Assembly (NCBI GenBank): GCA_927353735.1
Contig: CAKMIA010000001.1
Span: forward strand, 248,001-312,000
DNA: 64,000 nucleotides
Direction of reading: 5' to 3'
Source of the DNA: an uncultured Veillonellaceae bacterium
Lineage (GTDB): Bacteria > Bacillota > Negativicutes > Veillonellales > Dialisteraceae
Below are positions 1 through 64,000 of the stretch, in pieces. Positions within the stretch are counted from its first letter, which is position 1. Each line of letters starts with the position of its first letter. The translations under genes and the position numbers were made by a program. The notes under the pieces are model-generated. The model ran no database searches. It was not told the DNA's origin and saw only the letters and a program-made list of their open reading frames with translations.

Positions 1-700
1 AATTCATGTTTTCCGTCAGATAGAAGGAGTCCTGCATATCTCTGGCGGGATGATCCTTCGGCAGATTCAGGCAGTAGAAATTGTAGTAATCCTCTTCAAT
101 TTCCGGCCCTTCCGCCACGGAATAGCCCATGTTCATAAAGGTGTCCATGATGAGGTGAAGCGCCTTATTCAGCGGATGAATATGGCCTGTCTGATGGCGG
201 CGTGCGGGAAGGGTGATATCGATCCGTTCTTCCCGGATGCGCTTCGCCAGATTGGCCGCCTTGAATTCCGCCTTTTTCTCTGCTTCGACCGCTTCGATCT
301 CCTCGCGGACTGTATTGGCGAGAGCGCCCATGACAGGACGGTCCTCTGCGGTAAGATCCTTCATGCCGCGGAGGATCGCAGTGAGGCGACCTTTCTTGCC
401 GAGGTAAGCCACGCGGGCTTCCTGCAGCGTCTTTTCATCAGTGCTTTCTTCGAGGGCTTTTTTGGCCTCTTCCCGGAGACCGGCCAGTTCCTCTTTCATC
501 AGACCGGCAATGGCGCGGCTCACAGCTGCTTCAGTCTCTGCGGCGAGAGCCCGTCCTTCCTTTCCGAGTTTTTTGATTTCTCCAAGGACCTCAGCCAGTG
601 CGCTGCCGATCGTTCGGCCGGATTCATCCTGTGCCTTTCTGTCTTTGCAGGCATCCAGCGCCTGCTGCGCTTTCTGCCGTAATGTTTCCAAACTTTCCAT
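1..700 (-). CDS. pheS: Phenylalanyl-tRNA synthetase alpha subunit (5' part, runs off left edge)
   Basis: Charges tRNA-Phe as the alpha half of the alpha2-beta2 synthetase in the cytoplasm. The ATG is at 698-700 with a GGAGGC ribosome site just upstream, and the frame stays open to base 1, giving about 233 residues. The first 110 or so residues are charged and helical, like the tRNA-binding coiled coil of PheS. They are followed by family signatures: GKKGRLT, the stretch TLPARRHQTGHIHPL, and GYSVAEGPEIEEDYYNF, where the class II catalytic domain begins. The rest of the gene, and any pheT, lie outside the window. The T-box leader immediately upstream fits this identity. Confidence 0.95.
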   Translation of the reverse strand, partial: MESLETLRQKAQQALDACKDRKAQDESGRTIGSALAEVLGEIKKLGKEGRALAAETEAAVSRAIAGLMKEELAGLREEAKKALEESTDEKTLQEARVAYLGKKGRLTAILRGMKDLTAEDRPVMGALANTVREEIEAVEAEKKAEFKAANLAKRIREERIDITLPARRHQTGHIHPLNKALHLIMDTFMNMGYSVAEGPEIEEDYYNFYCLNLPKDHPARDMQDSFYLTENMN

Positions 701-756
701 CCGGAATGCCTCCTGAAAAAAATAAGGGAACGGGAGCGGATGCCCCCTGAAATGAA

Positions 757-971
757 ATAAAAAAATCCGCCCCGTAAAGGGGCGGAATTATTTCCGCGGT
801 ACCACCCTGATTTAGTACTCGTCAGCCTTAACGCGGCCCGGACGCCTGCCCTACTCCGTTCAGGCAGGAACTCCGAAGCGAACGCGACTTCCAACGCCTG
901 CCGGCTTGCACCTCCTGCCGGCTCTCTGCAAAAGCGTCGTGGAAATCTCCTCTTCATCCTCGTTCTGTATG
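757..971 (-). promoter_or_regulatory. T-box riboswitch leader of pheS
   Basis: Read on the minus strand, the leader holds the conserved T-box AGGGTGGTACCGCGG (794-808), which pairs with the 3' end of uncharged tRNA. It is followed by the terminator stem CCGCCCC/GGGGCGG (767-785) with a U-rich tail. The 5' part has the AGAGAG element and a GCCGGC-paired distal arm typical of Stem I. A UUC triplet (plus-strand bases 880-882) lies between the GCGTTG-paired helix and a GAAG/CTTC helix, where the specifier loop should be. UUC is a Phe codon. The specifier placement is a hand fold; the T-box and terminator are unambiguous. Confidence 0.93.
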
Positions 972-977
972 TGACGT

Positions 978-1006
978 ATTATACCACCGGCGCGGTGCGC
1001 CTGCAA
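978..1006 (-). promoter_or_regulatory. Promoter of the pheS T-box leader
   Basis: Minus-strand TTGCAG (1001-1006) and TATAAT (978-983) are separated by exactly 17 bp, a near-consensus housekeeping promoter. The -35 begins right at the stop codon of the upstream acyl-CoA dehydrogenase gene. The start of transcription should fall near 971. Confidence 0.85.
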
Positions 1007-1007
1007 A

Positions 1008-2144
1008 TCAGTACACAGCGGCGTTGGCGATGACCAGGCGCTGCACCTGATTCGTGCCTTCGTAGATCTGCATGACCTTGGCGTCGCGCATATATTTTTC
1101 ATTGGGATTTTCCCGGGAATAGCCGTTGCCGCCCATGACCTGCACGGCCTTGGTGGTGACTTCCATGGCCACGTCGGATGCGTAGCACTTGGCCATGGCG
1201 GAGAACTTGGCCGCTTCCTTGTCTCCCTGATCGTGGAGCCAGCAGGCCTTGTGGACCAGCGCACGGGCTGCTTCGGTCTTCATGACCATGTCCGCCATCA
1301 TTTCCTGCACCATTTCAAAGGTGGAGATCTTCACGCCGAACTGTTTTCTCTGGTGTGCGTAATGGATGGCCGATTCCAGTGCCGCCTGCGCGATGCCGAC
1401 GGATACAGCGCCGACGATGGGACGGGAGGTCTCGAGGGTCTGCATGGCAAGACGGAAGCCCATGCCTTCACGGCCGACGCGGCATGATTCGGGAATGAAG
1501 CAGTCGTCAAAGAGGAGCTCGGACGTAGCGGACGCACGGATGCCCATCTTGTCCTCTTCCTTGCCTACAGAGAAGCCCGGCGTCTTCGTATCCACGAGGA
1601 ATACGGTGAGGCCGCGCACGCCGCCGCCCTCGCGGGTATTGGCGAAAAGGGTGACCTTATCGGCAATGGGGCCGTTGGTGATAAAGCATTTCGTACCGTT
1701 CAGGACGTAGCCGCCGTCCACTTTCCGGGCCCGGCAGGATACGGCGCCCGCATCAGAGCCGGCAGACGGTTCCGTCAGCGCAAAGGCCGCCATGCCGCCG
1801 GAGAGCAGGCATTCACAAAATTCCTTTTTCTGGGCATCATTGCCGCCGATCAGGATCGGATAGGAGGCCAGTGCATTGGCTGCACAGATGGTGGCTACGC
1901 CGGCACAGCCCTTCCCCAGCTCTTCTGCAATGATGGCCGAGGTGAGCAGATCAAGGCCTGCCCCGCCGTATTCCTTCGGCACGGAGAGGGAGGTCATGCC
2001 GGACGATTTCAGAATCTCCAGCAGTTCCGGGTCCATCACGCCGGTTTTATCTATTTCGAGAGCACGCGGTGCAATTTCTTTCTGTGAAATTTCGCGGGCC
2101 AGTTCTACCAGTTCCTTCTGTTTCGGATCGAAAGTGAAATCCAT
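1008..2144 (-). CDS. Acyl-CoA dehydrogenase (short-chain / butyryl-CoA type)
   Basis: FAD flavoprotein that oxidises acyl-CoA to trans-2-enoyl-CoA, or works in reverse with an electron-transferring flavoprotein in butyrate-type fermentation. The 378 residues match family length. AFALTEPSAGSDAG at about 120-133 is the FAD/substrate signature. YEGTNQVQRL near the C-terminus carries the catalytic Glu at about 362, the position used by butyryl-CoA dehydrogenases. The start at 2144 follows GGAGGAA; an in-frame extension to 2219 has no ribosome site and is not used. No etfAB or other beta-oxidation genes are adjacent, so the physiological substrate is open. Confidence 0.93.
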   Translation of the reverse strand: MDFTFDPKQKELVELAREISQKEIAPRALEIDKTGVMDPELLEILKSSGMTSLSVPKEYGGAGLDLLTSAIIAEELGKGCAGVATICAANALASYPILIGGNDAQKKEFCECLLSGGMAAFALTEPSAGSDAGAVSCRARKVDGGYVLNGTKCFITNGPIADKVTLFANTREGGGVRGLTVFLVDTKTPGFSVGKEEDKMGIRASATSELLFDDCFIPESCRVGREGMGFRLAMQTLETSRPIVGAVSVGIAQAALESAIHYAHQRKQFGVKISTFEMVQEMMADMVMKTEAARALVHKACWLHDQGDKEAAKFSAMAKCYASDVAMEVTTKAVQVMGGNGYSRENPNEKYMRDAKVMQIYEGTNQVQRLVIANAAVY

Positions 2145-2241
2145 AATGTTCCTCCGTATTGACGACTGACATATCCGATGCAGAACGCCTCTGTCCTCCT
2201 GCGGACACAGCAGGCGCATCTTATTTCATAGAAGTTATTTT

Positions 2242-2270
2242 ACAATAACTTTCCCAATTCTTCCAGTCAA
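2242..2270 (-). promoter_or_regulatory. Promoter and palindromic operator candidate of the acyl-CoA dehydrogenase gene
   Basis: Minus-strand TTGACT (2265-2270), 17 bp, then TATTGT (2242-2247). A perfect 8-bp inverted repeat, AAGTTATT/AATAACTT with a 4-bp spacer (2232-2251), covers the -10 element. That is a typical repressor position. The regulator is not identified. Confidence 0.6.
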
Positions 2271-2303
2271 AAGCGAAAAGAATCCCGCGCCCCGAACGGC
2301 ACG

Positions 2304-2331
2304 AAAAAACACCGGAGAAGCTCTCCGGTGT
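2304..2331 (-). terminator. Terminator after the aminotransferase gene
   Basis: Minus-strand hairpin ACACCGGAG/CTCCGGTGT with a five-base loop, followed by a run of T. It separates the aminotransferase gene from the acyl-CoA dehydrogenase gene. Confidence 0.9.
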
Positions 2332-2346
2332 CTCTGCTGTACAAAA

Positions 2347-3519
2347 TCAGGCTTTTCTGTGGCGTTCCACGAAGCGGCCGATGCGGACCAGCGCTTCCGC
2401 CAGATTTTCCCGGCTCGCCGCATAGGAAATGCGGACATGGCCGCGGCCCTGTTCGCCGAAGCAGCTTCCGGGGACGACGCCCACTTTTTCTTCTTTGAGG
2501 AGCTGTTCGGAAAATTCCTCGTCATTCATTCCCGTACAGGTGATGTCCGGGAAAATGTAGAAGGCGCCCTTCGGTTCAAATACGGAAAGGCCGATCTTTT
2601 TCAGGCCTTCGTAGACCATGAGGCGGCGTGCCGCGTATTCCTCATACATGGCATGGACATCCTCGTCGCAGCTCTGCAGTGCCGCGATGGCGCCGTACTG
2701 GCTCGTCGCCGACGCACAGAGGATCGCATACTGATGGACCTTGTAGATCGAATCCACCGCTTCCTTCGGTGCGCAGAGGTAGCCCACGCGCAATCCCGTC
2801 ATGGCATAGGACTTGGAGAAGCCGTTCAGCACGATGGTTCGTTCCTTCATGCCGGGGAGAGAAGCCACACAGGTGTGTTCGCCCTCATAGGTCAGATCGC
2901 AGTAGATCTCATCGGAGATGACGATCAGGTCGTGAGCCTTGGCAAATTCTGCAACGGCTTCCAGCGAAGCCTTGTCCATGACCGTGCCGGTGGGGTTATT
3001 CGGATACCCGATCAGCAGGACCTTGGTCTTCGGGGTGACTTTCTTTTCCAGCTCTTCCACGGTGAGCTTGAAGTCATCCTTTTCCCAGGTGGGAACGAGC
3101 ACGGGCACGCCGCCGGCAAAGCGGACGCACGCCGGATATGCCACATAGGCCGGGTCCGGAATCAGCACCTCGTCGCCGGGATTGAGAAGAGCCGTCATGG
3201 CGATGCTGATGGCTTCGGATACGCCGACGGTCACAACGATTTCATTGGCCGGATTGTAGTCCACATGATAGCGGCGGTGGAACAGCGCGGCAATCTCCTC
3301 GCGGAGCTTCATCAGACCGAGATTGGACGTATAGGACGTTTCCTTGTTTTTCAGGCTTTCGATGCACGCATCGATGACTTTATCCGGCGCGGCATAGTCC
3401 GGCTCGCCGACGCCCAGCGAAATGACGCCTTCCATCGTGCTGGCCAGATCAAAGAATTTACGAATGCCGGACGGCGGCACGGATTTCACAGTAGCAGCAA
3501 TTTTTGAATCCCAATTCAT
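2347..3519 (-). CDS. PLP-dependent class I/II aminotransferase
   Basis: 390-residue aspartate aminotransferase superfamily enzyme, fold type I, acting in the cytoplasm. Visible signatures are the N-terminal SLGVGEPDY, the PNNPTGTV substrate/PLP loop, SDEIYCDLTYEG with the Asp that binds the PLP nitrogen, and NGFSKSYAMTGLRVGY, where the Lys after Ser forms the Schiff base (around residue 235). The Arg in RISYA near the end would bind the alpha-carboxylate. It resembles aromatic or broad-range transaminases of the PatA/AraT group, but the amino acid used cannot be decided. It sits 22 bp downstream of a flavodoxin gene and probably shares its transcript. GGGAGGAAAT precedes the ATG. Confidence 0.92.
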   Translation of the reverse strand: MNWDSKIAATVKSVPPSGIRKFFDLASTMEGVISLGVGEPDYAAPDKVIDACIESLKNKETSYTSNLGLMKLREEIAALFHRRYHVDYNPANEIVVTVGVSEAISIAMTALLNPGDEVLIPDPAYVAYPACVRFAGGVPVLVPTWEKDDFKLTVEELEKKVTPKTKVLLIGYPNNPTGTVMDKASLEAVAEFAKAHDLIVISDEIYCDLTYEGEHTCVASLPGMKERTIVLNGFSKSYAMTGLRVGYLCAPKEAVDSIYKVHQYAILCASATSQYGAIAALQSCDEDVHAMYEEYAARRLMVYEGLKKIGLSVFEPKGAFYIFPDITCTGMNDEEFSEQLLKEEKVGVVPGSCFGEQGRGHVRISYAASRENLAEALVRIGRFVERHRKA

Positions 3520-3541
3520 CGTATTTCCTCCCTCACATAGA

Positions 3542-3994
3542 TCAGACGGACGCGTTCTCCGCCTCTTTCACCACGGTCTTTCCCAGCTCCTCGCACGCTT
3601 TGAGCGATTCCTCGTCGGGATACCCATATGCCCTCACGGGAGCTGCGGGAAAAATTCCGCCTGCAAAATGCAGTTCCGATTCCCACGAATTCAGCCACGC
3701 ACCGCGGCTCCAGCCGCAGGAGCCGAAAACTCCCATGTATTTCCCCTTGAGAAAGGGCTCCAGCTTTTTACTGAAGGGCTTCATCTGCGCTTCCTCTATC
3801 ACCTCGACGCCCCAGGCGGAGCATCCCAGAAGAATGCAGTCGTACTCTTTTCCAATGGTCTCCGCGTCCACATCCGACACGGAGGCCAACAGCACGTCGG
3901 CGCCGCAGCTTCTGGCCCCTACCGCCACCGCTTCCGCCATGGCTTCGGTATTGCCCGTGCTGGAATAAAAAATCACAGCGGTTTTTCCTGCCAT
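3542..3994 (-). CDS. Flavodoxin (first of two)
   Basis: Short-chain FMN electron carrier of about 150 residues. YSSTGNTEAMAEA at about 10-22 is the FMN phosphate loop. The second loop, LLGCSAWG, carries a Trp that could stack on the flavin, and the third is GSCGWSRGAW. The second of two adjacent ATGs is chosen because GGAGG lies too close to the first. It is clearly a paralogue of the flavodoxin at 4089-4517, but more diverged and richer in Cys. It is followed by the aminotransferase. Flavodoxins replace ferredoxin in low iron; whether this copy does is not shown by the sequence. Confidence 0.9.
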   Translation of the reverse strand: MAGKTAVIFYSSTGNTEAMAEAVAVGARSCGADVLLASVSDVDAETIGKEYDCILLGCSAWGVEVIEEAQMKPFSKKLEPFLKGKYMGVFGSCGWSRGAWLNSWESELHFAGGIFPAAPVRAYGYPDEESLKACEELGKTVVKEAENASV

Positions 3995-4021
3995 CATTCC
4001 TCCACTGCGCCTTTCCGCAGA

Positions 4022-4058
4022 ATTTTAAAAAATAAAGCGCCCTTTATATGAGCGCTTT
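4022..4058 (-). terminator. Terminator after the second flavodoxin gene
   Basis: Minus-strand stem AAAGCGC/GCGCTTT with a loop of about 11 bases, followed by a T/A-rich tail, between the two flavodoxin genes. Confidence 0.75.
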
Positions 4059-4088
4059 GTATAAACTTATCATCAGTTTGTATTTGTT

Positions 4089-4517
4089 TTATGCGTTGGC
4101 AATGGTTTCGCCAAGGGCCTTGCAGGCAGCCAGAGCATCATCGTCAGGATAGCTGTAAGCCTTGACCGGATCCGCAGCCAGAGTTACGCCGGCTTCTTCC
4201 AGACGGCCTTTCCAGTTTTCGATCCAGTCGCCCTGATTCCAGGCATAGGAACCGAAGATGCCGACGACCTTGCCGCTGAGGTTCGGAAGGAGTTCCGCGA
4301 AGAACGGTTCGAATTCATATTCTTCCAGTTCTTCATTGCCCATTGCGGGGCATCCAAGAATGATGTGGTCATAGCCTGCCACGTCCGCTGCGCTGGTGTC
4401 GCTCACAAAGGAAAGCGTCGTTTCTGCGCCTGCCGCCTTTGCGCCTTCTTCCACTGCCTGTGCCATGGCTTCCGTATTGCCGGAACCGGACCAATATACG
4501 ATTGCTACTTTTGCCAT
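4089..4517 (-). CDS. Flavodoxin (Megasphaera-type)
   Basis: 142-residue FMN flavodoxin for low-potential one-electron transfer in the cytoplasm. The phosphate loop is YWSGSGNTEAM at about 8-18. LGCPAMGNEELEE and GSYAWNQGDW form the two loops around the isoalloxazine ring. These blocks are strongly similar to the well-studied Megasphaera elsdenii flavodoxin as I recall it, which supports a Negativicutes origin. GGAGGC lies 8 bp before the ATG. It is transcribed from its own strong promoter (4568-4596) and ends at a terminator, so it is probably the main flavodoxin of the pair. Confidence 0.96.
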   Translation of the reverse strand: MAKVAIVYWSGSGNTEAMAQAVEEGAKAAGAETTLSFVSDTSAADVAGYDHIILGCPAMGNEELEEYEFEPFFAELLPNLSGKVVGIFGSYAWNQGDWIENWKGRLEEAGVTLAADPVKAYSYPDDDALAACKALGETIANA

Positions 4518-4567
4518 AAGTATTGCCTCCTGTTCATTATCGAATCTTCATGGATTCGTTTTCTTTA

Positions 4568-4596
4568 ATATTACTGGACCACCGGGGGATTGTCAA
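4568..4596 (-). promoter_or_regulatory. Strong promoter of the flavodoxin gene
   Basis: Minus-strand TTGACA (4591-4596), 17 bp, TAATAT (4568-4573). A 6-bp inverted repeat CGAATC/GATTCG (4541-4558) lies just downstream in the leader and may be an operator or a small mRNA hairpin. Confidence 0.87.
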
Positions 4597-4617
4597 TTTC
4601 AAAGAAACGGGCTGCTG

Positions 4618-5289
4618 TCATTTTCCATGAAGGAATGCCTCCAGCAGTTCTTTCTCTTTGTAAAAGCTGCGTTTCTGCATCATCTGCGACAGGCCGTTCC
4701 CGAGCTGTGTCCTGTCCGCATCGGAGCAGATCACGCCGAGCACCACACGGAATCCGCTGACCTGAAGCACCATCTGATACTTTTCACGGTAGGTGATGCC
4801 GTTTTCCTGCCGGGTGGTGACAAAGCTCCCTTCCCAACGGGGATGCCCTTTGTCATTGAGCCGTTTCAACGGCTCCTGTCCGTCGTACGAGGCCCCCTTT
4901 TCCCGGATCTCCCGGTTCAGCAGACCGGCGATGACATCCATCTGCTCCGCCGGCGTTTTATTCCGATATGCGGTCTCTCCATGTTTGACAAGGTACGGCA
5001 CGCCCACAACGGCAGACGCTGCCCAGCCGTAGGAAAAGTCCGTGCCGTCCGCATAGGTCATGGTATAGAACCGGCCGTCCATCATGCCGCCGCGGACAAA
5101 GGTCCAGCGGATGCCCCCTGTGGAGAGGAACGGCAGTGCCGTCTGCTCCCCTTCCTGAAAGGTCACATGGGCCGGCGGCTTCATGCGGCCGATATAGGCC
5201 ATATCCCACCGATCAGCCGCCTGCACCGGCAGCGCTGCCGACAGCATCACCGCCACTGCCGCCGCGGCGGCTATCCATTTCCCCTTCAT
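4618..5289 (-). CDS. Secreted or periplasmic protein of unknown function
   Basis: 223 residues with a clear signal peptide: MKGKW, a hydrophobic Ala-rich segment (about 6-20) and a likely cleavage after PVQAA. The mature part is soluble, with repeated Gly/Tyr-rich segments (RGGMMDGRFYTMTYADG) and no Cys-rich motif, membrane segment or catalytic signature that I recognise. It starts one base after the glnS stop codon (TGA-T-ATG), so it is translationally coupled to glnS. That pairing is unexpected for an exported protein. There is no recognisable terminator after it; the -35 of the flavodoxin promoter follows 20 bp downstream. Function unknown. Confidence 0.8.
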   Translation of the reverse strand: MKGKWIAAAAAVAVMLSAALPVQAADRWDMAYIGRMKPPAHVTFQEGEQTALPFLSTGGIRWTFVRGGMMDGRFYTMTYADGTDFSYGWAASAVVGVPYLVKHGETAYRNKTPAEQMDVIAGLLNREIREKGASYDGQEPLKRLNDKGHPRWEGSFVTTRQENGITYREKYQMVLQVSGFRVVLGVICSDADRTQLGNGLSQMMQKRSFYKEKELLEAFLHGK

Positions 5290-5290
5290 A

Positions 5291-6967
5291 TCAGTCCTGC
5301 TTCTTCTGCATCTTGGCCCAGGAATCCTTCAGGCCGACGATGCGGTTCACCACGATATGGCCCTCGGTCGTATCCTGATCGATGATGAAATAGCCCTTGC
5401 GCAGGAACTGGAAGCGGTCGCCCACCTTGTAGTCCAGAATGGCCGGCTCTGCCTTGCTCTGCATCACGGTGAGCGAATCCTTATTGATCTTTTCCATGAA
5501 ATCCCTGCCGTCGTCCACATCGTCAGGCGAAATCAGATAGTCATAGAGCCGGGAGGTGATGTCCACCGCCGTATCTGCGCATACCCAGTGGAGCGTCCCC
5601 TTCACCTTGCGGTCGGCGCCGGGTGAACCGCTTCTCGTATCCATGTCACAGGTGCAGTGGATCTCCTGAATATTCCCCGCTTCGTCCTTGATCACTTCAT
5701 CACAGCGGACGATATAGGCGCCCTTGAGCCGTACTTCCCTGCCCGGAGTCATGCGGAAGAATTTTTTCACCGGTGTTTCCATGAAATCTTCTCTTTCGAT
5801 GTACAGATTTCTGCCGAAGGGGACCTGACGCGTTCCCATTTCCTCATTTTCCGAGTTGTTTTCCAGCGTGACGTATTCGATCTTTCCCTCCGGATAGTTA
5901 GTCAGAACGACCTTCACCGGATCGATGACCGCCATGATGCGCGGCGCTTTTCCTTTCAGGTCCTCGCGGATGCAGTGTTCCAGCTGAGCGATGCTGACCA
6001 CATTGTCCGCCTTGGCCACGCCGATCTGGTCGCAGAACATGCGGAGCGATTCCGGTGTATAGCCCCGTCTCCGGATGCCGGAAATGGTGGGCATACGCGG
6101 GTCATCCCAGCCGGATACAACACCGGCTTCCACCATGCGGCGGAGCTTTCTCTTGCTGGTGATCATGGTGGTCACATTCAGGCGGGCAAATTCGATCTGT
6201 CTCGGCTTTTCTTCCCCGTCAAAGGCCTGCAGGCACCATTCATAGAGCGGACGCCGTTCTTCAAATTCCAGCGTGCAGATGGAATGGGTGATCCCTTCCA
6301 GTGCATCAGACAGCGGATGGGCAAAGTCGTAGAGCGGATAAATGCACCACTGATCTCCTGTGCGGTGATGCGTCGCATGAAGAATGCGGTAGATGACCGG
6401 GTCGCGCATGACCATATTGGGCGATGCCATATCGATCTTAGCGCGGAGCACCTTTTCTCCGTCCTTATATTTGCCGTCCTTCATCTCCTGGAACAGCTTC
6501 AGATTCTCTTCCACGGAACGGTTGCGCCACGGACTTTCCTTGCCCGGATGGGTCAGATCGCCGCGGGTATCATGAATTTCCTCGCTGGTCTGGTCATCCA
6601 CATAGGCGAGTCCCATGCGGATCAGCTTGCACGCAAATTTATACAGTTCCGGAAAATAATCAGACGCATAATGCACCGGCTCTTTCCACTTGAATCCGAG
6701 CCATTTCACATCTTCCAGAATGGAATTGACATACTCCACTTCTTCCTTCGTCGGATTGGTATCATCAAACCGCACATTCGTCTCGCCATGATATTTTTTC
6801 CCGATGCCGAAATTGAGGCAGATGCTCTTCACATGACCGATATGAAGATAGCCATTCGGTTCCGGCGGGAAACGGGTCAGCACCCGTCCGTCTTTATACA
6901 CATGATTGGCAATATCCTTATTGATTTCCGCTTCAATAAAATTCGCCGTTTCTCTTTTCTCTTCCAT
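5291..6967 (-). CDS. glnS: Glutaminyl-tRNA synthetase
   Basis: Attaches Gln to tRNA-Gln; class I synthetase of 558 residues, the length of E. coli GlnRS. The HIGH-type motif PPEPNGYLHIGH is at about 34-45. RFDDTNP and the later MITSKRKLR (KMSKS equivalent, about 265-275) are in order, and the C-terminal beta-barrel anticodon region ends with the family-typical GYFIIDQDT. The start at 6967 follows GGAGAC; an in-frame extension to 7054 is not supported. Many Firmicutes lack GlnRS and make Gln-tRNA by amidation, so its presence is a lineage trait. The gene is coupled to the secreted protein downstream. Confidence 0.96.
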   Translation of the reverse strand: MEEKRETANFIEAEINKDIANHVYKDGRVLTRFPPEPNGYLHIGHVKSICLNFGIGKKYHGETNVRFDDTNPTKEEVEYVNSILEDVKWLGFKWKEPVHYASDYFPELYKFACKLIRMGLAYVDDQTSEEIHDTRGDLTHPGKESPWRNRSVEENLKLFQEMKDGKYKDGEKVLRAKIDMASPNMVMRDPVIYRILHATHHRTGDQWCIYPLYDFAHPLSDALEGITHSICTLEFEERRPLYEWCLQAFDGEEKPRQIEFARLNVTTMITSKRKLRRMVEAGVVSGWDDPRMPTISGIRRRGYTPESLRMFCDQIGVAKADNVVSIAQLEHCIREDLKGKAPRIMAVIDPVKVVLTNYPEGKIEYVTLENNSENEEMGTRQVPFGRNLYIEREDFMETPVKKFFRMTPGREVRLKGAYIVRCDEVIKDEAGNIQEIHCTCDMDTRSGSPGADRKVKGTLHWVCADTAVDITSRLYDYLISPDDVDDGRDFMEKINKDSLTVMQSKAEPAILDYKVGDRFQFLRKGYFIIDQDTTEGHIVVNRIVGLKDSWAKMQKKQD

Positions 6968-7063
6968 AATCGTCTCCTTTGCATGATCCAGTACCGTCCG
7001 GCCCGGAGAACCCCGCCGGACATACAGTCCTGCTGTACGCAATAATGTATGCAATATAGTTTT

Positions 7064-7069
7064 ATTATA
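7064..7069 (-). promoter_or_regulatory. -10 element of glnS
   Basis: Minus-strand TATAAT about 97 bp before the chosen glnS ATG, with no convincing -35. Upstream, complementary GCCGAC and GTCGGC (7085-7145) are separated by roughly 50 bases. This could be a long hairpin, but I cannot assign it a role. Confidence 0.5.
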
Positions 7070-7157
7070 GCATGAAACAGAAAAAAGCCGACACCTTACT
7101 TTCGTTCATTTCGCCCGGTCTTTTCTCCCCTGCGCCGCCGTCGGCTTGCACATCTCC

Positions 7158-7168
7158 TATGATATAAT
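7158..7168 (+). promoter_or_regulatory. Extended -10 promoter of the FAH gene
   Basis: Plus-strand TGATATAAT (TG at 7160-7161, TATAAT 7163-7168) fits an extended -10. No good -35 is visible. It shares the intergenic region with the divergent glnS promoter. Confidence 0.6.
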
Positions 7169-7211
7169 GGTACATACATTTCCCTGCATTTATACAGAAA
7201 GAAGGATGTCT

Positions 7212-8102
7212 ATGCAGCGACTGATTTCATACCGCCATGAAGGCCTCAGCCAGTGGGGCGTTCTTGCCGCGGACGGGCAGTCCATTTATTCTGCCTACGA
7301 TCTGGAGGAAACCTATTACATCCCTCTCGCCGAAACGCTGGAGGAATTCATTGAGACCGGCGAGGAGGGCCTGCTCAATCTGGCCAAGCTTCTCGAAAGC
7401 AACGGGAAAGACAAGAGCGTCGAACCCATTCCGCTCTCCGAGGTACAGCTCGACGTGCCCTTCCATCCCCGCCGGAATATCCTCTGCGTGGGCAAAAATT
7501 ATCAGGAGCATGTGCGGGAATTTGACCAGAATAAAAATGCCGCCAATCCTGCCGCTCCAATCTTCTTCACCAAGGCCACGACCTCTGTGATCGGGCCGGA
7601 TGAGGAGATCGACAGCCACCCTGACGTGACATCCCAGGTCGACTATGAAGGCGAGCTGGGCGTCATCATCGGGAAACGGGGCACGGATATCGCTCCCGAG
7701 GATGCCATGAAATATGTCTACGGCTATACCATCATCAATGACGTGACGGCCCGCGACCTGCAGAAGACCCATGCGCAGTGGTTCCGCGGCAAGAGCCTCG
7801 ATACGTTCTGCCCCATGGGCCCTACCATTCTGGTGGGCGGCTGGCCGGCTCCCTTCACGATCTACACCCGCGTCAACGGTCACCTCCGTCAGGAGGGCAA
7901 TACCTCGGATCTGATCTTCTCCATCCCGAAGCTGATCTCCACGCTGTCCGCAGGCATGACGCTCCTTCCGGGCGACGTCATTGCCACCGGCACACCGAAG
8001 GGCGTCGGCATGGGGCTGAATCCGCCGGAATTCCTCAAGAAAGGCGATGTGGTGGAAATCACCATTGACCCGATCGGAACGCTCCGCAACACCGTTAAAT
8101 AA
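7212..8102 (+). CDS. Fumarylacetoacetate hydrolase family protein
   Basis: 296-residue member of the FAH superfamily, which hydrolyses or decarboxylates beta-diketo acids such as acylpyruvates with a divalent metal. The FAH fold covers about 75-296. NILCVGKNYQEH opens the domain. DYEGELGVIIGKRG holds the Glu-x-Glu metal ligands, TARDLQKTHAQWFRGKSLDTFCPMGP is the substrate loop region (split here by eye), and VIATGTPKGVGMG is the C-terminal signature. The start at 7212 follows GAAGGA; longer in-frame starts would lie upstream of the likely transcription start. This is the only plus-strand gene in the window. The exact substrate is unknown; oxaloacetate or acylpyruvate are the usual candidates. 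Confidence 0.9.
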   Translation: MQRLISYRHEGLSQWGVLAADGQSIYSAYDLEETYYIPLAETLEEFIETGEEGLLNLAKLLESNGKDKSVEPIPLSEVQLDVPFHPRRNILCVGKNYQEHVREFDQNKNAANPAAPIFFTKATTSVIGPDEEIDSHPDVTSQVDYEGELGVIIGKRGTDIAPEDAMKYVYGYTIINDVTARDLQKTHAQWFRGKSLDTFCPMGPTILVGGWPAPFTIYTRVNGHLRQEGNTSDLIFSIPKLISTLSAGMTLLPGDVIATGTPKGVGMGLNPPEFLKKGDVVEITIDPIGTLRNTVK

Positions 8103-8103
8103 A

Positions 8104-8140
8104 TAAAAAACAGGACACCTTCTTCCGTGTCCTGTTTTAT
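8104..8140. terminator. Bidirectional terminator between convergent genes
   Basis: CAGGACAC/GTGTCCTG stem with A-rich and T-rich flanks on both sides. It serves the plus-strand FAH gene and the minus-strand radical SAM gene. Confidence 0.88.
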
Positions 8141-8144
8141 TTTG

Positions 8145-9182
8145 TCATTTGATCTCCCGGTAAAGCATCACCGGCACATCACCCGCTTCCATTTTCACCA
8201 CGGCGGTACCGGGCTCCACCGAGCTCTGTTCACGGCACCGCTGCAGCCCGAACTGCCGGCACAGCCGCTCCCAGCTTTTTCGGTGCTGCCCCATCACCTT
8301 GGACCGGTCTGCAGGATGGCAGATGATCTCCACCGGATGACGCAGCGGGAAAAGAGCCCGGTACAGATTATGAAAGACGATGGCCTGATCCACCAGCTCG
8401 CCGAAAGCGGCGTGATAAGGACCGGCCAGCAGACCCTCCCCGCCATCCAGCTCCGCCGTGGCCTGCAGCCCCATCCGGATCACGGGGATCTCATGTGCTC
8501 CGTACCAGCGCTTCAGAAAGGCACAGCGCAGCACGGCTTCCTGCACGGTCAGCGGCCGGTATTCTCCCGCCTCATACATCTGCTGCAGGCGGGTCCCGCG
8601 AAGCACGAGCACCGGATAGAGCCGTACAAAATCCGGATGCAGCGCCGCGCCGCACCGGGCGGTGGACCGAAGCGACGCATCGGTCTCCCCCGGAAGCCCG
8701 ATCATAAACTGGAGCCCCACACGGAAACCGGCCTCCCGGAGCTGCCGCACAGCTTCTGCGGCATCCTGCGCGGTATGGCCCCGGCCGGCCTGCCGGAGCA
8801 CTTCCTCATCCAGACTCTGCACCCCCAGCTCCACCGTGGAAACGCCCATCCGCTTCAGCAGCGTGAGAACGGGGCCATTGATGCAGTCCGGCCGCGTAGA
8901 CAGCCGGATGCCCTGTATCCGGTTTTCCTGCAATGCCTGCCAGGCCGGCCGCAGCAGGGATTCCATCACCGGCAGCGGAAGCGCCGTAAAAGAGCCTCCG
9001 TAGAATGCGGCTTCCCAATAGCGGTCTCCGCTGCCCGTCCCCCGGTACCGTTCAATGGTCTCCGCCGCCTCCCGGGCCGTGACCGGCGTCGTATGGCCTG
9101 TGATCCGGATCTGATTGCAGAAAATACACTGGTGCGGACAGCCGTAATGGGGAATGAATAAAGGAATAATGGCGTGCTTCAT
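8145..9182 (-). CDS. Radical SAM protein (Elp3-like family)
   Basis: 345-residue radical SAM enzyme. The cluster motif CPHQCIFC (C-x3-C-x2-C) sits at about 15-22, unusually close to the N-terminus. FYGGSFTALP is the SAM-binding GGE-type strand, and VELGVQSLDEEVL and FMIGLPGETD follow as in Elp3/HemN-like barrels. The Elp3 acetyltransferase domain is absent. The substrate is unknown; a tRNA-modification role would be a guess based on Elp3 similarity. It lies downstream of the CBS-domain gene across a terminator hairpin, so its transcription may depend on read-through. Confidence 0.82.
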   Translation of the reverse strand: MKHAIIPLFIPHYGCPHQCIFCNQIRITGHTTPVTAREAAETIERYRGTGSGDRYWEAAFYGGSFTALPLPVMESLLRPAWQALQENRIQGIRLSTRPDCINGPVLTLLKRMGVSTVELGVQSLDEEVLRQAGRGHTAQDAAEAVRQLREAGFRVGLQFMIGLPGETDASLRSTARCGAALHPDFVRLYPVLVLRGTRLQQMYEAGEYRPLTVQEAVLRCAFLKRWYGAHEIPVIRMGLQATAELDGGEGLLAGPYHAAFGELVDQAIVFHNLYRALFPLRHPVEIICHPADRSKVMGQHRKSWERLCRQFGLQRCREQSSVEPGTAVVKMEAGDVPVMLYREIK

Positions 9183-9200
9183 ATCTCTTCTCCTATACAG

Positions 9201-9230
9201 AAAAAGGCGGGATGTCCCGCCTTTTATTTT
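9201..9230 (-). terminator. Terminator after the CBS-domain gene
   Basis: Stem GGCGGGA/TCCCGCC with a two-base loop core and a T-rich tail on the minus strand, directly after the CBS gene stop codon. Confidence 0.85.
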
Positions 9231-9742
9231 CAGTCCTTTTCCGTTTCCCCGTCCTCTTCGGCCAGCTCTTCTTTTTCGGTCAGCGCCAGAACCGTCAGGA
9301 TATCATGACGGGTGATCAGACCCACCAGTTTATTTTTGTCGGAAACCACAGGAACCACTTTCAGATGCTCGTCCACCATCAGAGAGGTGATGACGCTCAT
9401 TTCCGTTTCCGGAGTGACACAGCGCACATCCCGGGTCATGATCTCTGCGGCTTCCGTGGCCAGCATCTTGCGGAAGGATTTGGTGTATCTGCCGTAGCCG
9501 CAGTAATACAGCGTACCTCCCAGAATATCAATGTACTGGGGAATGCGGGGACGCACCTTCTTATACAGCAGATCGCCTTCCGATACGATCCCGAGGAGCG
9601 TGTCATCTTCATCCACCACGGGGATCGCACCGATATTATGCGATACAAAAGCCCGGATCAGCTCATGGATGGTGATGCTCGGCGGCACCGTGAATACATA
9701 TTTTTCCATGAAGTCTTTTGCTTTATATTCCTTTGCTGTCAT
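9230..9742 (-). CDS. CBS-domain pair protein
   Basis: 170-residue cytoplasmic protein made almost only of two CBS motifs (about 10-70 and 95-155). Such pairs bind adenosine nucleotides or SAM and sense energy state. Visible CBS hallmarks are GAIPVVDEDDTLLGIVSEGDLL and, in the second half, VVPVVSDKNKLVGLITRHDIL (each broken by eye into shorter blocks). The C-terminus is acidic. No catalytic domain is attached, so it probably acts by binding a partner that cannot be identified here. It has its own promoter and terminator, so it is a single-gene unit. Confidence 0.92.
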   Translation of the reverse strand: MTAKEYKAKDFMEKYVFTVPPSITIHELIRAFVSHNIGAIPVVDEDDTLLGIVSEGDLLYKKVRPRIPQYIDILGGTLYYCGYGRYTKSFRKMLATEAAEIMTRDVRCVTPETEMSVITSLMVDEHLKVVPVVSDKNKLVGLITRHDILTVLALTEKEELAEEDGETEKD

Positions 9743-9787
9743 TGTCCTGCTCCTTTCCTGTACATCTGAATTCTTTTCCTTACCTGT

Positions 9788-9817
9788 ATTGTACCTGATT
9801 TTTCTTCATTTATGCAA
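9788..9817 (-). promoter_or_regulatory. Promoter of the CBS-domain gene
   Basis: Minus-strand TTGCAT (9812-9817), 18 bp, TACAAT (9788-9793). An A/T-rich inverted repeat, TTTCTTC/GAAGAAA, overlaps the region just downstream of the TonB receptor gene and might act as its weak terminator. Confidence 0.7.
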
Positions 9818-9846
9818 AGAAGAAATCGCCGGCCATGAAAAGCGAC

Positions 9847-11781
9847 TCAGAAGGAATGAGACACGCCCACAGACCAGAACCGCCCCTCCAGATCGCACCG
9901 CTCATCCTGCCGGTCCAGCAGATTCCGGATGCTTCCATAGATGCGGCTGTTTCTGCCGAGCTTTCTGGCTACGGTCACATTCAGCACATTATAGCTGGTG
10001 CTCTCCGCCGCCGAGCCCGGCACAAATCCTTCCGTGACATAATCCAGATACAACTGATCCCACAGCATGGCGCTCCATCCATTGTCCCGGTGATCGTCAT
10101 AGCTGAGCTGCCATACCTGAGAAAAGGAGGGGCGCTGCGGCAGCCTCGTGTGGCTGACGGCATCTTCCGCATCCATCCACGTGGAAATCAGCTTTGCCTC
10201 CACCCGGTCTCCCAGATGCCAGCCCAGCGTAGTCTCCAGTCCGCGGATGCGGGCCTGTCCTACATTGACATAGCGGTACTGCCGGGTGTCCCCGTCCCAG
10301 CCTTCAAACCGGGCATCGATCAGATTTTTCACATCATTATCAAAATAGGTCAGCGCTGCATAACCGCGTCCGAATTCCGTCTCCAGTCCCAGATCCCAGC
10401 TGACCGATTCCTCCGGCCGGAGCTCCGGATTGCCGATGAGGTGCACCATGCCCGCCGGTCCCATCATCATGTACATATCATAGTACAGCTGCATGACTTC
10501 CGGTGCCTTGAATCCATCCCCGTAATTGGCCTTCAACCGGAAGCGTGGGCCTGCCCGGTAGGTCAGACCAATCCTCGGTGAATAATGCCCGCCGTACACG
10601 CTGTGTCTGTCATAGCGTACAGCCGGAGCCGCAAACCATTTTCCCCAGGTGATCTCGTCCTGTACATAGGCCGACCATATATCCATCTTCTTTTCCGAGG
10701 CGGGACGTCCTTCCATGCCGTCCCACTCGATATAGGGATGGTCGCCTCCTGTTCCCAGCCCGGTACCCCGGATATGATCCTTTTCATATTCCAGACCCGC
10801 TGAAATCTGATGATGGTCGCCTGCCTTCAGGGTATCCCGCACCTCCATCCGCCAGAGCCGGTTCCGGTCCTTATTAAAAGAAGAGGTACCCGTTTCCGTC
10901 TGATCTCTGCTCCCCCAGGAAAACTGACTGGCATAGGCGGAAACCTGCCAGCTGTTCTGCGAACGGCTTCCCTCCCAGCTCAGGCCGTAATTTTTCTGCC
11001 GGTAATCCCGGGATGTGAATGCATCGGACGATCCGCTTTTCATATGCTCGCTGAAATAGTCCGACCAGGCACGAATCCGGCTGTCCTCATCCAGCTCATA
11101 TTGAAGCGCTGCGTTGTAGTTCTGGGACGTATCATTGCCATGTCCCAGATCATCATCGGGGAGCAGATCCCGCCGGTATTTGTCAAACCGGGCATCAAAG
11201 GAAGCAGAAAATTTCCCTATGCGGCCCGTATCCGCATGCCACCAGTTCGCTGTCGTCTCAGAACCGGCTTCCAGACCAACGGTAACCTCTGGCTTCTCCG
11301 GTGTGAGGGTGATGATATTGATAACGCCTCCCATGGCATCCGAACCGTACAGCGCGCTTGCCGGACCGGACGCGATCTCAATGCGGTCCACATTGAAAAG
11401 GTTGATCCGGTCCAGCGCCATGGCATTCCCGAGCCCGGCCGCACTGGCCTCATTGGCTACGCGCCGCCCGTTGATCAGGATCAGCGATTTGTCCGTATCC
11501 ATGCCGCGCAGGATCAGATTATGCCCGCCGAACCGGGACGAGGTCAGTATCATATTTGTTTCCGCAGCCAGTACATCCCGTATATTGCCGGCCCCGCTGC
11601 CTGCGATCTCCTCTCGGTCTATGGTCTGCACCGCGGGCGGCACCATCTCCGGTACCTGTTCAGTACGCGTCGCCGTCACCGTCACGGCATCCAGTGTATA
11701 TACGGGAAGCTCCTCCGCCCGTATCTCCGTTCCCGAAAGGAGGACGGCCGTACCCACAAACAGAGTCCATCCAAACTTCAT
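9847..11781 (-). CDS. TonB-dependent outer-membrane receptor
   Basis: 644-residue outer-membrane beta-barrel transporter driven by TonB. It has a signal peptide (about 1-22), then a TonB-box-like LDAVTVTATR (about 30-39) and a plug domain with the conserved ILINGRRV and IEIASGPASALYGSDAMGGVINI. The long barrel ends in Phe, as needed for outer-membrane assembly. The plug and C-terminal pattern resemble the BtuB/CirA group, so vitamin B12, siderophore or haem are plausible ligands, but the ligand is unknown. There is no TonB, ABC transporter or periplasmic binding gene next to it. The leader (11782-11845) contains complementary CCCCG/CGGGG and GTTCC/GGAAC arms but no recognisable cobalamin riboswitch or clear Fur box. 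Confidence 0.94.
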   Translation of the reverse strand: MKFGWTLFVGTAVLLSGTEIRAEELPVYTLDAVTVTATRTEQVPEMVPPAVQTIDREEIAGSGAGNIRDVLAAETNMILTSSRFGGHNLILRGMDTDKSLILINGRRVANEASAAGLGNAMALDRINLFNVDRIEIASGPASALYGSDAMGGVINIITLTPEKPEVTVGLEAGSETTANWWHADTGRIGKFSASFDARFDKYRRDLLPDDDLGHGNDTSQNYNAALQYELDEDSRIRAWSDYFSEHMKSGSSDAFTSRDYRQKNYGLSWEGSRSQNSWQVSAYASQFSWGSRDQTETGTSSFNKDRNRLWRMEVRDTLKAGDHHQISAGLEYEKDHIRGTGLGTGGDHPYIEWDGMEGRPASEKKMDIWSAYVQDEITWGKWFAAPAVRYDRHSVYGGHYSPRIGLTYRAGPRFRLKANYGDGFKAPEVMQLYYDMYMMMGPAGMVHLIGNPELRPEESVSWDLGLETEFGRGYAALTYFDNDVKNLIDARFEGWDGDTRQYRYVNVGQARIRGLETTLGWHLGDRVEAKLISTWMDAEDAVSHTRLPQRPSFSQVWQLSYDDHRDNGWSAMLWDQLYLDYVTEGFVPGSAAESTSYNVLNVTVARKLGRNSRIYGSIRNLLDRQDERCDLEGRFWSVGVSHSF

Positions 11782-11845
11782 GTTTCCTCTTTCCGCCCCG
11801 GTTCCGCCGTCCGCAGAAGGGAACGGTCCCGGGGATATTTCAATA

Positions 11846-11879
11846 CAGAAAAATCAGGCTTCTCCGGCCTGATTTTCTG
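11846..11879 (-). terminator. Terminator after rlmH
   Basis: Minus-strand AATCAGGC/GCCTGATT stem extended by CAGAAA/TTTCTG, followed by T-rich sequence. It abuts the rlmH stop codon. Confidence 0.85.
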
Positions 11880-12359
11880 TCACAGATGATACGGCTCATG
11901 CCGCATGATTTTCATAGCGCGGTATATCTGTTCCGCCAGAATCAGCCTCGTCATCTGATGGGTGAATGTCATGGGAGACAGACAGAGGCGGAAATCCGCC
12001 CGCTGCTTCAGATTGCGCCCGTTGCCGAACGGACCGCCGATTAGAAAAACGAAACTGCTTTTCCCGGCAGTCATCTGTTTCTGCAGCAGCTCCGACAACG
12101 CCGGAGAGGACAGCTCTTTCCCGGAAGTATCGAGCAGAATGACATAATCATCAGCTCCCACATACTTCAGAATTTTATCCCCTTCTTTTTCCATCACCTT
12201 TTCCTTGATGGCGTCCGAAGGAGAAGCCGGCATTTTTTCCTCTTCCTGTTCCAGGATCTGTACCTTTGCCATGGGTGTGAGACGGGTCACATATTCCTGA
12301 ATCCCGTCACGCATCCATTTTTCCTTGATCTTTCCGATGCCTGCGATGGTGAGCTTCAT
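11880..12359 (-). CDS. rlmH: 23S rRNA pseudouridine-1915 N3-methyltransferase
   Basis: SPOUT-class SAM methyltransferase that methylates pseudouridine 1915 in helix 69 of 23S rRNA in assembled ribosomes. It has 159 residues, the usual size. LLDTSGKELSS, FLIGGPFG and the C-terminal LSPMTFTHQMTRLILAEQIYRA form the trefoil-knot SAM site, and the last residues (HEPYHL) match the family end. The ATG at 12359 follows the htrA stop by one base (TGA-T-ATG), so an in-frame extension into htrA is rejected. It is co-transcribed with htrA. Confidence 0.96.
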   Translation of the reverse strand: MKLTIAGIGKIKEKWMRDGIQEYVTRLTPMAKVQILEQEEEKMPASPSDAIKEKVMEKEGDKILKYVGADDYVILLDTSGKELSSPALSELLQKQMTAGKSSFVFLIGGPFGNGRNLKQRADFRLCLSPMTFTHQMTRLILAEQIYRAMKIMRHEPYHL

Positions 12360-12360
12360 A

Positions 12361-13542
12361 TCAGTCCTGCGGTGCCTCACTCAGAAGGATTTCCGTGCGC
12401 CGGCTCTGTCCGTTATGCACATAGGTGATGGACAGCGTATCGCCCGGCTTGTACTGATCCAGAACATCCCGGATGTCACGCACCGATTCAATGGACGTAT
12501 CCCCTACCGCCGTGATATAGTCACCGGGACGGATTCCGGCCAGAGCCAGCGGGCTGTTTTCAGCCACACGCATGACCAGCACGCCCTTCACCGAAGAATC
12601 CCAGCGATATCCGTACCGCGCGGCAATATCCTTATCTGCCCCGTAGAGTCCCAGATAGGCCCTTGTCACATGACCATTCTGAATGAGTTCTTCAATCACC
12701 GTACGGGCCTGATTGATCGGAATGGCAAACCCCATGCCTTCCACGCCTTCCTTGGCGATCTTGGCACTGTTGATGCCGACCACTCTGCCGTCCGCCGTGA
12801 CCAGCGCCCCGCCGGAATTGCCGGGATTGATGGCTGCATCGGTCTGAATCAGCTTGAATCTCTGATCCATGTCATCGAGGGTGCGGTTCAGCGCGCTGAT
12901 AACGCCCACCGTTACCGTGCCCTGGAACTCAAGCCCCAGAGGATTTCCGATGGCAATGGCCGTTTCTCCGATCTGCAGGTGATCGGAATCACCAAATTCA
13001 GCGACCGGCAGATCGTCACGTCCTTCGATCTTCACCACTGCCAGATCCGTGGAAGGATCAGTTCCCACCACAGTCCCCTGTACGGTGTCTCCATTGGAAA
13101 GACAGACATTGACCTTTTCACTGTCCCCGACTACATGATTGTTTGTTACGATATATCCTTTTTTATCAAAAATGACACCGGAGCCGACACTCTGCCCCAC
13201 TTCAATACGGCGGTTGAATACGTCTCTGTCATAGATCTGCGTCGTGATGCCCACCACAGCAGGCCCGACCTTTTTGACCGCCTCCACCACTGCGGTATTG
13301 CGGATAGCCGGCAGATCAAAGTTTTCCCCTGCGGAGGATTCCGGCATTTTATAATTGCTCTCCGTCCCCGGAGATTTCATAAACGGCAGATCATGAAGCG
13401 TGCATCCCCCTGTAAATCCGACGATCAGAAGTGCGGCTGCCGCTGCGGCCAGCCATTTTTTCGTATATGTTCCCACGGGATTCTGCATCTGCATTTCGCT
13501 GCCTTTTTTCTGCAGATCCCTGTCCAGATCTTCTCTGTCCAT
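12361..13542 (-). CDS. Trypsin-like serine protease with PDZ domain (HtrA/DegP family)
   Basis: 393-residue envelope protein-quality-control protease. It has a basic N-terminus, then one membrane segment (about 30-46) ending in FTGGC. That is a near-miss lipobox, so it is either an anchored or a lipid-modified protein. The protease domain shows the triad in VTNNHVVGD (His), STDLAVVKI (Asp) and NPGNSGGALV (Ser). One C-terminal PDZ domain follows (about 290-385) with GIRPGDYITAVG. It is made from its own extended -10 promoter. Coupling to rlmH is seen in other Firmicutes, where htrA and rlmH often neighbour each other. Confidence 0.95.
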   Translation of the reverse strand: MDREDLDRDLQKKGSEMQMQNPVGTYTKKWLAAAAAALLIVGFTGGCTLHDLPFMKSPGTESNYKMPESSAGENFDLPAIRNTAVVEAVKKVGPAVVGITTQIYDRDVFNRRIEVGQSVGSGVIFDKKGYIVTNNHVVGDSEKVNVCLSNGDTVQGTVVGTDPSTDLAVVKIEGRDDLPVAEFGDSDHLQIGETAIAIGNPLGLEFQGTVTVGVISALNRTLDDMDQRFKLIQTDAAINPGNSGGALVTADGRVVGINSAKIAKEGVEGMGFAIPINQARTVIEELIQNGHVTRAYLGLYGADKDIAARYGYRWDSSVKGVLVMRVAENSPLALAGIRPGDYITAVGDTSIESVRDIRDVLDQYKPGDTLSITYVHNGQSRRTEILLSEAPQD

Positions 13543-13589
13543 CGCTGTCCCTCATTTCTTTCTGTCAATGGTTTTGAAAATTATTATCT

Positions 13590-13598
13590 ATTATATCA
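13590..13598 (-). promoter_or_regulatory. Extended -10 promoter of htrA
   Basis: Minus-strand TGATATAAT with TATAAT at 13590-13595 and no clear -35. The htrA ATG follows about 48 bp downstream. Confidence 0.6.
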
Positions 13599-13625
13599 TG
13601 ACACCGCCAGCTCTCCGCTGGTACG

Positions 13626-13668
13626 AAAAAGAGGCAGGAACGGGTCTCCCCGTCTCTGTCTCTTTTTT
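13626..13668 (-). terminator. Terminator of the ctsR-mcsA-mcsB-clpC operon
   Basis: Long imperfect stem, AAAAAGAG...CGGG paired with CCCG...CTCTTTTTT, right after the clpC stop codon. The U-tail is present on the minus strand. Confidence 0.85.
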
Positions 13669-13675
13669 ACAGCAC

Positions 13676-16093
13676 TTATTCCGTCCGGAAAGTAAGTGCA
13701 TCCTTGTCATCCAGCTCCACATGGAGCACCGTCTTATCCTTAAAGGCGCCCTGCAGCACCAGTTCTGCAATGGGATCTTCAATTTCCTTCTGGATCGTCC
13801 GTTTCAGCGGCCGTGCACCGTACTCAAAGTCCGATCCGTTGGCAATCAGATGATCCTCCGCCTTTTCCGTGAGATCCATCCGGATATGGAACTGATCCAG
13901 TTTCTTCTGCACCTTGGCAAGCAGCAGCTTGACAATGCTCTTCAGATTGTCCGCCGAGAGCGGATGGAACACAATGATTTCATCGATCCGGTTGATGAAT
14001 TCCGGCCGGAAAGCCCGTTTTACATCAGAAAGAATAATTTCCTTCGTTTTGTCAAAATCGGCCTCCGCCTTTTCCTTTCCTTCATCGGTCCGGAATCCCA
14101 GCTGCTTCATCTGATCCTTCAGATGCATGGAGCCGAGGTTGCTCGTCATGATGATGACGCAGTTCGTGAAATCCACAGTCCGTCCCTGCCCGTCAGTCAG
14201 GCGGCCGTCATCCAGCACCTGAAGAAGGATGTTGAAGAAATCCGCATGCGCTTTTTCCACTTCATCGAACAGAATGACGCTGTACGGATTCCGGCGCACC
14301 TGATCTGTCAGCTGACCGCCTTCCTCATAACCGACGTATCCAGGAGGCGCTCCCACGAGACGGGAGACCTCATGCTTCTCCATGTATTCCGACATATCGA
14401 AGCGAATCAGCGATTTATCACTGCCAAACAGGCATTCCGCCAGTGCCTTGGCCAGTTCCGTCTTGCCCACGCCGGTCGACCCGAGGAACAGGAACGAACC
14501 AATGGGCCGTCTCGGATCTTTCATACCTGCCCGTGCCCGGCGGATCGCCTTGGCTACGGCATGCACCGCTTCTTCCTGTCCGATGACGCGCTTATGGAGT
14601 TCCTCTTCCAGATGAAGCAGCCGTTCAGAATCACTTTCCTTCAGATTCTGCACCGGAACGCCGGTCCATTTGCTCACGACTTCTGCCACATCTTCCTCTG
14701 TCACGGTGAGATGCTCCTGATCCGAGCCTTTCCAGTCCTTCTTGAGCTGGTCCACCTCTTCCGTCAGTTTTTTGGCCTGGTCGCGATAGATAACCGCCTT
14801 TTCAAAATCCTGACTGGACACGGCTGCTTCCTTTTCCTTCAGCACACGAGCCAGCTCTTCTTCCTTTTTCCGCAGTCCTTCCGGCGTGGAAGAAGCTTCC
14901 ATACGGACTTTGGCCGCGGCTTCATCGATCACATCGATGGCTTTATCCGGCAGAAAACGGTCCGTAATATACCGGTTGGACAGCTCCACGGCACTGCGAA
15001 TGGCTTCATCCGTGATTTTGGCCTTATGGAATGCTTCATATCTGTCCCGGAGGCCTTCCAGAATTTCCACGGCTTCCTTCGGCGTCGGTTCTCCCACCTT
15101 GACCGGCTGGAAGCGGCGCTCCAGAGCGGCATCCTTTTCAATATATTTTTTATATTCCTTCAGCGTGGTGGCACCGATGCAGCGCAGTTCACCTCTGGCC
15201 AGAGCCGGCTTCATGATATTGGCAGCATCCATGGAGCCCTCCGAAGCTCCTGCACCGACCAGTGTATGGATCTCATCCACAAACAGAATCCAGTCCGGAT
15301 GCTTCTTCACTTCGTCAATGACTTTTTTCAGCCGTTCCTCAAACTGTCCGCGGTACTGCGTCCCTGCCACAACAGAGGACATATTCAGGGAAATCACATG
15401 ACAGTTTTTCAGGATCTCCGGCACATCATTGTCCACGATCCGCTGAGCAAGCCCCTCTGCAATGGCGGTCTTGCCCACGCCGGGTTCGCCGATGAGCACC
15501 GGATTGTTTTTGCTCCGGCGGGACAAAATCTGAATGACCCGCTGAATTTCTTCTCTGCGGCCAATGACCGGATCGATTTTTCCCTGCTTGGCCTTTTCAT
15601 TCAGATCGACAGCAAAATCAGAAAGATCACCGAGACTGCCGTCCTTGCCTCCCTTGCTGCTGTCCTCAGACAGCACGGTTTCAAAGGCTTTCTGCAGCTT
15701 CTCCTGCGTCACACCGAGATGCTGCAACACCTGTACGGCCAGACCGCCCTCACGAAGAAGCGCCAGCAGAAGGTGCTCTGTCCCCACATAATTGTTGCCC
15801 ATTTCATTGGCTTCTTCCACGGCCATCTGCAGAACCCGTTTCGTCCGGGGAGAGGTGTAGACTCTCTGGCCTCCGCCGAAAAAGCTCCGCTGATACAGAC
15901 CATCCAGCAGCGGCTCAATGGCCTCAGCCGTAACGCCTACCGCCTGCAGAATCTTTCCGCCGGCGCCATCCTTTTCTCTGGCAATGCCAAGCAGCAGATG
16001 CTCCGTATCCAGAGCTTCACTCCCCAGCTTTACTGCTTCTTCCGCAGCAAACTGCAGTGCCTGCTTGACACCGTCTGTATATCTGTTATCCAT
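13676..16093 (-). CDS. clpC: ATP-dependent Clp protease ATPase ClpC
   Basis: 805-residue Hsp100 unfoldase that feeds substrates to ClpP. It has two N-terminal Clp repeats (about 1-145, [11 protein letters not shown] and [11 protein letters not shown]), then D1 with Walker A GEPGVGKT at 202-209 and Walker [10 protein letters not shown]. The M-domain coiled coil (about 410-470) is typical of ClpC, and D2 carries GSTGVGKT and [11 protein letters not shown]. No UVR domain is visible in the linker. It is the last gene of the CtsR-controlled operon, 54 bp after mcsB, with AAAGGAGGG before the ATG. It should be heat- and stress-induced by loss of CtsR repression. Confidence 0.97.
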
Positions 16094-16147
16094 GAAAATC
16101 CCTCCTTTTCGGGAATATTTTTATTTATCAAAGCCGCCGTTCTGCTC

Positions 16148-17206
16148 TCACAGTCCGGCTTCTGTAATCAGATTTCTCAGAAGAACCGCTCGCCATACTT
16201 CGATTTCCGGCTCCTCCATGGTTTCTTTATGGGTCATTTCCCGTACACAGGCCGAGCCGGCCGTCAGGATCAGCTTCGGGAAAAGCATCGGGTCCCGTGC
16301 AGGAAAAAGATTTTCCATAATGCCGATATGGAGCAGACCTGCGCAGGCCACAGCTTCCTCCCGGCTGATGATGCGGGCATATTTCAAAGTGCCAAGAGCC
16401 CGCCAGATCTGGTCCTTCAGCTTTCCCTCATCCTTCCGGAATACCTTCTGCCATGCCATGTTCTCAGCTTCTTCTATATCATGCAGGAGCTGTTCCATCC
16501 GTTCCGTCAGAACGGACTCCGACACGCCGAGCGTAACCATATTGGACAACTCACAGAAGCTTCCGAGTCTGTCACTCCCGCTGTACAGACTGCGCAGGGA
16601 GAACCCCTGCCGTGCAGCATTTTCTGCCATTCCTGATATGACCCCGCTTTCTACAAGTCCGGGCAAAAACAGCGCTGCGGAATACCGCAGGCCTGTCCCC
16701 GTCAGATAGGGTGACGCGGTCAGAAAACCAAATTCATGATCGAAGGCATACGTCAGATCCCTGCCAAGCTGATTTTCAAGAGATTCTGCCTTTTCCCACA
16801 GTTTCCCGGGAACAGGGCTGCCCGCCATGTACTGGATCCGGAGATGGTCCTGTCCATTGACCAGCAGTGAGCCGTCCTGTTTTTCATTGATGAAAAGCGC
16901 GGTCTGCTCACAGCCGCCCGAAAGAGCATCCGGAAGCAGCCTCTTGTTTTTTAACAGTTCTCTTTCATTCAACGAGAAGGAAGCTACAGAAAACTCGGAA
17001 AAACGCGCTGAAGTCTTTGCATTCCAGTGCGCCACGGCATTCCGGATCTCCTGAAGGACTTCCGCCTTGGCCTTTACCTCTGCCCTATGGGGAAAAGAAT
17101 AACCGGCTATATTTCTTGACAGCTGAATTCGCACCCAGAGCGTATGACCGGATGATCCGGTTCCTTCCGGAAATCTGTCCTGTCCCATCAGCTCGGAAAT
17201 ACTCAT
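16148..17206 (-). CDS. mcsB: McsB-family protein, probably catalytically dead arginine kinase
   Basis: 352 residues, homologous along its length to the protein-arginine kinase McsB, which marks proteins for ClpC. Family blocks are visible: the N-terminal RIQLSRN, QDHLRIQ, the GTGLR motif at 171-174 and SLYSGSD. The phosphagen-kinase active-site motif Asn-Glu-Glu-Asp-His is here Asn-Gly-Gln-Asp-His (117-121). The Cys of the TxCP motif is Ser165. The C-terminal phospho-Arg binding Arg-Asp-x-Arg-Arg is Ile-Glu-Val-Trp-Arg (335-339). ATP-binding arginines 123, 174 and 205 remain. It overlaps mcsA by ATGA. It may serve as a ClpC adaptor or McsA partner without kinase activity. Confidence 0.88.
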   Translation of the reverse strand: MSISELMGQDRFPEGTGSSGHTLWVRIQLSRNIAGYSFPHRAEVKAKAEVLQEIRNAVAHWNAKTSARFSEFSVASFSLNERELLKNKRLLPDALSGGCEQTALFINEKQDGSLLVNGQDHLRIQYMAGSPVPGKLWEKAESLENQLGRDLTYAFDHEFGFLTASPYLTGTGLRYSAALFLPGLVESGVISGMAENAARQGFSLRSLYSGSDRLGSFCELSNMVTLGVSESVLTERMEQLLHDIEEAENMAWQKVFRKDEGKLKDQIWRALGTLKYARIISREEAVACAGLLHIGIMENLFPARDPMLFPKLILTAGSACVREMTHKETMEEPEIEVWRAVLLRNLITEAGL

Positions 17207-17724
17207 GATTGCCCTCCCTGCTCCAGACGTTTGATTTCATCCCGAACCCGGGCTGCTTCCTCATAATTTTCTTCCTTGACCAGAGCTGCCAGCTTCGTTT
17301 TCAGCTGCTCTATCTCCGGAGAGGTTTTTTCCTCTTTACATGTATCAGCCATCCCCGGTGCCTTGCCTTCATGCTGTATTCCTTCCTGGGCCCTCCGGAA
17401 AAATGGCTTCAGGTTTTCCCGAAACGTCTCATAGCAGTCAGGACAGCCCAACATTCCTTCCTTCTGAAAGGTATCCAGCGTCGTCCCGCAGGAGCGGCAG
17501 GCCATACTGTGCAGGGCACTCATGGGATCACTCCACAAATCCCGAAACAGAGAATCATCAAACAGAGAATTCATCCAGGAGTGCATGCCTCCCATCCTGT
17601 TTCCGGCGTTCTGATACTGTTCCGCCGCACATTCCGGGCACAGATGCTCTTCCTTTCTGAGTCCGTTCACGACCTGTACATAATGCATAGTCGCTTCTCT
17701 TTTATGACAACGATCACAAAGCAT
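17203..17724 (-). CDS. mcsA: McsA, zinc-finger and UVR-domain activator of McsB
   Basis: 173-residue modulator of McsB and CtsR in the Clp stress pathway. Four CxxC pairs, CDRC (3-6), CPEC, CRSC and CPDC, bind metal. A C-terminal UVR domain (about 135-170, LAALVKEENYEEAARVRDEIKRLE) mediates protein contact. All cysteines are present, in contrast to the degraded neighbour McsB. The ATG directly abuts the ctsR stop codon (TAAATG) and follows GGAGGG. It overlaps mcsB by four bases. Confidence 0.95.
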   Translation of the reverse strand: MLCDRCHKREATMHYVQVVNGLRKEEHLCPECAAEQYQNAGNRMGGMHSWMNSLFDDSLFRDLWSDPMSALHSMACRSCGTTLDTFQKEGMLGCPDCYETFRENLKPFFRRAQEGIQHEGKAPGMADTCKEEKTSPEIEQLKTKLAALVKEENYEEAARVRDEIKRLEQGGQS

Positions 17725-18186
17725 TTATTTTCCCTCCTTTATGATCCGGCTGATCCGATGAACGGCATCCTTTACCGCGGAATGTTTCCGCTCTGCCGGA
17801 CAATGTTCCATAATGATGTCCATCAGTCCCTGCATCATCAGAAATTCACGCATCGTGATGGTTCCGGATGATACAAGCATCTGAAAATACTGTTCCATCA
17901 ATGAATCCGGATCTTTCTCTCCGGCAGTTTTCTTCTCTTTTTTTGCGGTAAGATTTTCAGTGCGGATGGAAATACGGATAAATCCGCCGCTTCCCCTCCG
18001 GGACTCTACTTGGAATCTCCGATCCGGACTGAACCGGGTATTGATGACATAAGTGACCTGTGACGGCGCACAATCCAGCAGTTCCGCCACTTCTTTTCTT
18101 TTCAATATCACGACCGGCGTCGTCTGATTTTTCAGCTGATTCAGAATGAACCTTTCTATCCGGTCGGACAGCATGTTGCTGACCAT
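17725..18186 (-). CDS. ctsR: Transcriptional repressor CtsR
   Basis: 153-residue dimeric repressor of class III heat-shock genes, inactivated by heat and removed by ClpC. The N-terminal winged helix-turn-helix is strongly conserved: KRKEVAELLDCAPSQVTYVINTRF and the tip of the wing ESRRGSGGFIRI. The C-terminal dimerisation part (about 90-150) is preserved in size. An alternative ATG four codons in would also keep the fold; the first is chosen because AAGGCAG precedes it at acceptable distance. Autoregulation is likely through the operator at 18260-18282. Confidence 0.95.
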   Translation of the reverse strand: MVSNMLSDRIERFILNQLKNQTTPVVILKRKEVAELLDCAPSQVTYVINTRFSPDRRFQVESRRGSGGFIRISIRTENLTAKKEKKTAGEKDPDSLMEQYFQMLVSSGTITMREFLMMQGLMDIIMEHCPAERKHSAVKDAVHRISRIIKEGK

Positions 18187-18252
18187 ACTATCACTGCCTT
18201 ATTTTCGATCTTCTTTCCAATCATAGCTTTCTCATCTGCCTGATGTATCCAC

Positions 18253-18282
18253 ATTATAAAGTCAAATGGTCAAATAGTCAAT
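18253..18282 (-). promoter_or_regulatory. ctsR promoter with three CtsR heptads
   Basis: Minus-strand TTGACT (18276-18281), 17 bp, TATAAT (18253-18258). Read on the plus strand, AGTCAAA (18260-18266), GGTCAAA (18268-18274) and AGTCAAT (18276-18282) are CtsR heptads with single-base spacers. They fill the spacer and -35. The known operator has two heptads separated by three bases, so the 8-bp period is a variant. Confidence 0.88.
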
Positions 18283-18376
18283 AGGGAATTTTACTTTTAA
18301 ACTTTTATAAAAGAGCCTGTATTTCATACATCTTTTCTACTTAGATAATCCCTTTGATCCAACACAGAGCTGCCAC

Positions 18377-18412
18377 AAAAAACGGGCAGGAACATTTTCC
18401 TGCCCGTTTTTT
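18377..18412. terminator. Terminator after recX (symmetric)
   Basis: AAAAAACGGGCAGGA/TCCTGCCCGTTTTTT stem with a short loop, overlapping the last recX codons. It ends the eight-gene rarA-to-recX operon. The remaining sequence to the ctsR promoter (18283-18376) is A/T-rich and shows nothing else I can name. Confidence 0.9.
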
Positions 18413-18875
18413 ATTCTTCAGTTATATTCAGGACCGCAGACACTACAGAAGGAGAAAATCCACGTCGTATCAGAAAGCCCACTGCCCGCCGGTACTGTGT
18501 CAGAAAATCCGGCTCCAGCCGGACCTTATGCTGCAGTGCCTGCCTCGCCTTTTCCTCTTCCTCCGCCTGCGTCAGATGCCGTTCCAGCTTCAGTCCCCGC
18601 ATTCGCAGCTTATTCTGAATATAGCGGTCGCCATAGAGACCGCCGTCACGATAAGCGGTAAACACCTCTTCCGCCAGCGCCTCATCATCCAGATACTTTG
18701 CTTTCTGCAGCCGGATGATGGTGTTTTCAATTTCCTCCGGCCCGTATCCCCGCTGTTTCAGCTTGGTACGGATCTCCCGTTCACTCTGCGCACGATACCC
18801 AAGAAGATGGAGAGCGGCCTCATAGGCGGTCCGGTTATTTGTCTTCATCTGCTGCCGCAATGACGCCGTCTTCAA
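18411..18875 (-). CDS. recX: RecA regulator RecX
   Basis: 154 residues from a TTG start (18873-18875) behind GGAGG, or 145 residues from an ATG at 18848; the first overlaps recA by about 40 bases. RecX inhibits RecA filament growth. Tandem three-helix repeats are visible: [40 protein letters not shown] and [12 protein letters not shown] (segments quoted separately). It lies directly after recA, the usual order. The position of the start is uncertain because both candidates lie inside recA. Confidence 0.9.
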
Positions 18876-19905
18876 AGACCTCCGGTTCAGCTACCAGCGT
18901 ATCCCGGATGATCTTATCGATTTCCACCGCTACTTCCGGATGTTCTTTCAAATATTTCTTCGCATTTTCTCTGCCCTGGGAAATCCGTTCCCCCTTGTAG
19001 GAATACCATGCGCCGCTCTTCTGCAGAATATCCATGTTGGTCGCCATGTCGATCAGCGTACCTTCTCTGGAAATGCCCTCACCATACATAATATCGAAAT
19101 CTGCCACCTTGAAAGGCGGTGCCACCTTGTTTTTCACCACCTTGGCACGGGTACGGTTGCCAATGATTTCCGTCCCGTTTTTGATTGCCTCTGCCCGGCG
19201 GACCTCGATGCGGATGGTGGAATAAAATTTCAGTGCCCGGCCGCCGGTCGTCGTTTCCGGATTTCCGAACATGATCCCTACTTTTTCACGCAGCTGATTG
19301 ATAAAAATGACAATGGTGCCGGACTTGCTGATCACACCGGTCAGTTTACGCAGCGCCTTGCTCATGAGCCGCGCCTGCAGGCCGACAGACTGTTCCCCTA
19401 TATCGCCTTCAATTTCCTGTTTCGGAACCAGCGCCGCTACCGAGTCGATGACCACGATATCCACGGCCCCGCTGCGGACCAACGATTCACAGATGCTCAG
19501 TGCCTGCTCACCGCAGTCCGGCTGGGAAATCAGCAGCTCATGGGTATCCACACCCAGATGATGCGCATAAATGGGATCCAGCGCATGTTCCGCATCAATA
19601 AAAGCAGCCACTCCGCCCATTTTCTGTGCTTCGGCAATGGCATGGAGCGCCAGTGTGGTTTTCCCTGAGGATTCCGGGCCATAGATTTCAATGACACGGC
19701 CCCGTGGATATCCCCCTATTCCGACCGCTACATCCAGTGCGAGAGAACCGGTGGGAATCACCTCCAGATTCATCTTGGCACCCATGTCTCCCAGACGCAT
19801 AATGGCGCCGGTCCCAAATTCCTTTTCAATCTGATGCATGGCATTATCCAATGCCCTTTTCTTTTCCATCGCCAGTCTGTCCGATGTTGTCTGATTGCCT
19901 GCCAT
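18835..19905 (-). CDS. recA: Recombinase RecA
   Basis: 356-residue recombinase and SOS coprotease that forms filaments on single-stranded DNA. Walker A GPESSGKT is at 76-83, [13 protein letters not shown] and [12 protein letters not shown] carry Walker B, and [21 protein letters not shown] is the L2 region (quoted to 21 residues by family convention, here in two parts). The acidic C-terminus DEDK is typical. The ATG overlaps the cinA stop by one base (TAATG) and follows AAAGGAGGA. No separate promoter is visible in the short gap, so SOS control may come from the LexA-like site far upstream at rarA. Confidence 0.98.
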
Positions 19906-21191
19906 TATATTTCCTCCTTTGCCTGCTGCGCCCCGGATGCCGATTCGCCTATATGATGGGCCCGAATATATTCTGCCGCATAGAACAGTGCCTTTTCCGC
20001 CGCACCATAGCGCACGCTCCTGCGTGAACCAAGAAAATGTTCCCGATGAATCTCTGTTCCGGCCGGGCCGGACACTCCGATGTAGACGAGTCCCTGCGGT
20101 TCTCCTCTGTCTCCGCCACCGGAGCCGGCATACCCCGTCGTCGATACCGCCAGATCCGCCTCATACAGACGGCGTGTCCCCTCGGCCATTTCCCGTGCCG
20201 TTTCCGGACTGACAGCGGTATATCGGGACAGCGTATCCGCCGACACATGCAGCACCTTTTCCTTGGCGCTTTCCCAGTAGGTGACCGCACTGCCCTTGAA
20301 ATAAGAAGAACTCCCCGGCCAGTCTGTCATCAGTTTCCCGATCAGCCCGCCGGTACAGGATTCTGCGGCGCAAAATGTCAGTTTGCTCTTGGTCAGAAGC
20401 TGTACCAGATCGCCCCGCGCCTCATTCTCCAGATTATAGCACGCGGTGGGAAGCCGCTTTCCGATTTCTTCTGCAAGCGGCCGGAGCAGATCCATAGCCG
20501 CTCCTTCATCCATTCCTTTTGCCGTAAGCCGGATAGCGATATAGCCGGGCCGTGCATAAAAAGCAATGGTCGGATTGGACTGTGCCTCCACCAGATCCCG
20601 AAGCTTCTGCTCTACATCGATTTCAGACGTATTTTCTACGGACAAAACCAGAGAACGGATAATTCCCTGATTTCCCAGAAAAGCTGTCAGGCGGGGCATC
20701 ATCTGATGCGCTGCCATCTGTTTCATTTCAAAGGGAGGCCCCGGCAGGTGAATCAGGATTTTTCCCTGATGACGCACGATACATCCGCTGGCCGAACCAT
20801 TTTCATTGGGAAGAAGCTCCGCGCCTTCCGCAAACCAGGCCTGACGTTCCTGCGGCTCCTGCCATTTTCGGCCGTATTGCGCATAGTACCGGCGCAGCCG
20901 TTGTTCCTCTTCCGGAAATTTCACAAAGGGAAGTCCCAGCGCCCGTGCGCCGGCCTGTTTGGTAATGTCGCCTTGCGTGGCACCCAAGCCGCCGGACGTG
21001 ATCACAAGGTCGGCCCGTTCCAGAGCCTGCCGGAATACCGATGTCATGCGGTCCGGATTATCTCCCACCGTTGTCATATAGGCCACAGTATATCCATGCT
21101 CGTTTAAAAACGAAGCCAGCCACTGACTGTTTTCATTGGTAATCTCTCCCAGAAGTAGTTCCGTTCCGGTCGTAATGATCTCTGCAATCAT
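19905..21191 (-). CDS. cinA: CinA: competence/damage-inducible protein, NMN amidase
   Basis: 428 residues. The N-terminal MoCF/COG1058 domain (about 1-170) has [19 protein letters not shown] and [14 protein letters not shown] and is linked to ADP-ribose or nucleotide hydrolysis. The C-terminal domain (about 265-420) has [16 protein letters not shown] and SVGYAG-type [17 protein letters not shown], the nicotinamide mononucleotide deamidase site with its catalytic Ser. cinA-recA adjacency is common in Firmicutes. It follows rimO by 9 bp. Confidence 0.95.
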
Positions 21192-21200
21192 AATTCTGCC

Positions 21201-22544
21201 TTACTTTATCCGTTCTGCAATCAGATCATAGGCATATCCGTCAGTGATCCGCACATGGATGAAATCTCCGGGCTTCACATCACCGGGATTGTCTATATAT
21301 ACATTGCCGTCCACTTCCGGCGCCTGGAAAACCGTGCGCCCCTTGGCCTGAATCTGTCCATTTCCCGCATCAATCAGTTCTTCTACCAGCGCTTCCGTTT
21401 CCATCCCGACTGCATTGCGGTCGTTTTCCTCAGAAATAGCCGCCTGTGCAGCCATCAGCCGATGATATCTGTCCTCTTTGACCTCCTCCGGAATCTGCCC
21501 GTCCATTCTGGCAGCCGGTGTCCCGTCCTGCGGAGAAAACATAAAAGCTCCCATATCATCAAATTTGACTTCCTGCACAAACTGCAGCAATTCTTCAAAA
21601 TCCTGTTCTGTTTCTCCCGGAAATCCTACCATCAGTGTCGTACGGACAGTCATGGGCACACGGACTGACCGGATTTTCCGGAGAAGCTGCCGGATGCTTT
21701 CAGAAGAATCCCTCCGGTTCATCCGCTTCAATACGGAATCGCTGATATGCTGCAGCGGAATATCCACGTATTTGCAGATTTTTGGTTCCGATACGATCAG
21801 ATCCAGCAGTTCATCAGTGAAATACGTCGGATACAGATAAAACAGACGAATCCAGTGTACCCTATCCACCTTGACCATTTCCCGGAGCAGTCCTGCCAGC
21901 GTGGTTCCATCCCGCAGATCCCGTCCATAGCAGGACAGATCCTGAGCAATCAGATTGAATTCACGGACGCCCCGTGCAGCCAGCTCCCTCACCTCATGCA
22001 TGACCGAAGCAATGGGACGGCTGCGCATCCGGCCGCGCACATACGGAATATAACAGAAGGTACAGCCGTTGCTGCATCCTTCTGCAATCTTCACATAGGC
22101 CATATATTCCGGCGTTGTCAGCTGGCGGGGAAGAAGCTCTTCATGCTGGCAGGGCGCAGTATCAAAGAACTGAACCTTTTTGTCTGTTTCATAAAACTGC
22201 TTCACTGCCTCCAGAATCCGCTGCCAGGAGTTCGTTCCGAGAAGAATATCAATTTCGGGGATTTCCTTAGCCAGATCCGCCTGAAATTCCTGCGTCAGGC
22301 AGCCCGCTGCCACAAGGCATTCACAGGTTCCGTTTTTCCGGGATTCCGCCGCTTCCAGCAGAGTCTGTACGGATTCTTCCTTGGCAGGATCGATAAAGGT
22401 ACAGGTATTGACAATAAGAACCTGCGCCGTTTCCAGATCCTCCGTCAGCTCAAACCCGGCATCCTCCAGAATTCCGAGCATCTTTTCCGTATCCACCAGA
22501 TTCTTTGAACAGCCGAGACTGATAAATCCCAATTTTTTCTTCAT
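21201..22544 (-). CDS. rimO: Ribosomal protein S12 methylthiotransferase RimO
   Basis: 447-residue radical SAM enzyme that adds a methylthio group to Asp88 of ribosomal protein S12. The N-terminal cluster-binding domain starts LGCSKNLVDTE and has a second Cys in VNTCTF. The radical SAM motif is CSNGCTFCYIP (C-x3-C-x2-C, about 155-165), followed by QDLSCYGRDL. The C-terminal TRAM domain (about 380-447) ends with GDFIHVRITDGYAYDLIAE. SLGCSKNLVD separates RimO from MiaB. It sits 3 bp after the binding-protein-like gene and is part of the rarA-recX operon. Confidence 0.95.
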   Translation of the reverse strand: MKKKLGFISLGCSKNLVDTEKMLGILEDAGFELTEDLETAQVLIVNTCTFIDPAKEESVQTLLEAAESRKNGTCECLVAAGCLTQEFQADLAKEIPEIDILLGTNSWQRILEAVKQFYETDKKVQFFDTAPCQHEELLPRQLTTPEYMAYVKIAEGCSNGCTFCYIPYVRGRMRSRPIASVMHEVRELAARGVREFNLIAQDLSCYGRDLRDGTTLAGLLREMVKVDRVHWIRLFYLYPTYFTDELLDLIVSEPKICKYVDIPLQHISDSVLKRMNRRDSSESIRQLLRKIRSVRVPMTVRTTLMVGFPGETEQDFEELLQFVQEVKFDDMGAFMFSPQDGTPAARMDGQIPEEVKEDRYHRLMAAQAAISEENDRNAVGMETEALVEELIDAGNGQIQAKGRTVFQAPEVDGNVYIDNPGDVKPGDFIHVRITDGYAYDLIAERIK

Positions 22545-22547
22545 GGT

Positions 22548-23579
22548 TTATTCCTTTCCAAACCGAATCTCCTGCAGCCACCGGGACAGCAGTTCTTTCT
22601 TCCCCAATTCTGTATATTGTTTTTCCAGAGCCCAGAATGAAAGTTTTGTTCCCGCATCATCCACAGGCATTCCGGCATCATTGACATAAATGAAATGATA
22701 GGAATTCTGCTCTTTCTGCGCTTCCTGTGATTCTGAGTCCAGCAGCCAGTCTATAAAATCAGCAGCACGCTCTGCCTGAGAACTATCCCGTGCCAGCGCC
22801 GCCCCATACAGATAGAAAAATGTCCCGTCCTCCGGATAAATGATACGGACCGGAAGCCCTTCCTGCTGCACTTTCTTTGCCTCGTCCAGACCGGAAATTC
22901 CGATATCGCATTTATCCATGGCCGCCATCTGTGCTGGTGTGGACAGATATTTTCCATACTGCACAATATGCGCGGAAGCATCCCGAAGCCTCTGGAAGGT
23001 CCCCTCCTCTCCGAAATGCTCCACCAGTGCCATCAGGCTTTCCTCCGAATATTCCGAAGCAATGAAATCCGTCATCACAAGACGGACACTCTGCCGGGAC
23101 AGGACTTCATCCCAGGTATAGAAAAAGGCGGGATGCGCCGAAGCAAACTCCGCATTGACCGCAAAAACAGCCGGATTCAGCCATATGCCGGTCCAGTAGC
23201 CATCCCCATCCTTACAGGAATTCAGCACGGTATCTGTCCGATCCGATACATGAGGCGCCAGAAGATTCTTTTCTTTTAATGCCATCAGCGTTTTCTGTGA
23301 CGCCACATATAAATCCGGAATCTGGCCTGACCGCGCCGCCTGGACCATACCGGTTCCGGACATTTCCTGAACAACCAGCTTCACGCCGCTGTTTCTGAAA
23401 AAAGGTCCTTCAAAGGCCTGTACTGCGCTCTGCGGCAAATCCGTATAGATCAGAATTTTTTCCGCCGGTATTTCCGCTTCCCGCCGCGCTTCTTCCCGCT
23501 TTTCCATATACTGGAACAGAAAAGCAAAAACAGCCCCTGTCAGCAGGAGGAACAGCAGTATGGCACCGCCTCTGCGCAT
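22548..23579 (-). CDS. Orphan solute-binding-protein-like, membrane-anchored
   Basis: 343 residues. One N-terminal membrane segment (about 5-24) is followed by a charged linker and a periplasmic-binding-protein type II fold of the ferric/thiamine/phosphonate kind: KILIYTDLPQSAV, then PDLYVASQ, and GYWTGIWLNPAVFAVN, typical of bacterial extracellular solute-binding family 1. No lipobox Cys is present, so it is probably a tethered protein. No permease or ATPase gene is nearby; it sits between rodZ and rimO in a DNA-repair operon. The start at 23579 follows GAGGTGAGG; a 25-codon extension is not used. The ligand is unknown. Confidence 0.85.
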   Translation of the reverse strand: MRRGGAILLFLLLTGAVFAFLFQYMEKREEARREAEIPAEKILIYTDLPQSAVQAFEGPFFRNSGVKLVVQEMSGTGMVQAARSGQIPDLYVASQKTLMALKEKNLLAPHVSDRTDTVLNSCKDGDGYWTGIWLNPAVFAVNAEFASAHPAFFYTWDEVLSRQSVRLVMTDFIASEYSEESLMALVEHFGEEGTFQRLRDASAHIVQYGKYLSTPAQMAAMDKCDIGISGLDEAKKVQQEGLPVRIIYPEDGTFFYLYGAALARDSSQAERAADFIDWLLDSESQEAQKEQNSYHFIYVNDAGMPVDDAGTKLSFWALEKQYTELGKKELLSRWLQEIRFGKE

Positions 23580-23610
23580 AGCCTCACCTCTTTGGATCTC
23601 TTCACCATGA

Positions 23611-24033
23611 TCAGAAATAAAACAGCCATATCCAGAATAAAATAAACAGTACAAATCCGGTTAAAAGGATCATCCACTCCAGACGGGTAAAATGCTTCCG
23701 GTCTGTCCGCCGGCCCACATGTCCCCTCCGGACCGGCGCGGCAGTTTCTGTCTTTTCCCATCGCTTTTTTTCCGCAATGGAAATTCCGGATGCCGCATGA
23801 ATTTCCGCATTGAACTGCCGGACCATGGCATCACCGTCCAGTCCGACAGCCTGGGCATAATTCCGGATAAATCCCTTGACATACACCGGATCTCCGATGA
23901 CCTTGTACTCACCCCGCTCTATGGCATCCAGATAGCTCTGCCGGATATATGTTTTCCGGCAGACCGCATCCAGATCCATCTGATTCTGTTCCCGCTGTGC
24001 CTTTAATATGGCCCCTACCGATTCATTTCCCAT
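23611..24033 (-). CDS. RodZ-like helix-turn-helix membrane protein
   Basis: 140 residues: an N-terminal Cro/C1-type HTH_25 domain (about 5-70, ILKAQREQNQMDLDAVC, SYLDAIERGEY, GDPVYVKGFIRNYA), a basic linker (about 95-112) and a C-terminal membrane segment (about 117-138). This is the RodZ arrangement, where the HTH binds MreB, but the usual periplasmic domain is missing because the protein ends right after the membrane. TTGAGGAAAT precedes the ATG. It lies between ftsK and the binding-protein-like gene, and the rodZ-next-to-ftsK context is common. A role in cell shape is inference. Confidence 0.88.
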   Translation of the reverse strand: MGNESVGAILKAQREQNQMDLDAVCRKTYIRQSYLDAIERGEYKVIGDPVYVKGFIRNYAQAVGLDGDAMVRQFNAEIHAASGISIAEKKRWEKTETAAPVRRGHVGRRTDRKHFTRLEWMILLTGFVLFILFWIWLFYF

Positions 24034-24050
24034 AATTTCCTCAAATCACC

Positions 24051-26360
24051 TTATGGCTGCTTATTTTCCTTCTGGAAGAAACGGGATTCCGCTTCTTCCC
24101 TGGTCATCAAAATATCCCGCGGCTTTGCACCGTCCGCCGGTCCGACGATTCCCATATGTTCCAGTGTATCCATCAGCCGTCCGGCGCGGGTATAGCCGAT
24201 CCGGAACCGGCGCTGCAGCATGGACACAGATGCTTTCTTGGTATCCAGAATCCATTCCGCCGCTTCCTGCAGCAATTCGTCTTCCTGTTCTGCTTCCTGT
24301 ACACGCTCCGGCTTTTCCGGCAGGTCCAGATTGATAGCCTCATACCGGACTTCCCCCTGCACGGCTTCCGTCTTGATATAGTTGGCCACGGCTTCCACTT
24401 CCTCATCGGAAACAAAAGCCCCCTGTACGCGGACCGGGTTGGCCGCTCCCATGGGATTGAAAAGCATGTCTCCCTTCCCGATCAGCTTCTCCGCACCGGC
24501 CATATCCAGAATGGTGCGGGAATCCACCTGCGAGGAAACGGCAAAGGAAATCCTGCTGGGAATATTGGCCTTGATCACACCGGTAATGACATCCACCGAA
24601 GGACGCTGCGTAGCCAGCACCAGATGAATCCCGGCAGCCCGCGCTTTCTGTGCCAGCCGGCAGATGGCATCCTCCACGCTGTCCGAGGCCGCCATCATCA
24701 GATCTGCCAGTTCATCAATAATAATGACAATAAACGGAAGCCGCTGTTCGGGATTCAGCTTGTTGTATCCGCCGATATCTCTTACATGGGCATAGGAAAA
24801 CTGCTGGTACCGGGATTCCATTTCCCGTACAGCCCACTGCAGGGCACCGGCCGCCTTTTTCGCTTCCGTCACTACCGGAATACGCAGATGTGGAATGCCA
24901 TTATATACCGAAAGCTCCACCACCTTCGGATCAATCAGAATCAGTTTGACATCATCCGGCTGCTGGTGAAACAGAATGCTCATAATGATCGTATTGATGC
25001 ACACGCTTTTCCCGCTGCCCGTTGAGCCGGCGATGAGCAGATGAGGCATTTTTGTCAGATCCGTAACGACAGGCCGGCCGGTAATATCCTTGCCCAGTGC
25101 CACAGGCACGCCGCCTTTTCTGTTCTTAAAGCTGCTGTCATCCAGAACGTCCCGCAGAGCAACTTCCGCCGTCTTTTCATTTGGCACTTCAATGCCTACA
25201 GCAGATTTCCCGGGAATCGGTGCCTCTATGCGGATATGAGTTGCCGCCAGCTGCAGTGCAATATCATCCTGCAGATTGGTAATGCGGCTGACCTTCACCC
25301 CCGGCGCCGGTTCCAGCTCATAACGGGTCACCGTCGGGCCGACGCTGACATCGGTAATACGTACGCTGACACCGAAGCTGCGAAGCGTGGATTCCAGCAC
25401 CTGCACATTTTTCCGTGCTTCCTCCCGGACTGAACCGGAGGTCTGTGTTCCCTCATGCAGAAGTGATAAAGGAGGACGCCGGTAGGCCGGGTTCCCCGTT
25501 CCCGGCGTCTTTTCCTGAATCTCAGCCGTCTCCGGTGCTTCATCCGCCGGTTCAGTCCGTTTCTCCGCCGCCGGCACCGTCGTCTCATCATCGGATTCCA
25601 CATCCGGGATTTCCGTTTCAGGCGCTTCATCTGAAACCGGCTCCACTTCGGGAATTTCCGACGGAATGACCGGATCTTCCCGCTGCTTTTCCTTTTTCTG
25701 GAACAGAAATCCCTTCGGAGGTTCGTTTTCCTCCTCTGCAGGTTCCCGGCTTTCCGCCGCCAGCCGCTGCTGCTCTTCCCATGCCGCCTTCTTTTCCAGA
25801 ATCACCGTATGAACATGCTTCATTTTTGTTTCTGTTTTAGCCCCGAGGATCTGCATTCCGTTAGTCAGAGACCAGTGCGTCATGAGCAGAATACCGGAAG
25901 CAGACAGAGCAAACAGCACAAGAGTCGTCCCAATGCCACTGCCGAACAGAATATGAAGCCCCCAGACCAATCCCCCGCCGATGATTCCACCATACTGAGA
26001 CAGACTGTCTGCCGTCAGTTCCCTGCCCGGCAGCGTTTCCCAGTGATGAATCCATCCGAGAGCCAGCACATACAGTGCCCCCCAGAGACAGCCTTTTTTA
26101 GTCAGAGAAAATCCTCTGCCCCGGTAAACGTACCGGGCCCCCATATAAACCAGAAATATACAGGGAAGCACTGCCAGACTCCCGAACAGAAAATGCAGGG
26201 TATCCTCCATCCAGCTTCCCAGGATTCCCAAATCCTGTCCTGTCAGGCTGATACAGAGAAAAACACCGAACAGAAAAAGGAAAATTCCCGTAATTTCATA
26301 TTGATGCGTGGTTGAAGTCTGTTTCCTTTTTCCGCTGCGCGTTTTTTTCTTCACTCCCAT
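24051..26360 (-). CDS. ftsK: DNA translocase FtsK/SpoIIIE
   Basis: 769-residue septal DNA pump that clears chromosomes from the division site. The N-terminus has four to five membrane segments (about 25-170). An acidic, Glu/Pro-rich linker (about 190-300) follows. The RecA-like motor (about 300-690) has Walker [12 protein letters not shown] and Walker [26 protein letters not shown]. The C-terminal gamma winged helix (about 700-765, [15 protein letters not shown]) reads polar DNA motifs. rarA lies 12 bp upstream. The linker is of the short SpoIIIE kind rather than the long E. coli FtsK kind. Confidence 0.97.
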
Positions 26361-26372
26361 TCCACCTTCTCC

Positions 26373-27680
26373 TTATATCCGGTGCCGCCGTTCTTCCCAG
26401 CGGCGGCTGAGCTCCTCTTCCTTCCCGTTCATGACGGGCTTATAATACACGGCCTGTTTTAATTCATCCGGCAGATACTGCTGTTCTACCCAGCCCCCAT
26501 ACGCATGGGGGTACTTATAGCCGATCCCCTGTCCCAGTTTGGCTGCACCGCTGTAATGTGCATCCTTCAAGTACTGGGGAATGGTCCAGCTGTTTTTCTT
26601 TCGTACGTCTGCCTCAGCCGCATCAATCCCATTAATGGCACTATTGCTTTTCGGAGCCAGACAGATATAAATCACGGCTTCTGCCAGAGGAATCCGTCCT
26701 TCCGGAAATCCCACCATTTCTGCGGCCTGTGCAGCGGCCACTGCCACCTGCAGAGCCTGTGGATCAGCCAGGCCCACATCTTCAGCGGCACAGATCATGA
26801 TCCGCCGGGAAATAAAGGACGGCTTTTCCCCGCCCTCGATCATACGGGCCATATAATGCAGCGCCGCATCGGGATCGCTGCCCCGCATACTTTTAATGAA
26901 TGCCGAAACAATATCATAATGATAATCGCCATTCTTATCATACAATGACAGATGGTCCCCGGCAACTCGGCGAAGCACCTCTGCCGTAAGGGCACCGCCT
27001 GCGGGAATCATGGCCGCGGTCTGTTCCAGCAGATTCAGCGCCATCCGCGCATCGCCGCCGGCAAAGCTGCTGATTTCCTTCAGGACCGCCTCTTCCGCCT
27101 GATACCGGCAGCGTCCCAGCCCCCGCTCCGGATCGGTCAGAGCTCTCCGGAGAATGGCCGTCAGAGCCCTTTCATCAAGAGCCTGCAGCCGGATCAGCCG
27201 CAGCCGGGAAAGCAGCGGCCCGTTGATTTCGAAATACGGATTTTCCGTCGTTGCACCGATCAGCACGAAGGTCCCGTCTTCCACATAGGGCAGCAGCACG
27301 TCCTGCTGCCCCTTGTTAAACCGGTGGATTTCATCAATGAATACAATGGTCCGCCGACCATAGTAATTCATTTCCTCTTTGGCCTTTTCCACCACGTCCC
27401 TTACATCCCGAATACCGCCGGCCGTTGCATTCAATTTGATAAAGCGGCTCTTTGTCATCTGCGCCACCACAGAGGCGATGGTGGTTTTCCCGCATCCCGG
27501 AGGCCCGAAAAGCAGCAGGGACGGCACAGTATCCCGCTCCATCATCTGATACAGAAAAGTGCCTCTTCCTACAGCAGACTCCTGCCCGAAAATCTCGTCC
27601 AGTGACATCGGACGCATCCGGTCCGCCAGCGGGGCAAATCGTTTCCGATTTTCCTGCGGTGCATCAAATAAAGAATCCAT
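26373..27680 (-). CDS. rarA: Replication-associated recombination protein RarA (MgsA)
   Basis: 435-residue AAA+ clamp-loader-like ATPase acting at stalled forks. Walker A GPPGCGKT is at 59-66, Walker B IVFIDEIHRFNKGQQD follows, then GATTENPYFEINGPLLSR (sensor and Arg-finger region). The C-terminal tetramerisation domain includes AEDVGLADPQAL and YKYPHAYGGWV. It is the first gene of an eight-gene operon ending with recX. The ribosome site is GGAGCGCAGGGAG, so spacing is ambiguous. The leader contains a LexA-like box and exclusive hairpins. Confidence 0.96.
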   Translation of the reverse strand: MDSLFDAPQENRKRFAPLADRMRPMSLDEIFGQESAVGRGTFLYQMMERDTVPSLLLFGPPGCGKTTIASVVAQMTKSRFIKLNATAGGIRDVRDVVEKAKEEMNYYGRRTIVFIDEIHRFNKGQQDVLLPYVEDGTFVLIGATTENPYFEINGPLLSRLRLIRLQALDERALTAILRRALTDPERGLGRCRYQAEEAVLKEISSFAGGDARMALNLLEQTAAMIPAGGALTAEVLRRVAGDHLSLYDKNGDYHYDIVSAFIKSMRGSDPDAALHYMARMIEGGEKPSFISRRIMICAAEDVGLADPQALQVAVAAAQAAEMVGFPEGRIPLAEAVIYICLAPKSNSAINGIDAAEADVRKKNSWTIPQYLKDAHYSGAAKLGQGIGYKYPHAYGGWVEQQYLPDELKQAVYYKPVMNGKEEELSRRWEERRHRI

Positions 27681-27698
27681 CTCCCTGCGCTCCTGTTT

Positions 27699-27751
27699 GA
27701 CCCTTACCGGGTCCTTCTCTCGACCCGTGAATATTTGTTCTGTTTATTATA
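27699..27751 (-). promoter_or_regulatory. rarA operon promoter, LexA-like box and leader hairpins
   Basis: Minus-strand TATAAT at 27746-27751, preceded at 18 bp by a weak TTTGCG. The 12-mer GAACAAATATTC (27729-27740) lies at the expected transcription start and differs by one base from the Gram-positive LexA core GAAC-N4-GTTC. Downstream, CGGGTC/GACCCG (27708-27727) and GACCC/GGGTC (27699-27713) are hairpins that share one arm and cannot form together. Confidence 0.55.
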
Positions 27752-27772
27752 CCTGTTTCATCGGAGCAACGC

Positions 27773-27810
27773 AAAAAAAGAAGCCGCTCACAGGTCTCCC
27801 GGAGCGGCTG
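27773..27810 (-). terminator. Terminator of the 6S-like RNA
   Basis: Minus-strand AGCCGCTC/GAGCGGCT stem with a 12-base loop, followed by seven T residues. No protein gene ends here, which argues that it terminates the non-coding transcript to its right. Confidence 0.88.
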
Positions 27811-27994
27811 TTCTCTCATCCCCACCATGTCGTAATTGCTTTATTTTGAGTCTGCATTTCTGCAGGTGGGTGTCCTTGTGAAAAGGTTCATCAATCCCCG
27901 AAGGGCATGGACGTCACTTTCCAGCTCAGACTCCCTATGTAAAGGTGTTGGTTCAAAATAGGTAAGCTGTACGTGCACAGCAGGGTTTTATTTA
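27811..27994 (-). ncRNA. ssrS: Probable 6S RNA (candidate)
   Basis: No coding frame fits this 185-base stretch, yet it has its own promoter and terminator. Hand folding gives a rod: TATTTTGA (about 27953-27960) pairs with TCAAAATA near the 3' side, and an arm GTGACGTCC/GGACAC is capped by CCCTTCGGGG. The sequence CTGCAGAAATGCAG forms a small GAAA-loop hairpin on the 3' strand of the central open region, as in 6S RNAs. Blocks GAGCTGGAAAGT and ACCCACCTG recall Firmicute 6S RNA. Location supports it: I recall B. subtilis bsrA lying near aspS and the rarA homologue yrvN, and here aspS and rarA flank it. 6S RNA binds the housekeeping RNA polymerase. An unnamed ncRNA remains possible. Confidence 0.65.
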
Positions 27995-27999
27995 CCCAT

Positions 28000-28028
28000 A
28001 GTGTAGCAGAAAATGCCTCTTTTTACAA
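28000..28028 (-). promoter_or_regulatory. Promoter of the 6S-like RNA
   Basis: Minus-strand TTGTAA (28023-28028), 17 bp, TACACT (28000-28005); transcription would start near 27994. It lies downstream of the pepT stop codon and is not followed by a protein gene for over 300 bp. Confidence 0.75.
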
Positions 28029-28046
28029 GATTGACCTTTTCTTTAC

Positions 28047-28076
28047 AGCACCAGCCGTTTCCTATCAGCCGGTGCA
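28047..28076 (-). terminator. Possible weak terminator after pepT
   Basis: Minus-strand GCACCGGC/GGCTGGTGC stem (with one G-U pair) and only a short T-poor tail, 27 bp after the pepT stop. Confidence 0.4.
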
Positions 28077-28102
28077 ACAGAACATTTTTCATGGAACTGA
28101 CT

Positions 28103-29326
28103 CTATTCGTCTCCCCGTATGAGAAATACCAGTGTCTCCGCACATTTGGCCAGAGAACGGACCGGCAGGTATTCAAAGCGGCCATGAAAATTATGCCCGC
28201 CCGTAAACAAATTCGGACAGGGCAGTCCCATAGCGGACAGACTGGCCCCATCCGTCCCTCCGCGTACTGCTGTGATTTTCGGTTCCACACCGGCCTTCCG
28301 CATGGCCCGCTTCGCTTGTTCCACAACATCAAATACCGGAAGGATATACTCTTTCATATTCCGATACGATTCCCTCAGAAAAATCTCTGCCGTTCCCGCT
28401 CCATATATGGTATTCATCAGTTCCGTCATGGCGGAAATCACATGTTCCCGCTGCTTCAGCTTCTCTGCATCGTGATCACGTAGGATAAGCCGGATCTCCG
28501 CCTGCTCCACGGTCCCCTGCATGGAAGTCACATGATAGAATCCCTCATGATCCTCTGTATATTCCGGCCGCTCTCCTGCAGGCAGCCCCTGCAGCCATTG
28601 CGCCGCTATTGTCACCGCGTTGCGCATTTTTCCTTTGGCCTCCCCGGGATGCACGGACACTCCATGAAACAGGATGCGGGCTTCACTGGCATTGAACGTC
28701 TCATAGCTCAGTTCACCAAGCTCGCCTCCATCCACGGTATACGCATATGCTGCACCAAAGGCCTCCAGCGGAAACTGTTCCGTCCCCCGTCCGATCTCCT
28801 CGTCCGGCGTAAATGCCACATGCACTTCTCCATGGGGAATATCCGGATGATGAAGAAGATACTCGCAGGCCGACACAATGGCACAGATCCCCGCTTTATC
28901 ATCGGCTCCGAGCAGAGATTTCCCGTCAGAGGTCAGAATGGTCTGTCCCTGATACTGTTTCAGCTCCGGAAATACCACCGGATCGAGAACATCCTGTTCA
29001 TTCAGAGGAATCACACCTCCGTCATAATCGGAATGAATGCAGACAGATACATTGCTTCCATTGGCTTCAGGACTGGTATCCATATGGGCAGTCAGTCCCA
29101 TGACCGGCTTTTGTTTCCCCTGCGCGGGAAGAACCGCCAGCACATAGCCATACGGCGTGACCTGTACATTCTTCATCCCGATCCGGCGCAGTTCCTCCGC
29201 GAGATGTTCCGCCAGCTTCCATTCTCCGGCGGCACTGGGAAGAGACTGCGACGTTTCATCTGATGTGGTATCCATCTCCGCATAGGAACGGAACCGTTCA
29301 ATCAACCGGGTTTCATCAAACAGCAT
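28103..29326 (-). CDS. pepT: Peptidase T (tripeptide aminopeptidase)
   Basis: 407-residue cytoplasmic zinc aminopeptidase of family M20B that removes the N-terminal residue of tripeptides. Metal and catalytic motifs are in order: TAHMDTSPEANG (His and Asp), LLGADDKAGICAI (bridging Asp), FTPDEEIGRG (catalytic Glu pair) and FTGGHNFHGRFEYLP (last His ligand). Length agrees with PepT (about 408). The ATG at 29326 follows GGGAGGA; the extension to 29356 is ignored. It lies after the aspS terminator, with no obvious promoter in the short gap, so read-through from the recJ-aspS operon is possible. Confidence 0.96.
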   Translation of the reverse strand: MLFDETRLIERFRSYAEMDTTSDETSQSLPSAAGEWKLAEHLAEELRRIGMKNVQVTPYGYVLAVLPAQGKQKPVMGLTAHMDTSPEANGSNVSVCIHSDYDGGVIPLNEQDVLDPVVFPELKQYQGQTILTSDGKSLLGADDKAGICAIVSACEYLLHHPDIPHGEVHVAFTPDEEIGRGTEQFPLEAFGAAYAYTVDGGELGELSYETFNASEARILFHGVSVHPGEAKGKMRNAVTIAAQWLQGLPAGERPEYTEDHEGFYHVTSMQGTVEQAEIRLILRDHDAEKLKQREHVISAMTELMNTIYGAGTAEIFLRESYRNMKEYILPVFDVVEQAKRAMRKAGVEPKITAVRGGTDGASLSAMGLPCPNLFTGGHNFHGRFEYLPVRSLAKCAETLVFLIRGDE

Positions 29327-29354
29327 AAAAATCCTCCCGCAGTTTTCAGACTGC

Positions 29355-29387
29355 AAAAAAATCCTCCACTACGGAGTAATGGAGGAT
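29355..29387 (-). terminator. Terminator after aspS
   Basis: Minus-strand AATCCTCCA/TGGAGGATT stem followed by seven T residues, closing the long recJ-to-aspS operon. Confidence 0.88.
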
Positions 29388-29398
29388 TGATGAAGCTA

Positions 29399-31201
<1,803 letters not shown>

Positions 31202-31291
31202 ATTTGAGCACCTCTCCAATTCATGATTTTGTGCCGTGCGTCTTTCGTACGACATATAGTTTTCACCGGAATCCGGCGTATTTACATTTTC

Positions 31292-32557
31292 TTATTTTAC
31301 TCCAGATTCCTTTTCCATGATATACTTCGGTATCATTTCAAAAGAAATTTTTTCCTGACTGCCTTCGGCCATCGACTTGACTTCTGCCGCTCCGGCAGCC
31401 AGTTCATTGTCTCCGATGATCACGGTATAGTCAGCGCCGCTCCGTCCGGCCTGCTTCATCTGCCCCTTGAGGCTGCGCCCCTGCAGGTCCATATCAGCCC
31501 GCACGCCTTCTGCACGAAGCTGCTGCTGGATCTTCAGCCCTTCAGCCACGGCATTATCGCCCAGTGCCGCAATATATACGTGGCGCGGCTTGACCGGTGC
31601 CGGAATCAGATTCTGCATTTCCAGAGCCAGCAGCAGCCGCTCCAGCCCCACGGCAAAGCCTACGCTCGGCGTATGCGGGCCGCCGATCTCCTCTACCAGA
31701 CCGTCATACCGGCCGCCGCCGCAGATCGCGCTCTGCGCTCCCAGCGGGGTATACTGAATTTCAAAGGCCGTATTCGTATAATAATCCAGCCCGCGCACCA
31801 GCTGTGGGTCCAGTTCATAGGAGATCCCCAGTGCCGTAAGATATTTCTGCAGCGCTTCAAACTTGGCCTGGCATTCTTCACAAAGGTAATCCGTGATTTT
31901 CGGCGCGTCTTTGGAAGCTTCCCGGCAGCCTTCCTCTTTGCAGTCTAGTACACGAAGCGGATTCTTTTCCAGCCGTTCCTTGCACACATCACAAAGAGAT
32001 TCTTCCCGTTCATGGAAATACTCAATCAGTTTCTGACGGTATACCGGACGGCATTTGGAGCATCCGATGGAATTGACATGGAGCACCAGATCCTTCAGCC
32101 CAAGTTTCTGGAACAGGTTGTAGGCCAGGGAAATCGCTTCCGCATCTGCCGCCGGTGAATCTGCGCCGAGCACTTCCACGCCGAACTGATGAAATTCACG
32201 ATACCGGCCGGCCTGCGGACGGTCATAGCGGAACATGGAGCCGATATAGAACAGCTTATGCACCTGCTGATCACCGTAAAGCTTATGTTCCAGATAGGCC
32301 CGCACGGCCGATGCCGTGTTTTCCGGGCGCAAGGTAATGCTACGTCCGCCGCGGTCAGTAAAGGTATACATTTCCTTCGTTACTACATCGGTGGTATCGC
32401 CGATGCCCCGCTGAAACAGCTCCGTCGCCTCAAACATAGGTGTACGGATTTCTCCGTATCCGTAGCTGCCGCACAGCTGGCGAATAACGCTTTCCATATA
32501 ATTCCATTTATAGGCATCTTCCGGGAGAATATCCTGCGTGCCTCGTAATGCCTGCAT
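31292..32557 (-). CDS. hisS: Histidyl-tRNA synthetase
   Basis: 421-residue class II synthetase. The N-terminal LRGTQDILP, motif 1 RTPMFEATELFQRGIGDTTD (spans read separately), motif 2 FRYDRPQAGRYREFHQ, the HisA motif LVRGLDYYTNTAFE and motif 3 SVGFAVGLERLL are all present. The C-terminal anticodon domain (about 325-421) ends with VKSMAEGSQEKIS. GGGGGC precedes the ATG. The 90 bp to aspS contain no clear terminator. Confidence 0.97.
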   Translation of the reverse strand: MQALRGTQDILPEDAYKWNYMESVIRQLCGSYGYGEIRTPMFEATELFQRGIGDTTDVVTKEMYTFTDRGGRSITLRPENTASAVRAYLEHKLYGDQQVHKLFYIGSMFRYDRPQAGRYREFHQFGVEVLGADSPAADAEAISLAYNLFQKLGLKDLVLHVNSIGCSKCRPVYRQKLIEYFHEREESLCDVCKERLEKNPLRVLDCKEEGCREASKDAPKITDYLCEECQAKFEALQKYLTALGISYELDPQLVRGLDYYTNTAFEIQYTPLGAQSAICGGGRYDGLVEEIGGPHTPSVGFAVGLERLLLALEMQNLIPAPVKPRHVYIAALGDNAVAEGLKIQQQLRAEGVRADMDLQGRSLKGQMKQAGRSGADYTVIIGDNELAAGAAEVKSMAEGSQEKISFEMIPKYIMEKESGVK

Positions 32558-32575
32558 ATTCTGCTGCCCCCTTCT

Positions 32576-34024
32576 TTATGATTCCTGTCCTGCCGTTTTC
32601 TTCCGGTCAGGCAGAAAATCCCATAATGCATCCCGCGCGCTGCACAGCGCAGAAAGTTTTGCTTCATAAGCCCCGGGCTGCCTGGGCATATAAAGTTTTT
32701 TCAGACGAAAGCCGCCGGGAAGCACCGCCTTGGAAACGGCTCCGGCGCCCGCACCGATCACATGCTGATGTTCGCCGATCATCTGGATATTGTACAGGGA
32801 ATCCCGCCCTTCCAGCGCGTATCCCACATTGGCAAAATCATCCGTCATATATTTCTGCCGATACAGATAATACGGATGATATCCTTCTTTCAGAAGCCGC
32901 TCCTGCGTCAGATGCAGCATGGCCTCCACTTCATGTTCCGGAGGCAGCTTCCATTCTTTTTCTTTCTCAAAAAAAGGGCTGCCCCGCTTCACAGCCAATG
33001 TATGAATTGTAACATTTTCCGGCCGCAATTGGCAAATCACACGGAGATTCTCCTCCATATCCGCTATTGTCTGCTCCGGCAGTCCGCAGATAAAGTCCAT
33101 ATTGACCACAGGAAAACCGGCTTCTCTCACCTCCCGAAAAGCCCGGAGAATATCCCTGCTGCCATGGGTGCGTGACACCTTCGCCAGAATGCGGTCCTGC
33201 ATGGTCTGGGGATTGATGGAAATCCGATTGACTCCATGACGGCGAAGCACCTGAAGCATCACCGGATCGACCGTATCCGGCCGGCCCGCCTCCACAGTCC
33301 ATTCCACCCGCTCCTGCAGCGGAACAGACGCCCTCACCGCATCAAGAACGCGCTCCATCTGAGCCGCCGTGAGAATGGTCGGCGTCCCGCCGCCAAAATA
33401 AATGCTCTCGATGACAAAATGCTTCCGCCGGCTCAGCGCACCGGCACGACGAATATCCTCACACAGCGATGCCGTAAACGAATCCAGAGCCTCTCCCCGC
33501 CGCACGATGGCCGCCGGGAAAGAGCAGTATGCACAGTGGCTGGGACAGAACGGAATGTGGATATACAGCGCCGCCGGAGTCGTTCCTGCTTTTTCCTGGT
33601 CCAGTACTGCTTTCTGGCATTGGGCAGCCTCCATAAGCAGTTCTCTTACAGAGGGAGCGACTTTCTCATTCTCCAGAAAACGTTCTGCAAACTCCCTCCA
33701 CGGTCCGGCAGCGGACAGAAACGGATACAAGGCCTTGACCGGCCGCATTCCCAGCATAAATCCCCAGCGCCCCAGCGGCTTCCCGGTCTGCCCGGCCAGC
33801 TGTTCCATCAGAAAATGAGCGATTTCCCGCCGGTTCCGGCATACGGAAGAAACGGCACAACAGGCCCCTTCATGGACAAGGGCAGCCTGCCAGCCGCCCG
33901 GTGCTTCCTGAACACGGAAAATCCATGAGGCCGTTCCTTCTCTGGCATAGGAAATTCCGAAGTGCAGAAAAGCCTGCGCCGCCATGGAGGAAAATGACAC
34001 AGGCCCATCAAACCGGTAATTCAT
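32576..34024 (-). CDS. hemZ: HemZ-type radical SAM coproporphyrinogen dehydrogenase
   Basis: About 482 residues with the ATGA start at 34024; a start seven codons earlier is possible. The N-terminal 150 residues are specific to the HemZ branch. The radical SAM motif YIHIPFCPSHCAYCSFP (C-x3-C-x2-C, about 155-171) and IYFGGGTPTIL are HemN-like, as are GVNRISINPQTM and FICGLPEQT. Anaerobic coproporphyrinogen III oxidation is the presumed role, though HemZ activity is weakly established and related proteins move haem. It overlaps fur, which fits iron-linked haem metabolism. Confidence 0.9.
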   Translation of the reverse strand: MNYRFDGPVSFSSMAAQAFLHFGISYAREGTASWIFRVQEAPGGWQAALVHEGACCAVSSVCRNRREIAHFLMEQLAGQTGKPLGRWGFMLGMRPVKALYPFLSAAGPWREFAERFLENEKVAPSVRELLMEAAQCQKAVLDQEKAGTTPAALYIHIPFCPSHCAYCSFPAAIVRRGEALDSFTASLCEDIRRAGALSRRKHFVIESIYFGGGTPTILTAAQMERVLDAVRASVPLQERVEWTVEAGRPDTVDPVMLQVLRRHGVNRISINPQTMQDRILAKVSRTHGSRDILRAFREVREAGFPVVNMDFICGLPEQTIADMEENLRVICQLRPENVTIHTLAVKRGSPFFEKEKEWKLPPEHEVEAMLHLTQERLLKEGYHPYYLYRQKYMTDDFANVGYALEGRDSLYNIQMIGEHQHVIGAGAGAVSKAVLPGGFRLKKLYMPRQPGAYEAKLSALCSARDALWDFLPDRKKTAGQES

Positions 34025-34476
34025 CTGGCATTCTTTTTTCGACATTCTCTGCAGTACCCGTATACCTTCAACTGGGAATCAACAATCTGAAATCCGTTTT
34101 CCCGTTCCATTTTTTCCTTCAGACCGCTGCCGAATTCATAAGAAAATTCCACCACCTTGCCGCAGCCCAGACAGATCAGATGGTGATGTGAGTGTTTCAG
34201 ATTCCGATCATTCAGCTCATACCGGCTACGCCCGTCGCCGAAGTCCAGTTTTTTCAGAAGCTCCAGCGAGGTAAACAGCTCCAGAGAACGATAGACCGTA
34301 GCCAGACCGATATCCGGATTTTCATTTTTCACGAGGGAAAACACGTCCTCAGCACTCATGTGATTTTCCCGGCTGTCCAGAAAGGCCTGAAGCACGACCT
34401 GCCGCTGTCGGGTAAATTTATACTTTTTTTCCTTGATACGCTCCCGAAGCGCCTCCATGATATCTGAATGTCTCAT
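34021..34476 (-). CDS. fur: Ferric uptake regulator (Fur family)
   Basis: 151-residue metal-sensing repressor. The winged helix domain (about 1-85) has RQRQVVLQAFLDSRENHMSAEDVF and GLATVYRSLELF, and the dimerisation domain has HSHHHLICLGCGKVVEF and a second Cys pair CRECRKK. The metal-site His residues are present, and the CxxC pairs suggest structural zinc. Fur is the likely subtype, but PerR or Zur cannot be excluded. It overlaps perM and hemZ by ATGA on both sides. A Fur-like box lies at the promoter of this operon (41145-41163). Confidence 0.9.
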   Translation of the reverse strand: MRHSDIMEALRERIKEKKYKFTRQRQVVLQAFLDSRENHMSAEDVFSLVKNENPDIGLATVYRSLELFTSLELLKKLDFGDGRSRYELNDRNLKHSHHHLICLGCGKVVEFSYEFGSGLKEKMERENGFQIVDSQLKVYGYCRECRKKNAR

Positions 34477-35546
34477 GTGGGATTCTCCTTTGATTTTCCC
34501 GTTTTATAGCGGTCATAAAACCACATATGCTTCAGCATGACCTGCAGAACGGCCAGTGTCGGCACCGCAATCATCATCCCGACCACGCCGTACAGATGAC
34601 CGCCCACCAGCACCCCCAGAATGATCGCCACCGGATGCACATTGATGATGCTTCCCATCAGCTTCGGCATGATCAGATGGGAATCCAGCTGCTGTACAAC
34701 GATATAAAACAGGATGACCTTGACCATGACGGCGGACCCCTGCGTCAGTCCCAGCAGTACCGGGGGAACGGCTCCGATGATCGGCCCCAGAATCGGAATC
34801 ATTTCCACCAGACCGGCCAGCAGCCCGATCACCAGAGGATACGGAATTCCCAGCGCCATCATACCGATAAACACGACCAGTGCCATACACACACACAGTG
34901 TCAGCTGTCCGCGGATATAGGCCGCCAGAACATAATGAATTTCATGAAACAGCCGCTCCAGATGCGGCGTATAGGATGCCGGGAAAAGACCGATAAAGCC
35001 TCTGCAGAAAACAGTTCCTTTTTTGATCATGTAAAACGTGATGATTGGTACGATGATCAGCTCCACAATGGTTCCTGCAAAGGAAAAAACAGCGGATACA
35101 CTGACCGATGCCAGCTGCAGCATATAACTTCCGATTTTTTCCAGCGTATTGGCAATGAGCTGTTTGACCTCCGGCGGCATGGAGCTCAGTTGATACTGTG
35201 CCTCCAGCCGTGGAATGGCATTCTGAATATTGACGATGATCCCGGGAATGCTGGCCGCAAATTCCTTAAATTCCTTGATGAACGGCACCAGTACATAAGC
35301 CGCGATCAGATACAGCGCCTCTGCGAAAATCACAAAGGACACAACGATCCATACATCATAGGGAATGCGCCCTACACCGGCCCGGACCGCCATTCTCTGA
35401 AGCAAATCAGCCAGCGGCTTCAGCAGAATAGCCAGGATCAGCGACAGCCCGAAGGGAAACAGAATCGCCGGCACCAGAAACAAAATGACACCCAGAAATA
35501 CTGCGGCAGCAATCCGCAGCCAGAACTGTGCCCCTTTTTTCATCAT
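34473..35546 (-). CDS. AI-2E family transporter / PerM-like permease
   Basis: About 357-residue integral membrane protein with roughly eight membrane segments in the typical order: one long pair near the N-terminus, a large central soluble loop (about 100-160), and the C-terminal cluster with PILGPIIGAVPPVLLGL and LGVLVGGHLYGVVGMMIAVP. The family exports small molecules or sodium/protons; the AI-2 label is historical and the substrate is unknown. Starts ATG-ATG after AGGAG and overlaps the preceding stop (TGATG). It is followed by fur with an ATGA overlap. Confidence 0.9.
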   Translation of the reverse strand: MMKKGAQFWLRIAAAVFLGVILFLVPAILFPFGLSLILAILLKPLADLLQRMAVRAGVGRIPYDVWIVVSFVIFAEALYLIAAYVLVPFIKEFKEFAASIPGIIVNIQNAIPRLEAQYQLSSMPPEVKQLIANTLEKIGSYMLQLASVSVSAVFSFAGTIVELIIVPIITFYMIKKGTVFCRGFIGLFPASYTPHLERLFHEIHYVLAAYIRGQLTLCVCMALVVFIGMMALGIPYPLVIGLLAGLVEMIPILGPIIGAVPPVLLGLTQGSAVMVKVILFYIVVQQLDSHLIMPKLMGSIINVHPVAIILGVLVGGHLYGVVGMMIAVPTLAVLQVMLKHMWFYDRYKTGKSKENPT

Positions 35547-36184
35547 CAAACTCCTGTGAGGAAAGGATTATTCCTCTTTTCCACGCCAATCGCCGTAGGC
35601 TCTCCATGACCGGACAGCACATGTACGTCGTCCGGCAGAGCAAACAGCTTCTCACGGATGCTGTTCACCAGCACGGTCATGCTGCCGCCGGGAAAATCCG
35701 TTCTTCCGATAGAACTCTGGAACAGTGCATCTCCGGTAAATACGATACCTTCCTTTTCCTCATAAAAGGAGATGCCGCCCGGTGTATGCCCCGGTGTCTC
35801 CAGAACCTGAAAATCCATACCACCTTCGGTGATATGATCTCCGTCCTTGACATACACATCCGGTTCATTGCACAAAACCGGCTCTGCCATCATATTCGAC
35901 AGATTGAGCGACGCGCTGGTCAGCAGCGGCCGGTCCTTTTCGTTCATGTATACTTTGGCATCCGGATATTTTTCCCGCAGAAAATTCAGTCCCGCAATAT
36001 GATCCACATGCGCATGGGTCAGAAGGATCTTTTCCGGCACTATCCCAAGCTTCAGAACGGCCTGCCATATATGCTCCGGACCGAAGGACGGATCAATGAT
36101 GACCGCTTTTTTTGTCTCCTCATCCCATGCAATGTATGTATTGGTCATAAACGGCCCCAATACCAGATAACTGATTTTCATCAT
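35546..36184 (-). CDS. Metallo-beta-lactamase fold hydrolase (glyoxalase II-like)
   Basis: 212-residue protein with the HxHxDH metal motif in LLTHAHVDHIAG (about 55-66), then ETPGHTPGG, FTGDALFQSSIGRTDFPGG and SGHGEPT, giving the full two-metal site. It resembles the YqgX/GloB-like group that splits thioesters such as S-lactoylglutathione or bacillithiol conjugates; the substrate is unknown. GGAGGGC precedes two adjacent ATGs. It lies between dtd and perM in the recJ operon. Confidence 0.9.
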   Translation of the reverse strand: MMKISYLVLGPFMTNTYIAWDEETKKAVIIDPSFGPEHIWQAVLKLGIVPEKILLTHAHVDHIAGLNFLREKYPDAKVYMNEKDRPLLTSASLNLSNMMAEPVLCNEPDVYVKDGDHITEGGMDFQVLETPGHTPGGISFYEEKEGIVFTGDALFQSSIGRTDFPGGSMTVLVNSIREKLFALPDDVHVLSGHGEPTAIGVEKRNNPFLTGV

Positions 36185-36217
36185 CTTGCTGCCCTCCTTT
36201 ATATGGGCACTATGCTG

Positions 36218-36667
36218 TCAGAAGGCCTTGCGGCTGTCCAGCAGAATTGTCACCGGGCCGTCATTTTCCAGATCCACTTTCATGTGCGTGCGGAACCGCC
36301 CGGTCTCCACCGATTTGACGCCATCCCGGCAGAGGTCCACCACCAGCTGATAAAGTTCATCAGCCTTATCAGGCGCTTCTGCTTCAAAAAAACTGGGACG
36401 CCGGCCATGGCGGCAGTCTCCGTACAGAGTGAACTGGGAAATGATCATCATCTCACCATCAATATCCTGTACGGACCGGTTCATTTTCCCTTCTGCATCT
36501 TCAAAAATGCGGAGATGCAGAAGCTTTTCCGCGATATACTGACTGTCTGCCTCCGTATCGCCTTTCCCGACACCGAGAAGCACTGACAGCCCCTGACCGA
36601 TGCGCCCTGTCTCTTCTCCTTCGGAACAGACCCGGCACCAGCTGCACCGCTGTACAACGGCTCTCAT
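36218..36667 (-). CDS. dtd: D-aminoacyl-tRNA deacylase
   Basis: 149-residue homodimeric editing enzyme that removes D-amino acids from tRNA. The SQFTLYGD block and the gating NDGPVTI loop are present, and the N-terminus MRAVVQRC is classic. It overlaps relA by ATGA, an arrangement common in Firmicutes (relA-dtd). Confidence 0.97.
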
Positions 36668-39069
36668 CCGATTTCTCCTCTCTTGGAATGCATGCGCCGC
36701 ACGGAATGAACCCCCTTGATCCGGCGCAGCTTCGTCATAACAAATTCCAGCTGCTGCAGATCTTTGATCTGAATTCCCAGATTCATGACCGCCATACCAT
36801 TGGACTGTACCTTGACATTGGCCGCTGCCACAGACAGCTTCATGCCGGCCAGCACCGCCAGAATATCCGCCATAAGCCCGGTCCGGTCATAGCTGACGAC
36901 TTCGATCGTCACAAGGAATACCTCATTGGCATCCTCTTCCCATTCCACATCGACCAGTCTGTCCATGTCATTGAAATTGACGGCATTGGGGCAGTCCGCA
37001 CGGTGCACAGACACACCGCGCCCACGGGTCACATAGCCCACGATGCTGTCACCGGGCACCGGATTGCAGCATTTGGCCAGATGCACCACAAGCCCCGATT
37101 CGCCTTTGACAAGAATACCGCTCTGGGAATGCTTCTTGATGCTGTGCATCTTGAGATTTTCCAGAGCCTTGGCCGTTTTCAGCTGCTCGATCGGTTTCTG
37201 TACATTATTGTCTTTCTTATACAGCTCGATCAGCTTCAGAAGCACCGCCTTCACGCTGACACCGCCGTAGCCTACAGACGCCAGAAGATCATCTGCCGTT
37301 CCTGCATTGAAGGATCGGGCCACCTGATCCAGCCGGCCCTTCCCGATCAGCTCTTTCCAGCTATACCCCTGCCGGGCCGCTTCTGCGGGGAGCTGCTCCT
37401 GAGCACGGGCAATATTTCCCTCCCGGTTTTCCTTTTTGAACCAGTTCCGGATCTTGGCCTTGCTTTCCGTCGCCCCCACCATATTGATCCAGTCATAACT
37501 GGGCTTGCCCGTTTTGGATGTAATGATGGAAACGATATCCCCGTTTTTCAGCTTGGTATCAATGGGAACGATTTTATTATTGACTCTGGCGCCGACACAA
37601 TGATTCCCCACTTCCGTATGGATGCGGTAGGCAAAATCAACAGGAATGGAGCCCTTGGGCAGGTTGATAACGTCGCCCTTCGGAGTAAACACAAATACTT
37701 CATCAGAGAATACATCCAGCTTCAGCGCATTCATAAATTCCTTCGGATTGGATGTATCCTGCCATTCCAGAATACGCCGGAGCCAGCTGATCTTGGCATC
37801 GAAATCCTTGGTATTGGCGTGCTGCCCTTCCTTATAGCGCCAGTGTGCCGCCACGCCGTATTCTGAAATATGATGCATTTCCCAGGTCCGGATCTGGATT
37901 TCCACCGGCTGTCCCTTGGTCCCGATGACCGTCGTATGCAGGGACTGGTACATATTCGGCTTCGGCACGGCAATATAATCCTTGAATCGGTTCGGCAGCG
38001 GCTTCCACAGGGAATGGGCAATCCCCAGTACGGCATAGCACTGCGGAATGGTATCCACAATGACCCGAACGGCATACAGATCGTAAATCTGGGACAGATC
38101 CTTGTTGTCCCGCTTCATTTTTTTATAGATACTATAGAAATGCTTGGGCCGCCCGGTGATAGTCGCCTTGATGCCTGCCTCTTCAATGTGCTCGTGAAGG
38201 ACACGCATGGTATCATTGACGATTTCCTCTCTGGCCTTGCGCTTCTGCTTCATCTGCCGGACGAGATCATAATATTCCTCCGGATACAGATAATGAAAGC
38301 ACAGATCTTCCAGTTCCCATTTGATATTGTAAATACCAAGACGATGGGCCAGCGGTGCATAGATCTCCAGCGTCTCCCGGGCAATGCGCTGCTGCTTTTC
38401 CCTACGGAATACCCCCAGTGTACGCATATTGTGCAGCCGGTCCGCCAGCTTGATGACAACGACGCGGATATCCTTCGCCATAGCGAGGAACATTTTCCGG
38501 AAATTCTCCAGCTGCTGGTCTTCCTTGTCCTTGTAATGGAACTGGGAAAGCTTTGTCACGCCGTCGACCAGAAACGCCACATCATCGCCGAACATCATGC
38601 GGATGTCTTCCAGCGTGTATTCTGTATCTTCCACCACATCATGAAGCAGCGCCGCGATGATCCCCTGCACATCCATTTCCAGCTCTGCCAGAATATAAGC
38701 GACGGACAGCGGATGAATGATATAGGGCTCCCCGGTAGCACGGATCTGCTCGGCATGGGCCTTATGTGCCAGCTCAAAGGCTTCCTGTATCGCATCCAGC
38801 TTATCCTTATCGTGCATATAGCCGCTGACCGTATCGATCAGTTCCTGATAGGCCCGCCGGATCTCCTCCCCATAGTCCTTCTGCTTTTTCTGCGCTTCGA
38901 TATATTCTTCCTGATGCAGCAGAAATTCCGCCAGTGAGGAAGCGGAGGCATCCGTATGGATCGGTTCCTCATTCAGCGTCCTGTCCATCAGCTCCTGACG
39001 CTCTGTTTCCCGCGCCTTTGCAGCTTCCTCAGCCTTCTCTGCCGCAGGAATTGTTCTTTCCTCTTCCAT
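36664..39069 (-). CDS. relA: Bifunctional (p)ppGpp synthetase/hydrolase RelA/SpoT
   Basis: 801-residue Rel enzyme of the stringent response. The HD hydrolase (about 95-250) has [15 protein letters not shown] and [12 protein letters not shown]. The synthetase (about 300-430) has [10 protein letters not shown] and [17 protein letters not shown]. The TGS domain begins [14 protein letters not shown], and a C-terminal ACT domain (about 720-795) is present. Compared with B. subtilis Rel it carries about 65 extra N-terminal residues, charged and Ala/Glu-rich, beginning inside recJ (41-base overlap). The ATG follows GGGAGAAGGGG. Confidence 0.96.
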
Positions 39070-41083
39070 ACAGATCCCCTTCTCCCTTTCTATACCTGCA
39101 AAATGTCGGTGACATCTGTAAATCCATTTTGTCCTTCAGGGCATGATAGATAAAATACTCCTGCCCGTTGCGGCTGTACCGGGACAATATGCCGATCTCC
39201 TCAAAAACGATCAGCCCCGCCTTCAGCTTGACCTCCGGGCAATGCCCCGGATACAGGCTGCAAAGCGTGTGCTGCACCTCTGAAACCGGCCGACTTCCGC
39301 CGGACAGCAGCTCCCGGAGCTTCAGGAAAATTTCCACCAGAAACGGACGATCCAGCAGCAGCTCCTCGCCGGGCTGCAGTTCTCTTATGTCTTTTCCGAT
39401 GAGCTGCACATGCTCGCCATACCATTCATGAATTTCCGGCTCATAAGCAATGGCCACCTCTTCACCGGAGCTGCAGGGATTGTCTTCTCCCGGATTCCAG
39501 AATACCGCCTCCACCGAGGTGTTTCCCTCTGAAAGCAGACACTTGAAATGCCGGTTCTCGGCCCCCATCCTCCGTGTGCTTTCCACAAAAACACCGCGGC
39601 TGGCAAATAAGGGTTTCGGATTTTCACAGCCGCAGGGCTCAAGAAGCGCCAGGGACCGGATAAAATCCAGCGTCACCTCCGAGAGCGGCACCACCTGCTC
39701 AATTTCCAGCTGGGGAATACAGCTTTCCTCTGTCAGCCGTTCCGCCGCATAGGCATTCAGCCGTTTCCTGAAAAGAGGGATTTTATGCTCCTCTATACTG
39801 AAGCCCGCCGCCATGGTATGGCCGCCGAACTGCAAAAGCAGATCACTGTGCGCTTTCAGTGCCTCATATATATTGAAACCGGGAATGCTCCGGCAGGACC
39901 CTTTTCCGATGCCGTCCCGAATGGTAATGACCAGGGTCGGCCGGTGAAACTGCTCAAGGACCCGGGAAGCCACGATGCCGATGACCCCGGGATGCCAGTC
40001 TTTTCCGTCAATGACCAGCGCCATGGACTGCTGGCCCTCCAGTTCCTCCAGCCTCTGAAGTGCTTCCTGATAGATGGCCCGCTCAATGGTCTGCCGCTCC
40101 ACATTGATGGCACAAAGCTCTTCTGCCATCGTCTTTGCCTCTTCCGCAGAGTCCGTGATCATGAGAGCCACCCCTTTGCGGGCGTGGGCAATCCGGCCGG
40201 AGGCATTGAGCCGTGGGGCCAGTCCGAAGGAAATCTGATCTGCACTGACCTCTCTGTATTCTCTGTCTTCCGAGAGGATTCCCGATGCCACCAGCAGGGC
40301 CTTCAGCCCGGCCACCTTTGTATGCCTGAAACGGGACAGCCCTGTTTTCACAAGGATCCGGTTCTCTCCCGTCAGCGGAACCATATCTGCAATGGTTCCC
40401 ACCGCTGCCAGCTCCACATCCTCTGTGTAGTCTGCCTGCCGCATCTGTTTCCACAGCGCCCGGCAAAGGGTGTAAGCCACACCACAGCCGGCGAGTTCCT
40501 TGTAGGGATATCCACAGTCCGCCTGATGCGGATTGATCACAGCGACAGCCCGGGAAGGAAGCGTTTCCGGCGGTACGTGATGATCCGTCACAATGAAATC
40601 CATCCGGTCAGCCCATGTATCAATCAGATCCGCCGAACTGATGCCGCAGTCTACGGTAATCAGCAGCTGATAGCCTTCTCCGCAGAGCTTTTCCACCGCC
40701 CCTGCATTCAGACCATATCCTTCGCCTTCCCGGCCGGGAATATAAAATCCGATATCTGCCCCAAGGCGGTGAAAAAAACGGTACAGAATGGATGTGGCGG
40801 TGATGCCGTCCACATCATAATCTCCGTAAATCACAATTTTTTCATTCTGTTCCAGTGCACGCTGAATGCGCTGCACTGCTTCCGGCATTCCCTTTATCAG
40901 AAAAGGATCGGCCAGATCTGCCATGGTATCCTTCAGAAAATGACGAAGTGCCTCTTCTGTACAGATCCCGCGGCGCTGCAGAATCCGTGCCGTTCCTTCC
41001 GGGATCTTCCATGTTTTAAAAAACGGGAGTACCCCGTTCTCCTGTTCCTTTGCCCTGAAAATCCATTTATATTTTTCTTTCAT
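39029..41083 (-). CDS. recJ: Single-stranded-DNA exonuclease RecJ
   Basis: 684-residue 5'-3' exonuclease. DHH motifs are visible: IYGDYDVDGITATS (motif I), TVDCGISS, VTDHHVPPE (the DHH itself), then GCGVAYTLCRAL and AAVGTIADMVPL. The DHHA1 part has ASGRIAHARKG and HPGVIGIVASRV, plus FGGHTMAAGFSIEE. An OB-fold and C-terminal domain (about 450-684) follow, longer than in E. coli RecJ, as in other Firmicutes. It is the first gene of the operon to aspS, transcribed from an extended -10 with Fur-like sites upstream. Confidence 0.95.
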   Translation of the reverse strand: MKEKYKWIFRAKEQENGVLPFFKTWKIPEGTARILQRRGICTEEALRHFLKDTMADLADPFLIKGMPEAVQRIQRALEQNEKIVIYGDYDVDGITATSILYRFFHRLGADIGFYIPGREGEGYGLNAGAVEKLCGEGYQLLITVDCGISSADLIDTWADRMDFIVTDHHVPPETLPSRAVAVINPHQADCGYPYKELAGCGVAYTLCRALWKQMRQADYTEDVELAAVGTIADMVPLTGENRILVKTGLSRFRHTKVAGLKALLVASGILSEDREYREVSADQISFGLAPRLNASGRIAHARKGVALMITDSAEEAKTMAEELCAINVERQTIERAIYQEALQRLEELEGQQSMALVIDGKDWHPGVIGIVASRVLEQFHRPTLVITIRDGIGKGSCRSIPGFNIYEALKAHSDLLLQFGGHTMAAGFSIEEHKIPLFRKRLNAYAAERLTEESCIPQLEIEQVVPLSEVTLDFIRSLALLEPCGCENPKPLFASRGVFVESTRRMGAENRHFKCLLSEGNTSVEAVFWNPGEDNPCSSGEEVAIAYEPEIHEWYGEHVQLIGKDIRELQPGEELLLDRPFLVEIFLKLRELLSGGSRPVSEVQHTLCSLYPGHCPEVKLKAGLIVFEEIGILSRYSRNGQEYFIYHALKDKMDLQMSPTFCRYRKGEGDLYGRGKNNSCGREG

Positions 41084-41109
41084 GATGACACCTTTATTTC
41101 TCTGTTTTC

Positions 41110-41166
41110 ATTTTGTATTGTATCATGCACGATTCTCAATGGCTACAATTTATTATCATTCTCAAT
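41110..41166 (-). promoter_or_regulatory. recJ operon promoter with Fur-like box
   Basis: Minus-strand TGATACAAT (TACAAT about 41115-41122) is an extended -10. Upstream, the sequence at 41145-41163 read on the minus strand matches the 19-bp Fur consensus at 13 of 19 positions (core GAGAATGATAAT). A second ATTGAGAAT repeat lies 26 bp closer to the -10. Fur itself is encoded six genes downstream. Confidence 0.55.
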
Positions 41167-41199
41167 TCTGCTTCCCGCCAAAACAGATTCAAGCACCTT

Positions 41200-41223
41200 T
41201 GTGAATAACAGGACTGTGAATAA
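41200..41223 (-). promoter_or_regulatory. Two direct DnaA boxes
   Basis: TTATTCACA occurs twice on the minus strand (41200-41208 and 41215-41223), both perfect matches to TTATNCACA, 15 bp apart. They lie between the rny terminator and the Fur-like box. A DnaA-binding role is inferred from the motif only. Confidence 0.5.
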
Positions 41224-41230
41224 CTCATAT

Positions 41231-41263
41231 AAAAAATCCCTGCCGTAGTCTGACAGGGATTTC
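41231..41263 (-). terminator. Terminator after rny
   Basis: Minus-strand AAATCCCTG/CAGGGATTT stem, loop of about 11 bases, and a T run. Confidence 0.88.
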
Positions 41264-41272
41264 CTATATGAA

Positions 41273-42847
41273 TTATTTTGCGTATTCGATAGCTCTGGTT
41301 TCTCTGATAACAACCACTTTGACCTGTCCCGGATACTGCAGTTCCTTTTCCACACGCTCTGCAATATCGTGAGACAAAATCACAGCCTGATCTTCATTGA
41401 CCTTTTCCGGTTTGACAATGACGCGGAGTTCACGGCCTGCCTGAATGGCAAAGCAGCTTGCCACGCCCGGGAAGGACTTGGCAATATCCTCCAGCTTGGT
41501 GAGGCGCTTGATATAATTTTCAAGCGTTTCTCTCCGTGCGCCCGGCCGCGCTGCGGAAATGGCATCTGCAGCGGCAACCAGCACAGCCTCCACACAGATC
41601 GGATCGGTATCTCCATGATGCGAAGCGATGGTATTGATCACTTCCGGCGCTTCATGATACTTCGTCGCCAGTTCCACACCAAGCTCCACATGGGTGCCTT
41701 CCTGTTCACGGTCTACGGCCTTGCCGATATCATGCAGCAGGCCGGCCCGTTTGGCCAGTTCCACATTGGCCCCGATTTCATTGGCCAGCACGCCGGCAAA
41801 GTACGATACATCAATGGAATGCTGCAGTACATTCTGCCCATAGCTGGTGCGGTACTTCAGGCGGCCGAGGATCTTGACCAGTTCCGGATGAATGCTGCGG
41901 ACGCCGCAGGTAAATACGGCCTGCTCGCCGGCTTCCCGGATCGCCTTTTCCACGTCCTTTTTCGTCTTGGCGACGACCTCTTCAATTCTTGCCGGGTGGA
42001 TCCGGCCGTCCTTCACGAGGCTTTCCAGTGCCAGACGGGCAATTTCCCGGCGAACCGGATTAAAGCTCGAAAGAATGACCGCTTCCGGCGTATCATCGAT
42101 GATCAGATCAACGCCGGTCAGCGTTTCGATCGCCCGTATGTTGCGGCCTTCCCGGCCGATAATACGGCCCTTCATCTCCTCATTGGGCAGAGAGACCACA
42201 GAAACCGTCGTCTCCGAAACCGTATCCGCCGCGTTGCGCTGAATGGCCGAAGACAGGATCTCCCGTGCGGTCTGATCCGCATGTTCCCGGATTTCGGACT
42301 CCACCTCCCGGATACGGACAGCCTTTTCATGCTGCAGTCCGTCTTCCACTTTGTCCAGGATCATCTTCCGGGCCTCTTCCTGGGACAGAGACGAGATTTC
42401 TTCCAGTTTCTGCGTCTGTTCCTCGCAGAGGCTGTCCAGCTTTTCCTGCTGTGCCTTCATCCGGGTCTCCCGGCGGGTCAGCTCTGTTTCCCGCTGCTCC
42501 ACCGCATCACTGCGGCGTTCCAGATGTTCTTCCTTCTGCACGAGGCGCTGTTCATATTTCTGCAGCTCATCCCGTCTTTCCCGGTTCTGCTGCTCTACGT
42601 CCTCCCTCAGCTGATGGATTTCCTCACGTGTCTGAACCATCGCTTCTTTTTTCAGATTTTCCGCTTCCCGCATGGCATTTTCGATGGCCTTTTTGGCATC
42701 ATCAAGAATGCGGTTTGCTTTTTCCTCCGCGGAACCGATCCGCGCTTCAGCGATGTGTTTGCGCAGCACATACCCGATGCCGCAGCCGATAACCGCTGCA
42801 GCAATGGCACTCAGACACATAAAAAGAATTGCTTCATCTATAGCCAA
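41273..42847 (-). CDS. rny: Ribonuclease Y
   Basis: 524-residue membrane-anchored endoribonuclease that starts mRNA decay. One N-terminal membrane segment (about 5-25) is followed by a long coiled coil rich in Glu/Arg/Gln (about 35-190). A KH domain follows with [23 protein letters not shown] (read in two parts), then an HD domain with [13 protein letters not shown] and NTIASHHGD. The start is TTG (42845-42847) eight bases after GGGAGGTG. Its own strong promoter and terminator make it a single-gene unit. Confidence 0.96.
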
Positions 42848-42905
42848 TGAGTTTCACCTCCCTTTTTCTGAATTTCTTCTTTAATACGCACATTGTAATT
42901 CACAG

Positions 42906-42921
42906 GCAATCTTCCGATTGC
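42906..42921 (-). other. Short hairpin in the rny leader
   Basis: GCAATC/GATTGC stem with a GGAA tetraloop in the 5' untranslated region, a few bases after the transcription start. It may stabilise the mRNA or be a target for RNase Y itself; no function is shown. Confidence 0.45.
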
Positions 42922-42928
42922 TGTATTA

Positions 42929-42957
42929 ATATTAGATTCTTTATAATTTATTGTCAA
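42929..42957 (-). promoter_or_regulatory. Strong promoter of rny
   Basis: Minus-strand TTGACA (42952-42957), 17 bp, TAATAT (42929-42934), near consensus. Confidence 0.87.
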
Positions 42958-43016
42958 GAAAATACCCACTGTTAATAATTCGATGTCATGACTCCATAAG
43001 AAATTGTTCTGCCTGC

Positions 43017-44270
43017 TCAGGAAAACATCAGCGCAAACAGCCCGAACAGACATCCCCCTGCCGCCGCAGCAAACAGGGCGCCGTTGATGCGGACCCATCC
43101 CAGTTCATCTCTTGTTTTTTCGTAAATGAACGCGTTCATTTTTTCTCTGCTGTACGCATGGAGCACGGACTCCACGGTATCCCCGAGAAACGCATGCTCA
43201 TACAGCGCCGCATTGAAGAACATCTGCCGGAAAATCCGGTCCATCTCATTGCAGGCTTCCGGATCATTCAGCCACCGTTCCAACGCCTCATGCAGCAGGG
43301 TGTGCAGCAGCTGCTGCATGGATTCCGTTTCCCTCCCCGGCTTTTTCCATTCCTTTACGATTTTTCCGAAGATCTGCTCTGCAATCACACTGGCCGGCAA
43401 TGCCTCCATAACAGCCTGCCGGGCCACGGCATTGGCCGCTCCCGATGCCTCCGGCGTCGCCATAAAAGACCGGATGGTTTCAGCCAGTTTGTCACGGAGC
43501 ACCGCATGATACAGATGTTCCGGCCGGCTCCATTCCTGCAGCTTCTCCCCGGCTGCCCGGCAGATAGAGGCTGCCATATCCCTGTAATCGATGACGCCCA
43601 TCGTCTCGGCCGTGGAAATCGCCATGGCGATCAGCAGATTGGATTTCTGCGAATCGGTAAATTCCCGAAGCCCCTGACATACCGCATTCTGTACTTCTTC
43701 CTGCTTCAGGAGCATCTGCCCGCCGGAAAGCAGTTTCTGCAGGACCTTTTCCGTCTGTTCCGATTCTGTCATCACCGTTCTGACACGTTCCGCAGCCAGC
43801 GAAGGGAGAGAATCCATTTGCTCCCGTATCCGGATGCTCCAGATCTGCCGGTGGAAATAAATCTGCCGGCGGACCTCCCTTTCCGCCAGAACGACCAGCC
43901 GCATTTCCAGCCGTTTTCCCTGTTCCGTCTGCCGCTTTTCCCGCAGCCAGCTGCTCAGGGAAAACCGGCCGGCCAGCCCCTGCCACAGTTCCGGCTTCAC
44001 CAGATATTCTTCCGCTGTCCGCCGGATGCCCCGGATAATTCGCTCCCGGTTTCTCGGAATCAGCGCGGTGTGAAAGGGAATGCCCAGCGGTTTCCGAAAC
44101 AGCGCCGTGACGGCAAACCAGTCTGCCGCGCTTCCGATGAAGGCAGACTGCGTCAAAAAATATAGCACATTGGAGGCCAGACTGTCATTGTGCAGCCGCC
44201 AGGCGAACGCCGCTGCAAATGCCAGGGCAGAAACGGCAAAGATCCAGTTTGCCTTTGTATCATTTCTCAC
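43017..44270 (-). CDS. DUF445 membrane protein, copy A
   Basis: 417 residues from a GTG that overlaps the upstream stop (GTGA). N- and C-terminal membrane segments (about 8-28 and 395-415) flank a long helical soluble region. Family markers are SAADWFAVTALFRKPLGIPFHT and IPRNRERIIRGI, and near the end GWVRINGALFAAAAGG (read in short blocks). DUF445/YheB-type proteins are membrane proteins of unknown function, some linked to spore or envelope stability. It is a clear paralogue of the gene at 44267-45520, with the same length. No ATG start is available without running deep into the neighbour. Confidence 0.88.
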   Translation of the reverse strand: MRNDTKANWIFAVSALAFAAAFAWRLHNDSLASNVLYFLTQSAFIGSAADWFAVTALFRKPLGIPFHTALIPRNRERIIRGIRRTAEEYLVKPELWQGLAGRFSLSSWLREKRQTEQGKRLEMRLVVLAEREVRRQIYFHRQIWSIRIREQMDSLPSLAAERVRTVMTESEQTEKVLQKLLSGGQMLLKQEEVQNAVCQGLREFTDSQKSNLLIAMAISTAETMGVIDYRDMAASICRAAGEKLQEWSRPEHLYHAVLRDKLAETIRSFMATPEASGAANAVARQAVMEALPASVIAEQIFGKIVKEWKKPGRETESMQQLLHTLLHEALERWLNDPEACNEMDRIFRQMFFNAALYEHAFLGDTVESVLHAYSREKMNAFIYEKTRDELGWVRINGALFAAAAGGCLFGLFALMFS

Positions 44271-45520
44271 AGCAGTGCGCCCCCTGACAATCCATAAAAT
44301 CCAATATATGACAGCGCCCCCAGCACAGCCCCGATCAGGGAACCGTTGATGCGGATCATCTGCAGATCCTGCCACACATGGCTCTCAATCAGATCCGCCA
44401 TGGCTCTGCCGGAATAGCCGGACAGCGCCTTTTCCACCGATTCTCCGATCATCCGCTGTATCCGCGGCAGATAACAGACAATCTGGTAGAGGACCCAGCG
44501 GTCCATTCTGTGACGAAGTTCTTCGTTCTCCAGCCGTGCTTCCAGCAGACGCAGTCCCTGCTCCGCTATGGTATCCGCCGCTGATTCACCATAGTCCTCC
44601 AGCCTCGACATGGCCCATTCCATAGCCCGCGTGTGTGCCAGCGGAATGAGAAGCCGTTTCACCAGCGCATTGATTTTTTCCTGATAGGCGGGATCATTGC
44701 CCAATCGTTCCAAAAAACGATGACCGGCCTCCACGATCATCTGTCCGGCCCAGCTCTCCGGATTTACCACAGATTCTGCCCATTCCATCAGCTTTTTCCG
44801 AATGAGGCCGGCTGTTTTTTCATCATTCAGCCCCAGCTGACTCTGCAGCAGGCCCCGGAGCATATTCCGGCCCATTCCGTTTTTTTCATAGGAATTCCAG
44901 GCCCGATGATACATATCCAGAATTTCCGCATCCGTAAATCCATCCTGCAAAAACGTCCGCACTGCATTTCTGAGTCCCCGGAAAATGCGGTCCCGGTGCT
45001 CGGAACGTTCCAGTGCTGACAGGGCCTGATACAGCAGCTCTGCCCAGTTGATCCGATCCACTGCTTCGGCTGCGGCATCAGCCGCTTTCTGTCCCAGCCG
45101 TTGTTTATCAGCCGCTCCTGCCGCTGTCCGGACGGCGCTGCCGAGCAGTGCCCGGACCTCTGTCCTGTTCTCTTTCAGCCACGGCAAAACAGCGGCTGAA
45201 AGAGAATGGGATTTCAGCACGCTGTAAATACGGGGCACGGTCAGAATTTCCTCAGTCATCATAGTCCGTGCCATATGAATGATTTTATCCCGGCTCCGGG
45301 GCACCAGCTCCGTACGGAAAGGAATTCCCAGCGGCTTCCGGAACAGAGAATTGACCGCGAACCAGTCTGCCGCCCCGCCCACGGCTGCAGCCATGGCGGT
45401 ATGAAACAGCAGACCGCTGATAAAGGAAGCCGGAAGACAGGCCGCCCCGGCCGCCGCCACCGCCGAAGCGATTAAAATGCCGTCGGCTGTACGCTGTCCT
45501 GTATTTTTTCCACCGATCAA
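44267..45520 (-). CDS. DUF445 membrane protein, copy B
   Basis: 417 residues from a TTG at 45518-45520 that overlaps the preceding stop (TTGA) and lies behind GGAGGAGG. The markers match copy A: GAADWFAVNSLFRKPLGIPF, LVPRSRDKII and, near the end, MIRINGSLIGAVLGAL. Membrane segments are at about 14-45 and 395-415. Longer in-frame starts would overlap the small membrane protein and are rejected. The equal length of both copies supports both non-ATG starts. Function unknown. Confidence 0.87.
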   Translation of the reverse strand: MIGGKNTGQRTADGILIASAVAAAGAACLPASFISGLLFHTAMAAAVGGAADWFAVNSLFRKPLGIPFRTELVPRSRDKIIHMARTMMTEEILTVPRIYSVLKSHSLSAAVLPWLKENRTEVRALLGSAVRTAAGAADKQRLGQKAADAAAEAVDRINWAELLYQALSALERSEHRDRIFRGLRNAVRTFLQDGFTDAEILDMYHRAWNSYEKNGMGRNMLRGLLQSQLGLNDEKTAGLIRKKLMEWAESVVNPESWAGQMIVEAGHRFLERLGNDPAYQEKINALVKRLLIPLAHTRAMEWAMSRLEDYGESAADTIAEQGLRLLEARLENEELRHRMDRWVLYQIVCYLPRIQRMIGESVEKALSGYSGRAMADLIESHVWQDLQMIRINGSLIGAVLGALSYIGFYGLSGGALL

Positions 45521-45819
45521 CGGCTTCGGCCTCCTCCCGCCATAGACCAGACAAAAAGAGCCCCAAAGGCGATCCACGACATGATGTAGGACATGATCCC
45601 CAGATCCGTCAGAATGTTAATGGCGGTCAGGCCTGTCATAAACAGCATATTGGCCCGGAGATCCGAAAAATAATCTCTCCGGAACACAAAATAGGATGCG
45701 GCAAGCACCGCCAGATTAATGACGATCACCGCTTCCACATACAGGAAAAACGGCACAAACTGCAGGGCAATATTGCCTGCCATCAGAAGCAGAAAAATAT
45801 AAAGCCAGGTGTAGTTCAT
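45517..45819 (-). CDS. Small multi-pass membrane protein, unknown function
   Basis: 100 residues with three to four hydrophobic segments (about 5-25, 27-45, 55-75, 78-95) joined by short loops, including a basic RRDYFSD turn. The ATG forms an ATGA overlap with the upstream hydrolase gene, and the end overlaps the DUF445 copy B start. I do not recognise the family. The tight packing suggests it works with the DUF445 proteins at the membrane, which is inference. Confidence 0.8.
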   Translation of the reverse strand: MNYTWLYIFLLLMAGNIALQFVPFFLYVEAVIVINLAVLAASYFVFRRDYFSDLRANMLFMTGLTAINILTDLGIMSYIMSWIAFGALFVWSMAGGGRSR

Positions 45820-46508
45820 TTCACCAGATCGTCTCCTTCCTTTTCCGGAATCCACAGCGGCACACTGCCCCACCGCCAGCGAAAGGCGTACGAAGGACAC
45901 CAGCGGCTTCCAAATGCATGCATGGCTACCAGCAGTTCCTTTACGGGCACTTGTGCCAGAAATTCTCTGACGCCCCATTCCCGGGCGACCTCCTGCCGGG
46001 CATCGACAGGGAAAAATGCCACGTCTGCGGACAGTCCCCGCATTCGTTCCAGTTCCTGAAAATACATGGCTCTGGCGTCCTCGTTTTCCTCATCATTTTC
46101 TCCGGCCCAGTGCCACCAGTTGAGGTCGCCTGCATGAAAAATAGTCCGGTCTCCGTGGCGAAGGAAAAAGGAGCCGCCCGCATCCGTGGAACCGTACATA
46201 TGGACGGAAAATTTTTCCGTGCTGCATTCGTCTCCCGGCTCCATGAGGTGGACCTGCGGCAGCGCCTGATGCGGCGCGCAGTCTCGGTGTACAAAATACC
46301 CCGCCACCTGATCAACCCACCGGTAAATCTTCGGATTGAAGTGATCTCCGTGCTCATGACTTACAAACACATAGACCGGCTTTTCGCCATTCAGAAATTT
46401 TTCCGTCACATGAGCCGGATCTTTATACGCATCAAAAATCAGAACACAGTCTGACAGCTCCATCAGAAAGCCGCTGTGCCCCAGAAAAAAAATACGGAAT
46501 GAATCCAT
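45816..46508 (-). CDS. Metallo-beta-lactamase fold protein (UlaG-like)
   Basis: 230 residues. The motif FVSHEHGDHFNP (about 50-61) supplies HxHxDH, and FHAGDLNWWHWAG and FFPVDAR follow as in the UlaG/RNase Z-like hydrolases. The stretch LGHSGFLMELSD near the N-terminus is typical. The substrate is unknown. It is first in a four-gene overlapping set with the small membrane protein and two DUF445 proteins. GGAGGAACC precedes the ATG. Confidence 0.87.
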   Translation of the reverse strand: MDSFRIFFLGHSGFLMELSDCVLIFDAYKDPAHVTEKFLNGEKPVYVFVSHEHGDHFNPKIYRWVDQVAGYFVHRDCAPHQALPQVHLMEPGDECSTEKFSVHMYGSTDAGGSFFLRHGDRTIFHAGDLNWWHWAGENDEENEDARAMYFQELERMRGLSADVAFFPVDARQEVAREWGVREFLAQVPVKELLVAMHAFGSRWCPSYAFRWRWGSVPLWIPEKEGDDLVK

Positions 46509-46556
46509 GGTTCCTCCATTTGATATTCATGAAAAATACAGATTTTCTGCGTTTGT

Positions 46557-46565
46557 ATTATATCA
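46557..46565 (-). promoter_or_regulatory. Extended -10 promoter of the MBL-DUF445 operon
   Basis: Minus-strand TGATATAAT with TATAAT at 46557-46562. No good -35. It lies 20 bp after the yhaN terminator. Confidence 0.6.
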
Positions 46566-46582
46566 TACCCCGCTGCCGCAGC

Positions 46583-46610
46583 AGAAAAGCGGGCCTTTCA
46601 GCCCGCTTCT
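46583..46610 (-). terminator. Terminator after yhaN-like gene
   Basis: Minus-strand AAGCGGGC/GCCCGCTT stem with a six-base loop, followed by T-rich sequence, adjoining the stop codon at 46612. Confidence 0.85.
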
Positions 46611-46611
46611 T

Positions 46612-49611
46612 TTACCCTGCCTGATTTTCAATAAAAAGCTTTCCGTTTCTGAGCCGCACGAAGGAGCCCGCTTGTTTTTCCTTCCCGATCTCCTCTGCCA
46701 GACGCATGGTCTGCGCATGACAGGTAAAGAGGAAAATCTGCTGCTCTTTCCCCAGATCCATCAGGAAACGCAGGGTCTCTTTCTGCCGTCCTTCATCAAA
46801 CCGGACAAAAATATCATCGAGAACGATCGGCAGCGGCTCCATCTGCCGGCCAAAGGCCAGTGCCATGGCCAGACGCAGTGCCAGATATACCTGATCCCCC
46901 GTACCGGATGACCAGAACCGGGCATCCTTTTTATCATGCTGCCGGTCTGTGGTATATACGCTCTTCCCGTCCTCGCTAACATGCAGCTGATACCGGCCTC
47001 CGGTCATCGCTTCCAAAAATTCGTTGGCCTTCTTTACGATTTTCGGCTGCCGCCCGGATTCATACTGGAGCTGTGCCTGTTTCAGGAAATGAGAGGCAAA
47101 CATGCAGGACAGCCATTCCTCCACCGCACTGCGCAGTTCCGTCTCCACTTCTTCCCGTTCCTGCAGGGCATGGGTGATCCGGTCATCACCGGCCAGACGA
47201 TAAATTTCATTTTCCGCAGCTCCCTGCTGTTTCTGCAGCTCCCCGAGCCGCGCTCCATCCTCATCGATCCGGTCCAGCAGCGCTTTGTGCGCTTCCATCC
47301 ATTCGTCATATTCTCCGGTCTCCAGAGAATTCCACAGCCGGCTGAATTCCTCTTCACTGCCGGCATACAGACGAATGTCCTTCCGTACAGACTCCCACTC
47401 CTTCATGAGCTGGTCATGCTGCTCGTGCGCAGTGACCCTTTCCGCAAATTCCTCCGCATTTTTGGCATTGACCAGTGCAAAGAGAGTCTGCACGCTTTTC
47501 TGGCAGGAATCCCACTGGGCATTCAGCTGCTCCATTTCTTTCTGGTATACCTCATGCTGGCGGTTCTTCTCTGAAATGGCCTCCCAGGCGAGAGTACGTT
47601 TTCTGTTTTCCTCATAAATATCGGCAATGGTCTCCGGCGTTGCCTCCAGTGTCATGCCCGACGCCCGGATGATAGACAGGGCCCGGCGCACGAAAGCATC
47701 CAGTTTTTCCTGTGTTTTTTCGATACGCACATCCAAGATTTTACCAACACCCTGTGCAGCATAGAGCTTCTGCCATTCCTCCTGCAGCGCACTCAGACTG
47801 TCCGCTCCGGTTTTCGGCAGATGATTTTCTTCCAGCCATTTTTCCCAGGCCTCCTCTACACGCTGTTTCTCCTCCCGCAGAGAAGCCCCTTCTTCTTCCC
47901 ATTTTTTATGTTCATTTTTCTGACGCTGGAGAGATTCCATTTTCCAGGAGAGCGCCTGTGCCTGCGCCTGTGCTTTATAAAATTCGGACCGTTTCTGCTG
48001 CAGCGCATTGTGAAATACCTGCAGGTCTTCTTCCTTTTCCGGCAGGACAATCGGAAAATCCTCAGCCAGTGTCTTCCGCTGTCCGGCAAGCTCCTCCTTC
48101 GCGGCCTGAAGCTTTTCCATCTGTTTTTCTTTTTTATGTGCGGCATGGCTGTTGGCCCAAAAGCCAATGACCGCCAGCAGGGCTCCGCCGGCTGCCCCGT
48201 ACAAAGCAGCAAATCCGGCAAACGCCAGGTAAAAGGCAGCCATCCCTCCGACGGCAGCCGCCAGGCCGGCAATGCCCAGCCAGAACCAGACGGTGTACCG
48301 GGTGTCTTCCTTCTGCGTCAGTGCATCCAGTTCTTCCTGTAGATCCATTTCGCTGTGCAGCAGTGCCTCTGCCTGATTGGCTTTTTCCTCAAAGGCGTGC
48401 CATTCCTCTTCTGTCTGCTTCGGAGCCTCTTCCCCGTCCAGATCCAGCTCCTCCACTTCCGGTTCCCTCTGTTCCCAGAAATGAAGCTCATTGTCTCTCA
48501 CGGTGACGCTCTGCGCCAGCTTCCGGCCGTCCTCCCAGTTAACGGCGGAAAATTCCTCATTCGGAGAAATCATGCGGTCCCACAGAGGCAGTGTATAGCC
48601 CAGACGGGAAAATTCGCTCCGCCACTGTGTCTTCTCATTTTTCAGTTCTTCCAGATCCTCTATGGTCTGGCTCCACTGTCCCAGATCCGTATACAACCGC
48701 TCCAGAGAGTCTGCCGCATCGGCCCACGGAATGATCTCCTCCTTGGCTTTCGGTGTATACTCATCCAGCTTTTTCTGCAGCTGCTCTCTCTGGTCGTGGA
48801 TCATTTCCATGCGGCTCATGAGCTGATTCCACTGTTCTTTCCCGTTTTTAGGAAACAGCTTCACCTGCTCGCTCAGCGCAAGCTGGCGTTTGATCTCCCG
48901 GGCTCTGGTGTAGTATTTCCAGGCGCCCAGCTTTTTTTCAAAGGCCTTATCCTCTGCTTTTTCCTTCACCAGCCGGCTGCTGATCTCTTCGATCTCTTTC
49001 TTGATTTCAGCCCGCTTTTTCTGGAGCTCCGCAAAGGTCTCCTCCTGCGCAGACAGCTGATCCAGCTCCGCCTGCACGGCTTTCTGCTGTTCCATCAGCT
49101 GATTGATTTTTCGTTTTCCCTGTGCAGACGGCAGCAGAAGTTCCTCCATCCGGGCAGACAGTCCGGCTTTGGCATCGGCCAGCCGGTCACCGCCCTGAAT
49201 CATGAGAAACCGGCTTCTTACATCATCCTGCGACAGGAATCCCGTCCCCTGCAGATCCTCCAGTCCCACGGCAAAGATCTTTTCATACATGGCCCGGTTC
49301 AACCCGTGCCACCAGACCAGCGGCAGCTCTTCGGCATAGGTCTCGCCCTGGCTGTCCTCAAACCAGCCGTTCTTCTCATCACGGTATACACGCCAGGCTT
49401 CCCCGTTATCCCGGAGAAATCCCAGATTGCCCCGCCGGCCGCGCCACATGCCTCTGCGGTAACCGAAGAGCATATCCCGGATGAAATTCAGCAGTGTCGT
49501 CTTGCCGCTTTCATTTTCTCCCATGACCACAACCAGCTGCCCCTGTACCGGTCTCCAGGACACATCCTGATAGATTCCGTACTGCTGCAGCTGTAAATCA
49601 GTGATTTTCAT
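46612..49611 (-). CDS. YhaN-like SMC/Rad50-type ATPase
   Basis: 999-residue ATPase with a split ABC head: Walker A GENESGKTTLLN at about 32-43 and the signature/Walker B part near the C-terminus (FWSSGTGDQVYLALRLA, PIVLDDIFVRFDEGRQ). Between them is a long coiled coil with a hydrophobic pair of membrane-like segments at about 430-475 (IAGLAAAVGGMAAFYLAFAG...). This is the YhaN arrangement. With the upstream YhaO-type nuclease it forms a Rad50/Mre11- or SbcCD-like pair. The ATG at 49611 overlaps the nuclease gene by 14 bases and follows GAGGAGGATACGG. Confidence 0.9.
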   Translation of the reverse strand: MKITDLQLQQYGIYQDVSWRPVQGQLVVVMGENESGKTTLLNFIRDMLFGYRRGMWRGRRGNLGFLRDNGEAWRVYRDEKNGWFEDSQGETYAEELPLVWWHGLNRAMYEKIFAVGLEDLQGTGFLSQDDVRSRFLMIQGGDRLADAKAGLSARMEELLLPSAQGKRKINQLMEQQKAVQAELDQLSAQEETFAELQKKRAEIKKEIEEISSRLVKEKAEDKAFEKKLGAWKYYTRAREIKRQLALSEQVKLFPKNGKEQWNQLMSRMEMIHDQREQLQKKLDEYTPKAKEEIIPWADAADSLERLYTDLGQWSQTIEDLEELKNEKTQWRSEFSRLGYTLPLWDRMISPNEEFSAVNWEDGRKLAQSVTVRDNELHFWEQREPEVEELDLDGEEAPKQTEEEWHAFEEKANQAEALLHSEMDLQEELDALTQKEDTRYTVWFWLGIAGLAAAVGGMAAFYLAFAGFAALYGAAGGALLAVIGFWANSHAAHKKEKQMEKLQAAKEELAGQRKTLAEDFPIVLPEKEEDLQVFHNALQQKRSEFYKAQAQAQALSWKMESLQRQKNEHKKWEEEGASLREEKQRVEEAWEKWLEENHLPKTGADSLSALQEEWQKLYAAQGVGKILDVRIEKTQEKLDAFVRRALSIIRASGMTLEATPETIADIYEENRKRTLAWEAISEKNRQHEVYQKEMEQLNAQWDSCQKSVQTLFALVNAKNAEEFAERVTAHEQHDQLMKEWESVRKDIRLYAGSEEEFSRLWNSLETGEYDEWMEAHKALLDRIDEDGARLGELQKQQGAAENEIYRLAGDDRITHALQEREEVETELRSAVEEWLSCMFASHFLKQAQLQYESGRQPKIVKKANEFLEAMTGGRYQLHVSEDGKSVYTTDRQHDKKDARFWSSGTGDQVYLALRLAMALAFGRQMEPLPIVLDDIFVRFDEGRQKETLRFLMDLGKEQQIFLFTCHAQTMRLAEEIGKEKQAGSFVRLRNGKLFIENQAG

Positions 49612-50875
49612 CCGTATCCTCCTCTGCCAGCCATTCTGCTCCCAGAAGCTCCGCCCGTTCAAAGGCCCGGGCCACCATTTCATCATCGGCCAGCGCCAGT
49701 ACAGCCGGCCACTTCTTCATTTCCGGCTGCTCCTCCACGATCCGCCGGAGCTGCTCTGCCCGCTGCTGTGCCGGCAGACCGGCCGTTTCATCATAGGCGC
49801 GCAGATAGTCCCCCATCACATCAGGAAGTTGCCGCCGCTCCTTCAGATCCAGAGCCGGCTTTGTCTCATCCTTAATCCGGCTGAAATAGGTAAAAATATG
49901 GCGGAACTGTTCCTTTTCATTCAGTGCCTGCAAAATGAATTCCCGCCCCGATTCGGAAGCAACTGCCCGGTGGAGCGGTCCCCGCCCCCTTAAAATCAGT
50001 CTTGCAATATTCGGACGCCCGGTCAGTTCCTTGAGAGCCGCCCGCTGCCGCATGATTTCCCGGAGCAGGGCCTCCTGATCAGAATAATCACTGATATCTA
50101 TGGGCATATCCAGCCAGCGCACCGCATCTGTTTCCATAAATTTCAGCGTGACCGTGCCGTAGGCCCCCACATCTACCAGATAGCACCCCTTCGGACCGGC
50201 TTCTGTCAGATCCAGCCCCTGCGTATTCCCAGGATACACCACATAGGGCGTCTGATTCACGATCTTCCGGGTATGCACATGCCCCAGCGCCCAGTAATCC
50301 ATCTTTGTCCGTTTCAGATCATCCAGAGAACAGGGAGCATACGGACTTCCTTCTCCGCCCATGTCCGTATGGAGCATGGCGATGGCAAAGCCGTCATTTT
50401 CTTTTCGCTGAAACTGCACCGCCAGATTTTCCGTGATATGCCGTGTGCCGTAGCTGATCCCGTAAATGGTTGCCGCCAGTTCCCCGTCAATCATGAGAGG
50501 AACAGCCTCTACCGATTCCGAAGAAAAAATATGAACAGACGGAGGCAGCGGAATATTCGCGCGCCATGCTTCTCCGGAATCATGATTCCCGTGAACAATG
50601 AAAATCTGAATCCCCTGCTGTGCGGCCCGATACAGCTCTCTCGCAAAAGCCATCTGCGCAGCCAGACTGTGATGGCTGCTGTTGTATACATCTCCGGTAA
50701 TCAGAAGGGCATCGGCATGCGCATTGACCGCAATGTCCACCACTTTCTCAAAGGCAGCAAATGTAGCCTTCCCGATGGCTTCCGTCCACGGTCCCTTATC
50801 ACCGGGCCGCAGCCCCTGAAAAGGCTCCCCCAGATGAAGATCTGCACAGTGCACAAACGAAAAATGCTTTCCCAT
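49598..50875 (-). CDS. YhaO-like DNA repair exonuclease (Mre11/SbcD-type)
   Basis: 425-residue metallophosphoesterase. The motif order is complete: HCADLHLG (about 9-16), LLITGDVYNSS, IVHGNHDS, LHTDMGG and ALGHVHTRK. The C-terminal part (about 290-425) is helical and would dock with the coiled coil of its partner. It is predicted to process DNA ends with the YhaN-like ATPase next to it; YhaO/YhaN pairs in B. subtilis are poorly characterised. Promoter -10 TACAAT at 50914-50919. Confidence 0.92.
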   Translation of the reverse strand: MGKHFSFVHCADLHLGEPFQGLRPGDKGPWTEAIGKATFAAFEKVVDIAVNAHADALLITGDVYNSSHHSLAAQMAFARELYRAAQQGIQIFIVHGNHDSGEAWRANIPLPPSVHIFSSESVEAVPLMIDGELAATIYGISYGTRHITENLAVQFQRKENDGFAIAMLHTDMGGEGSPYAPCSLDDLKRTKMDYWALGHVHTRKIVNQTPYVVYPGNTQGLDLTEAGPKGCYLVDVGAYGTVTLKFMETDAVRWLDMPIDISDYSDQEALLREIMRQRAALKELTGRPNIARLILRGRGPLHRAVASESGREFILQALNEKEQFRHIFTYFSRIKDETKPALDLKERRQLPDVMGDYLRAYDETAGLPAQQRAEQLRRIVEEQPEMKKWPAVLALADDEMVARAFERAELLGAEWLAEEDTDENH

Positions 50876-50913
50876 AATTCCTCCTGAAATGTCGTGTCCT
50901 GATAGTCCCTTTT

Positions 50914-50919
50914 ATTGTA
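50914..50919 (-). promoter_or_regulatory. -10 element of yhaO-yhaN
   Basis: Minus-strand TACAAT, 39 bp before the yhaO ATG. The -35 is weak. The preceding 70 bp to the DUF1292 terminator show nothing else I can name. Confidence 0.5.
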
Positions 50920-50994
50920 CCATATCTGAAAACAGGCACACAGACTTCGAAATGCCGCTTCTTCTTTATCTTTTACCTGCATTTGCCTGCCACG

Positions 50995-51022
50995 AAAAAA
51001 GCGGAGCCTGAGGCTCCGCTTT
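50995..51022 (-). terminator. Terminator of the alaS operon
   Basis: Minus-strand GCGGAGCC/GGCTCCGC stem with a three-base loop and T-rich tail, directly after the DUF1292 stop. Confidence 0.9.
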
Positions 51023-51027
51023 CCGGA

Positions 51028-51291
51028 TCACATTTCATTGTAAATCGCTTCGACCGCATCGTACTCTTCATCGGTAGGCGGTACATATTCCGGTTCACCG
51101 TTGTCGTCCGTATCAATCCGTGCCAGAATGATTTCCGGTTCCTTCGTATCTTCCTCCGATTCCGGAATCGAAACGAGAACCGCAAACTGTTTTCCCTGAT
51201 AGGGAATCACTACATCCTGAGCAAAATCCTGTTCACTGCCATCAGGGGCGGTGATCGTTACAACGATGGGTTCTTCCTTCATGTCTGCCAT
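51028..51291 (-). CDS. DUF1292 family protein (YrzB-like)
   Basis: 87-residue acidic cytoplasmic protein. It has a small beta-rich core (about 8-60, VVTITAPDGSEQDF, VIPYQGKQFAVLVSI) and a C-terminal EEYDAVEAIYNEM typical of DUF1292. It stands in the conserved alaS-ireB-ruvX-yrzB order. Function unknown. GAGGTGG precedes the ATG. Confidence 0.93.
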   Translation of the reverse strand: MADMKEEPIVVTITAPDGSEQDFAQDVVIPYQGKQFAVLVSIPESEEDTKEPEIILARIDTDDNGEPEYVPPTDEEYDAVEAIYNEM

Positions 51292-51300
51292 GTTTCCACC

Positions 51301-51723
51301 TCATTTCTGATGAGCGCGCCAGTCCAGATATCCCTGAAGAATCGCCACGGCCGCCATCTTGTCAATCACTTTTTTCCGTTTTTTCCGACTGACATCAGCC
51401 GCAATCAGCTCTTTCTGTGCCATCACAGTAGTGAGCCGTTCATCCCAGAATGTCTGTGCCATATCAGGAAAGGCCGCCTGAAGCTCGGCGGCAAATTCCT
51501 CCGTCCGCTCCGCGCGCATTCCCTTGGTGCCGTTCATATTGAGCGGCATCCCCAGTACAAAGAGCTCCACCTGATACATATCCACGAGCTCTTTCAAACG
51601 CTGAAAATCCTTTTCCCGCGTTGTGTGGCGGATGGTTTCCACACCCTGCGCCGTCCATCCGAAGGGATCGCTCACAGACACACCGATGGTCTGGGAGCCC
51701 ACATCCAGTCCCATGATCCGCAT
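51301..51723 (-). CDS. ruvX: Putative Holliday junction resolvase RuvX/YqgF
   Basis: 140-residue RNase H-fold nuclease. [17 protein letters not shown] at about 4-20 carries the first acidic residue, [15 protein letters not shown] follows, and FWDERLTTV and [21 protein letters not shown] supply the rest. The family processes pre-16S rRNA in some bacteria, so a resolvase role is not proven. Start is two bases after the ireB stop. Confidence 0.95.
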
Positions 51724-51724
51724 A

Positions 51725-51991
51725 TCAGAGTCCTTTATTTTTCACGTAATACCGGATCAGCTCCTCCAGCAGTTCATCCCGCTCGATGGAAGATACGATT
51801 TTCCGTGCATCATGGCGGCTCGTGATATAGGTCAGCTCTCCGGAAAGAAGATACCCCACCAGCTGTGCCGTCGGATTATGACCGGCCTCCTTCAGCGCTC
51901 CATATACAATCTGAAGAATCAGAGAGGCCCGCGTATTTTCGCCTTCATCGGCTCCCTTATTAAACAGAATGGTTTCGTCTGAGACTGCCAT
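51725..51991 (-). CDS. ireB: IreB family regulatory phosphoprotein
   Basis: 88-residue small dimeric protein (former DUF965). [30 protein letters not shown] (split by eye) and [19 protein letters not shown] are the family core. In Enterococcus, IreB is phosphorylated by the IreK kinase and affects cephalosporin resistance; no such kinase is in this window. Thr near the N-terminal end of the helical core is the likely phosphosite region. AAGGAGGG precedes the ATG. Confidence 0.94.
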
Positions 51992-52003
51992 GGCTGTCCC
52001 TCC

Positions 52004-54610
52004 TTACTGAATCATTGCGGCAATGGCTTCGGCACCGGCCTGAATGGCTTCTTCCAGCTTGGACGGATCTTTTCCGCCGGCCTGGGCCAGTCCGGGCTTT
52101 CCGCCGCCGCCGCCACCGCAGATCTTTGCTGCGGTGGAAACGACCTTGCCCATATGTACGCCTGCTTTCACCGCTTCTTCCGAAGCCATGCCCACAAGCT
52201 GAACCTTATCTCCCACTACGGCACCGAGAATGCATGCAGACGCCGGGATCCGGTCACGGATCAGATCGGCTGCCTTACGCAGTTCATCCATGTTGTCTGC
52301 CTGTACAGCGGCACCGATATAGGTAATGCCGTTCTTTTCCTTTCCGCTGCGAAGCAGGTCTTCAATGCGGCTCTTCATCATCTGCTGCTTGAGCTTTGCG
52401 TTTTCCGCTTCTGCCGCCTTGAGAGCTGCCAGCGTCTTTTCAATCTTATCCCGCAGTTCTTCCGGTTTGCCTTTGACCAGTGCTGCCGCCTCCTCAATGA
52501 GCGCACGGTCATGCACGGTCGATTCATAGGCCGCCGTGCCCGTAATGGCTTCAATGCGGCGTACGCCGGAACCGATGCCGCCTTCACTGATGATGCGGAA
52601 CAGTCCCAGTTCCCCGGTATTGCCTACATGGGAACCGCCGCAGAGTTCCATACTGAAATCACCAATGGTGACAACCCGGACGATATCGCCGTATTTTTCT
52701 CCGAAAAGTGCCATCGCACCAAGCTTCTTGGCTTCATCGATCGGCATTTCACGGAAAGACAGCGCTGTGCCCTTCTGGATTTCTGCATTGACCAGTGCTT
52801 CCGTTTCAGCCAGCTGCTTGGCTGTCATGGCTTCCGGCCAGGTGAAATCGAAGCGGAGTCTGTCCGGGAGAACCAGAGAGCCTGCCTGATTGACAGTATT
52901 GCCCAGCACCTTTTTCAGCGCTGCCTGCAGCAGATGGGTCCCCGTATGATTCCGCGCCAGTGCTTCCCGGCGGTCACGATCTACCACAGCGGTCACCTTT
53001 TCCCCTTCGGAAATGGTGCCTTCTTCCACGATCCCGATCAGATATTCAATACCATCAGGCAGCTTCTTCGCATTTTCCACGCGGATAACGCCTTCTGCCG
53101 CAGTAAGCCGGCCCGTATCGCCGATCTGCCCGCCCCCTTCGGCATGGAATGGATTGTTCTGCAGCACCACGGTCACTTCGTCTCCGTCTGCGGCAGCCTG
53201 TACTTCCTTGCCTTCCCGGCCCAGAAGCAGGATCTGCGTCTCCCCGTCATGATCTTCAACAGTGAGAGATGCCGCATCCAGTTTCGTCGTATCCGGTGTT
53301 GCCACCTTCATGGATACCTTGACTCTGGCAGCACGTGCCCGTTCCTTCTGTTCTTCCATGGAAGCTTCGAAGCCCTTTTCATCGATGTCCATTCCCGCTT
53401 CGCCGGCGATTTCCTTCGTCAGTTCCCACGGGAAGCCATAGGTATCATACAGCTTGAATACATCAGCGCCGGGCAGGACATGCTTCTGCTGCTTTTTCAG
53501 CGTTTCCAGCATTTCAGAAAGCAGATCCGTTCCTGCATTGAGCGTGGTCTGGAAGCGCTGTTCTTCCGTGCCGGCGATCTTTTTGATAAATTCCTGTTTT
53601 TCGATCAGTTCCGGATAGGCCGGGCTCATCATCTGCACCACTTCATCGATCATCTGTCCGATAAAGGGACCTTCGATGCCGAGAAGCTTGCCATGACGCA
53701 CGGCACGGCGGAGAATGCGGCGAAGAACATAGCCCCGGCCTTCATTGGATGGAAGCACACCGTCGCCGATCATATTTGTCAGTGCACGGGCATGATCGGA
53801 AATGACCTTCAGTGATACATCAGAAGAATCGCTGGCGCCATAGGCCGTGTGTGCCAGTCCGGCCGCCCGTTCAATGATCGGGAAGAAGAGATCCGTCTCA
53901 AAATTGTTTTTCTTGTGCTGCATCACAGCGGCCAGACGTTCCAGCCCCGCGCCGGTATCAATGTTCTTTTTCGCCAGCGGCAGATAGGAACCATCCTTCT
54001 GGCGGTCAAACTGACTGAATACCAGATTCCAGATTTCCAAGAAACGGTCACCGTCTCCGCCCATCTGGTTTTCCGGGTCCGTACCAAATTCCTCGCCCTG
54101 ATCATAAAAGATCTCCGAATCCGGACCGCAGGGGCCTTCCCCGATTTCCCAGAAATTATCGCTCAGCGGATAAATGTGATTTTCCGAGATCCCGATCATT
54201 TTATGCCAGTAATCATGAGCTTCCTGATCATCCGGATAAATGGTGACATAGAGTCTTTCTTTTTCCAGCTTCAGAACTTCCGTCAGGAATTCCCATGCCC
54301 AGGTAATTGCTTCCTTTTTGAAATAATCGCCAAAGGAAAAATTCCCCAGCATTTCAAAAAAGGTATGATGCCGGGCCGTGTGGCCGACGTTTTCAATATC
54401 GCCGGTGCGGATGCATTTCTGGCTGGTCGTCACACGATGTCTCGGCGGTTCCACCTTGCCGGTAAAGAACGGCTTCAGCGGCGCCATGCCGGCACCAATC
54501 AGAAGCAGACTGGGATCGTTCTGCGGAATCAGAGAATAACTGGGAAGTCTCAAATGACCTTTCGATTCAAAAAATGAAAGATAATTTTCCCGAATATCAT
54601 TGCCTTTCAT
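52004..54610 (-). CDS. alaS: Alanyl-tRNA synthetase
   Basis: 868-residue class II synthetase. The catalytic domain (about 1-240) has RENYLSFFESKGH and MLGNFSFGDYFKKEA. The editing domain has RNHTGTHLLQAAL (HxxxH) and ELCGGSHVGNTGELGLF, completing the zinc site. A C-Ala domain (about 730-868) with GGGGGGKPGLAQAGGKD ends the protein. It is expressed from its own promoter, with no T-box in the short leader. Confidence 0.98.
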   Translation of the reverse strand: MKGNDIRENYLSFFESKGHLRLPSYSLIPQNDPSLLLIGAGMAPLKPFFTGKVEPPRHRVTTSQKCIRTGDIENVGHTARHHTFFEMLGNFSFGDYFKKEAITWAWEFLTEVLKLEKERLYVTIYPDDQEAHDYWHKMIGISENHIYPLSDNFWEIGEGPCGPDSEIFYDQGEEFGTDPENQMGGDGDRFLEIWNLVFSQFDRQKDGSYLPLAKKNIDTGAGLERLAAVMQHKKNNFETDLFFPIIERAAGLAHTAYGASDSSDVSLKVISDHARALTNMIGDGVLPSNEGRGYVLRRILRRAVRHGKLLGIEGPFIGQMIDEVVQMMSPAYPELIEKQEFIKKIAGTEEQRFQTTLNAGTDLLSEMLETLKKQQKHVLPGADVFKLYDTYGFPWELTKEIAGEAGMDIDEKGFEASMEEQKERARAARVKVSMKVATPDTTKLDAASLTVEDHDGETQILLLGREGKEVQAAADGDEVTVVLQNNPFHAEGGGQIGDTGRLTAAEGVIRVENAKKLPDGIEYLIGIVEEGTISEGEKVTAVVDRDRREALARNHTGTHLLQAALKKVLGNTVNQAGSLVLPDRLRFDFTWPEAMTAKQLAETEALVNAEIQKGTALSFREMPIDEAKKLGAMALFGEKYGDIVRVVTIGDFSMELCGGSHVGNTGELGLFRIISEGGIGSGVRRIEAITGTAAYESTVHDRALIEEAAALVKGKPEELRDKIEKTLAALKAAEAENAKLKQQMMKSRIEDLLRSGKEKNGITYIGAAVQADNMDELRKAADLIRDRIPASACILGAVVGDKVQLVGMASEEAVKAGVHMGKVVSTAAKICGGGGGGKPGLAQAGGKDPSKLEEAIQAGAEAIAAMIQ

Positions 54611-54655
54611 TCTATTCCTCCTTATAGCCTGTGCTGTGATAGATTCAGTATTTCA

Positions 54656-54684
54656 ATTATACACGACAAGGAATGGCAGGTAAA
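54656..54684 (-). promoter_or_regulatory. Promoter of alaS
   Basis: Minus-strand TTTACC (54679-54684), 17 bp, TATAAT (54656-54661). The untranslated leader is only about 40 bases, too short for a T-box. Confidence 0.75.
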
Positions 54685-54730
54685 GAAAAGAGGAGCCCCG
54701 GGCACATTCACCATGCTCCCGGAGCTCCTT
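54684..54730 (-). terminator. Terminator after the LUD gene
   Basis: Minus-strand GGAGCTCCGGG/CCCGGGGCTCC stem with a loop of about 15 bases, then TCTTTTCTTT. It overlaps the alaS -35, so the two functions are packed together. Confidence 0.85.
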
Positions 54731-54733
54731 ATT

Positions 54734-55372
54734 TTAATATCCCAGATTTTCTCCCACAAGAATTACATGTATGCGGTCGGGAAACATGCTGTTTCTCGTA
54801 ATCACGAGATCACTGCAGATGCATCCCTCCTGCAGACAGTTCCGGCATAAACCGCCCTGCCTGCACGGTGTATTTCCGGGGAACCGCAGGGCGTTGATCG
54901 GTGCCGCCGTATGCCGCACGCGGGAAACAGCCGCTTCTACATCCGTAGTCAGTTTGTTCATCCCGACAATGAGAATCACGTGATCCGGCCCGTAGCACAG
55001 CGCCGCCACCCGGGGACCCCGCCCGTCCAGATTGACCAGAATGCCGTCTTCCGTAATGGCATTGGTGCTCATCAGATAAAAGTCCGCGGAAAAGCACTGC
55101 CGCTCCAGCGCTTTTCTTTCTTCTGCATTTGCCGCTGCATCCCGGTCAATCACCCGGTAATGCCCGGCCTTCAATGCCGCCTTCAGCCCGATTTCCTCAA
55201 TGCTCATGCTACCGCCCCATCCCACGGTGCTTCCTTCAGGAATAAGCGACAGCGCCAGATGAAGTGCCTCTTCCGCAGTCTCTGCATAATACCCGTTCAT
55301 ATGCCGGCGCTTAAGTGCAGCCATGACTTTCTCCGCTGCCAGACGATTTCTGTTTTTTTCAAACGAATCCAT
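54734..55372 (-). CDS. LUD domain protein (LutC-like)
   Basis: 212-residue protein of the lactate-utilisation domain family. VGWGGSMSIEEIGL, FYLMSTNAITEDGILVNLDG and VILIVGMNKLTTDVEAAVSRVR match stand-alone LUD proteins. The C-terminus has CRQGGLCRNCLQEGCICSD, four Cys that may bind metal. It is not next to lutA/lutB, so the role is unclear. It follows the nitrilase gene by 12 bp. Confidence 0.88.
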   Translation of the reverse strand: MDSFEKNRNRLAAEKVMAALKRRHMNGYYAETAEEALHLALSLIPEGSTVGWGGSMSIEEIGLKAALKAGHYRVIDRDAAANAEERKALERQCFSADFYLMSTNAITEDGILVNLDGRGPRVAALCYGPDHVILIVGMNKLTTDVEAAVSRVRHTAAPINALRFPGNTPCRQGGLCRNCLQEGCICSDLVITRNSMFPDRIHVILVGENLGY

Positions 55373-55384
55373 ATGCCCGCCTCC

Positions 55385-56158
55385 TTATTCTTCCTCTTCT
55401 TTTACCGAGCGGATGACCGCAAGCTGTCTGCCGAGCTCCCGATATTTTTCCTCTTCATAGGTCCCATACAGAATTTCCTCTGCAGTGCCTGCTTCTGCCT
55501 GTACGGTTCCTTCCGGGTCGATAAACAGCGAATGGCCTCCCAGCTGAACGCCGTGGTATGTGCCGGCCATATTGACCGCACATACATATATACCGTTTTC
55601 AATGGCCCGGGCCCTGGCCAGTATCTCCCACCGGCTTACATGCATGAGCGGCCAGGACGCAGGCACTATCACCAGCGTGGTCCCTCCCCGTGCCATCGCG
55701 CGAAAGAGATCCGGAAAATACAATTCATAACACACGGCCATGCCGCTCTGAATGCCACCGATCACCGTCTGCATGGCCCGCCGCCCCGGCGTCATCAGCG
55801 TTCCTTCCAGATAGCCACTGAATAAATGCCGCTTGCTGTAATGGGCCTGCAGTTCTCCGGATGGGCCAAAAAGAAGCGCCATATTGTACAGTGCGCCCCG
55901 ATGTACGATTGGCAGCGTTCCCGCCGCCAGCGTGATATGATGATATTTTGCAAACGCGCCCAGTCCTTCCACCAGACTATCGCCCATGCGTGTCGCCTGT
56001 GTACGGATCTGACGGAAATCATAGCCGATGGTCCAGAGTTCCGGCAGCACCAGCAGATCGCAGGACGGCGCCGCCTGTTCCATCAGGTCGAAGGCATGAT
56101 GGATGTTTCTCTCCTTTTCGCCGCCAGCTACCTCCATCTGTATCAGACCGATTTTCAT
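55385..56158 (-). CDS. Carbon-nitrogen hydrolase (nitrilase superfamily)
   Basis: 257-residue enzyme with the complete Glu-Lys-Cys triad: VLPELW (Glu about 40), YSKRHLF (Lys about 109) and MAVCYELYFP (Cys about 143). It is close to omega-amidase/Nit2-like or YafV-like proteins that hydrolyse alpha-keto-amides; the substrate is not certain. GAGGAATG precedes the ATG. It is probably co-transcribed with the NlpC/P60 gene upstream and the LUD gene downstream. Confidence 0.9.
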   Translation of the reverse strand: MKIGLIQMEVAGGEKERNIHHAFDLMEQAAPSCDLLVLPELWTIGYDFRQIRTQATRMGDSLVEGLGAFAKYHHITLAAGTLPIVHRGALYNMALLFGPSGELQAHYSKRHLFSGYLEGTLMTPGRRAMQTVIGGIQSGMAVCYELYFPDLFRAMARGGTTLVIVPASWPLMHVSRWEILARARAIENGIYVCAVNMAGTYHGVQLGGHSLFIDPEGTVQAEAGTAEEILYGTYEEEKYRELGRQLAVIRSVKEEEE

Positions 56159-56205
56159 GCGTCATTCCTCATTTCCGGATATTCCGATCATACAGATCAG
56201 GAATA

Positions 56206-56955
56206 TTACAAGACTCGTTTGGCTCCTACATAGCAGTCTGACCAGTATCCGGCCGTCATATCTGCCACGGCAATGCCCTGACTGGTGGTCGCACTGATAA
56301 ACCGGCCGCCGCCGACATAAATGCCGGAATGCGATACCCCATCCTCATAAGTGGAAAAGAACACAAGATCTCCCGGCTGCAGGGAGCTGCGGGATACCTT
56401 TTTTCCCCAGCGGTACTGCTGATCCGCCGCCCGGGGCAGTGATATCCCTTTTTGCCGGAATACATACTGGATAAATCCGGAACAGTCAAACCCATGTGTA
56501 TCCGTCCCGCCAAAACGATACGGGATGCCGATATATTTCTGTGCCTCTTTGGTCACTGCCAGCGCTTTCCGGCCGGCTGCCGTGCGGTTTCTTTTATCGG
56601 AATCCGCTGATTTTTTCTTTCCGGACTGCTTTTGACTGCACTGACCGTTCTTTTCATCCCGATGTACAACAATCTTATAATCCGGCATAGCATCACCGGT
56701 CAGTTTCCGATAGGTTTCCGGGCCCACAATGCCGTCTGCACTGAGATGATGCCGCTTCTGGAAAAGCCGTACTGCCCGGGCTGTAACAGGCCCGTACCTG
56801 CCGTCGGTGCTCACTTTATATCCTGCTTCTATCAGATGCTTCTGCACCACCCGGACAGGCTCCCCGGAGTCCCCCATCTGTATGGCGGCCTCACAGCTTC
56901 CTCCCAGCAGGCAAATCAGAATGCCTGCGCAAATCGTTTTTTTCCAGTTTTTCAT
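56206..56955 (-). CDS. Secreted NlpC/P60 peptidoglycan endopeptidase with PG-binding domain
   Basis: 249 residues. Signal peptide (about 1-23), then a peptidoglycan-binding type 1 domain (about 28-85, VQKHLIEAGYKVSTDGRYGP), a basic Lys/Ser-rich linker (about 100-128), and a C-terminal NlpC/P60 domain. The domain carries FGGTDTHGFDCSGFIQYVF (catalytic Cys) and SHSGIYVGGGRFI (catalytic His), and lacks obvious inactivating changes. It is predicted to cut cell-wall peptides in the periplasm. Confidence 0.95.
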   Translation of the reverse strand: MKNWKKTICAGILICLLGGSCEAAIQMGDSGEPVRVVQKHLIEAGYKVSTDGRYGPVTARAVRLFQKRHHLSADGIVGPETYRKLTGDAMPDYKIVVHRDEKNGQCSQKQSGKKKSADSDKRNRTAAGRKALAVTKEAQKYIGIPYRFGGTDTHGFDCSGFIQYVFRQKGISLPRAADQQYRWGKKVSRSSLQPGDLVFFSTYEDGVSHSGIYVGGGRFISATTSQGIAVADMTAGYWSDCYVGAKRVL

Positions 56956-57041
56956 ACCGTCTATCCATCTCCCGCATTCCTGTGCAGTTTCTGTTAAAAA
57001 GCCGATTTTCTTTTTTGTATTTGTTAGAAAGTCTTTGATTT

Positions 57042-57071
57042 ATTTTAGCACAAAAAGAAATGGCATCACAA
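57042..57071 (-). promoter_or_regulatory. Promoter of the NlpC/P60 gene
   Basis: Minus-strand TTGTGA (57066-57071), 18 bp, TAAAAT (57042-57047), about 85 bp before the ATG. The rest of 56956-57124 shows no other feature I recognise. Confidence 0.6.
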
Positions 57072-57124
57072 ATGTGCAGGGTACCGGTAGTTTCCGTCTG
57101 TCCCCCTGGTCATTTACCGGCATG

Positions 57125-57159
57125 AAAAAAGCACCCCGCAGCCATACGGGATGCCTTTC
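57125..57159 (-). terminator. Terminator after the CDF transporter gene
   Basis: Minus-strand GCATCCCG/CGGGGTGC stem with a short loop and six T residues, just after the stop codon. Confidence 0.88.
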
Positions 57160-57160
57160 T

Positions 57161-58324
57161 TCACTGCATGCTAAGACCGTAACGTTTTCCGCTTATAAAA
57201 TTGCGGTCCACCATGATGTCGATATGATATTTCGGATTGACCTGCCTCATTTCCCGGCTCAGCACATCATAGATCTCCTGATCACTTTTCCTGCATTTTC
57301 CCGTAAAGGACACCTCGAAGGACATATGCACATCATTCGCGGTTTCCTCCACAAAGAAATCATGATAGGCCAGCGGCAAATTGGACCGGTAAATAGCGGC
57401 CTCCAGCTCATGCATATACTGCTGCTCCCGGGGATTGCTGACGGCCTTCGGGTCCACATGAAGCACCGCCTGAATATGGAAGCGTTCCTTGATTTTTTCC
57501 ATGACCTGTTCTGCCAGTTCATGGCTGTCCACCAGATTCATGCGGCTGTCCATCTCCACATGGGCGGATAAGAACTGATTTTCCGGGCCATAATCATGAA
57601 TGATCAGATCATGCACTCCATAAATGCCCGGAATTTTCAGCATAAAGGCCTCCACTTCCTGATAGACCGCATCATCCGGCGACGCCCCGATCAGGGAATT
57701 GACCGCGTTTTTGAGGATGCTGTAGCCGGTGTACAGGATCGCTGCAGCCATTAAAATCCCCATCCAGCCGTCGATATGGTATCCCGTAAATTTTTCCGCC
57801 AGCACCGCGGCAAGCACCCCTGCCGTTGAAAGGACGTCCGAAACAGAATCTGCCCCATACGCACTGAACGCTTCCGATCCCGTTACCTTCTGTGCCTGCC
57901 GGTAAATCAGAGAGAGAAGAAATTTTCCGGCAATCCCCACAACCAGTACCGCCACCAGAAGCGGACTGAAAGCAATCGGCTCCGGATTCATGATTTTCTG
58001 TATGGAATCTATCACAAGGGTGATCCCCACATACAGGACCGCTGCTGCCATAACGGTGGAATTCAGATATTCAAGCCGTCCGTGCCCAAACGGATGCTCT
58101 TTATCAGAAGGCTTCGCCGCATAAAAAAATGTAAGGAGCAGCAGAAATGTGGAGCCCACATCCGTTACATTATTGAAGCCGTCCCCCATGACGGCAATGG
58201 AACCGCTCTGCCAGCCCATGAAAATCTTTGTCAGTCCGAGAGCCGCATCTACAGCCATGCCGGCCAGGCAGAAGGCATAGGCCTTATGCTGTCTGGACTG
58301 CATAGAAAATATCCCGTTTTTCAT
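57161..58324 (-). CDS. Cation diffusion facilitator (CDF) metal transporter
   Basis: 387-residue inner-membrane metal/proton antiporter. Six membrane segments (about 17-215) with metal ligands in VMGDGFNNVTDVG (site A pair D-x3-D) and in AYGADSVSDVLS. HPFGHGRLEY follows segment II. The C-terminal cytoplasmic ZT-dimer domain (about 215-300) and a further 80 residues complete it. Zn, Mn or Fe export is likely; the Asn/Asp pattern does not fix the metal. GGAAG precedes the ATG. Confidence 0.94.
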   Translation of the reverse strand: MKNGIFSMQSRQHKAYAFCLAGMAVDAALGLTKIFMGWQSGSIAVMGDGFNNVTDVGSTFLLLLTFFYAAKPSDKEHPFGHGRLEYLNSTVMAAAVLYVGITLVIDSIQKIMNPEPIAFSPLLVAVLVVGIAGKFLLSLIYRQAQKVTGSEAFSAYGADSVSDVLSTAGVLAAVLAEKFTGYHIDGWMGILMAAAILYTGYSILKNAVNSLIGASPDDAVYQEVEAFMLKIPGIYGVHDLIIHDYGPENQFLSAHVEMDSRMNLVDSHELAEQVMEKIKERFHIQAVLHVDPKAVSNPREQQYMHELEAAIYRSNLPLAYHDFFVEETANDVHMSFEVSFTGKCRKSDQEIYDVLSREMRQVNPKYHIDIMVDRNFISGKRYGLSMQ

Positions 58325-58381
58325 TTTGTACTTCCTAATCCGGTCTCCTTTTCAATAGAAAAATGTCAGCTATAAAACCGT

Positions 58382-58410
58382 AAAAGGGCTCTGTCCCTGA
58401 GAGCCCTTTT
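58382..58410 (-). terminator. Terminator after ydbC
   Basis: Minus-strand AAAAGGGCTCT/AGAGCCCTTTT stem with a seven-base loop. Confidence 0.88.
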
Positions 58411-58435
58411 GTGGTATTGCCTTTGACTTCCGAAA

Positions 58436-58675
58436 TCAGCCTTCGTATTTTTCAAAATCCAGCTGATTCAGAATATCCCGCAGATTGATCAGTTCTTCCT
58501 TGGTCAGCGTCAGCCCCTTGGTCATGGATGTATGATCTGCATCCCAGGACCGAAGATCAAATTTCGGGCTCCGTCCATTCCAGCTTGTATACGTGAGCTG
58601 CTTTTTCCATCCGTTGGAGCTGACGGATAAATCACCCAGCTCTTCCATAATTTCCACACTGATTTTTGTAGGCAT
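58436..58675 (-). CDS. YdbC/PC4-like small DNA-binding protein
   Basis: 79-residue protein of the PC4/Sub1-like YdbC family, which binds single-stranded DNA as a dimer. SSNGWKKQLTYTSWNGRSPKFDLRSW is the beta-sheet core and MTKGLTLTKEELINLRDIL the C-terminal helix (each read in short parts). It is an isolated gene with its own terminator. The Trp and Arg residues in the sheet would contact DNA. Confidence 0.85.
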   Translation of the reverse strand: MPTKISVEIMEELGDLSVSSNGWKKQLTYTSWNGRSPKFDLRSWDADHTSMTKGLTLTKEELINLRDILNQLDFEKYEG

Positions 58676-58793
58676 ACGTCCTCACCTCAATGAAAATATT
58701 GTGATTATCCTACCACAGCTTTCAATTAAAAATCAAGAAAAAGTCCGGCATCTTCCGATAAATCTTTTTGCACTTTCCCATTTCCGTCCAGCA

Positions 58794-58822
58794 GAAAAGG
58801 CAGGCCGACAGCCTGCCTTTTC
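58794..58822 (-). terminator. Terminator of the ruvA-to-tgt operon
   Basis: Minus-strand AAAAGGCAGGC/GCCTGCCTTTT stem with a four-base loop, right after the tgt stop. Confidence 0.9.
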
Positions 58823-60966
<2,144 letters not shown>

Positions 60967-60978
60967 TTGATTTCCTTC

Positions 60979-62253
60979 TTAGTAAATTTTTTCCACCTTG
61001 GCTCCCGTGAAGTAGTGAGTCAGAATTTTTTTATAATACTCTTTACCATCACCGTTCTTGGCGGCCATAGCCTCGGCCCCCCACTGTGACAGGCCCAGAC
61101 CGTGGCCTGAACCATATCCGGTGATAACCAGATTCTTCCCTTTTACGTCAAGATCAAACAGCGTGCTGCTCAGTCCGAACCAGCTCTTCATCTGATCGCC
61201 GGTCACAGTTTTCTTTCCCTTGCTGCCTTCCACAGTAAAGGATTTCACCCGGCCGGACACACCGCGGTCCCTGACCTTCATCGGTCCTTTTTTCAATTTA
61301 GACAATTCAATTTTCTTCAGATTCCCCACATTGAGCAGCTTCTGGAATTCCGCAAGAGAAACGGTCTTCGTCCAGGGCTGATTGACTACAGAAGAGGATT
61401 CCTCTTTGACGCCCCGCAGATACTGGATCTGGCTGCCCCACACATTTTCACTGTTCTCTGTATATCCGCCGCCATTGGCATGAAAAACCGCATCGATCGG
61501 CTTCCCGCCGCTGGTCAGGATTTCTCCGGCCGTCTCCGCGATGGCATTGCTGGTCGCCGCAGACTCCACGGCCGTGCCGCGGTATACCTGAGACCGGGTA
61601 TCATCCGTCACATCATACCCTGCCTTGCTGAATCCTCCCATATGATACATGGCGTAGGTCCGGGCAGCGACAGCCTGTGCCTTCAGCGCATCTTCATGCC
61701 AGGATGGGGACACCTCACTGGGCACCACGCCAAGGAGATATTCCTCTATCGGGACAGCATTCACCACCGTGATCCCGCTGCTGTAGGCCGACGGCAGCAG
61801 CTTGATTGCGCCGCGGTAGGAATTGCCCTTCACCGAAAAAGCCGCCTCATCCCCTTTCGTCATCAGGTAAACCGTTCCTTTTTTCTTCTCCCCATTGATG
61901 GCGATCTGATCCCCGCTCCGCGTCACGGTCAGTATCTGTCCCTTTTTATAGGACTTCCAGATCTTATCATCAATTCTGGCCTCACTGTCCGCCAGGCATT
62001 TGATTTTCACCTCGGCCTGGCCGGAGAGAAGTCCCACATTAATTACCGGTCCCCGCCAGCGGACACCTGACAGCTTCATGGCATCTTTTGCCGCAGGGGT
62101 AGTATTTGCAGAGTCTGCCCTCGCCGGGCGATATACGGCCGTTTTTCCGGCCTTTGCTTCCGGCTGTTCCCCTTTCAGACTTCCCGCCTCTGCCGTACCG
62201 CCAAGCATAATTGATGACAGCACCACCGCTGTCAGAATCCATTTTGTATTCAT
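60979..62253 (-). CDS. SpoIID/LytB-domain secreted protein
   Basis: 424 residues with a signal peptide (about 1-22), a low-complexity Ala/Lys segment and a SpoIID/LytB domain (about 160-390). VVNAVPIEEYLLGVVPSEV, ALKAQAVAARTYA and AVFHANGGGYTENSENVWG are the catalytic-site markers of lytic transglycosylase-like SpoIID. GYGSGHGLGLSQWGAEAMA follows near the end. It cuts peptidoglycan glycan strands that have no stem peptides. In non-sporulating Negativicutes it probably works in general wall remodelling. GAAGG precedes the ATG. Confidence 0.92.
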   Translation of the reverse strand: MNTKWILTAVVLSSIMLGGTAEAGSLKGEQPEAKAGKTAVYRPARADSANTTPAAKDAMKLSGVRWRGPVINVGLLSGQAEVKIKCLADSEARIDDKIWKSYKKGQILTVTRSGDQIAINGEKKKGTVYLMTKGDEAAFSVKGNSYRGAIKLLPSAYSSGITVVNAVPIEEYLLGVVPSEVSPSWHEDALKAQAVAARTYAMYHMGGFSKAGYDVTDDTRSQVYRGTAVESAATSNAIAETAGEILTSGGKPIDAVFHANGGGYTENSENVWGSQIQYLRGVKEESSSVVNQPWTKTVSLAEFQKLLNVGNLKKIELSKLKKGPMKVRDRGVSGRVKSFTVEGSKGKKTVTGDQMKSWFGLSSTLFDLDVKGKNLVITGYGSGHGLGLSQWGAEAMAAKNGDGKEYYKKILTHYFTGAKVEKIY

Positions 62254-62259
62254 ATGTTG

Positions 62260-62472
62260 TTACCTTCTGAAAAATAGATTCAAAAGAATGGTCCCGATCA
62301 GGCTGATCAGCGCACAGCTGACAATCGGAAAATAAAAATCCACGCCATTCTTTGAACTATGAAGATCTCCCGGCAAATGGCCGAGAAAATGAAACCGGCC
62401 GCCGAAGTAGAACAGGGCGCCCGCGACAAGCAGTGCCGCCCCCAGGACCATCATCATTTTTCCGATCTGCAT
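62260..62472 (-). CDS. DUF2905 small membrane protein
   Basis: 70 residues with two membrane segments (about 6-24 and 47-66), joined by FGGRFHFLGHLPGDLHSSKNG, whose GxLPGD motif marks DUF2905. It is commonly found next to ruvB. GGAGGC precedes the ATG, 3 bp after the ruvB stop. Function unknown. Confidence 0.92.
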   Translation of the reverse strand: MQIGKMMMVLGAALLVAGALFYFGGRFHFLGHLPGDLHSSKNGVDFYFPIVSCALISLIGTILLNLFFRR

Positions 62473-62475
62473 GGG

Positions 62476-63531
62476 TCAGCCTCCTGTCTCCTCCATCTCC
62501 AGCCCCAGATGACGGTACGCGGCCTTTGTCACGACCCGGCCGCGGGGCGTCCGAGACAGGAATCCGATCTGCATGAGATACGGCTCGCACACATCCTCGA
62601 TGGTGGTCCGTTCTTCACAGACCGCTGCGGCGATGGTATCAATGCCTACCGGTCCGCCGTTGAATTTATCAATAATGGTCCGCAGTACCTCCCGGTCCGT
62701 CGCATCAAGCCCCAGTGAATCCACATGAAGTGCATTCAGCGCATTCGCAGCCAGATCCCGGGTAATGACCCCGCTTCCCATGACCTGTGCAAAATCCCGC
62801 ACCCGCTTCAGCAGGCGGTTGGCAATGCGCGGTGTCCCTCTCGCACGGCGGGCGATTTCCGAAGCACCGTCTGCCTCCACAGGGATCTCCAGTATGCGGG
62901 CTGCCCGCGTGATGATCTGCTCCAGTTCCTCCGCTCCATAAAACTGCATACGGAAAATAATGCCGAACCGGTCGCGCAGCGGTGCCGCCAGCGCCCCCGC
63001 CCGCGTTGTCGCCCCGATCAGCGTAAAAGGCGGCAGATTGATGCGGTAGGATCTGGCACCGGGCCCCTTTCCCATAATGATATCCAGCGAAAAATCCTCC
63101 ATGGCCGGATACAGGATCTCCTCCACGCTCCGGTTCAGGCGGTGGATTTCATCAATAAAAAGCACATCATGTTCTTCCAGATTGCTCAGTATTGCCGCCA
63201 GATCTGCAGGCCGTTCAATAGCCGGCCCGCTGGTGATCCGGAAATTGACCCCCAGTTCATTGGCAATGATATTGGCCATGGTCGTCTTACCCAGTCCCGG
63301 TGGTCCGTAAAGGAGCACATGATCCAGCGCTTCTCCTCTGGACAAGGCTGCCTGGATATAGACGGACAAATTGCGCCGCATATCCGGCTGCCCGATATAA
63401 TCCGACAGGGCTTTAGGCCGGAGCGATTGCTGCCATTCATCCTTTTCCGTCTCTTCCCTCGCGACGATCCGTGTTTCCTCTGAGGCGGTTTCCGCCGTTT
63501 TCGGGCGAAGACTTTTTATCTGTTCGATCAT
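62476..63531 (-). CDS. ruvB: Holliday junction helicase RuvB
   Basis: 351-residue AAA+ ATPase that drives branch migration with RuvA. Walker A GPPGLGKT is at about 74-81, Walker [12 protein letters not shown] follows, then [18 protein letters not shown] (sensor 1 and Arg finger). The C-terminal winged helix has [16 protein letters not shown]. Starts two bases after the ruvA stop. The extra N-terminal 30 residues are charged, as in some Firmicutes. Confidence 0.97.
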
Positions 63532-63532
63532 A

Positions 63533-64000
63533 TCATATCCTCATTTTACCCAATTCCCGGAGCGCCGCCCGGATCAGCTCCTCCGTTTCCCGTTCCGTCG
63601 TATTCAGGGCCTTCACCACAGGCGCAACCTCCTCCGGCCGGTAGCCCAGAGAACACAAAGCCGCAATGGCTTCCGCCTCCTGCCCATTTCCCTCTGCGGA
63701 AACAGCTGCACCATCGGGAACAGAATCCCCCAAAACGCCCACCTTGTCCTTCAGTTCCAGTACAAGCCGCTCGGCGGTCTTCTTTCCGATCCCCGGAAGC
63801 TTTGTGAGCACGCTCAGATCCCTATTCCTCACAGCCATACCGAAGGTCTCCGGCTTCACGGAAGACAGTACGCCCATGGCCACCTTGGGACCGATTTTGG
63901 AAACGGACAGGAGCAGAAGAAACAGATCATAGGCCTCCTGGGACAAAAATCCATAAAGCGTCAGTGCATCCTCCCGCACGGCCAGATATGTAATCAGCCG
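63533..64000 (-). CDS. ruvA: Holliday junction protein RuvA (3' part, 5' end beyond window)
   Basis: 155 C-terminal residues of RuvA, which holds the Holliday junction for RuvB. The frame stays open through base 64000, so about 45 residues of domain I are outside. An internal ATG at 63979 is not the start, because [15 protein letters not shown] upstream of it is conserved domain I. HhH motifs [16 protein letters not shown] and [21 protein letters not shown] are present, and a C-terminal UBA-like domain III (about 110-155) binds RuvB. Confidence 0.96.

Follow-up and report, generated by a model that had tools for sequence, protein, structure and literature searches.

The window, which is the whole stretch of 64,000 nucleotides analyzed here, carries an operon in the order ctsR-mcsA-mcsB-clpC. 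The genes and the promoter of the operon are as follows:

18253 to 18281, minus strand: promoter TTGACT-17-TATAAT, overlapped by two CtsR-type heptads
17725 to 18186, minus strand: ctsR, heat-shock repressor, with its winged helix (DNA-binding domain) intact
17203 to 17724, minus strand: mcsA, both four-Cys zinc fingers intact, overlapping mcsB by 4 bases
16148 to 17206, minus strand: mcsB-like gene of 352 amino acids, a predicted pseudokinase (translation without a stop; alignment)
13676 to 16093, minus strand: clpC, full length, with the phosphoarginine-site glutamates of its N-domain (B. subtilis E32 and E106) kept

The two heptads, TTTGACC (18268 to 18274) and TTTGACT (18260 to 18266), have an 8-base period, whereas the tandem repeat of Bacillus and Listeria is spaced by 3 bases, and a canonical CtsR box with 3-base spacing was not found at the window operon. 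Heptads are also present, with variations, upstream of ctsR in relatives (L032, L033, L316, and L317). An earlier note on this DNA had described the mcsB-like gene as full length and in an operon with intact mcsA and clpC; the length of 352 amino acids and the complete zinc fingers and clpC bear this out.

The window gene is an mcsB by descent and fold, and its product lacks the traits that define McsB as a kinase. Its product matches the phosphagen-kinase catalytic domain (Pfam PF00217) with 114 bits against a cut-off of 22.4, and its best structure match is McsB (6fh1, E = 2e-32). The predicted structure has a mean pLDDT of 90.3 and a TM score of 0.93 to 6tv6 and 6fh1 over its full length. 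Scores are nevertheless below the NCBIfam cut-offs for protein-arginine kinase (best, 219 vs. 385 bits) and for McsB (182 vs. 500). Besides the window gene, no gene of phosphagen-kinase type was found in the genome (94% complete), which rules out another arginine kinase there. The residues that set the protein apart, along with a loop discussed below, are located at:

17123 to 17125, minus strand: Q28, replacing the second Arg of the ATP-site strand RIRLARN; R26 is kept
16844 to 16858, minus strand: N117-G118-Q119-D120-H121 in place of the N-E-E-D-H of McsB, both Glu lost (DNA and alignment)
16718 to 16747, minus strand: AFDHEFGFLT (residues 154 to 163), the loop matching the contact of S. aureus McsB with the McsA zinc finger
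16712 to 16714, minus strand: Ser165, replacing catalytic Cys167 (DNA and alignment)
16562 to 16594, minus strand: lid, residues 205 to 215, RSLYSGSDRLG for RGxYGEGSExxG (alignment)
16451 to 16453, minus strand: W252, an Arg in 99% of intact McsB (family comparison)
16190 to 16204, minus strand: I335-E336-V337-W338-R339, degraded phosphoarginine pocket (for Arg-Asp-x-Arg-Arg)

The two central replacements in the earlier note hold: NGQDH, read on the DNA, aligns with the NEEDH of solved McsB structures, and Ser165 aligns with the catalytic Cys. Two losses had been missed, that of the ATP-site Arg at Q28 and that in the lid, which in alignment has one residue fewer and no second catalytic Glu (E212), though R205 is kept. 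Four of five ATP-site Arg are thus kept, R26 and the three that the note had listed as retained (R123, R174, and R205), and the window protein may bind nucleotide. The title of the earlier note had all phosphoarginine-binding residues replaced, which goes too far; the C-terminal pocket is degraded, with its first Arg and Asp gone, but R339 is kept, and the equivalent of this residue is invariant in both intact and degraded McsB. Numbered so that the catalytic Cys becomes C167, which is 4 less than in the 6fh1 chain, the protein shows E120G, E121Q, C167S, R30Q, R337I/D338E, and, with the shortening of the lid, loss of E212; it retains the equivalents of R28, R125, R176, R207, and R341. Absence of the R337 equivalent was rejected as a marker of pseudokinases because several families with intact McsB also lack this residue.

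Catalytic and ATP positions are 99–100% conserved in 150 intact McsB sequences, which were selected by those same positions, and a set of 80 named relatives spanning many phyla is, with few exceptions, just as uniform; the changes are beyond chance. Among these 80, an altered catalytic Glu or Cys is confined to Dialisteraceae and Pectinatus. Relocation of the catalytic Glu, named in the earlier note as a way in which its reading could fail, was rejected since, in the alignment of Dialisteraceae with intact McsB, no acidic position in the active-site pocket has newly become invariant. Judged by these residues, the window McsB very probably no longer phosphorylates arginine.

Degraded McsB and the phosphoarginine phosphatase across Negativicutes

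The finding extends far beyond one gene, being family-wide and recurrent in related families. The window belongs to family f1, a family of gut bacteria, whose named members are Dialister, Allisonella, and uncultured Veillonellales (Dialisteraceae-like); its name, Dialisteraceae, rests on matching contigs. Nine of 12 Dialisteraceae genomes have mcsB, and it is degraded in all nine, one of them a fragment at a contig end. All Dialisteraceae McsB read, that of the window included, have Ser for the catalytic Cys. Because the changes are found across the family, among others in the cultured strains Allisonella histaminiformans DSM 15230 and Dialister succinatiphilus YIT 11850, assembly error and strain-level mutation were ruled out. 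R125, R176, and R207 are kept in the genus of the window and in the fragment, from genus g3, and are mostly lost in Dialister and Allisonella.

In family f3, of the same order as the window, 16 of 16 McsB are degraded in a different pattern, with Cys mostly changed to Ser, three other ATP Arg lost, and the Arg pair mostly kept. McsB is intact in the sister families f2 (four of four) and f4 (19 of 19 read). Two other f4 genomes, G056 and G058, of the same genus as G014, keep ctsR and have no match to mcsA, mcsB, or an operon-type clpC. In f14, which is tied to the name Selenomonadaceae via Pectinatus contigs, 30 of 34 McsB are altered and 4 are intact. Changes confined to Glu-to-Asp or to the lid may leave the enzyme active and were given a separate count; 15 of the 30 go beyond them. 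Erosion of the active site is graded across Selenomonadaceae, Pectinatus included (L043, L051, L164, and L214–L251), with Cys changed to Ser, Val, Tyr, or Gln, the Glu pair to Asp, and deletions in the lid. Arginine kinases with a single Glu mutation retain low activity, and trace kinase activity is possible where only one residue has changed, as in parts of Selenomonadaceae.

In a ClpC tree, Dialisteraceae are placed beside the intact f2 (SH-aLRT 99) and f3 forms a separate branch, implying separate losses. The fewest changes of McsB state on this tree is five by parsimony, a provisional count since the tree is a quick one of a single gene. At least three separate losses of the McsB kinase are likely.

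Phosphoarginine phosphatases of the YwlE type are distinguished from tyrosine phosphatases by a Thr in the loop CxGNTCRS. The earlier note had suggested looking for a YwlE homologue, and no phosphatase of this type was found in the window genome, where the loop of the sole low-molecular-weight (LMW) phosphatase reads CHGNICRS. Selectivity of these phosphatases is set by a single residue (PMC5506225). Across the class, the DNA pattern for CTGNTCR occurs in 88 of 300 genomes, yet in none of the 12 of Dialisteraceae, none of f3, and none of the Selenomonadaceae searched. Among 115 genomes in which McsB was read, the motif is present in 51 of 60 with an intact McsB versus 0 of 55 with a degraded one. 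A looser P-loop pattern recovers families f29 and f35 (CSGNTCR), two of the exceptions without the stricter motif, and has no match in any Dialisteraceae; a divergent YwlE in the family was rejected on this basis. One match, CPGNTCR in G032, was set aside as chance-like, as it is not among the LMW-phosphatase family matches of that genome.

Counted by family, the co-absence of phosphatase and intact McsB gives a Fisher p of 0.003. Independent pairs on the tree number three in the same direction and zero in the opposite direction (p = 0.25), a test that cannot reach significance with no more than three events of phosphatase loss. Even the four Selenomonadaceae genomes with intact McsB sites lack the motif, suggesting that loss of the phosphatase preceded loss of catalytic residues in this family. 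With catalytic residues gone and a YwlE-type phosphatase not found, the window genome seems to lack both the writer and the eraser of phosphoarginine. Loss of the phosphoarginine site of ClpC, considered as a third sign, is as a rule not seen with degraded McsB; its glutamates are uninformative because they are largely conserved even in genomes without mcsB.

The McsA contact and the predicted role of the window protein

S. aureus McsA uses its second zinc finger to contact the McsB loop Y147–Y153, just before the catalytic Cys (PMC12467219). Identity in this McsA-contact loop (AFDxEFGYLT) is 83% in Dialisteraceae and 86% in f3 versus 70–72% in intact kinases, and it is the only segment compared that is more conserved in Dialisteraceae and f3 than in intact kinases. 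In other segments, identity in Dialisteraceae is far below that in f2 and f4 (0.51 vs. 0.94 in the ATP strand, 0.45 vs. 0.91 in the catalytic segment, and 0.19 vs. 0.78 in the lid). Within the degraded families, no other segment compared is as conserved as this loop. The loop may be conserved for structural reasons.

McsA and McsB also vary together. In every aligned Dialisteraceae genome having mcsB, both zinc fingers of McsA retain all Cys. In the Dialister-type genomes G005 and G007 (L316 and L317), mcsB is cleanly absent between mcsA and clpC, with ctsR, mcsA, and clpC in place, and their McsA has lost the second, McsB-binding zinc finger and kept the first. These losses are probably one event, G005 and G007 being sisters in the ClpC tree. 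The gene is dispensable, since some Dialister have lost it outright. Genome G026 of f3 (L315) has no ClpC ortholog, only ClpB-like matches; its McsA has lost the first zinc finger and kept the second, and its mcsB, the most degraded of f3, is kept. This argues that a pseudo-McsB can be useful without ClpC. Going by loop and zinc fingers, binding of the pseudo-McsB to McsA is likely.

In B. subtilis, McsA binds McsB, activates the kinase, and blocks McsB from removing CtsR from DNA; oxidized McsA frees McsB, which then strips CtsR from DNA with its kinase off (PMC5506225). We suggest, with somewhat better than even confidence, that the window gene encodes a McsB pseudokinase that acts as an McsA-controlled partner of CtsR, representing the kinase-independent branch of the Bacillus switch. 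In resting cells, McsA would hold the pseudo-McsB through its second zinc finger. Oxidation of McsA thiols or loss of zinc would free the pseudo-McsB, which would pull CtsR off its operators and derepress the clp operon. The kinase-independent branch of the McsA/McsB switch would be the only one left. This branch needs no catalysis, only binding to McsA, binding to CtsR, and the thiols of McsA, of which the sequence evidence covers the McsA half. The intact DNA-binding domain of CtsR and the heptads at the operon promoter are in keeping with it. By comparison with Bacillus, removal of CtsR is slightly favored as the main job of the pseudo-McsB.

The earlier note had proposed a pseudokinase that senses McsA or delivers CtsR to ClpC without arginine phosphorylation. 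Its McsA part is well supported by fold, selection, the contact loop, the co-absence of the phosphatase, and the loss of the McsA zinc finger where mcsB is absent. Delivery is harder to sustain, and an adaptor without kinase activity, which would still hand CtsR and further clients over to ClpC or ClpX to be degraded, is, in our judgment, a doubtful though serious candidate. The substitution C167S, used for kinase-inactive B. subtilis McsB, retains part of the adaptor function, as seen in its effect on MgsR turnover (PMC7235348), and mcsB adjoins clpC in nearly all of the genomes with degraded McsB examined. However, activation of ClpC and ClpC-adaptor activity of B. subtilis McsB are reported to depend on the kinase (PMC5506225), G026 keeps mcsB without ClpC, and the Dialister that lack mcsB keep clpC. 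Direct removal of CtsR from DNA, which is kinase independent in Bacillus, fits better than delivery to ClpC.

A decaying gene, kept by chance or for the folding or balance of the operon, is unlikely. McsB does diverge faster than its neighbors (57–58% identity within the genus vs. 91–93% for ClpC), it is wholly lost from two good Dialister genomes, and ATP residues have decayed further in Dialister and Allisonella. But reading frames are open throughout Dialisteraceae, and dN/dS is well below 1, at 0.10–0.23 in Dialisteraceae, which is close to the values of intact McsB, 0.03–0.19 in f3, and 0.035–0.18 in the intact f4, with synonymous changes almost saturated between the more divergent pairs. 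The window mcsB is under purifying selection, and with the predicted fold and the operon also kept, the earlier statement that the gene has not simply decayed stands. Losses are uneven along the protein: of positions that are nearly invariant in intact McsB, Dialisteraceae keep on average 24% at catalytic and ATP sites, 57% elsewhere in the catalytic domain, and 84% in the C-terminal domain. Moreover, the full-length Dialisteraceae sequences read have invariants of their own, S165, F180, W252, V321, and W338, of which F180 replaces a His that is 100% conserved elsewhere. Decay also sits poorly with a McsA loop whose conservation exceeds that in intact kinases and with the recurrence of degraded McsB across families.

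It is highly improbable that the protein has remained a kinase whose catalytic residues have moved or whose reaction is a different one. The window genus does keep R26, R123, R174, R205, and the fold, and relatives from this genus carry a Glu in the shortened lid, but the pocket has gained no invariant acidic residue, nearly all ATP Arg are lost in other Dialisteraceae, and the phosphatase is absent.

Implications and comparison with known systems

The argument over whether McsB works via phosphoarginine or by protein binding has drawn on Bacillus mutants that mix both roles. Dialisteraceae-type bacteria offer a natural separation of functions, in which both kinase chemistry and phosphatase appear to have been lost and the McsA interface and the operon are kept. 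We give an even chance to the broader proposal that several Negativicutes lineages lost arginine phosphorylation while the McsA-McsB-CtsR switch persisted as a protein-binding, probably redox-released, switch. If true, a kinase-independent role of McsB suffices for selection in nature. In families with degraded McsB, genes annotated as protein arginine kinase probably do not indicate arginine phosphorylation. No description of a pseudo-McsB was found in the open-access literature searched.

The window protein resembles the McsB of B. subtilis, G. stearothermophilus, and S. aureus (6tv6, 6fh1, and 8gqd) in fold, length, and dimerization domain, as well as in its ctsR-mcsA-mcsB-clpC operon, McsA-contact loop, and single copy. 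It differs from them in lacking the Glu pair, the Cys, the lid Glu, one ATP Arg, and the Arg-Asp of the pocket, and in that a YwlE-type partner was not found in its genome. Like the B. subtilis C167S mutant, it has Ser for the catalytic Cys, but this Ser is natural and is accompanied by many further losses and by new invariants specific to the family. Bacterial Ser/Thr pseudokinases (PMC12599244) are likewise kinase-type proteins without catalytic residues that are kept for regulation, though of an unrelated fold, the window protein being of the phosphagen-kinase type. A further parallel is the thiol-stress switch of B. subtilis McsA and McsB (PMC5506225), with which the window system shares a predicted zinc-finger sensor holding a kinase-independent antagonist of CtsR. 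In Bacillus the kinase branch coexists with this switch, whereas in the window system, as known from its sequence, the kinase branch appears to be absent.
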